Source: a virus
Reading direction: 5' to 3' (one strand)
DNA length: 26,502 bases
Virus record (IMG/VR): IMGVR_UViG_3300046007_004511
Coordinates: 1-26,502 of that record
Positions 1 to 26,502 of the stretch are shown piece by piece. Numbering within the stretch: the first letter of the stretch is position 1; the number at the start of each line of letters is the position of its first letter. A program made the position numbers and the translations under genes. The notes below the pieces were generated by a model. The model was not told the DNA's origin. It searched no databases and saw nothing but the letters and a program-made list of their open reading frames with translations.

Positions 1-110
1 GCACGTTTTTTCTCTATGTAAACATGCGCTAAACTATTGATTTACCTAGTTAATTATCAACTGTTTGGCTGTATTGTATGGCAATCAGCCTACACGTGCC
101 AAGAGCTATT

Positions 111-126
111 ACCCATGCGGGTTTTT
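111..126 (+). terminator. Weak possible rho-independent terminator
   Basis: ACCC (111-114) can pair with GGGT (119-122) across the loop ATGC, followed by TTTT. The stem is only four pairs, so the call is weak. It reads on the plus strand, toward int's 3' end, so it would stop transcription entering from host DNA or from the other arm of the phage. It could instead be part of the attachment region. Confidence 0.3.
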
Positions 127-131
127 GCTAA

Positions 132-162
132 TCGTACAAAATTCGTACAATATTCGTACAAA
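132..162. repeat. Three 11-bp-spaced TCGTACAAA repeats, likely Int arm-type sites of attP/attL
   Basis: TCGTACAA(A/T) starts at 132, 143 and 154, in phase at exactly 11 bp, about one helical turn, and ends three bases before the int stop codon. Lambda-type integrases have an N-terminal arm-binding domain, and this Int has one; arm sites flank attP next to int. The crossover core cannot be recognised without the other att site or the host sequence. The attachment role is inferred; the repeat is seen directly. Confidence 0.6.
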
Positions 163-165
163 AGG

Positions 166-1269
166 CTAGTTTGTTTTTGCCTTAACTACCTTCCATCCAA
201 CACCGCGAAGATCGTCATATTCTGCGGTCATCTTGGCATGCTTATGCCCCATGATTGCTTGGGCGAACTCTTGACCATATTCCTGCTTGTAAAGTCGCTC
301 AGCTAGTGACCTGATTTCATGGAATGTTGGCGGTGTGCTGCCTTCTGCTGATTTGATGCCTGCTTTCTCACGCGCTACTTTGAAAGCTGCTGCTAGTGTG
401 TCATCGGCTATCTTATCGCCTTTGGTGTACGTGCCAGATGTGCGTACATGGTGCAAAAGATACTTGCTGATGACGAATGTTCGGCAACGCTTCACAACTT
501 CTTCAATCGACAGATTAACCGCTTGCAATCGAATCTTTCCGTCCTGCTGTAGTTTGAAGCCTGTCTTGATCTGAGTGATGAATAGCGATCCATCGCGATA
601 GTCGGCAAATTTTAGATTGGCAATGTCTCCACGTCTTTGACCAGTTAATAAAGCCAAGTCCATCGCGTTTTTAAGCCAGTTCGAAGCGTGAGAGTAGATT
701 GCCTGGTACTGCTCAAGCGATAGGCGCTCACGTTTAACCTCATACTTCGGTACGCTAGTAGCTGAAACGGGGTTCTTGCCTGTCTCAATCAAGCCTTTAG
801 TCTCTGCCATGCGAAAAACATCACTAAGCCTTGTTCGCAGGTTTAAAGCTACGCTAGGCGTACTCTCTTTTATTAGCTTATCAAGGGCGGTAGAAACGTG
901 CTGAGTCGTAATGTCTTTCAAGTTCATCCATGCAAAGTCAAATTTCTTGATGCGGGTAAGCATTAGTTTTGCATAGACGATCGTTCCTTTGGCTGGCTTG
1001 GTTTCTTCCATCCACATTGGCAGGTAGTCATCTAACCATTGCTCAAGTGTCTTTTTCTCAATACCAGAAACCCATTCAACAAGATCAGACTTTTTCATGT
1101 TGGCAATCGCTGCATTGGCTGCGCGGGAGTCTTGAAAAGCCTTTGCGCGGTCACGTCCTAATCCTTTAACTTTTCCGTTAAGGGGATTCCTGTACCAGAA
1201 ATAGCCGTCTGGCTTCTGGTACAGGTTAGGAGGAAATCCCTTGCGTTTGGCGCTGCGTGGCTTGTTCAT
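166..1269 (-). CDS. int: Lambda-type tyrosine integrase
   Basis: Site-specific recombinase that integrates and, with Xis, excises the phage. The 367 residues are close to lambda Int (356). The N-terminus has the lambda arm-binding pattern (PPNLY, DGYFWYRNP, GLGRDR, residues 13-41). A core-binding domain spans about 70-170 and a catalytic domain follows. The active-site set is complete: R212 in TGQRRGD, K235 in KTG, H317 and R320 in HEIRSL, H342 in GHK and the nucleophile Y351 in AEYDD. R212 and K235 carry the same numbers as in lambda Int. The ATG overlaps the xis stop codon by four bases (ATGA), so translation is probably coupled. It is the last gene of the leftward operon. Confidence 0.97.
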   Translation of the reverse strand: MNKPRSAKRKGFPPNLYQKPDGYFWYRNPLNGKVKGLGRDRAKAFQDSRAANAAIANMKKSDLVEWVSGIEKKTLEQWLDDYLPMWMEETKPAKGTIVYAKLMLTRIKKFDFAWMNLKDITTQHVSTALDKLIKESTPSVALNLRTRLSDVFRMAETKGLIETGKNPVSATSVPKYEVKRERLSLEQYQAIYSHASNWLKNAMDLALLTGQRRGDIANLKFADYRDGSLFITQIKTGFKLQQDGKIRLQAVNLSIEEVVKRCRTFVISKYLLHHVRTSGTYTKGDKIADDTLAAAFKVAREKAGIKSAEGSTPPTFHEIRSLAERLYKQEYGQEFAQAIMGHKHAKMTAEYDDLRGVGWKVVKAKTN

Positions 1270-1439
1270 TTATATTCTGCTTCTGGTTTCAGGAAATAGG
1301 ATCGTCCTTGCTTCTTCGGTTGCGGCTGAATCCGTCCATCACGAACCCATCTGCGCAAGGTTCCTATGCTTGGCGCAAAGTCTCCGTACACTTTACGCGC
1401 CCATGCTTCAAGGGGCAGTAAGTTATCGCTGCTCATCAT
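1266..1439 (-). CDS. xis: Excisionase (Xis)
   Basis: A 57-residue winged-helix DNA-bending protein that directs Int toward excision. The core LRRWVRDGRI, then QPKKQGRSYFL, matches the lambda Xis pattern of a recognition helix (RRWVRECRI) followed by a wing with a GR-Y/E-Y-F/L motif. A conserved acidic/aromatic start (LPLEAWARKVYG) precedes it. The first ATG (1437-1439) overlaps the upstream stop codon; a second ATG follows directly. AAGGAG lies five bases upstream of the first ATG. The stop codon overlaps the int start. The position immediately before int is typical for xis. Confidence 0.9.
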   Translation of the reverse strand: MMSSDNLLPLEAWARKVYGDFAPSIGTLRRWVRDGRIQPQPKKQGRSYFLKPEAEYK

Positions 1440-1621
1440 TCACTCTCCTTGTATTCTGGTGCTGACTCAACTAAATCTTTATACTTTCGCTTCAAGATGG
1501 AAACGTATTCACTACTAAAAAAACTTGCGTCTCCTAGTACAGATTTAATCATTTCCTCTGTAGCCTCAATCGGTACGATCTTAAACTTGGTGTCGTCGTA
1601 GGTTGCTGTGCGTAGTGTCAT
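1436..1621 (-). CDS. Small phage protein of unknown function, 61 aa
   Basis: Not recognised. The middle (VPIEATEEMIKSVLGD) resembles the 'VPxEPTxEM' segment found in many short early phage proteins. The C-terminal half is charged and probably helical, with no cysteines or membrane segment. It overlaps both neighbours by four bases (ATGA at 1618-1621 and at 1436-1439), so it is an integral part of the leftward operon, directly before xis. No function can be assigned. Confidence 0.75.
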   Translation of the reverse strand: MTLRTATYDDTKFKIVPIEATEEMIKSVLGDASFFSSEYVSILKRKYKDLVESAPEYKESE

Positions 1622-1899
1622 GGCTCTGTGCCTTTCTGTGCGGATAAAGAATCTTTCACTCTCAAAATAAAGTCATCTTTTGATTCGTAATCATGAGTGC
1701 AAAGCGTCTCAATTTTTTCTAGTAAGATTCTTTTTTCTTCAAGCTCTGCTTGCAGTGCTTCTAGTGCTGCGCGTAGTTCTTTTACTTCGTCCTGAGTGGC
1801 AAATAAAACGTCACACTGAAAATGATCAATCACTTCTGGATACTTTTCTTTCAGCCTCTGTTTTGCTGTCTTAATGCTCACTGGCTTTATTTCACTCAT
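1618..1899 (-). CDS. Coiled-coil hypothetical protein, 93 aa
   Basis: Not recognised. Residues 38-65 form a heptad-like Leu/Glu-rich stretch (ELRAALEALQAELEEKR), indicating a coiled coil and probable oligomerisation. The N-terminus is basic (KTAKQRLKEKYPEV) and the C-terminus polar. Start and stop codons overlap the neighbouring genes by four bases, which supports the ATG and operon membership. No enzymatic motif is visible. Confidence 0.75.
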   Translation of the reverse strand: MSEIKPVSIKTAKQRLKEKYPEVIDHFQCDVLFATQDEVKELRAALEALQAELEEKRILLEKIETLCTHDYESKDDFILRVKDSLSAQKGTEP

Positions 1900-2060
1900 G
1901 GTGCGTTATCCTTTCTAGCTCGGTACAAGCTGCACTCTTTAGTTTTGCACCGTTTATTTAAAATGTAATACCATTCACCTGTTTGGAAAATAGCTACAAT
2001 TGTTCGGCAGTACCAACCCTCGCGCTTATTGCGGCTTACTAGATAGCGTTGGTTAGTCAT
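1896..2060 (-). CDS. Small basic hypothetical protein, 54 aa
   Basis: Not recognised. This 54-residue frame fills the gap between its neighbours. It starts at an ATG two bases after the stop of the upstream gene and ends in an ATGA overlap with the next. The product is aromatic and basic (GWYCRTIVAIF, GEWYYILNKRCKTKECSLYRARK) with three cysteines, two of them a C-x4-C pair (residues 38 and 43). The compact beta-rich look, continuous frame and overlap geometry support a real gene. Confidence 0.7.
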   Translation of the reverse strand: MTNQRYLVSRNKREGWYCRTIVAIFQTGEWYYILNKRCKTKECSLYRARKDNAP

Positions 2061-2062
2061 GA

Positions 2063-2308
2063 TTACCATCCACCAGCGACAGCATCTTTGATGTGGAAAT
2101 GTTTAATTATTCTGTCTTGTCTTGGAGTTCCATAATTTCCTTCATGAGACTCACCAGATAGAACAATAATGCTTCCAACTCCCTCAAAGAAATACATTGC
2201 ATCTGGAAATTCTTCTTTTATATCAACCAATGCTTCGTCCAATTTATCAATTGCATTCTTAATTCGTTTAAGTGCATTTTTTGTTTTCTGAGTTTGTACT
2301 TCAGTCAT
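2063..2308 (-). CDS. Hypothetical protein, 81 aa
   Basis: Not recognised. Residues 1-33 are a lysine-rich helix (KNALKRIKNAIDKLDEALVDIKEEF), followed by a short hydrophobic beta segment (GVGSIIVLSG) and a basic tail with histidines. There is no signal peptide or membrane helix. It lies two bases downstream of the preceding gene's stop codon in the leftward operon. Function unknown. Confidence 0.72.
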   Translation of the reverse strand: MTEVQTQKTKNALKRIKNAIDKLDEALVDIKEEFPDAMYFFEGVGSIIVLSGESHEGNYGTPRQDRIIKHFHIKDAVAGGW

Positions 2309-2310
2309 TT

Positions 2311-3030
2311 TTACTCTCCCTCTTTAACTGGTTCGTCGTTCTTGCGAACAACTGGTGGCAGTGGTAACTCTTCCAAAATGCTCAATTGACCCTCTACATA
2401 TCCCATGTCATATCCAGCATGAAAAGTAAGTTGCTTCTCTTTGCCTTCGTACTTCAACTTGTAATCTTCTAGTCGCTTAACTAGCCTGTCGATTCGTCGC
2501 TGTAGCTTGCTCTCTTGCTTCACATGTTCGTTAGAACTCACTGGCTCTTGTGCAAACTGTTTGCCTAATTCTGCGTTGAGTTTCGCTCTCTCATCGGACA
2601 CTTGCTTTACTGCGTCTGTAAAAGCTTGATACTGCTTAAACTCTATTACTGGCTCTTGTGCTGGCTGTTGAGTCTGTGATGTAACATTCAACTTTGCAAT
2701 ACGCTGATTCAACTCTTGATGATCGTTACCATACACTCTCGCAACAACGTCATCACCATCCCACAATTGCATGAACAAGCCGCCTAGCGCGGGATAGTCG
2801 TCTTGGTTGACTGTAACTAGGTTGCCAACCGTAAAAGCTGGCTGCACCATTTTGTCGGCATCAGCAATATGGTTTGGCACTGCTGAGAGATGAGCTATAA
2901 GAATATCCAGCTTTACTGATGCGGCTTTGTAAGGCTCTAAATAGTCAGTAAGCACAAATCTTGATAATTCGCTTGTCGCGTGTTCTAGTGCAAATCCAAC
3001 TTCCTCTAAAGTATCTCTAATCTGTTTCAT
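2311..3030 (-). CDS. Hypothetical early protein with a long C-terminal coiled coil, 239 aa
   Basis: Not recognised. The N-terminal 60 residues look helical. A beta-rich central part (VGNLVTVNQDDYPALGGLFMQLWDG, about 88-112) is followed by a Gln/Pro-rich linker and a highly charged coiled coil from about 165 to 200. The central segment resembles small domains of other early phage proteins that bind nothing known. The ATG overlaps the stop of the upstream 62-aa gene by four bases. It is the largest unassigned gene between ssb-like and xis. Confidence 0.75.
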   Translation of the reverse strand: MKQIRDTLEEVGFALEHATSELSRFVLTDYLEPYKAASVKLDILIAHLSAVPNHIADADKMVQPAFTVGNLVTVNQDDYPALGGLFMQLWDGDDVVARVYGNDHQELNQRIAKLNVTSQTQQPAQEPVIEFKQYQAFTDAVKQVSDERAKLNAELGKQFAQEPVSSNEHVKQESKLQRRIDRLVKRLEDYKLKYEGKEKQLTFHAGYDMGYVEGQLSILEELPLPPVVRKNDEPVKEGE

Positions 3031-3215
3031 TGCTGGTTCTCCGAAATATAAAATAAAAATTTTCCAGCCTTATTGCCATCAAAAATACACGGAAGTGCAA
3101 AAGCTTTTTCTTTATATTTATCTGCATGATTAACGGCTTCTGCTAAATTACTAATTAAAGCAATCGCTTCTTCTCGCGATAACGTCAAGAATGAATCTTT
3201 CGTATCTAAGTTCAT
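3027..3215 (-). CDS. Hypothetical protein, 62 aa
   Basis: Not recognised. A small mixed alpha/beta protein with a helix around LSREEAIALISNLAEAVNH and a hydrophobic C-terminal strand (AGKFLFYISE). ATGA overlaps join it to both neighbours, which supports both ends. No motif permits a functional guess. Confidence 0.72.
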   Translation of the reverse strand: MNLDTKDSFLTLSREEAIALISNLAEAVNHADKYKEKAFALPCIFDGNKAGKFLFYISENQQ

Positions 3216-3502
3216 TTTCTCTCCTGAATAGATGCTATAGCTGCGTCAACGGATACATCGAATTCTTTTTTACTTTCAGCAGTGTCTAATTCCAATGGAA
3301 GGTCGCCAGATATGTACAGTTTCACTATCTCGCAATACCGCGCCTGATCTTTCTTTGCTTGCTCTAGCTGGCTTTCTAGCTCTTTGATGCGATCGTTCAA
3401 TTTACGTTCTTCTGCTTCAAGTTGTTCAATCTCATCTGCGGCATCATCGGCTAGCGGGTGAATGTAACCAGCTTCTTTAATTTGTGATGAAATAAAGCTC
3501 AT
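3212..3502 (-). CDS. Coiled-coil hypothetical protein, 96 aa
   Basis: Not recognised. Residues 22-54 are an uninterrupted Glu/Leu/Lys heptad region (EIEQLEAEERKLNDRIKEL), a clear coiled coil. A short conserved-looking segment (YCEIVKLYISGDLPLELD) follows. Like the 93-aa coiled-coil protein nearer xis, it may be one of several Spanin-like or adaptor-like helical early proteins, but that is not supported beyond helix content. Its stop overlaps the next start by four bases. Confidence 0.72.
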   Translation of the reverse strand: MSFISSQIKEAGYIHPLADDAADEIEQLEAEERKLNDRIKELESQLEQAKKDQARYCEIVKLYISGDLPLELDTAESKKEFDVSVDAAIASIQERK

Positions 3503-3513
3503 TTGCTGCGCTC

Positions 3514-3717
3514 CTATCGGATTGAAATTGAGTTGTACAGATCAAGCATTTCTTGCAACTCTGTCGAACTAGCAACTAGCGCCTTGTCAGCATAGACAAA
3601 GACTATTTTTGACAGTGGGTTATACGTTATTTGCTTGCTTTTCTTAGCTGTGAAATGAGCGCCAAAAGAAAACTCTTTATCAAATACCTCTGCCCAATGT
3701 TGTAATGTTGTTTGCAT
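3514..3717 (-). CDS. Hypothetical protein, 67 aa
   Basis: Not recognised. A predicted mixed alpha/beta fold: an amphipathic start (LQHWAEVFDKEF), a strand (KIVFVYADKALVAS) and a closing helix (ELQEMLDLYN). There is no signal or membrane segment. It is separated from the SSB-like gene by 76 bp that hold a 9-bp inverted repeat, so it may be expressed differently from the recombination genes upstream. Confidence 0.7.
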   Translation of the reverse strand: MQTTLQHWAEVFDKEFSFGAHFTAKKSKQITYNPLSKIVFVYADKALVASSTELQEMLDLYNSISIR

Positions 3718-3735
3718 TTCTTATCTCTCAAAAGT

Positions 3736-3784
3736 GGAAGCCAAAACTCACAACCTAAGCGGCTGACATTTGGTCTTGGCTTCC
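3736..3784 (-). promoter_or_regulatory. Hairpin between ssb-like gene and downstream early genes
   Basis: GGAAGCCAA (3736-3744) is perfectly inverted as TTGGCTTCC (3776-3784), with a 31-base loop. On the minus-strand message it sits after the SSB-like stop codon and just before the ribosome-binding region of the 67-aa gene. No good U-run follows, so an RNA-stability or processing hairpin, or a leaky terminator, is likelier than a full terminator. Confidence 0.5.
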
Positions 3785-3793
3785 TGTGGTGCT

Positions 3794-4087
3794 CTAAAAT
3801 GGCAAATCTGAATCTAAGTCTGCAAAGTCTGGCGATGGTCTTTGTGCTGGCTGTGCTGGACGTGGCGCGGTTCTTTGAATTGGTGCTGGTGCTGATGCTG
3901 CCTGTTCTTTCTTCTGCATACTGATCGAAAAGAATTGACCTTTAGCGCCTTCCTTAACCCATGCACTAACCCAAACTAAATTACCTTCTAAATCCATCCC
4001 ATCGCCCTTGTAATCAGGGTGAGAATCTTTCTCTTTTCGATCATTGCGGAATAAGGTTAATGATCCTGCTTTTGGTATGTAAGCCAT
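3794..4087 (-). CDS. SSB-like protein with acidic C-terminal tip, 97 aa
   Basis: Probable single-stranded-DNA-binding partner of the Erf protein directly upstream. The first 60 residues form a small beta-rich domain (GSLTLFRND, LEGNLVWVSAWVK, GQFFSISMQ) similar to short DUF736/OB-like phage proteins. A Pro/Ala/Gln-rich linker follows and the protein ends in DSDLPF, the acidic-hydrophobic tip typical of SSB proteins (DDDIPF), which recruits host repair enzymes. At 97 residues it is far shorter than bacterial SSB. The domain assignment is inference; the C-terminal tip is seen directly. Confidence 0.75.
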   Translation of the reverse strand: MAYIPKAGSLTLFRNDRKEKDSHPDYKGDGMDLEGNLVWVSAWVKEGAKGQFFSISMQKKEQAASAPAPIQRTAPRPAQPAQRPSPDFADLDSDLPF

Positions 4088-4090
4088 GTT

Positions 4091-4744
4091 TTAAGCCGCT
4101 TTCTTTTGTTGTGAATAAGATTTCATTGCTGATCTTTGTTTAGAGTCAAACAGTGACCACAAAGGCACTTTTAGATCAACTAAGTCCTGAGACTCAATGT
4201 AATCAACAGCATCGCCAATCTGATTTTTGGCAATGTAGGCAATCGCTTCCATTGCTATATCTCGCAGCATTTGTTGATCTTCTGGCGGCAACTTGTCGAA
4301 CTCATCTTGCGTTACTGGCTTTTGTGGCTTCTCCAGCTTTGTTACTTCTGACTTCTTTTGATCTGGCGAACCTGTAACCGCGTCTAATGCGTCATGCTCG
4401 ACTATTTCAAGCGCTGTGACGTACAAATAGCGTCTTTGGTATGTTTCCACGGCTCCGATGTTTTGAACCTCGTGGCAGCCTTTTAAAGCGGCTGAACCCA
4501 TAGGCGAAGTAAACTCAATTTGCTGATCTGGCGATTCAATGTCAACAATGCGGAGTGTTGCTGTTTCAGCCGTGAAACTCACGACACCACACAAGCCAAC
4601 TTCACCGAAAATCTTTTGAATTGGTGTCAAGAAGTCGCCAAGTTCAAAATACTGGTAGCCTGCAAACTTGTTGTGTCCTGACTTCTTCATTTCGATTGAT
4701 TGCAGCTTGATTCGTGCCTGCTGTAGTTTGAGATAAACGCTCAT
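4091..4744 (-). CDS. erf: Erf-family single-strand annealing protein
   Basis: Recombinase of the ERF superfamily (P22 Erf), which anneals complementary single strands during circularisation and recombination. Diagnostic N-terminal segments are visible: KKSGHNKFAGYQYFELGDF (about 20-38), PIQKIFGEVGL, and AVETYQRRYLYVTALEI (about 99-115). The C-terminal part is variable. Length 217 is usual for the family. No strong Shine-Dalgarno precedes this ATG and a stop lies in frame six codons upstream, so it cannot be longer; translation is probably coupled to the overlapping upstream frame. It pairs with the SSB-like gene three bases downstream. Confidence 0.93.
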   Translation of the reverse strand: MSVYLKLQQARIKLQSIEMKKSGHNKFAGYQYFELGDFLTPIQKIFGEVGLCGVVSFTAETATLRIVDIESPDQQIEFTSPMGSAALKGCHEVQNIGAVETYQRRYLYVTALEIVEHDALDAVTGSPDQKKSEVTKLEKPQKPVTQDEFDKLPPEDQQMLRDIAMEAIAYIAKNQIGDAVDYIESQDLVDLKVPLWSLFDSKQRSAMKSYSQQKKAA

Positions 4745-4814
4745 TTTCCTGATCCATTTCTATTTGACGTTGTGCCATTGCTTCGTTGTGTGATTCCCAA
4801 AATACTTCGTTCAT
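4644..4814 (-). CDS. Small protein overlapping the erf start out of frame, 56 aa
   Basis: A frame with ATG at 4812-4814, preceded by AGGTGG at good spacing and overlapping the upstream stop by four bases. It runs 101 bases into erf in another frame. The first 28 residues (NEVFWESHNEAMAQRQIEMDQ) are acidic and helical and look like a real small phage protein; the part inside erf is Thr/Asn-rich and less convincing. It may exist mainly to deliver ribosomes to erf, which lacks its own good site. Not recognised. Confidence 0.5.
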   Translation of the reverse strand: MNEVFWESHNEAMAQRQIEMDQENERLSQTTAGTNQAAINRNEEVRTQQVCRLPVF

Positions 4815-4921
4815 TTGAGCCACCTGATATACATAACTGCTGACTTAAAGACTCGCTGTGGTAGCGGGTAGTTTTCATACGCTTTCATGAAGAAAGCAAA
4901 GTTAGGTCTGTACTTTTTCAC
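4811..4921 (-). CDS. Short basic protein, 36 aa
   Basis: The frame starts at GTG (4919-4921), with GAGG seven bases upstream inside the end of the preceding gene, and stops in an ATGA overlap with the next frame. The product KKYRPNFAFFMKAYENYPLP... is basic and aromatic with a probable amphipathic helix at the end (KSAVMYIRWLK). It fills the gap exactly. A TTG two codons upstream, overlapping the previous stop, is an alternative start. Function unknown. Confidence 0.55.
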   Translation of the reverse strand: MKKYRPNFAFFMKAYENYPLPQRVFKSAVMYIRWLK

Positions 4922-4923
4922 TT

Positions 4924-5190
4924 TCAAGCCTCTTGGTTTTCCGCATTGCCAATCATCTTTTGACCCATGCCAACAATTCGCCCGAAGTTGTGACCTGCTT
5001 GCTGTGCTTGAATCGTCATCTTTGCTGCATTGATTTCAACCTGAACGGAGTCGTTCAAAACCTTCATGTTTGCTGCAATTGCCATTCCGCGCCCAATGTC
5101 CATAGAACCGCTTCGCAAGTCCATGATGGTGTCTAAAATCATGCGGCGAGCATCGCCAAAAGTAGCGATTTGATTTACTGGTAAAGTCAT
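4924..5190 (-). CDS. Conserved-type early phage protein, 88 aa
   Basis: Function unknown. The segment FGDARRMILDTIMDLRSGSMD followed by GMAIAANMKVLNDSVQVEI recalls a family of short helical proteins that often accompany recombination genes in temperate phages. Two long amphipathic helices are likely. The preceding 53-aa gene shows the same arrangement (FETLDDFLNGRITADKAKTIALLAQQQI), so the two may be paralogous and pair. Start supported by TTAAGGAG upstream and a four-base overlap. Confidence 0.78.
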   Translation of the reverse strand: MTLPVNQIATFGDARRMILDTIMDLRSGSMDIGRGMAIAANMKVLNDSVQVEINAAKMTIQAQQAGHNFGRIVGMGQKMIGNAENQEA

Positions 5191-5348
5191 TTTTTAATAC
5201 TCCTTAAAGTGTTTTCTTTTTTCTGATTGAGAATTTGCTGCTGCGCTAGTAATGCAATTGTTTTGGCTTTGTCTGCTGTTATTCGACCATTTAAAAAGTC
5301 GTCTAGGGTTTCAAATAAAATGCCTTTTAAGTTTTTCGAATCGTTCAT
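5187..5348 (-). CDS. Small helical protein resembling its downstream neighbour, 53 aa
   Basis: Starts at ATG 5346-5348 inside the end of the zinc-binding gene (38-base overlap, different frame) and stops in an ATGA overlap with the 88-aa gene. The pattern 'LxETLDDFLNGRITADKAKTIALLAQQ' (residues 12 to about 38) is the same layout as the next protein: a helix, a G-x-I/M-x-x-x-x-A turn and a second helix. Probably a shortened relative. The function is unknown, but the recurrence supports it as real. Confidence 0.65.
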   Translation of the reverse strand: MNDSKNLKGILFETLDDFLNGRITADKAKTIALLAQQQILNQKKENTLRSIKK

Positions 5349-5946
5349 TGTTTTTCACCGAATCAAGGATTGCTTCAATCAGCATATTTTCGTAATTTCG
5401 TTTTTTTCCGTAATATGCTGCCAACGCTCTACACTTTTTACTGTTACATACATACGTTCCATTTATTTGAACCCCGACCCACTTTTCCTTATGAACCGCA
5501 AAATCTTTGTTTGCTTTTATAATTCTTAGATTTGATTTTTCGCACATGGGGCAGCAATATCCCCCTTTTATCTCGCAGTAATCTCCATGGTCATATTTAT
5601 ATAAAAGGCTTATGGCTTTTAGATGTCTTTCAAGTGCCAACTCTTTTGCCACTTCTGCAAAATGTGCATCAGCCGCTTTTCTTCTTGGGTAAGAAAACCC
5701 GCCTTTAAAATCGCTTTTCAAATGACTCAAAGTAAGACCGGCATTTCGAGAGTATTTTTTAGCTAGTCGCTCTTGAAAAATTCTGGCTTTTTTGTTTTCT
5801 ATGTCGCCATATATTTTTGAAAACCTATCAAGAACAATGTCAATCAAATTATTTGCACCACATATTTGATGACCTTTAAATTTAAACCACGTTTTTCTGT
5901 CCCAACTATAAAAATTTTTTATGTAGAGCCTATCCGCCAGATTCAT
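5311..5946 (-). CDS. Zinc-ribbon-containing protein of unknown function, 211 aa
   Basis: Not recognised. The C-terminal third carries C132-x2-C135 (CPMC) and C167-x4-C172, a probable zinc ribbon; the N-terminal 120 residues are basic and helical with many Arg/Lys and aromatics, which suggests nucleic-acid binding. Base composition is more AT-rich than the neighbouring recombination genes. It is the second gene after PL, where phages often place host-takeover or anti-defence genes. It overlaps the upstream membrane-peptide gene by four bases. Confidence 0.75.
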   Translation of the reverse strand: MNLADRLYIKNFYSWDRKTWFKFKGHQICGANNLIDIVLDRFSKIYGDIENKKARIFQERLAKKYSRNAGLTLSHLKSDFKGGFSYPRRKAADAHFAEVAKELALERHLKAISLLYKYDHGDYCEIKGGYCCPMCEKSNLRIIKANKDFAVHKEKWVGVQINGTYVCNSKKCRALAAYYGKKRNYENMLIEAILDSVKNNERFEKLKRHFI

Positions 5947-6164
5947 TTCATCACCGCCACAAATCCTGTTTTCTCTGCTGCGCGTTCAGCCAGAAAATTA
6001 AACTCTGCCTTCTGTTCTGCTGCTTCTCGCTGTGCAAGCTGCTGAACGTGCTTTGCGTGGGCTTCTGCTGCCATTTGCGCTTCGTAATCTTCACTACTCA
6101 TCCAGCAAAGTAATCCAATGATTACTACTGAAGCGAACCAGTAAAATGCATCTGCTTTTTTCAT
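5943..6164 (-). CDS. Small membrane-anchored protein, 73 aa
   Basis: The N-terminus KKADAFYWFASVVIIGLLCWMSS is a single transmembrane helix or uncleaved signal anchor (about 6-24). It is followed by an Ala/Glu/Gln-rich charged helix (EAQMAAEAHAKHVQQLAQREAAEQKAEF), a coiled coil probably in the cytoplasm or periplasm. GGAGAGAGA precedes the ATG. It is the first gene of the PL operon, after the long leader. Function unknown; an inner-membrane exclusion or takeover factor is possible but unproven. Confidence 0.72.
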   Translation of the reverse strand: MKKADAFYWFASVVIIGLLCWMSSEDYEAQMAAEAHAKHVQQLAQREAAEQKAEFNFLAERAAEKTGFVAVMK

Positions 6165-6683
6165 GTCTCTCTCCTAAAAAATCAGTGACCCGTAACGGGA
6201 GTCATTCGGCTTTAACGCAATTTGCTGCGGCTTTCATCTGTAAGCGTAGAGTCAATCTTGGTTAGTGCTTGACACCACTAGCTAGCTATTTACTCAGGCG
6301 CTAGCTCCCTTAAATCGTGCGGCATCGGATTAGGCGAGTTACCGATCTTGCTAAGTCGCTTTCCTTTTACATACGACTTGCCCCAGCAGGAACCGCAAAC
6401 TACTTATCAGCTCTGACGCCCCATAAAGCAGGGTTCCGACTTTCCTGCAAAGTACTTTGGTAATTTTTTGTCCTGGTCGCTAACACCTAAGACTGCCAAA
6501 GCTGATAAGTAGTTAGGCTGGAACCGCGAAACCAGCCTTCATTTGCTTTGCTCCATGCATAGAGCATTGCGCGATATTCAAACTGCCAGCGGGTGCCACC
6601 TGTGAGTTCTGTTCAAATCTGACGCCCCTCAAATTGGCTGTTTGGCCGCTGATCTTGATTCGCGGTGATTTGCTTGTCTCGAT
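6165..6683 (-). ncRNA. Structured 5' leader of the PL transcript (about 520 nt)
   Basis: No convincing gene. Strong inverted repeats crowd the leader: a perfect 15-bp pair (6398-6412 with 6500-6514), whose extra U-G closing pair fits only minus-strand RNA, plus GGCTGG/CCAGCC (6516-6521/6532-6537), AAGTCG/CGACTT (6353-6358/6374-6379), GCAGG/CCTGC (6428-6432/6444-6448), ATCGG/CCGAT (6324-6328/6342-6346), AGCTAGC/GCTAGCT (6280-6286/6300-6306) and TGCTC/GAGCA (6549-6553/6562-6566). TCTGACGCCCC occurs twice (6412-6422, 6618-6628). A CCCG/CGGG hairpin with T6 lies just before the ribosome-binding site at 6175-6210. This could be a cis-acting antitermination or attenuation RNA, or a separate ncRNA; the role is inferred. 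Confidence 0.55.
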
Positions 6684-6689
6684 GTAGTA

Positions 6690-6718
6690 ATCTTAAGGCA
6701 GCTTAAAACATAAGTCAA
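6690..6718 (-). promoter_or_regulatory. PL promoter of the leftward early operon
   Basis: Reading the minus strand: TTGACT (6713-6718), a 17-bp spacer and TAAGAT (6690-6695). This is the same geometry and the same -10 hexamer as PR. Operator OL1 lies over the spacer and -10. Transcription would start near 6683 and run through the long leader into the genes at 6164 and below. Confidence 0.85.
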
Positions 6719-6763
6719 GAATTATTTAACCTGAATTAAAATATTTCTTTAAGTCGGGTTAAA
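6692..6763. promoter_or_regulatory. Left operators OL1, OL2, OL3 for CI/Cro
   Basis: Three 16-bp sites of the form YTTAA-N6-TTAAA: 6692-6707 (spacer GGCAGC), 6725-6740 (CCTGAA) and 6748-6763 (GTCGGG). The right operator region beside cI and cro holds the same pattern. OL1 overlaps the PL -10 and spacer, OL2 lies just upstream of the PL -35, and OL3 overlaps the weak -35 of the divergent plus-strand promoter. Assignment to CI/Cro follows from the shared pattern at PR. Confidence 0.75.
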
Positions 6764-6776
6764 TGTGGTCTATAAT
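6748..6776 (+). promoter_or_regulatory. Promoter for the plus-strand structured RNA
   Basis: A perfect TATAAT (6771-6776) with a weak -35 (TTTAAG, 6748-6753) at 17 bp. The -35 coincides with the left half of operator OL3, so CI or Cro binding should control it. The start would fall near 6783, directly ahead of the structured RNA region and divergent from PL. Confidence 0.6.
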
Positions 6777-6782
6777 TGACAC

Positions 6783-7120
6783 ATCGAACTTAAGTATTCG
6801 TGTGGATCAAGCGCCCAAAGTTTTGCGTTTGTATAGAAGTCGTACTCAGAAACGAGCCACGTTGTAGATGCTGCGAAATAGGGAAGGGGAAACCAGCCGA
6901 ACGAGCGCAGCAGAAGTGCCCAAGAACGAGCTAGGCGGGGCAAAGGTGGGTGATAGTGGATAGAGCCTGAACTAGTGGGAGTGCGAAAGCGCCCAAAGTC
7001 TGTCCTATGATGCAACGTCCGAACTCAAACTCAAGAGCATAGACGTGCGGCATCTCACGGAAGAAAGATTTATGTCTTTCTCTGGGAGGTGCTGTGCTTA
7101 GAACCGACTAAATCTAAGAG
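6783..7120 (+). ncRNA. Candidate structured noncoding RNA (~340 nt)
   Basis: No coding frame is supported here. On the plus strand the region folds into strong local helices: AAGCGC/GCGTTT (6809-6814/6825-6830); GCTGCG/CGCAGC (6870-6875/6906-6911); a GAAA tetraloop hairpin GTGC/GCGC (6981-6984/6989-6992) extended by two G-C pairs past a bulged A; CTATG/CATAG (7005-7009/7038-7042); a 12-bp helix 7045-7056/7086-7097 capped by AGAAAGA/TCTTTCT (7062-7068/7075-7081); and TTAGA/TCTAA (7098-7102/7113-7117). Several pairs are G-U, which work only in plus-strand RNA. AAGCGCCCAAAG occurs twice (6809-6820, 6987-6998). The 3' end is uncertain because no clear U-run follows. Family not recognised. Confidence 0.6.
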
Positions 7121-7151
7121 CATTTATATATAACTAATTATAGTTAACTAG

Positions 7152-7451
7152 TTATTGAGTGTTTAAAGGACAAAGAGATACAGTTGAAATTGTATTGATA
7201 ACGCCATTAGAATACTTGCAATATCTGACATTACCATTATCGACCGTTTGTTGTAAAAAGCCAGTCAACACCATTGGTTGCTGTGGATGAATTTTTTGCT
7301 GCGGGATTGTGTAAGGCTGCATTGATTGAATGATTTGCTGATTTCTCTGCTGTTGCTGCAAAGACTCATTAAATGCTTTGTTAAACTTCTCAGCGTCAAA
7401 ATTAGCGCAGCCAGTCAAAAAAACAACAGCCAGTAAAAACACGGTTTTCAT
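7152..7451 (-). CDS. Small outer-membrane lipoprotein co-transcribed with cI
   Basis: A 99-residue lipoprotein. The signal peptide KTVFLLAVVFLTGC ends in the lipobox LTGC with the lipidated Cys at residue 15 and Ala at +2, which predicts outer-membrane sorting. The mature part is Gln/Asn-rich, then closes with two cysteines (RYCKYSNG..., SLCPL) that may form a disulfide. The ATG (7449-7451) lies one base after the cI stop codon, with AAGGTGG inside the cI end as ribosome-binding site; a frame-extending ATG at 7484 would destroy the signal peptide. Expression with the repressor suggests a lysogen function such as superinfection exclusion (inference). Confidence 0.82.
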   Translation of the reverse strand: MKTVFLLAVVFLTGCANFDAEKFNKAFNESLQQQQRNQQIIQSMQPYTIPQQKIHPQQPMVLTGFLQQTVDNGNVRYCKYSNGVINTISTVSLCPLNTQ

Positions 7452-7452
7452 A

Positions 7453-8145
7453 TTAACCACCTTGTCTATAAACGAATTGACCAACGATCTTCAAAAGGTC
7501 GGCATGTGAGGGCGGTATAACCTCATCTGGGTATCGCCTCTTGTCCTGATTCTTGCTCTCCAGCGTCCAAGTGCCATCAATCGACCGTCTTAATACTTTG
7601 ATTCGCAAACCGTCTGGATGCTGGATAGCAAATATCTTGCCGCTCACTGGCTCGGTCTTAGATCGATCAAAAATGCACATATCACCGTCAATGATAAATT
7701 CGGCCATGCTGTCACCATCGGCATAAATAGCAAAAGCATTGTCTGGCTTAAGGCTGTACTTTTTAAAAAACGAGCCTTCCTTGATTAGCCTGCCTTTTGG
7801 TATTTGGTCAAACGTCATGACACCACCGCCACAAGAGCCGCGAATATCCCAATACTCGACATAACCAACTTCTCCCCATTCTGTTTGGAGGGCGTCAGTC
7901 ACAGCATCGTCTTTTATTTCTGGCGTTCCTTTGCCTGTCTCTAACCACATTGAATCAACACCGAGATAGGAGGCAAGCAAACGCGCCTTCTTTGCGCTGA
8001 TGCCATTGGTATCGCTCAGCCAGTAATTAACTGATGCGTCAGACGATCCAGCAGCACGCGCCAGGTCTGCTTGTATGACTTCGCTCCCGTCTCTGCCTTC
8101 TTTTAGCTGTATCGCCAGCTTTATGCGTTCGGATAATAAATTCAT
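7453..8145 (-). CDS. cI: CI-type repressor with S24 self-cleavage domain
   Basis: The 230-residue maintenance repressor of lysogeny. Residues 24-46 form an HTH of the XRE/CI type (QADLARAAGSSDASVNYWL). The C-terminal LexA/S24 peptidase domain has the catalytic Ser146 (DGDSMAE) and Lys183 (RIKVL). A Cys-Gly bond at 105-106 (SCGGG) is the likely autocleavage site; some lambdoid repressors (HK022) use Cys-Gly instead of Ala-Gly. Activated RecA would trigger cleavage and induction. The ATG has no clear Shine-Dalgarno, so a leaderless message is possible. It is divergent from cro, with the operators between. Confidence 0.95.
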   Translation of the reverse strand: MNLLSERIKLAIQLKEGRDGSEVIQADLARAAGSSDASVNYWLSDTNGISAKKARLLASYLGVDSMWLETGKGTPEIKDDAVTDALQTEWGEVGYVEYWDIRGSCGGGVMTFDQIPKGRLIKEGSFFKKYSLKPDNAFAIYADGDSMAEFIIDGDMCIFDRSKTEPVSGKIFAIQHPDGLRIKVLRRSIDGTWTLESKNQDKRRYPDEVIPPSHADLLKIVGQFVYRQGG

Positions 8146-8168
8146 AAATGCAGCTTAACAAAAAAGTT

Positions 8169-8239
8169 TTTAACTTGGCTTAAAAATAGCGCTTGACAGC
8201 AGCCTTAAGCTGTCTTAAGATACTTAAAACGAACTTAAA
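8169..8239. promoter_or_regulatory. Right operators between cI and cro
   Basis: The sites match the left operators: TTTAA-CTTGGC-TTAAA (8169-8184), CTTAA-GCTGTC-TTAAG (8204-8219, over the PR spacer and -10) and an imperfect third site with a 7-bp spacer at 8223-8239 near the PR start point. The arrangement (one site next to cI, one over PR, one at the transcript start) is that of a lambdoid OR. The relative affinities for CI and Cro cannot be read from sequence. Confidence 0.8.
8193..8221 (+). promoter_or_regulatory. PR promoter of the rightward early operon
   Basis: A consensus -35 TTGACA (8193-8198), a 17-bp spacer and TAAGAT (8216-8221). It would start transcription near 8228 and express cro first, then the replication and recombination genes to the Q-like regulator. 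The central operator (8204-8219) covers the spacer and -10, so repressor binding would block polymerase. Confidence 0.9.
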
Positions 8240-8250
8240 AGGGCATAAAA

Positions 8251-8451
8251 ATGCAAACAGCAGACGCATCAACGCTAATCGACGCTCTGGGCGGCAATAA
8301 AAAGGTCGCCAAGACATGCGAAATCACAGAGCAAGCGGTTTCTCAGTGGCGGAAAAAAGGCATCCCAAAGCCGTGGCAAAAGTTTTTCAAACAGCGGAAC
8401 CCAAAAGTTTTCAACCAATTTCAAGGTGAAACCAATGTGACACAAAGCTAA
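8251..8451 (+). CDS. cro: Cro-like regulator
   Basis: A 66-residue HTH protein, the first gene after PR and divergent from cI. The HTH reads DALGGNKKVAKTCEITEQAVSQWRKKGIP, the YdaS/Cro-type pattern in which a Gly-x-x-x-x-V-A-x-x-x-x-V-x-Q helix pair precedes a W-x-x-x-G-I-P turn. It represses cI by occupying the operators and tips the phage to lytic growth. Length is as in lambda Cro (66). Followed by 53 bp without a gene. Confidence 0.9.
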   Translation: MQTADASTLIDALGGNKKVAKTCEITEQAVSQWRKKGIPKPWQKFFKQRNPKVFNQFQGETNVTQS

Positions 8452-8504
8452 ACACCAAACGAAGCAAACACTGAAAGCCTGAAACAAATTTATAGGAAAG
8501 CATC

Positions 8505-8807
8505 ATGAAAACAGTAAAAGACATAACGATAAAAGGGCTGGTTGACACTGACCAGTACGCATTATTTAAACGCAAGTTAGTAAAACTAGGACTCACAGAA
8601 AGCGGCGTTGTTCGTGATTTAGCTACAACGTGGTCGGAACTAACTGACGACGACACAGCGCATTTCTTTGAAATCCAATACATGAGCAAGATTCAAAAGG
8701 AGGTGGCTCATATTAATTTGTCCTCGTTAAAAATAGAACGACCAAAACATGACCAGAAGTTGCCCGCCGCGGCACGTGGTCGATCTCGGTTTCACATTCG
8801 ACTTTGA
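8505..8807 (+). CDS. Possible ribbon-helix-helix early regulator, 100 aa
   Basis: Second gene of the PR operon, the place of cII in lambda, but it does not look like CII. Residues 5-45 follow a ribbon-helix-helix layout: a strand (VKDITIKGL), helix one (DQYALFKRKLVKLGL) and helix two (SGVVRDLATTWSEL) after a T-E-S turn. A charged C-terminus with no known domain follows. The fold is suggested by pattern only. AGGAAAG upstream supports the start. Confidence 0.6.
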   Translation: MKTVKDITIKGLVDTDQYALFKRKLVKLGLTESGVVRDLATTWSELTDDDTAHFFEIQYMSKIQKEVAHINLSSLKIERPKHDQKLPAAARGRSRFHIRL

Positions 8808-8842
8808 CACTTTTGCGCAACGATTAAACAAGGAACGAAAGC

Positions 8843-9010
8843 ATGACGAACGAAGAACAAAAATTGATTAATTGCGCTCTTGAGTGGCGAAGGACGGAAC
8901 GAGAAATGATTGCAGACAAAGCGAACAAAGAGAAATTGCAGGCGCATATCAAGTCAAAGCTGATATTGCGTGATGCGGCTGACGTGATGATTAAAAGAGG
9001 CCAGCCATGA
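8843..9010 (+). CDS. Small charged hypothetical protein, 55 aa
   Basis: Not recognised. The frame from ATG 8843 is Glu/Lys/Arg-rich and helical throughout (ALEWRRTEREMIADKANKEK), with a continuous amphipathic pattern. AAGGAACGAAAGC precedes the start and the stop overlaps the next ATG by four bases. The overlap, the lack of a competing frame and the exact gap-filling support it. Confidence 0.68.
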   Translation: MTNEEQKLINCALEWRRTEREMIADKANKEKLQAHIKSKLILRDAADVMIKRGQP

Positions 9011-9324
9011 CAAACGAAAACAAGATTGCATCAATGGATGCAGTCGGTGAAGACATTGGGAATCTGATGCTTCGTGAATTTGGTTATCCACATTTACCTG
9101 ATCCGGTATTTGTGCCAGAAAAGAAGGTTGACGCATGGAACGATGCAGGGACTAAGCCAAAGAAAGCTGGCGTGTATGAGACTTTAATTAACGGGAAAAG
9201 CTCATACCAGTATTTTGATATGCGCACATTCAAATTTTTTGGAAACACTAAAGAGGAAGCGCTAAAAACAAGGCATTTAGGAAGTGTTTTTCAGTACGTT
9301 CAATGGCGCGAGGTGCAGCCATGA
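9007..9324 (+). CDS. Hypothetical protein resembling short 'DUF551-like' phage proteins, 105 aa
   Basis: The pattern WNDAGTKPKKAGVYETLING, then YQYFDMRTFKFFG and a final VQWREV, resembles the layout of small beta-rich phage proteins in which W-x(n)-P-x-x-G-x-Y is followed by an aromatic Y-F-D-x-x-W/F segment and a closing WR. The family is not certain. It overlaps the upstream frame by ATGA and the next by the same kind of junction. No role known. Confidence 0.72.
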   Translation: MTNENKIASMDAVGEDIGNLMLREFGYPHLPDPVFVPEKKVDAWNDAGTKPKKAGVYETLINGKSSYQYFDMRTFKFFGNTKEEALKTRHLGSVFQYVQWREVQP

Positions 9325-9503
9325 TGCACCTAACAGCCTCAGAGCTAGCAAACTTCCGCGAGCAGACAGCTAGACCGACCATCGGCATTTCTAAAACGCA
9401 GGTCTGTCCGATTTGCAGAAAGACGCGATCAATCGCGCAATATTGGAACGCTGCAAAACTTCCAATTTACAAGCATTGCCGCGAGTGTAGGGGGGCTAAA
9501 TGA
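9321..9503 (+). CDS. Small zinc-finger protein, 60 aa
   Basis: Two cysteine pairs, CPIC (near residue 30) and KHCREC (near residue 54), form a probable zinc ribbon in a short basic protein. An upstream ATG at 9303 is in frame, but 9321 gives the four-base overlap used by the other genes here and is preceded by GAGGTGCAGCC, so I choose it. Likely nucleic-acid-binding or an adaptor for the recombination proteins that follow; function unknown. Confidence 0.72.
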   Translation: MMHLTASELANFREQTARPTIGISKTQVCPICRKTRSIAQYWNAAKLPIYKHCRECRGAK

Positions 9504-9877
9504 CTCACTACTTCGTACTAGCTCACGACACAGCACGACAACGCGCACAGGAAGCCATTAAAGCGGCTCCAGATGGTCATGTTGTGCAAATCAAAGAACC
9601 AACACGCAACAGAGAGCAGAACGCGCTTCTATGGTCGCTGCTTGGTCAAGTGTCGAAGCAGGTCAACTGGCACGGCAACAAACTGACATCTGAAAACTGG
9701 AAAGACATTTTCACGGCTTCGATGAAGCAACAGAAAGTTGTGCCGGGCTTAGATGGTGGCTTTGTCGTGTGCGGTCTATCGACTTCCAAGATGACAAAGA
9801 AAGACTTTTCCGAGCTTTGCGATCTTATTTTTGCTTTCGGTGCGCAACAGGGCGTGGATTTCCGCGAAGCAGCATGA
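9500..9877 (+). CDS. ninB: NinB-like recombination protein
   Basis: A 125-residue member of the NinB family (lambda Orf), which binds SSB-coated single strands and helps load annealing proteins. Motifs: PTRNREQNALLWSLLGQVSKQV (about 33-54), SENWKDIFTASM (about 64-75) and the closing DFSELCDLIFAFGAQQGVDF. The N-terminus (THYFVLAHDTARQ) is the usual beta start. Its place before a Ref-like nuclease and RusA is typical of a nin-type recombination block. The Erf and SSB-like proteins on the leftward operon are likely partners. Confidence 0.93.
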   Translation: MTHYFVLAHDTARQRAQEAIKAAPDGHVVQIKEPTRNREQNALLWSLLGQVSKQVNWHGNKLTSENWKDIFTASMKQQKVVPGLDGGFVVCGLSTSKMTKKDFSELCDLIFAFGAQQGVDFREAA

Positions 9878-10167
9878 AACGCACATCTACAGCAGCAGAA
9901 AAGCGACACATGCAAAAAGTCTCTGAGATGGGCTGCATTGTTTGTTCGCATGTGTACGGGCATCAAGACACGCCAGCACAAGTACATCACGCAAGAGCGC
10001 GTCATGGGTGGGGAAGGACAAGCCATTTGATGACGATACCTTTATGTGTTGAGCATCACACAGGAAAAACGGGAGTTCATTCAATGGGGCGCGATGAGTT
10101 TGAACAGATGCACGGTTATAGCGAGTTTCGACTTCTTGAGATCGTGCAAGAAAAGATGGGTGTTTGA
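9874..10167 (+). CDS. Ref-like HNH-type nuclease
   Basis: A 97-residue protein matching the Ref (P1 recombination enhancement function) family of RecA-dependent nucleases. Zinc and metal-binding residues: C21-x2-C24, H38-H39 (QVHHARAR), H51, C58 and H61-H62 in IPLCVEHHTG, and GVHSMG with H69. In P1, Ref makes targeted cuts within RecA-displaced strands. An upstream frame start at 9769 would overlap ninB by 109 bases; the ATG at 9874 has the four-base overlap and is chosen. It could also be called a NinG- or YbcO-like nuclease. Confidence 0.8.
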   Translation: MKRTSTAAEKRHMQKVSEMGCIVCSHVYGHQDTPAQVHHARARHGWGRTSHLMTIPLCVEHHTGKTGVHSMGRDEFEQMHGYSEFRLLEIVQEKMGV

Positions 10168-10526
10168 TGCTGGCGCTGACATTGCCGTTTCCACCAACTA
10201 TCAACCACTACTACGGGGTGAGAGGTAAAGCACGATTCATAAAGCCAGCGGGTAGAGAGTTTCGCAAGCTGGTAGCTGATGAAGTCGCTGTGGCTGGTCA
10301 AGATACTTTTGAAGGCGCTGTTCAATTGGTCATTATAGTATTTCCACCGGACAGAAGAAAACGCGACTTAGACAATTTATTGAAAGCGCTTCAAGACGCT
10401 TTGACACATGCTGGAGTGTGGCTAGATGACAGCCAGATAGAGGATTTACACATTACGAAAGGAGAAGTTCGTAAAGGTGGTGAAACTAGGGTGGTAATTA
10501 ATCGCTTAGACCGCGGCAACGGCTAA
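10167..10526 (+). CDS. rusA: RusA-family Holliday junction resolvase
   Basis: A 119-residue structure-specific endonuclease that resolves Holliday junctions during phage recombination. The metal site is visible: D67 and D69 in RKRDLDNLLKALQDAL, K73 in the same helix, and D88 in WLDDSQI; E. coli RusA uses D70, D72, K76 and D91, the same spacing shifted by three. The ATG at 10167 overlaps the previous stop by one base (TGATG); the TTG one codon earlier is unlikely. Length fits the family (120 residues). Confidence 0.95.
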   Translation: MLALTLPFPPTINHYYGVRGKARFIKPAGREFRKLVADEVAVAGQDTFEGAVQLVIIVFPPDRRKRDLDNLLKALQDALTHAGVWLDDSQIEDLHITKGEVRKGGETRVVINRLDRGNG

Positions 10527-10545
10527 GCAAACAAAGGAGAAAACA

Positions 10546-10599
10546 ATGAAACGAATAGTAAGCGCAAAACAAAACATCGTCAAGGGAGTGCAGCCATGA
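10546..10599 (+). CDS. 17-residue leader-like micro-ORF
   Basis: ATG 10546 has a strong AAAGGAG seven bases upstream, and its TGA overlaps the next ATG by four bases. The peptide (KRIVSAKQNIVKGV) is basic and short. Because the next gene sits behind GGGAGTGCAGCC, the micro-ORF may only couple translation to the HTH gene. No independent function is claimed. Confidence 0.45.
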   Translation: MKRIVSAKQNIVKGVQP

Positions 10600-10799
10600 C
10601 ACAGAAAGAACAGATCAAAGCGCACTTCCTAGGCTCAGGCAGTATTAGCCAGATCGAAGCCTTCACTCTATACAAAATAATGCGCCTGAGTGAACGCATT
10701 AGAGAGATGGAGCGCAAAGGATGGGTTTTTGCACATCTCACAATGCACAAGAATAAAAAGCGCTTCACTGAATACTGCTTGATTAAGCGGGGTGCATGA
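10596..10799 (+). CDS. Helix-turn-helix protein (HTH_39 type), 67 aa
   Basis: Matches the short phage HTH_39 pattern: QKEQIKAHFL, then GSISQIEAFTLYKIMRLSERIREMERKGW (about 17-43) and a beta hairpin ending in a Tyr-Cys-Leu strand (FTEYCLI). These proteins are common near replication or late-regulator genes; targets are unknown. Start preceded by GGGAGTGCAGCC. It leads into the replication genes. Confidence 0.75.
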   Translation: MTQKEQIKAHFLGSGSISQIEAFTLYKIMRLSERIREMERKGWVFAHLTMHKNKKRFTEYCLIKRGA

Positions 10800-11108
10800 A
10801 TGGCAAAGGCAACAAGACTAAGCCAAGACTGGCAGCCAAGCGATGAAGACTATTTATTCTGCGAGGCGAACCGACCTGATTTGAATGTTCGCGAAACGAT
10901 CCTGCAATTCAAAACATATTGGATTGCTCAGCCAATGAAAGCCGGGGAAAAGGTTAGCTGGTCACGTACATGGCGCAATTGGGTAGCACGAGCAAGAGCA
11001 AAGCCAGTGTTTAAGCCGTTTGAATCATCAAAAGAACAATCAAGGCGCATAGCCTTAGAACAGCTCACAGGAGGGCGACAAGATGCAAGTCACATCATCG
11101 ACATTTAA
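10800..11108 (+). CDS. DnaT/O-like replication accessory protein, 102 aa
   Basis: The pattern DWQPSDEDY, a middle ETILQFKTYWI and SWSRTWRNWVARARAK matches a small domain found at the C-terminus of primosomal protein I (DnaT) and in phage replication proteins, where the helix with two Trp residues contacts single-stranded DNA. The protein is short (102 aa) and has no initiator domain, so it may act with the P-like loader that overlaps its end by 26 bases in another frame. Confidence 0.72.
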   Translation: MAKATRLSQDWQPSDEDYLFCEANRPDLNVRETILQFKTYWIAQPMKAGEKVSWSRTWRNWVARARAKPVFKPFESSKEQSRRIALEQLTGGRQDASHIIDI

Positions 11109-11757
11109 CCCTGTGCCTGTCACATGGGTGGAATCACTGTTTAAAAGAATGTCTGCACTGTACGGCAATAAATTTGTGGATATGTGGAAGGGAACAGACA
11201 TTCAAGCGGTCAAGGAATTATGGGCGGAGGAAATGGGCAAGCTGACACGCGAAGATTTAAAGCGCGGCTATGACGGATTGATGAAACGTGATTGGCCTCC
11301 TTCTTTACCTGAGTTTGTGAGCATGTGTAAGCCTGAGATTGATGTGCTGGTGGCGTATTACGAAGCACTAGCAGGCGTAACAGATCGAAGCAGGGGCGAA
11401 GTCGGCAAGTGGAGTCATCCAGCGATCTTTTGGGCTGCTACACCATTGACGTTTGAATTGCTGAATCAGACTTACTCGCAGATCAAGCAATCATGGGAAT
11501 CGTCTTTGAAGGTGCAACTAGCCAAGGGTCAATGGGAACCGATACCAGCGCCAACATTGCAGCTAGAAGCGCCTAAGTCGCCTAACTCACGCAAGAACGC
11601 AGAAAAGACCATGCAAGATTTAGGCGTAGCAAAAGCACTCAAGCCGCGCACAGATCATAGGGCATGGATTAGCAAGGTTCTGAACGATAAAAACGCGCCA
11701 ATGATAGCGAAGAAATTTGCAAAAGAAGCGCAAACGGTCAAAGAGCATGACTTGTGA
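11083..11757 (+). CDS. Lambda P-like replication protein (helicase loader)
   Basis: A 224-residue replication protein P-type helicase loader. The N-terminal signature is complete: WVESLFKRMSALYGNKFVDMW, then LWAEEMGKL and the WPPSLPEFVSMC segment (about 74-85). It recruits the host DnaB helicase to the phage origin. The C-terminal half is variable and charged. The start lies inside the upstream gene in a different frame after GGAGGGCGACAAG. No iterons were recognised in this region. Confidence 0.85.
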   Translation: MQVTSSTFNPVPVTWVESLFKRMSALYGNKFVDMWKGTDIQAVKELWAEEMGKLTREDLKRGYDGLMKRDWPPSLPEFVSMCKPEIDVLVAYYEALAGVTDRSRGEVGKWSHPAIFWAATPLTFELLNQTYSQIKQSWESSLKVQLAKGQWEPIPAPTLQLEAPKSPNSRKNAEKTMQDLGVAKALKPRTDHRAWISKVLNDKNAPMIAKKFAKEAQTVKEHDL

Positions 11758-11935
11758 ATGGTGCGAGGTCAACGCAGGACGCACATCAAACAAAGAGTGT
11801 TGCGTATTGCGAAGGCTTGCTCAGATGCCGCAAAGTCATTTGCGAGAGTATGCAAAGAGACTTACGAAGGCAGAGCAAGACGAACTAAGACCGAAGCTGA
11901 TTGAAGAACGTAAAAGATTGAAGGAGATTAAATGA
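11747..11935 (+). CDS. Small Cys-rich hypothetical protein, 62 aa
   Basis: Begins TCEWCEVNAG with C-x-x-C, followed by ECC (about 22-24) and a basic helix (RRLAQMPQSHLREYAKRLTK), then an acidic/Lys-rich C-terminal coiled helix. The Cys arrangement suggests zinc binding. The start at 11747 overlaps the P-like stop by 11 bases; an upstream start at 11717 would overlap far more and loses the typical MTCExC start. Often found in phages with NinB and P-like genes; function unknown. Confidence 0.72.
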   Translation: MTCEWCEVNAGRTSNKECCVLRRLAQMPQSHLREYAKRLTKAEQDELRPKLIEERKRLKEIK

Positions 11936-12084
11936 AAAAGTATCGGGCAGTTTATACGGTGGACGGTTGGTGTATTGAAAAACGGTGGTTTCTGTTTTTT
12001 TGGAAAACGATGATGCATGGAAGATCAGAAGATTATGTTGCAAAACTTTTGCATGAATTAAAAACAAAAAAACCTAAATACTGA
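11932..12084 (+). CDS. Small hypothetical protein, 50 aa
   Basis: Not recognised. ATG 11932 overlaps the previous stop (ATGA) after AAGGAGATTA, an excellent ribosome-binding site. The product is basic and aromatic (VDGWCIEKRWFLFFWKTMMHG), with a hydrophobic beta-like core that is not long enough for a membrane helix. The strong initiation site and the exact coupling support the gene. Confidence 0.68.
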   Translation: MKKYRAVYTVDGWCIEKRWFLFFWKTMMHGRSEDYVAKLLHELKTKKPKY

Positions 12085-12103
12085 GAGGTTAAGGAGAAAA
12101 GAA

Positions 12104-12574
12104 GTGACCAAACGAAGAAAAAAATATGTTCCTAAAACGATTGTGCAAAATCCCCTGAACTATTTCCTAGGTGGATTAAAGCGGATTGATGAAAACCATT
12201 TAGTTGAGCTCAACATTAAAAACCATTCTGCAATGCTGAACATTTGCAGCGGCAAAGGTCAAAAGTTCGACTTCGACCAGATTGTAGGCGCGATCAATAT
12301 GGCGCTTGTACTGGCAGAGATGCATTTTAACGATCAGTACCGCGAAATGTTAATTACAGCAAGAGACGCATTGCATAGTTTAGGTATGCGGTTTCGCAAG
12401 ATCAACGTGTTCGTGTTCGCTGGTGGCGAAATGCAGGCATTAAACGATGCGCTAGAGGTACATGAAGCTCAATTAAGTGCGGTGCGAGTGATTGACGTAG
12501 AGAGAGCCTATGACGAAATACAGCGCAGATTAAAGAACAATATTAACGTAGTGAAGATTAAGGAGGTCGCATGA
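12104..12574 (+). CDS. Conserved-type phage protein of unknown function, 156 aa
   Basis: GTG start (12104) with AAGGAG eight bases upstream. The layout resembles a widespread small phage family: a basic N-terminus (KRRKKYVPKTIVQNPLNYF), GLKRIDENHLVEL, HSAMLNICSGKG, a QIVGAINMALVLAEMHF helix, and AQLSAVRVIDVERAYDEIQRR. These genes occur between replication and late-regulator genes in temperate phages of proteobacteria. The function is not known to me; no catalytic motif is visible. Confidence 0.75.
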   Translation: MTKRRKKYVPKTIVQNPLNYFLGGLKRIDENHLVELNIKNHSAMLNICSGKGQKFDFDQIVGAINMALVLAEMHFNDQYREMLITARDALHSLGMRFRKINVFVFAGGEMQALNDALEVHEAQLSAVRVIDVERAYDEIQRRLKNNINVVKIKEVA

Positions 12575-12936
12575 AAAAGTATTCACTTAGTGATTTAAAC
12601 GATTATCAATTAGAGGCGATTCGCGTTTTATGTGACATCGGAGGGTGGGCAACTTCGGGACAATTGAAATATCACGGTGTAAATCATGCATCGGCAGAGG
12701 CACTGCACGTAAGAGGATTTGCAGAGAGACGAACAGTTTTAAATTCACATTATGGCGTTTCTGAATGGCGAATGAATCTAACTCGACTTGGTGAATGTGT
12801 TGATTTTATTGAAGAAGGATCAGTTTATCAAAAGCTCATTTCCTCATATCACAGAGAATTTCTATTGAAAACTAATATTCACAACCTTACTGCCAATGCG
12901 ATTTTGGACAGTATTGATAACACAACTACACATTGA
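12571..12936 (+). CDS. Hypothetical protein, possible winged-helix, 121 aa
   Basis: Not recognised. The N-terminal segment LSDLNDYQLEAIRVLCDIGGW then TSGQLKYHGVNHASAEALHVRGFAERR resembles a winged-helix DNA-binding layout (helix, helix-turn-helix, wing). The C-terminus is polar. Start overlaps the preceding stop by four bases after AAGGAGGTCGC, a very strong ribosome-binding site. Confidence 0.7.
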   Translation: MKKYSLSDLNDYQLEAIRVLCDIGGWATSGQLKYHGVNHASAEALHVRGFAERRTVLNSHYGVSEWRMNLTRLGECVDFIEEGSVYQKLISSYHREFLLKTNIHNLTANAILDSIDNTTTH

Positions 12937-12943
12937 GGTCGGC

Positions 12944-13264
12944 ATGAACATCGATATGGCAAGAGCAGCAATTGTGACGCAGTTGCAAGACAATCCAGAC
13001 AAGCGGTTCACACTCGCATCACTCTCAAGATTAAGCGGCATGAGCCAAGCTAACATCAAATGCATGATGCCAGATTTAGGCGCAGGCTTTAGAAGTGAGC
13101 GATCAGTGACGAATGCAATCAGCTACTACTACACAGAGAAGCAATTCACGCCTAAAACGGTTAAGCCATTCACGCCATTAAAACCCGATGCAGCCATGAG
13201 CATAGCGATTGCACGATGCAGGGCAGACCGTGGCGGTGAGTTTCATCCTATTTCTATTTCTTGA
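12944..13264 (+). CDS. Hypothetical HTH-type protein, 106 aa
   Basis: The start at 12944 is preceded by GAGGTCGGC; a longer frame from 12896 overlaps the previous gene and lacks support. Residues 3-40 (DMARAAIVTQLQDNPDKRFTLASLSRLSGMSQANIKCMMPD) read as two helices followed by an HTH (LASLSRLSGMSQANI). The C-terminal half is basic and polar. Possibly a regulator preceding the Q-like gene. Confidence 0.68.
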   Translation: MNIDMARAAIVTQLQDNPDKRFTLASLSRLSGMSQANIKCMMPDLGAGFRSERSVTNAISYYYTEKQFTPKTVKPFTPLKPDAAMSIAIARCRADRGGEFHPISIS

Positions 13265-13271
13265 GGTGGCT

Positions 13272-13622
13272 ATGACAGAAGCAAACATTGATAAGATAAA
13301 AGACCTTCTCAACGTATGGGCGCATTATTACAAGCCTTTGCCTGATCGTGGCTTTCCTCGCACATGCTCATTTGTAGTTGAACGAGTACAGACAAGCCGA
13401 TCAACTGAAACGATGGTTGAGGTTATACCTGATGATATTAAGCGGCTGAACGAGTACATAGAAGGCTTTGCACCACAGTTCAAGCGTATTCTATCGCTAG
13501 AGTATTTTGATAAGAGGCCGACTAAGACGAAAGCGGAAATGATCAAGATACCGCGACAAGTATTTAGCCAGCGTGTAAGATGGATTTACGAACAGCTTAT
13601 TTGGTCAATGTGGGGTGAGTAA
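13272..13622 (+). CDS. Probable late-gene antiterminator, Q-like, 116 aa
   Basis: Last gene of the PR operon, where lambdoid phages encode Q. The helical C-terminal half DDIKRLNEYIEGFAPQFKRILSLEYFDKRPTKTKAEMIKIPRQVFSQRVRWIYEQLIW matches the layout of Q-like and ArpU-like regulators: a helix, Y-F, then a sigma-like HTH (KAEMIKIPRQVFSQRVRWI). The start at 13272 follows TTGAGGTGGCT; a longer frame from 13209 runs over the preceding gene. Downstream terminators and a probable late promoter fit Q function. Identity inferred. Confidence 0.7.
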   Translation: MTEANIDKIKDLLNVWAHYYKPLPDRGFPRTCSFVVERVQTSRSTETMVEVIPDDIKRLNEYIEGFAPQFKRILSLEYFDKRPTKTKAEMIKIPRQVFSQRVRWIYEQLIWSMWGE

Positions 13623-13627
13623 AAACA

Positions 13628-13682
13628 ACAAATAAAACATTTTATGAATACGCACAAATAAACCTTGCATTGTTTTATTTGT
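13628..13682. repeat. 12-bp inverted repeat plus a third half-site: operator of the micro-operon
   Basis: ACAAATAAAACA (13628-13639) is perfectly inverted as TGTTTTATTTGT (13671-13682). A third copy of ACAAATAAA lies at 13654-13662. The right arm lies in the spacer of the following promoter, so a repressor bound there would block it. The downstream ribbon-helix-helix protein is the likely binder (inference). It could instead be an RNA hairpin, but no U-run follows. Confidence 0.55.
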
Positions 13683-13693
13683 GTGTATATACT
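13665..13693 (+). promoter_or_regulatory. Promoter of the three-gene micro-operon
   Basis: TTGCAT (13665-13670), a 17-bp spacer and TATACT (13688-13693). The first gene starts at 13732 with GGAG six to ten bases ahead. This promoter is independent of PR and suggests separate timing. The right arm of the inverted repeat lies inside its spacer. Confidence 0.7.
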
Positions 13694-13731
13694 TCATTCA
13701 TCGGGTTCACAAACACAACGGAGAATGAAAA

Positions 13732-13893
13732 ATGCAAAAATTCACTACAAAACAACTTCAAGCCGCTTTGATTGAATTACGCGCAAAAAACACTCAAGAA
13801 GCAAACGCCGCATTTAGAATGACATACGATGAATTGAATGTGCGCATGGGTGATGATGCTTTTGATGCTTGGACGGATTCGTTAGGATGGTAG
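13732..13893 (+). CDS. Small acidic hypothetical protein, 53 aa
   Basis: Not recognised. The product is alpha-helical with an acidic, aromatic end (RMTYDELNVRMGDDAFDAWTDSLGW). ACGGAGAATGAAAA precedes the start. It is the first of three overlapping genes behind their own promoter; the stop codon lies inside the next gene's start region. Its acidic tail could bind a basic partner such as the next protein. Confidence 0.68.
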   Translation: MQKFTTKQLQAALIELRAKNTQEANAAFRMTYDELNVRMGDDAFDAWTDSLGW

Positions 13894-14024
13894 ATCATAA
13901 AAAAGAGGCGAAACGGTTAATCCGAATCGCCTATAAAACAGGCGGGACGGTTTCGTTTTCACTGTCCTACATGATTGACTTAGGCGTACCCCTAAAAATA
14001 ATAAAAGCGGTATTAAGAAAATGA
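13887..14024 (+). CDS. Small basic hypothetical protein, 45 aa
   Basis: Starts at ATG 13887, overlapping the end of the previous gene by seven bases. The product is basic and amphipathic (VDHKKEAKRLIRIAYKTGG, then IDLGVPLKIIKAVLRK) with no known domain. The stop overlaps the next start by four bases. The acidic/basic pairing with the first protein and the following RHH protein suggests a regulated module. Confidence 0.65.
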   Translation: MVDHKKEAKRLIRIAYKTGGTVSFSLSYMIDLGVPLKIIKAVLRK

Positions 14025-14191
14025 ATAAATCGGAAAAAAATAAACGCGGATTCCAAAAGCAAATGGAAGAAGGAAAGCGCGTTAATGTGTATCTTGATGC
14101 AAAGAGCTTGGAGATTGCCGCAAAACTTGGCGAAGGAAATGTAAGCGAAGGAATACGCAAGGCATTAACTAAAAGTGACATGACAAAATAG
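14021..14191 (+). CDS. Ribbon-helix-helix type DNA-binding protein, 56 aa
   Basis: Residues 19-51 (KRVNVYLDAKSLEIAAKL, then NVSEGIRKAL) follow the RHH layout: a short beta strand, helix one with LEIAAKLG and helix two with SEGIRKAL. Small phage RHH proteins are autoregulators that bind inverted repeats, and a 12-bp inverted repeat lies in this operon's promoter. Start overlaps the previous stop by four bases. Confidence 0.75.
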   Translation: MNKSEKNKRGFQKQMEEGKRVNVYLDAKSLEIAAKLGEGNVSEGIRKALTKSDMTK

Positions 14192-14238
14192 TGCTTGTTT
14201 GTAAGTGACATGCAGATTATGATGAGAAATATATAGTG

Positions 14239-14266
14239 TTGATTCGTTCGCACTAAAGAATATAAA
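14239..14266 (+). promoter_or_regulatory. Probable late promoter (PR'-like)
   Basis: TTGATT (14239-14244), a 16-bp spacer and TATAAA (14261-14266). The start would fall near 14273, in the left arm of the first terminator, so its own transcript cannot form that hairpin but must pass the second terminator. This is the logic of lambda PR' and tR', with the Q-like protein as antiterminator. Confidence 0.5.
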
Positions 14267-14297
14267 GCCCTGCCTCTTAACTGATGCGGGGCTTTTT
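14266..14297 (+). terminator. Rho-independent terminator of early/micro-operon transcripts
   Basis: AGCCCTGC (14266-14273) pairs with GCGGGGCT (14286-14293) with one U-G pair and a 12-base loop, then a T-run at 14293-14297. The hairpin ends transcription coming from the micro-operon or the PR operon before the packaging genes. Confidence 0.88.
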
Positions 14298-14327
14298 ACT
14301 TTCTCCTTCTCGCTTCGTGCGGGTTCA

Positions 14328-14351
14328 GCCTCGATCTTTCGGGGCTTTTTT
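14328..14351 (+). terminator. Second tandem terminator (tR'-like)
   Basis: GCCTCGA (14328-14334) pairs with TCGGGGC (14339-14345), with loop TCTT and one U-G pair, followed by six T. This is a strong intrinsic terminator about 20 bp before the small terminase start. It would stop late transcripts unless the Q-like protein modifies polymerase. Confidence 0.9.
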
Positions 14352-14371
14352 ATTTGTAGGCAGGACACTCC

Positions 14372-14830
14372 GTGAGGAACCCTGAAAACGTAATGACAGG
14401 CAGGCCGACACTTTACAAAGAAGAATACGCAGAGCAAGCACGAAAGCTATGTTTGCTTGGTTCTACTGATGTGGAGCTAGCTGACTTCTTTGAGGTCGCA
14501 GAGTCAACGTTGAATCTTTGGAAGTTAGAGCATCCAACCTTTTCGGAGTCCATAAAAAAGGGTAAGGCTCAGGCTGATGCAGATGTCGCAGATCGACTCT
14601 ATCAGCGTGCAATGGGTTACGAACATCCTGACGTGCATTTATCGAACTTTCAGGGCGTAGTGTCAGTAACGCCAATAACGAAAGTTTATGCGCCAGATCC
14701 AACAGCGGCCATATTTTGGCTAAAGAACAGACAGCGCAGTAAGTGGCGCGATAAGGTTGATACTGAACATTCCGGTTCTGTTGAGGTAACAAGCGTAAAC
14801 GTCAGATTGGTCTCAGCTAATGGAGATTGA
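14372..14830 (+). CDS. terS: Terminase small subunit
   Basis: DNA-recognition subunit of the packaging motor, 152 residues from the GTG start (AGGA six bases upstream). Conserved features: GRPTLYKEEYAEQ (helix one), ARKLCLLGSTDVELADFFEV then STLNLWKLEHPTFSESIKKGKAQADADVADRLYQRAMGY (HTH and oligomerisation helices), and a beta-rich C-terminus. An ATG at 14393 (MTGRPTLY) matches the usual family start but lacks a well-placed ribosome site. Overlaps the large subunit by 11 bases. Confidence 0.9.
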   Translation: MRNPENVMTGRPTLYKEEYAEQARKLCLLGSTDVELADFFEVAESTLNLWKLEHPTFSESIKKGKAQADADVADRLYQRAMGYEHPDVHLSNFQGVVSVTPITKVYAPDPTAAIFWLKNRQRSKWRDKVDTEHSGSVEVTSVNVRLVSANGD

Positions 14831-16076
14831 TTGTGATTTCCCTGAGAAATTAGGGTTCCTATTTAAGTCGGCGCGTTACAAGGTTGCACGAGGTGGCAGG
14901 GGTAGCGGTAAATCATGGGGATTCGCTAGAGCTTTATTGATTCTAGGCTTAAAAAGTCCAGAACGTGTTTTGTGTACTCGCGAGATTCAGAAGTCAATCA
15001 AGCAGTCAGTGCATCAACTGATACGCGATCAAATACAGGCGCTCGGTCTGAGTCACTTCTACGAGGTGCTTGAGACAGAGATAAGAGGTCAGAACGGAAC
15101 ACGGTTCTACTTCGCAGGCTTGTCAGATCAAACAGCAGATTCAATCAAGTCGTTTGAAGGCTGTACAAAAGTATGGGTTGAGGAAGGTCAGAACACTAGC
15201 AAGAGATCATGGGATATTTTGATCCCAACGATCCGCACGGCTAATTCTGAGATTTGGGTCACATATAACCCTGAGTTAGACACTGATCCAACGCATCAAA
15301 GATTCGTAGTTGATCCACCGGATGACTGCGTTTCGATAGTAATGAACTGGCGAGACAATCCGTGGTTTCCTGAAGTGCTTGAGAAAGAGCGCCAGGACAG
15401 CTTAAAGCGCGATCCAGAAGGTTACAAGAACATTTGGGAAGGTGACTGTAAGCCAGCGGTTACAGGTGCGATCTACTACAACGAAGTCTCCACGGCAGAG
15501 TCAGAGCAGCGCATTAGGTCAGTGCCTTACGATCCAATGCTTAAAGTTCATGCGATATGGGACTTAGGCTGGAACGATTCAATGTCAATCATCTTGGCTC
15601 AGCGTGTAGCGTCAGAGCTGCGAGTGATTGAGTACATTGAGGACAGTCACAGAACGCTTGACTCTTACGTGATGGAATTGAAGAACAAGAATCTAAATCT
15701 AGGCATTAGCTATTTGCCACACGATGGATTCTCTAAGGACTTCAAGACAGGCAAGAGCGCAGAAGAAATAGTCAAAGCGCTTGGCTTAACAGTAGAGCGT
15801 ATTCCTAGCATGGATATTGAAGGCGGCATCAAAGCGGCTCGAATGGCTTTTAGTCGAATGTACTTCGACAAGAACAAAACCGCACGACTGATTGAGTGCT
15901 TGAAGCGCTACAGGCGTCAAATTAACAAGGCAACGAACGAAGCAGGATCACCGCTACATGATGAATACAGTCATGGCGCTGATGCTTTCCGCTATTTGGC
16001 TTTAGTAGTCGATGGAATGACAAATGAATCTGGCTCGATCAAGCCGATTAAATACAGAACACGGACAATTGCATGA
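14820..16076 (+). CDS. terL: Terminase large subunit (PBSX type)
   Basis: ATPase and nuclease that pumps and cuts DNA during packaging; 418 residues, usual for the Terminase_3 type. Walker A is GGRGSGKS at 25-32; the Walker B-like VWVEEG is at 118-123 with the catalytic Glu. The C-terminal nuclease has the acidic residues in WDLGWNDS, the LPHDG loop and the final HDEYSHGADAFRYLA segment. No Shine-Dalgarno is evident, so translation is coupled to the small subunit. Confidence 0.96.
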   Translation: MEIDCDFPEKLGFLFKSARYKVARGGRGSGKSWGFARALLILGLKSPERVLCTREIQKSIKQSVHQLIRDQIQALGLSHFYEVLETEIRGQNGTRFYFAGLSDQTADSIKSFEGCTKVWVEEGQNTSKRSWDILIPTIRTANSEIWVTYNPELDTDPTHQRFVVDPPDDCVSIVMNWRDNPWFPEVLEKERQDSLKRDPEGYKNIWEGDCKPAVTGAIYYNEVSTAESEQRIRSVPYDPMLKVHAIWDLGWNDSMSIILAQRVASELRVIEYIEDSHRTLDSYVMELKNKNLNLGISYLPHDGFSKDFKTGKSAEEIVKALGLTVERIPSMDIEGGIKAARMAFSRMYFDKNKTARLIECLKRYRRQINKATNEAGSPLHDEYSHGADAFRYLALVVDGMTNESGSIKPIKYRTRTIA

Positions 16077-18412
16077 AGAATGAAAAGATGACAGATGACG
16101 ATCTTCTGGCGCTATTACAGCGTAAAGAAGATGACGCTGCGCATTACGTGCATGGTCAGCTAGGACAAGAGCGCGAGACTGCGCTACGTGAATACTATCG
16201 CATGCCTTACGGCAACGAAGAAGATGACGGATGGTCTAAAGTCGTATCTTCTGATGTGTCGGACTCCGTTGAGTGGATACTGCCAGCACTGTTAAAGACA
16301 TTCACAAGCACCGACAAAGCCGTGTCATTTGAGCCAACGACAGCGGCCGATGTAAAAGGTTCGCAGCAAGCTACAGACGCATGTAATTATGTGTTCTATA
16401 AGCAGAACAATGGTTTCTTAGTCCTTTACACAGCCATTAAAGACATGCTGACGGTGCGCAATTGTGCTGTCATGTGGCGCAAAGAGACAAAAGAAACTGT
16501 ATCAAGTATTCCATTCAAGGGCGCGACTCAGGAAATGCTTGCAATGCTCATGCAAGAGCAAGACGCAGAGATCGAATCGGCTAACCAAGTGCCAATGATG
16601 GGGCAAGACGGTCAGCCAATGCTTGATCAGATGGGTCAGCCTGTAATGGGTTACGATGGTCGGTTAAAGAAGACAGAGAAGCGTACTATCTGCAAGGTTG
16701 AAGCATTTTCACCAGAGGATTTGCTAGTAGAACGTGAATGGACTTCACCTCTCTTGCAAGATTGCCCGTATGTTGCGCGATTGATGCGCGTCACTATGTC
16801 AGACCTAAAAGAAATGGGCTTGACTGTCAGTGATGACGATGATTTAGAAGGCTCAGACGCGCCAAACGGCACGTCAATGCGGCTGAATGATGTTACCCGT
16901 ACTGATACTTCAACGCTTGGCTATGGCGAAGATGAAGATTACGGTGATGAGTCCATGTCTGACGGCTGGTTGCGTATTGAGTTCGTCTTGGTTGATATGG
17001 ATGGAGACGGAATCGCAGAGCGTAGATGTATCTATCGCTTGCAAGACAAGATATTGAAGAACGAAGTTGTTTCGCATGTTCCTATCGCAACAGCGTCGCC
17101 AATCTTAAATACGCATCGCTGGGACGGTCAATCCATTTGGGATTTGGTCAGTGATCTTCAAAAGTTGCACACAGAATTGCTGCGTCAAACGCTGAATAAT
17201 CTGTATCTCACGAACAATCCGCGCACTAAGGTATTGACGGATTCCAATTGGAGTCCATTGGCTAACCTTGACGATCTACTTGATTCACGTCCGGGCGGTA
17301 TCTTGCGCCAACGCGATCTCAATGCAATCTCTGAACAGGTTACACCATTCAGTGCTGGGGCTTCGATGCCTATGCTGGAATATGTTCAAGGAATGAGAGA
17401 GAACCGCACAGGTGTATCTCGTACATCGATGGGCATGAATCCTGACAGCCTGAATAATACGGCTACGGGTCGCCAGATCGATCAGAGCGCATCACAACAA
17501 CGTGTAGAGCTAATCGCTCGCATCATCGCTGAGACGCTGATTAAGCCGATATTCCAAGGTATTCTTAAAGTATTGACTGACGGTGAGATGCAAAAGCTCG
17601 CGTTTCGTTTGCGTGATGAGTTCGTTGAATACGATCCGAATGAATGGCGCGACTCTTACGACATGACTATCAATGTCGGTCTTGGTACTGGTGACAGCCA
17701 AGCAAAAGCCGCACAACTGACAACGATCTACCAGATGCAGCAAGCAGGTATGGGCATGGGTTTAGCGACTCCAGCAAACCTTTACCACACGATGTCAAAG
17801 ATTGTGGAGAACAGCGGCTTCAAAGATGTGCAAAACTTCTTGAGCGATCCGAAGAACGCACCACCTGCACCACCACCGCAGCCGCCAATCGAGTTGCAGT
17901 TGGCACAGATGAAGATTCAAGCTGACACGCAGAAGTCACAAGCTGAAATGCAGCAAGAAATTCAGAAGTATCAAGCCGAGACTCAAATGCAATTGCAGAT
18001 TGAGCAGATGAAAGCTGAAGCTAAGCGCCAAGAAATTCAGGCTAGCTTGGAATTGCAGGCAGCAAACGATATGCGCGACTCAGAACGTGAGCAAATGAAA
18101 GCTCAATTTGAAGCAGCAATGGAACAGCAAAAACTTGAGTTTGAAAAGTGGAAAGCTGAGCTAGATGCGCGTGTCAAGTTACGTGTTGCAAACATCGGCA
18201 AAGAAGCTAGCGGTGATGAACTGCTGAACGAATTAGATAACGCAGAAGCGATGGGCGATCCTTCACCAATCAATCAAATCATGATGATGCAAGCACAAAC
18301 AGCAGAGGCAATCAACCAATTGGCGCAAAACATGAGCAAGCCGAAACAGATAGTACGTGATGCAAATGGTCGGGCGGTAGGTGTTCAGTCTGTAGAGGCT
18401 GGCAATGGCTAA
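16073..18412 (+). CDS. P22-like portal protein with long C-terminal coiled coil
   Basis: The dodecameric portal through which DNA is packaged and ejected, 779 residues, slightly longer than P22 gp1 (725). Recognisable parts: an N-terminal acidic wing (EYYRMPYGNEEDDGW, SSDVSDSVEWILPALLKTF), the central SPEDLLVEREW, HRWDGQSIWDLVSDLQKLH and the NPDSLNNTATGRQIDQSASQQR segment. After a Pro-rich linker (APPPQPP, near 600) comes a Gln/Glu-rich helix to about 720, like the P22 barrel. Overlaps the large terminase by four bases. Confidence 0.93.
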   Translation: MKNEKMTDDDLLALLQRKEDDAAHYVHGQLGQERETALREYYRMPYGNEEDDGWSKVVSSDVSDSVEWILPALLKTFTSTDKAVSFEPTTAADVKGSQQATDACNYVFYKQNNGFLVLYTAIKDMLTVRNCAVMWRKETKETVSSIPFKGATQEMLAMLMQEQDAEIESANQVPMMGQDGQPMLDQMGQPVMGYDGRLKKTEKRTICKVEAFSPEDLLVEREWTSPLLQDCPYVARLMRVTMSDLKEMGLTVSDDDDLEGSDAPNGTSMRLNDVTRTDTSTLGYGEDEDYGDESMSDGWLRIEFVLVDMDGDGIAERRCIYRLQDKILKNEVVSHVPIATASPILNTHRWDGQSIWDLVSDLQKLHTELLRQTLNNLYLTNNPRTKVLTDSNWSPLANLDDLLDSRPGGILRQRDLNAISEQVTPFSAGASMPMLEYVQGMRENRTGVSRTSMGMNPDSLNNTATGRQIDQSASQQRVELIARIIAETLIKPIFQGILKVLTDGEMQKLAFRLRDEFVEYDPNEWRDSYDMTINVGLGTGDSQAKAAQLTTIYQMQQAGMGMGLATPANLYHTMSKIVENSGFKDVQNFLSDPKNAPPAPPPQPPIELQLAQMKIQADTQKSQAEMQQEIQKYQAETQMQLQIEQMKAEAKRQEIQASLELQAANDMRDSEREQMKAQFEAAMEQQKLEFEKWKAELDARVKLRVANIGKEASGDELLNELDNAEAMGDPSPINQIMMMQAQTAEAINQLAQNMSKPKQIVRDANGRAVGVQSVEAGNG

Positions 18413-18698
18413 CGGGACAGGAACCGCAATCATTGACTTTGGCGCTCATCCTGGCAGCAATGAAGCATCGGTAACGGTAACAGGTCAGACAGCAATCACG
18501 GCAGGCAGTAAAGCGGAATCATGGGTAATGGGCGACGATTCAACGTCAGATCATACCGCTAGCGATCATAAGTATTTGCCGCAATTGGCTTCTTTTGTCT
18601 GCGGTACACCATCAGCAGGCACAGGCTTCACGATTTACGGTAGAAGCATACATAAATTAACGGGAACTTTTTCCCTCAAATGGGTTTGGAGTGAATAA
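18405..18698 (+). CDS. Small beta-rich virion-associated protein, 97 aa
   Basis: Not assigned. The pattern AIIDFGAHPGSNEASVTVTGQ, GSKAESWVMGDDSTSDHTASDH and the end KWVWSE matches a short phage family with a DFG-x-x-PG start, a strand-loop with DHT-x-x-DH and a WVW close. Such proteins sit between portal and head genes and look like small decoration or structural proteins. The start lies inside the portal's last codons and the stop overlaps the next ATG (TAATG). Confidence 0.75.
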   Translation: MANGTGTAIIDFGAHPGSNEASVTVTGQTAITAGSKAESWVMGDDSTSDHTASDHKYLPQLASFVCGTPSAGTGFTIYGRSIHKLTGTFSLKWVWSE

Positions 18699-20197
18699 TG
18701 GCACTTGATTCAAATATTGTTGGCGCACTTTCTGGCACTGGTGCAGATGTAAATGCATCGCGTCAATTAAAGGTAGTGCTCGAGACAGACGCAACTGCTA
18801 ATCCTGAGAATGTCGGCGCTACTCGACACTTTGGGGAAAATGACGGTGGCGCTTTGACAGGTGCTCCATTACTTCGCTCGCCTGAAGTTGATGTGGATTA
18901 TCGTGAACGCGCAGCAGCAGACACGATCATGGATGATCATGTGTTTAATACGATTGTGCAAGATACAGGTAAACATTCGTACAGCAACACCACAATGGCT
19001 AATGCTTGGACTGCTGGGCAGCTAACAACAAACAGCGGATCAATTACCACAACCACAACAGGCACGGTATTTTCTACCTATGCATTCTTTCCGATCCTAG
19101 GAACAACGACACTGGCAACAGACACAGAGATTGGATTCTCTGCGCAGCCACAAGCCAACACGTTTATTGAGTTCGGTATAGGCATACCAGGTGCGCAAAC
19201 AGTTGCGCCAACAGACGGTGTATTTTTCAGATTGAACGCGTCAGGCTTGCAGGGTATCGCATCGTTTAACGGTGCAGAAACATCGACAGGTATATTTAAG
19301 CAAGCAGAAGGCGCGGAAACCTTTGTTTATCAAAACTCTAAGCGCTATCAATTCATTTGCTACGCCACGACAGTAGAGGCGCAATTTTGGGTGAATGACG
19401 GAACTGGCGCGAATTGCCTAGGTACGATCCCGCTTCCATCTGGACAAAGCCGCATGTGCATGTCTAGTGCGGGTCAATTTTTCCTCAAGCATCGGATTAC
19501 AGGCGGTGCGGCTGGCGGCGTAATACAAGCAACAATGGGCGCTTACAACGTCCGGCTTGGTGGCCCCAATATGTCAACCACATTAAGCACGCAAGGGAAC
19601 CGCTTAAACGGTTCTTATCAGGGCTTGAGTGGCGGCACAATGGGTACTTCTGCACGTTTTGGCACAATCACAACAGGCAATGAAGCGAACGTAACCGCAG
19701 CAGTTCCAACGACAACAACGGCTGCGCTTGGTTCTGGTTTGGGGGGTACCTTTTGGGAAACTGTCAGCCTAGCGGTAAACACTGACGGCATCATAATGTC
19801 TTATCAGGTTCCAGCGGGGACGGTTAGCTATCCCGGCAGGCGCTTAGTTCTGCGCGGGTTGTATCTTAATAGTTACGTTCAGACGGTGATTGCAGGTGGC
19901 CCATACATCGCAGAGTGGTTCCTTGCATTTGGTCATACGGCTGTCTCACTTGCCACTACAGAGAGCGCAACAACGAAAGCTCCGCGCAGGATTGCACTGC
20001 CATTTACGCAAGCAATCACGGCAGCGCAAGCGGTTAGCACTGTGGTTTCTCAGAATGAAACATTCATGGACTTCGGAGACGCTCCTGTATTTATCAATCC
20101 GGGCGAATTTTTGCAGTTAGGCACTCGCCATATCGGTACGGCCGGCACTTCTGGCACGGTAGTTCATCGTATAACACCAGTGTTCGGCTGGGAGTAA
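18698..20197 (+). CDS. Large beta-rich virion protein, function unknown, 499 aa
   Basis: Not recognised. Gly/Thr/Ala-rich, low in charge and with many predicted strands (TNSGSITTTTTGTVFSTY, GGPYIAEWFLAFGHTAV). The N-terminal SRQLKVVLETDA and a central lectin-like stretch (FIEFGIGIPGAQTVAPTDGVFFRLNASG) resemble surface virion proteins. It lies between portal and scaffold, where head-decoration proteins are sometimes encoded. It may be a decoration or host-attachment protein; no close family is recognised. No signal peptide is present. Confidence 0.72.
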   Translation: MALDSNIVGALSGTGADVNASRQLKVVLETDATANPENVGATRHFGENDGGALTGAPLLRSPEVDVDYRERAAADTIMDDHVFNTIVQDTGKHSYSNTTMANAWTAGQLTTNSGSITTTTTGTVFSTYAFFPILGTTTLATDTEIGFSAQPQANTFIEFGIGIPGAQTVAPTDGVFFRLNASGLQGIASFNGAETSTGIFKQAEGAETFVYQNSKRYQFICYATTVEAQFWVNDGTGANCLGTIPLPSGQSRMCMSSAGQFFLKHRITGGAAGGVIQATMGAYNVRLGGPNMSTTLSTQGNRLNGSYQGLSGGTMGTSARFGTITTGNEANVTAAVPTTTTAALGSGLGGTFWETVSLAVNTDGIIMSYQVPAGTVSYPGRRLVLRGLYLNSYVQTVIAGGPYIAEWFLAFGHTAVSLATTESATTKAPRRIALPFTQAITAAQAVSTVVSQNETFMDFGDAPVFINPGEFLQLGTRHIGTAGTSGTVVHRITPVFGWE

Positions 20198-20200
20198 TAA

Positions 20201-20617
20201 ATGTCTCTACTGCTGGCGCTGCTTTCGGTAGAGACTCCGGTCGATCCGCCTATTGATTCAGGCATACCGACTAATGAAGTAGGCAAAGTATATGTAAGGC
20301 GCGGCAAGAAGATACTACTGTTCAACACGCCACAGGAAGCAGATCAGTATCTAGTAGCAGAGCAGGCAGCAAACGAAGCAATCGAGAAGGCGCAAAAGAC
20401 TTCAAGACGCGCAAGAAAGCGGCTGAAAGAGAAGATTTACCCAGCGGCAGACTCGATTGATTTAGTCGAGATCGAGAAGTTAGCGGTCAATTTTGATGCG
20501 CCATTTGATGTAAGCAAGCTTTTTAAAGAACAAGATTACGAAGAGCTAGTACGGATTGCTGAAGTCTTGCGCCAGATGCAGGACGAAGAAGAAATTGAAC
20601 TTTTATTGATTGCGTGA
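20201..20617 (+). CDS. Hypothetical head-region protein, 138 aa
   Basis: Not recognised. The N-terminus is hydrophobic (LLLALLSVETPVDPPID), followed by a strand-like VYVRRGKKILLF, a charged helix (EAIEKAQKTSRRARKRLKEK) and an acidic helical C-terminus. The context between a virion protein and scaffold suggests a head role, but nothing shows what. Starts four bases after the previous stop. Confidence 0.72.
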   Translation: MSLLLALLSVETPVDPPIDSGIPTNEVGKVYVRRGKKILLFNTPQEADQYLVAEQAANEAIEKAQKTSRRARKRLKEKIYPAADSIDLVEIEKLAVNFDAPFDVSKLFKEQDYEELVRIAEVLRQMQDEEEIELLLIA

Positions 20618-20931
20618 ACATGAACAACATAGAACAACGTAACGCCATTGTAAGAGCGCAAGAAGCCGAGAGAATCCTAGAGTCTGAGGTGTTTAAGCTA
20701 GCGATCCAAACGCTGAGAACTAGCGTCATGGAGCAGTGGAAAAACTGCCCAATTAGAGATAAAGAGGGGCAATTGCTCTTGCTTCAATTGGCAAAGGTCA
20801 CAGACAAGTTTGAGGGCATCTTTGTAGGCTTGGTTGAGCAAGGCAAGATGGTACAGCACAAGATTGATTTGGACGACGCACGAAACGAAACGCAGCCGCG
20901 ACGTTTCATGCGAAAAGTTTTCAACGGTTAG
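20614..20931 (+). CDS. Helical hypothetical protein upstream of scaffold, 105 aa
   Basis: The pattern AQEAERILESEVFKLAIQTLR then EQWKNCPIRDKEGQLLLLQLAKV resembles small helical proteins that accompany scaffold or head genes in podoviruses ('E-x-W-x-x-x-P-x-R-D-x-E' core). GTG at 20614 overlaps the previous stop by four bases; ATG at 20620 is an alternative. Role unknown. Followed by an 82-bp gap with a CCTCC/GGAGG hairpin before the scaffold. Confidence 0.75.
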   Translation: MNMNNIEQRNAIVRAQEAERILESEVFKLAIQTLRTSVMEQWKNCPIRDKEGQLLLLQLAKVTDKFEGIFVGLVEQGKMVQHKIDLDDARNETQPRRFMRKVFNG

Positions 20932-20948
20932 GCACTTAACCAAACGCA

Positions 20949-20965
20949 AACGCTGAGAAGCGCTG
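20949..20965 (+). repeat. Copy one of a 17-bp repeat ahead of a structural gene
   Basis: AACGCTGAGAAGCGCTG. Copy two, AACGCTGTGAAGCGCTG, lies at 22998-23014 before the gene after the capsid protein; 16 of 17 bases agree. It contains AGCGCT and can form a small hairpin. A third partial match (AAACGCTGAGAA, near 20708) lies inside the upstream gene. Role unknown. Confidence 0.5.
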
Positions 20966-21013
20966 CTATTTCCTCCTAGTGCCACGGGAGGCAATATTGA
21001 CTAGAGGTAGAAA

Positions 21014-21973
21014 ATGGACGGACACGCTAACGCACCCGAACCGACAATTAATGATTTAGCGTCATTTTTGGCTGACACTCCAGAAACGGAACCAGCGGGG
21101 GAAGATGACGAACAAATTAACGCTGACGAATCGACCGAGGAAATCGACACCGAAGAGGAAGCAAACGATCAGACAGATGATGATTCTGAGGAAGAAGAAG
21201 CCGAAGAAGAAGAGCCTGCACCTGAGCGCAAATTAAAGGTCACCATTAAGGCTGACGATGGTTCTGAAGTAATAGAAGAGATCCCTGAGACTGAACTGGT
21301 CAAGGGCTATCAAAGACAAGCTGATTACACTCGCAAGACGCAAGCGCTAGCCGAGCGAGAAAATCAAGCCGTCCAGATGCTTCAAACGAAACATCAAGAA
21401 ATACAAAGCCAATACCTGCATCAAGCGGAACTCACGCGAGCAGCAATTGTGAACATGGCGGGGATTAAGTCGGAGCAAGAGCTAGCATTACTTGCGCAAA
21501 CTGATCCAGCGGAATGGGTCGCAGAGCAGCAACGACAAAAGCAAATAAACGCCTATATCAACTCGCTAGATCAACAGATTCAAGCGGAAAGACAGCAAGC
21601 GCAAGCGATACAAGCTGAGCAGCAAGCTATGGCAAAGAAGCAGGCTTTTGACAATGCGTGGAGCCAATTACAGGCAGCGAAGATTGACAGAACGCAGTTG
21701 GAAAACATCTTTTCCAGCGCAACAAAACACTATGGCTTTTCACAAGCCGAACTATCAAACATTTACGACCATCGCGCAGTGTTACTCATGAAGGACGCTG
21801 CTGCTTATCGTGAATTACAGGCAAAGAAGGCAGAAGTCACCAAGAAGGCTGACGCTGCACCGAGATTGCCAAGCAAACAAACAAACAACGCCAACCCGAA
21901 ATCAAAAGCCATTGAACAAAAGTTCAAATCTGGCAGGGCAAAGCTCACGGATTTGGCAGCATATTTATCTTAA
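21014..21973 (+). CDS. Capsid scaffolding protein
   Basis: A 319-residue assembly core for procapsids. Its N-terminus is strongly acidic (STEEIDTEEEANDQTDDDSEEEE), followed by a short beta region (KLKVTIKADDGSEVIEEIPETELVKGYQRQADYTRKTQAL, about 74-113) common in phage scaffolds, then a long Gln-rich coiled coil (about 105-215). The basic C-terminus (SKAIEQKFKSGRAKLTDLAAYL) probably binds the coat protein, as in P22. It directly precedes the capsid gene. AGAGGTAG precedes the start. Confidence 0.9.
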   Translation: MDGHANAPEPTINDLASFLADTPETEPAGEDDEQINADESTEEIDTEEEANDQTDDDSEEEEAEEEEPAPERKLKVTIKADDGSEVIEEIPETELVKGYQRQADYTRKTQALAERENQAVQMLQTKHQEIQSQYLHQAELTRAAIVNMAGIKSEQELALLAQTDPAEWVAEQQRQKQINAYINSLDQQIQAERQQAQAIQAEQQAMAKKQAFDNAWSQLQAAKIDRTQLENIFSSATKHYGFSQAELSNIYDHRAVLLMKDAAAYRELQAKKAEVTKKADAAPRLPSKQTNNANPKSKAIEQKFKSGRAKLTDLAAYLS

Positions 21974-21990
21974 TTTAGGAGTCATACATC

Positions 21991-22962
21991 ATGGCAGTTC
22001 CAGCACAACTATTTCAAGCGGCATCTGTTAAAGGTAACCGCGAGGACTTGATCGACAAGATTTTTCAAGTGTCGCCAACAGAAACCCCGATTACATCGGC
22101 AGCAGGCAAAGTCACAGCAACAAGCGTATTTCATGAATGGCAGGTTGATAGCTTAGCGGCTCCGGTCTCCACCAATGCAGCGATTGACGGTGACGACGCA
22201 ACTTTGCAATCACAGACAGCAACACAACGCTTGGGCAATCATTGCCAAATCTTGACAAAGGTCATCGGTGTTTCTCGTCGCGCTAACTTGATCAAAAAAG
22301 CGGGTCGCGGTATGGAGTTGGGTTATTTAAAAGCCAAAGCCATGACCGAGTTGAAGCGTGATATTGAGAAAACAGCGGTTTCTCTCAACCCAGCGGTTGC
22401 GGCAACGACTTCTGTAGCTGGCAAAATGGGCGGCTTGGCGGTGCAATGTGTTACTAACACATCACACGGTTCTGGCGGTTCTACTGCTGCTTGGACTGCT
22501 GGCGCTCCAACTACTGCGCCTACATCTGGTACCGGTCGCGCATTGACTGCGGCTCAAGTTTCGACTGTTCAGCAATCTATCTTCACAAACAGCGGTACGC
22601 AGCCAGGTGAAATCTTCTTGTCACCAGCGCATAAAGTTGTGTTCTCTGCCTTCACAGGTATTGCCACAAACCGCTTGGACTTGAAAACCAAATCTCAGCA
22701 AGGCGCGATCATCGTTGGCGCTGACGTGTATATGGGTGACTTTGGCGCGATCAATATCGTTCCACACTACATGATGGCAGGCTCAACGGATGCATTCATC
22801 TTGAACACTGACTACATTGATGTAGCTTTCTTGGACGGTATCAAGGAATCGGCATTGGCGAAAACTGGCGACAGTGAACGTATTTTGATCACTGCTGACT
22901 GTACTTTGGCGGTTCGTAGTCCAGCAGCACAAGGTAAGATTTCCGACTTAACAGGCGGCTAA
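21991..22962 (+). CDS. Major capsid protein (SU10/DUF5309 type)
   Basis: A 323-residue coat protein of the SU10-like (DUF5309) family. Diagnostic parts: NREDLIDKIFQVSPTETPITSAAGK (about 16-40), VFHEWQVDSLAAPV, AIDGDDATLQSQTATQRLGNHCQIL, VIGVSRRANLIKKAGRGMELGYLKAKAMTELKRDIE and a C-terminal segment ending in RSPAAQGKISDL. Ile/Val-rich strands around ADVYMGDFGAINIVPHYMM fit an HK97-like fold. AGGAG lies about ten bases before the start. Probably among the most abundant virion proteins. Confidence 0.93.
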   Translation: MAVPAQLFQAASVKGNREDLIDKIFQVSPTETPITSAAGKVTATSVFHEWQVDSLAAPVSTNAAIDGDDATLQSQTATQRLGNHCQILTKVIGVSRRANLIKKAGRGMELGYLKAKAMTELKRDIEKTAVSLNPAVAATTSVAGKMGGLAVQCVTNTSHGSGGSTAAWTAGAPTTAPTSGTGRALTAAQVSTVQQSIFTNSGTQPGEIFLSPAHKVVFSAFTGIATNRLDLKTKSQQGAIIVGADVYMGDFGAINIVPHYMMAGSTDAFILNTDYIDVAFLDGIKESALAKTGDSERILITADCTLAVRSPAAQGKISDLTGG

Positions 22963-22972
22963 TCGTTTTAAT

Positions 22973-22997
22973 GGGAGGGCTTCGGCTCTCCCTTCTT
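22973..22997 (+). terminator. Terminator-like hairpin after the capsid gene
   Basis: GGGAGGGC (22973-22980) pairs with GCTCTCCC (22985-22992) around the tetraloop TTCG (22981-22984), with one G-U pair, followed by TTCTT. The cUUCGg loop makes it very stable. The poor T-run makes it leaky, so it would mainly raise capsid messages relative to later genes. Confidence 0.7.
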
Positions 22998-23014
22998 AAC
23001 GCTGTGAAGCGCTG
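22998..23014 (+). repeat. Copy two of the 17-bp repeat
   Basis: AACGCTGTGAAGCGCTG, one base different from the copy at 20949-20965. It lies between the capsid hairpin and the ribosome-binding region (GGAG) of the next gene. It may be a remnant of a recombination junction between modules; no function is established. Confidence 0.5.
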
Positions 23015-23023
23015 GAGAAAACA

Positions 23024-23347
23024 ATGGATTCACATGTTGGTTCATTCTCGATTGACGAAGGTGTTGATGCTTTCGGCACGAGAACACAGATTATTTTTGA
23101 CGGCGATCAAGTCGTAAATAAACGCACATTTGACGCTGCGCCTTTGCTGAAAGAAGCGGCAGAAGCTAGGGCAGTGACTGCTGGTGATCGGTGGAAAGAA
23201 GGTCTCGGAACTCGCGTTGGTACGGTTCCTATGGCGATCTACCAAGACGCGCTCAAGATCACTAATGTCGAAGAACGAAACAAGTATTTGCTGAATTATC
23301 TTCGCCAAAATCCATTATTTGTCACCTTTGATAAGTTTCTAAAATGA
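23024..23347 (+). CDS. Hypothetical head protein, 107 aa
   Basis: Not recognised precisely. The frame FDGDQVVNKRTFDAAPLLKEAAEARAVTAGDRWKEGLGTRVGTVPMAIYQDALKI resembles a short family found after SU10-like capsid genes: a beta start, an E-x-A-x-x-x-R helix, and a VGTVP segment. A head-completion or adaptor role is likely from position only. Overlaps the adaptor gene by four bases. Confidence 0.78.
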   Translation: MDSHVGSFSIDEGVDAFGTRTQIIFDGDQVVNKRTFDAAPLLKEAAEARAVTAGDRWKEGLGTRVGTVPMAIYQDALKITNVEERNKYLLNYLRQNPLFVTFDKFLK

Positions 23348-23934
23348 CCTATTCAGAACTGAAAACGGCAATCGCTGACTTTCTGCATCGGTCAGATTTG
23401 ACAGCGACTATTCCGCAATTTATCGAACGTGCAGAGGCGGCATTATTCCGCGAATTGAACATTAAAGACTTGCGTGTGTCGGTCACTGGTACGACTACGG
23501 GACAATACGCAACTTTGCCTGCTGACTTTGGCGAAGTGGTGCGGGTTACTTGTAATTACTTAGGCACTGAATACGATCTTGATTATGGATCACAGCCAAT
23601 TGATTACACGATGACAGCGCCAAAGTATTACGCGCTAGAGAATAACAAGCTCAGATTATTTGGCACGTCAACAGGACAGGCTTACACGTTATTTTACACG
23701 CCAAAAATTGAAGCATTAAGCGATACCAATACGACAAATTGGCTATTGGAAAACGCGCAGGATTTGTACTTGTACGCATCTAGTTTAGAAGCTGCACGAT
23801 ACAGCCGAGATTCAGAGTTAGAGCAAAAATTGATGATGCTTGTCGCGCCTTTGATTGACAGCATTAAACGCTACGCAGAACGCAAGGGACAGCCTACTAG
23901 CGGCTCTTTGCAGATTAGACCACGGAGATATTGA
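23344..23934 (+). CDS. Head-tail adaptor (SU10/P22 gp4-like)
   Basis: A 196-residue adaptor ring that joins portal and tail. Motifs of this phage adaptor family: TYSELKTAIADFLHRSDL, IPQFIERAEAALFRELNI, TLPADFGEVVRV, APKYYALENNKLRLFG, then TNWLLENAQDLYLYASSLEAARYSRD (about 137-162). The C-terminus is basic (RPRRY). It lies two genes after the capsid protein, the normal place in SU10-like heads. Confidence 0.88.
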   Translation: MTYSELKTAIADFLHRSDLTATIPQFIERAEAALFRELNIKDLRVSVTGTTTGQYATLPADFGEVVRVTCNYLGTEYDLDYGSQPIDYTMTAPKYYALENNKLRLFGTSTGQAYTLFYTPKIEALSDTNTTNWLLENAQDLYLYASSLEAARYSRDSELEQKLMMLVAPLIDSIKRYAERKGQPTSGSLQIRPRRY

Positions 23935-24932
23935 TGGGCTTAGAAACTGGTACGCACATAAGCGATTTAGTCGCAACAAATCCGCTTGGGTCAGATCAAA
24001 AGACCACGGCTGACGATCATATTAGGCTGCTGAAATTTACTTTAAAGTCATCATTTCCGAATGTAAATGGCGCTGTTAATCCAACGCCTACAGAGTTTAA
24101 TTACTTGGTCGGTGTAACGTCAGGGATTCAAGCGCAAATCACTGCAAAAGGTGCGATTACTGGTCAGACATGGACGGGAACGCATGCATTCCCAAGCACC
24201 GTCTCATTTGGCAATGTGTCAGCCACAGAGATTTCATACCTTGATGGTGTGACTAGCGCTATTCAGACGCAGATTGACGCAAAAGGCGCGATTGCTGGCC
24301 AAGCGTGGACAGGAACTCATAATTTCACAGGCGCGACAGCAACGGCAACAACGCAAACAGTCGGAGATAACAGCACAAAACTTGCTACAACGGCATACGC
24401 AGATTCAGCTAGGGCGATTGGGGATTGGGTTAGATTGTCAACAGCAACAGCATCAGCAAGCGCAACGGTGGCTTTTACTAGCCTAATTACTTCGACTTAT
24501 GATGTTTATATGCTGGAGGTTCTTAACGCTAAGCCTGCAACAAACGGTGCATTGTTTTATCTTCAAACTAGCGCAAACAACGGCTCGACTTACGATAACT
24601 CTGCGGGGAATTATCTTGGTGTAAACACTGTAATGAAAGCGGCAGGTGTGACCGCATCGAGCGCGGGGACTGGGAATATGGTTTTAAGTGATGGGATTTC
24701 ATCATCGAGAGAGGGCTTTTCAGGGTTTATTTTCATTCTTACTCCTAGTGCTGTAGCTCGATGCCATATTCGATCAGAGGGGGCTTACACAGACTCTGCG
24801 GGTACTGTGGAAACTCTTTCATTGACTGCTGCATACAGAGATTCTGCTGCTGCTGTTAATGCAATTCGAGTTTTGATGAGTACAGGCAATATAACATCAG
24901 GCACGTTCAACCTTTACGGGAGAAAAAAATAA
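23934..24932 (+). CDS. Tail fibre / receptor-binding protein with internal repeats, 332 aa
   Basis: Tail fibre, probably trimeric. The N-terminus has the common attachment pattern NPLGSDQKTTADDHIRLLKFTLKSSFPNVNGAV (16-48). Two units of about 34 residues at 53-86 and 98-131 repeat TE-(F/I)-x-YL-x-GVTS-x-IQ-x-QI-x-AKGAI-x-GQ-x-WTGTH-x-F. The C-terminus is a beta-rich tip. The ATG at 23934 shares one base with the previous stop. No tail spike or catalytic motif. It defines host range. Confidence 0.85.
   Translation: MGLETGTHISDLVATNPLGSDQKTTADDHIRLLKFTLKSSFPNVNGAVNPTPTEFNYLVGVTSGIQAQITAKGAITGQTWTGTHAFPSTVSFGNVSATEISYLDGVTSAIQTQIDAKGAIAGQAWTGTHNFTGATATATTQTVGDNSTKLATTAYADSARAIGDWVRLSTATASASATVAFTSLITSTYDVYMLEVLNAKPATNGALFYLQTSANNGSTYDNSAGNYLGVNTVMKAAGVTASSAGTGNMVLSDGISSSREGFSGFIFILTPSAVARCHIRSEGAYTDSAGTVETLSLTAAYRDSAAAVNAIRVLMSTGNITSGTFNLYGRKK
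24090..24326 (+). repeat. Two-unit internal repeat in the tail fibre gene
   Basis: Units at about 24090-24191 and 24225-24326, 135 bp apart (45 residues). The shared residues include GVTS, AKGAI, GQ and WTGTH. This implies duplication of a shaft module and offers a site for expansion or contraction by recombination. Confidence 0.7.
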
Positions 24933-25375
24933 TGAATAAAATCGTAAATGGCGAACAGGTTGAAATGACAGCCGAGGAAATCGCAGAGTTTGAAGCATCA
25001 CGCGCAGAGTCACCAGAAAGCATCAAGGCGCGGAAATGGGAGGAAATCAAAGCCTATCGCGATAACTTGGTGAATGATGGCGGTTTTAAGGTCGGTGCGC
25101 ATTGGTACCACTCAAACCTATTGAGTCGTACGCAATACATTTCTTTAGTCATGATGGGCGCAGGCATTCCAGCGGGCACGACATGGAAAACGCTTGATAA
25201 TGGCTATATCTCAATGACACAAACGCTGGCGGGGCAAATCTTCGCGGCTGGTGCTGCGCAAGATGCTGCGTTATTTGCAAAAGCAGCAGAACACAAAGCA
25301 GCATTGGACGCATCTAGCGATCCTGCAAACTACGATTACAAAACTGGCTGGCCTGAAACTTACACAGGTGAATAA
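24932..25375 (+). CDS. DUF4376-type protein linked to tail fibre, 147 aa
   Basis: Short tail-associated protein, perhaps a fibre-assembly chaperone. The C-terminal half follows the DUF4376 layout: REEIKAYRDNL-like (KWEEIKAYRDNL), a GGFKVGAHWYHSN segment, LSRTQYISLVMMGAGIPAGTTWKTLDNGYISMT, and a helical close. The N-terminal 30 residues resemble the fibre-linked 'MTAEEIAEFE' region. It starts on the last base of the fibre's stop codon (TAATG), so it is coupled. Function is inferred from position. Confidence 0.8.
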   Translation: MNKIVNGEQVEMTAEEIAEFEASRAESPESIKARKWEEIKAYRDNLVNDGGFKVGAHWYHSNLLSRTQYISLVMMGAGIPAGTTWKTLDNGYISMTQTLAGQIFAAGAAQDAALFAKAAEHKAALDASSDPANYDYKTGWPETYTGE

Positions 25376-25815
25376 TGACGATCAAAATCGCGTTTTTCAA
25401 AGGCACGAAAACGGGCTTGGCGGGTCTTTATAACCGAGGTGTAAGGTTTGTCACGAAAGGCAAATATTCGCACTGTGAGATTGTTTTTAGTGACGGTATG
25501 AGCGCTTCTAGTTCCTTTATGGACGGTGGCGTTAGATTCAAGGCGATCGACTACAGTTCACACAATTGGGATTTCCTCGAGATCGATTCACAGTTTGAAA
25601 AGAAAGCGCGGGAATGGTTCAAAGAGCATGAAGGGCAAGCATACGACTTGATCGGCAATGTTCACTTTTTATTCCCCTTTGTTGGGGATAATCGGCACAA
25701 ATGGTCTTGTGCTGAATCCATTGCAGAAGCATTAGAAGTGCCTGACGCATGGCGCGTTCACCCCAATTCACTTTACGGAATCGTTAAGACATTTTATGCC
25801 AATAGTACAAATTAA
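25375..25815 (+). CDS. Permuted NlpC/P60-like (papain fold) protein, 146 aa
   Basis: A papain-like fold with permuted order: the catalytic His comes first in GKYSHCEIVFSDG (about 30-42) and the Cys later in HKWSCAESIAEAL (about 112-124), as in YiiX/LRAT-type enzymes. This family includes amidases and peptidases acting on cell wall or lipids. In phages such proteins occur beside tail genes and may cut the peptidoglycan or host envelope on entry. No signal peptide. Starts on the last base of the previous stop. Confidence 0.75.
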   Translation: MTIKIAFFKGTKTGLAGLYNRGVRFVTKGKYSHCEIVFSDGMSASSSFMDGGVRFKAIDYSSHNWDFLEIDSQFEKKAREWFKEHEGQAYDLIGNVHFLFPFVGDNRHKWSCAESIAEALEVPDAWRVHPNSLYGIVKTFYANSTN

Positions 25816-26502
25816 AGATGTTGGCGCGATTGGCGTTAATTCCGATCTTTCAGCGCACGAATTACCGCCAAACGCTTGGACTGATGCTAGTAATGTGCGC
25901 TTTATTGATGGTTCAGCGCATCAATTCCTAGGTCATTCAGAAGTCTATAATTCACCAGCGCAGATACCGCAGCATGTTTTGCCGTGTTCAATCTCCAATC
26001 AACGCTATTGGATATACACGACAGCGGCTAAGACATACGCCACAACAGTGTCAGGTGGGGCGGTATCGACCACAGACATTACGCATGTAACGCCTAGAAC
26101 TGGTGTAGTCAATCAATGGACTTCAACGCTTTTATCAGGCATTCCGATCCTAAACAGTGGCGACACGACAAACATTCCGATGTATTGGGATTTGAATTTA
26201 GCGAACAAGTTTGTTGATTTGCCGAATTGGTTGCCGAACTGCTTTGCTAAGTCGCTGCGCACGTACAAGAATTTTCTGATTGCGCTCAACATCACAAGAC
26301 CGCCAAAGATTGCGATTGCCACGATCACGAGAGTAGGCACGACAGCGACACTAACAACGTCAGCCGCACATGGTCTAAGCTCCGGTAATACGGTGTACAT
26401 CACGCAGGCTTCACCGTCTCAATACAACGGCACATTCACGATTACAGTCACGGGCGCAACGACTTTCACGTACACCATGGCAAGCGATCCGGGCGCAAGT
26501 GC
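25796..26502 (+). CDS. Tail nozzle/stabilisation-like structural protein, C-terminally cut by the window edge
   Basis: 235 complete codons and two further bases, with no stop before the edge. It overlaps the papain-like gene by 20 bases. The start GAIGVNSDLSAHELPPNAWTDASNVRFIDGSAHQF (about 9-43) is typical of a large podovirus structural protein at the tail, with G-x-N-x-D-L-x-x-x-x-L-P-P-x-x-W. The last 55 residues read as a beta module, GLSSGNTVYITQASPSQYNGTFTI then TTFTYTMASDPGA, the kind that annotation pipelines call E1-FCCH-like in phage tails. Full size unknown. Confidence 0.78.
   Translation, partial: MPIVQIKDVGAIGVNSDLSAHELPPNAWTDASNVRFIDGSAHQFLGHSEVYNSPAQIPQHVLPCSISNQRYWIYTTAAKTYATTVSGGAVSTTDITHVTPRTGVVNQWTSTLLSGIPILNSGDTTNIPMYWDLNLANKFVDLPNWLPNCFAKSLRTYKNFLIALNITRPPKIAIATITRVGTTATLTTSAAHGLSSGNTVYITQASPSQYNGTFTITVTGATTFTYTMASDPGAS

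Follow-up and report, generated by a model that had tools for sequence, protein, structure and literature searches.

The comparison of two phage sequences supports positions 6783–7120, plus strand, as a conserved structured noncoding RNA, and the predicted element as a new structured RNA of phages. The reading that we favour, at a probability of roughly one half, is that a lambda-like temperate phage encodes here a structured noncoding RNA of ∼340 nt that would be repressed by CI, made early and active in trans. The window, that is, the whole stretch of DNA analysed, is an entire 26.5-kb virus record, and all comparative evidence comes from this window and a single relative. By its sequence the phage carrying the element is temperate and lambda-like. 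It encodes an integrase (166–1269, minus strand), an Erf-like annealing protein within the leftward operon, a CI/LexA-type repressor (7453–8145, minus) and Cro (8251–8451, plus), and the terminase and portal genes lie rightward, past Cro. The element is located between the leftward promoter PL (6690–6718, minus) and the 3′ end of the cI operon, the final gene of which encodes a small predicted orphan lipoprotein (7152–7484, minus).

Conservation and folding of the element

As the sequence-only reading had stated, 6783–7120 holds no credible reading frame. The plus-strand maximum is 44 aa (GTG), whereas the minus strand carries an 81-aa frame at 6770–7015 that cannot be conserved, because the indels between the window and its relative are 1, 2, 8 and 17 bases; comparison of the element in the two phages gives no reading frame common to both (a tiny frame is described with the helices below). 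In single-sequence folding the full length is no better than shuffles (z −1.07 plus, −0.94 minus), although a local fold of 7000–7199 reaches z −6.2. Thus, the many stable helices that had been proposed are present, but stability beyond chance over the full length is not, and a homolog was therefore needed to judge the structure.

A search with the CI repressor yielded one such relative, an 8.8-kb IMG/VR phage contig (L002/L003, hereafter L003) whose repressor is 66% identical to that of the window. By blastn, window positions 6659–7119 align with L003 1039–1493 at 72.7% identity over 461 bases (E 5e-66), and the position and orientation of the element match. The similarity runs out at 7119, in agreement with the 3′ boundary of 7120 drawn from the sequence, and the predicted extent of 6783–7120 (plus) is based on this identity together with the two-sequence folding described below. 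Among the DNA matches, cI ranks next at 68%, a conservation close to that of the element. When 19 window genes were tested, only cI (66%), Cro (48%) and two right-arm genes (43–44%) had an L003 counterpart, and neither gene flanking the element was among them. The element thus persists as one block between PL and the cI operon, with turnover of the genes around it. At the position matching the lipoprotein gene, L003 has two small exported proteins unrelated to it; the lipoprotein gene and these exported-protein genes are possible candidates for superinfection exclusion.

Two-sequence folding (alifold) of the automatic alignment gives −68.4 for the plus strand, a value reached by 0 of 200 column shuffles (−43.7 ± 4.9; z −5.0), whereas the minus strand folds no better than expected by chance (z −0.5), which bears out the plus-strand assignment previously made from G-U pairs. 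Windows of 120 columns on the plus strand give z-values of −1.7 to −6.2 across 6815–7111; in the control, the cI coding region, windows mostly stay close to 0, apart from two on the minus strand (−1.6 and −3.0). The automatic alignment of 6863–7122 contains 58 pairs, every one of which is formed in both sequences, and all 13 variable pairs are kept, 5 of them via two-sided change; controls with slid partners give 37–47% paired cells and 0–1 double changes. The full hand model, which extends to the 5′ end, has 74 pairs, with 21 of the 22 variable pairs kept (10 two-sided) and 1 broken. The helices P1–P3 and P8 in this model were aligned by hand and picked by eye, and their covariation is therefore optimistic, so that the automatic count, which is lower, deserves more trust. 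By these calculations it is conservation, not single-sequence stability, that lifts the structure above chance. Compensatory changes in a homologous phage had been named beforehand as the test of the structure, and L003 keeps the helices, double changes included; this upholds the proposal of a structured noncoding RNA read from the plus strand, divergently from PL. That the conservation is one of DNA, as an operator region, a recombination joint or a fast-evolving small gene, with no functional RNA behind it, is highly improbable: the ordinary single-sequence fold would suit this explanation, but the compensatory changes rebuild pairing for a single strand, and the indel lengths are not divisible by three.

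Predicted architecture of the RNA and a possible 3′ extension in L003

The 5′ part of the model begins with three hairpins whose sequences vary almost without constraint while pairing is retained. P1 (6785–6800) is a small hairpin of 4 pairs, 2 of which are changed one-sidedly with pairing kept; P2 (6809–6830) pairs AAGCGC/GCGUUU in the window and GUGCGG/CCGCGC in L003, with 3 two-sided changes; and P3 (6840–6855) pairs UCGU/ACGA and, in L003, UCCA/UGGA, with 2 two-sided changes. P4, with P4a and P4b (6869–6912), contains the GCUGCG/CGCAGC helix recognized in the initial inspection, located at 6869–6875/6906–6912 when its flanking U-A pair is included (UGCUGCG/CGCAGCA); the L003 counterpart is UGCUACU/GGUAGUA, with 4 two-sided changes in the automatic alignment. 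P5 (6918–6941; GCCC/GGGC) closes a loop with the invariant AAGAACGAGC and AGGCG, and offers no covariation test because it is itself invariant.

The 3′ multibranch domain is closed by a long-range helix, P6 (6945–6956 with 7098–7109), of whose 9 pairs 2 are altered by G-C/G-U exchange and none is broken (automatic alignment). Enclosed by P6 are P7/P7a, a variable P8 and a near-invariant P9. P7 with P7a (6958–7005) consists of a GGAUAGA/UCUGUCC stem and a hairpin capped by a GAAA tetraloop, the latter being the GUGC-GAAA-GCGC hairpin (6981–6992) already seen in the sequence. The P8 arm (7015–7046; ACGUC/GACGU) keeps 4 of 5 pairs in L003 and breaks 1, and P9 (7049–7093) corresponds to the long helix with a 7-bp stem noted earlier, for which the consensus is 8 and 3 pairs with a small internal loop between them, followed by 7 pairs. 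Near-invariant stretches of the RNA (AAGAACGAGC and GGUGGGUGAUAGUGG) suggest a binding surface, and the single-stranded stretches that do not vary could form tertiary contacts or a surface for protein.

Inside the RNA, a 13-base exact repeat (AAGCGCCCAAAGT) occurs at 6809–6821 (P2) and 6987–6999 (P7a) and is inexact in L003. At 7084–7111 (plus), an SD-like GGGAGG is followed by GTG CTT AGA ACC GAC TAA, for which the L003 counterpart reads TTG CCT AGA ACC GAT TGA; this tiny frame, common to both, is perhaps a mere by-product of G-U-preserving changes in P6.

No canonical terminator follows 7120 in the window. In L003, a 359-nt noncoding stretch (1500–1858, plus) lies directly 3′ of the homologous RNA and continues to where the cI operon ends. 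Its fold (z −8.0 on the plus strand, −5.95 minus) is a closed domain made up of multiple hairpins, and at its end a GGGGTGGA/TCCACCCC stem carries a T-rich tail; a search of named phages gave no relatives of it, and the window has no counterpart. The L003 RNA may possibly consist of two domains. A more speculative and rather unlikely extension is that the two phages hold the first members of a modular CI-controlled family, with a ∼340-nt body and, in some, a phage-specific second domain, giving a ∼700-nt ornate RNA that would be made at lytic commitment and would seize a host machine or form an RNA-only assembly.

Promoter, operators and predicted action

The perfect TATAAT reported upstream is present at 6771–6776 (plus), where it would serve as the −10 of the RNA promoter with a predicted start near 6783, and it is conserved in L003 (1139–1144), where the promoter scores 10/12 and has its −35 within the operator. 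PL consists of TTGACT and TAAGAT separated by 17, and the same pair occurs in L003. Operator OL1 (CTTAAGGCAGCTTAAA, 6692–6707), which has 1 mismatch to CTTAAGNNNNCTTAAG, lies between the −10 and −35 of PL and has its L003 counterpart at 1071–1086. Operator OL2 (TTTAAGTCGGGTTAAA, 6748–6763) overlies the predicted RNA promoter at its −35 region and spacer, with a counterpart at the equivalent position in L003 (1115–1130, TTTAAGACGACTTAAG). Sites resembling CTTAAG-N4-CTTAAG are clustered at OL (6692, 6748) and OR (8169, 8204), and in the same places in L003. The centre of OL2 is ∼−27 to −28 from the predicted RNA start, and in both phages the operator overlaps the promoter. As the −35 region is inside a CI/Cro-type operator, the RNA is probably CI-controlled, silent in lysogens and early upon induction or infection.

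In the leading reading, CI bound at OL2 (centre ∼−27) in a lysogen would shut the RNA promoter along with PL, and upon induction or fresh infection the RNA would be among the first transcripts, divergent from PL. It would fold to a compact multibranched particle made of the 5′ hairpins (P1–P4) and the P6-closed 3′ domain. This body is predicted to act in trans, and its likeliest mode is attachment to a host protein or complex in the early takeover, not antisense pairing; RNA polymerase, a ribosomal component or a ribonuclease is a conceivable partner, as a guess. With the RNA on a CI-type operator, its timing is predictable and simple to test, and the small size of a ∼340-nt RNA favours probing and structure work. 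Action in trans would make it an instrument of host takeover that consists of RNA and not of protein.

The operator arrangement also bears on the opposite timing. Lambda CI is able to activate from operators beside promoters, and the RNA could mainly belong to the lysogenic phase, with CI activating from OL2 or failing to block, and function in superinfection exclusion or as a small-RNA sponge. The RNA promoter does adjoin an operator, and its perfect TATAAT means that basal activity could be high, but in both phages the −35 region and spacer are overlain by the operator, and a site so placed should obstruct polymerase and not recruit it; we regard a lysogeny-phase RNA as unlikely.

Action in cis, in which the transcript would converge on the cI operon and lower cI expression by collision or antisense as an aid to lytic commitment, is consistent with the direction of the RNA, which in both phages faces the cI operon from its 3′ side, and with the want of a clear terminator after it in the window. 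Collision or antisense, however, has no need of an elaborate conserved fold, and the would-be targets, the distal genes of the cI operon, are unrelated between the phages: a conserved antisense target in the cI operon was sought and none found, and no 12-nt match exists between the RNA and the rest of the phage's own genome. Such a role is accordingly judged distinctly unlikely. A nascent-RNA antiterminator acting on its own polymerase, in the manner of the HK022 put sites, would suit an RNA that begins at its promoter and is predicted to be transcribed early, but no plus-strand gene is there to be served before cro, >1.1 kb away, and put sites extend over ∼70 nt only, upstream of the genes that they serve. 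The element shares with put RNA the character of a structured element opening a transcript predicted to be early, whereas it is far larger and has no downstream sense gene before cro; antitermination is judged very unlikely.

Relation to known RNAs and search for relatives

Rfam 15 gave 0 matches above the gathering threshold in the whole window, and a search of the element and its L003 homolog at E up to 10 gave chance matches only, none credible, so that the family remains as unrecognized by covariance models as it was on inspection. Group I intron, RNase P, riboswitch and CRISPR readings obtained no Rfam score whatever and were rejected. The lambda OOP RNA is a simple ∼77-nt antisense to cII with a terminator; like OOP and other antisense RNAs of immunity regions, the element is a short phage RNA near the lysogeny switch, but unlike OOP it has no antisense match and has a complex conserved fold.

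GOLLD is a phage-encoded, highly structured RNA of unknown function with one conserved and one variable region, the level of which climbs during lysis; many members exceed 800 nt, are often found by tRNA islands and are conserved in the 3′ half (PMC12286853). ROOL is likewise a structured phage or prophage RNA of unknown function, with a 659-nt example, found near tRNA islands (PMC12286853). The element resembles GOLLD in being phage-encoded and highly structured, and ROOL in being a structured RNA carried by phages. It differs from GOLLD in its size of ∼340 nt, its place beside immunity operators and its contigs without tRNA, and GOLLD and ROOL models gave no match to the element or its L003 homolog at E up to 10; to ROOL there is no match of sequence or model. 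No tRNA or tmRNA was found in the window, and no tRNA in L003, both contigs possibly being fragments. From promoter to cI-operon end the window offers ∼340 nt, about half the GOLLD/ROOL length range (∼650 to >800 nt), and L003 has space for an RNA of ∼700 nt. Membership in either family is not supported, and the kinship in style with GOLLD and ROOL suggested earlier is therefore a loose analogy at most. For these two RNAs, which are also characterized by homo-oligomeric RNA cages, we know of no function, nor of any regulatory logic that links such RNAs to the lysogeny decision.

The RNA family is rare: beyond the window, it was found in L003 alone among the viral contigs, named phages, plasmids and ∼750 bacterial genomes searched. 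Viral contigs were scanned by exact and gapped conserved motifs and by a CI profile, with L003 as the sole genuine relative. L011 and L022 proved to be chance matches in unrelated sequence, that of L022 lying inside a small-terminase-like gene, and seven 18-mer matches in genome contigs (L004–L010) were likewise due to chance, the similarity being confined to the 18-mer. Searches by blastn against 50,697 phage records and 72,556 plasmids returned nothing, and the phages with D3-like repressors (D3, JBD44, Moraxella Mcat6 and Acinetobacter ABMM1) have no match near cI. A covariance model built for the element (R1) was run against the ∼750 bacterial genomes: 369 genomes of one class gave 0 matches, and 399 genomes of the phylum gave 1 (E 0.06), which lies between two chromosomal genes with several P4 pairs broken and was rejected. 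As searches for the phage's host with terminase, repressor and portal protein gave distant matches only, these bacterial searches are weak negatives.

Noncoding features also occur on the leftward side of PL. The PL leader (6205–6690) is noncoding over ∼490 nt, contains an inverted repeat of 18 nt (6398–6415/6497–6514) and folds with z −2.1 on the minus and −3.0 on the plus strand; it has no relative among the phages searched, and a comparable leader is absent from L003 there. Ahead of the first gene of the left operon, a hairpin (GACTCCCGTTACGGGTC) with a T-run is present at 6183–6228 (minus), and L003 has a similar hairpin at ∼157–199, so that this hairpin is possibly a conserved early terminator.
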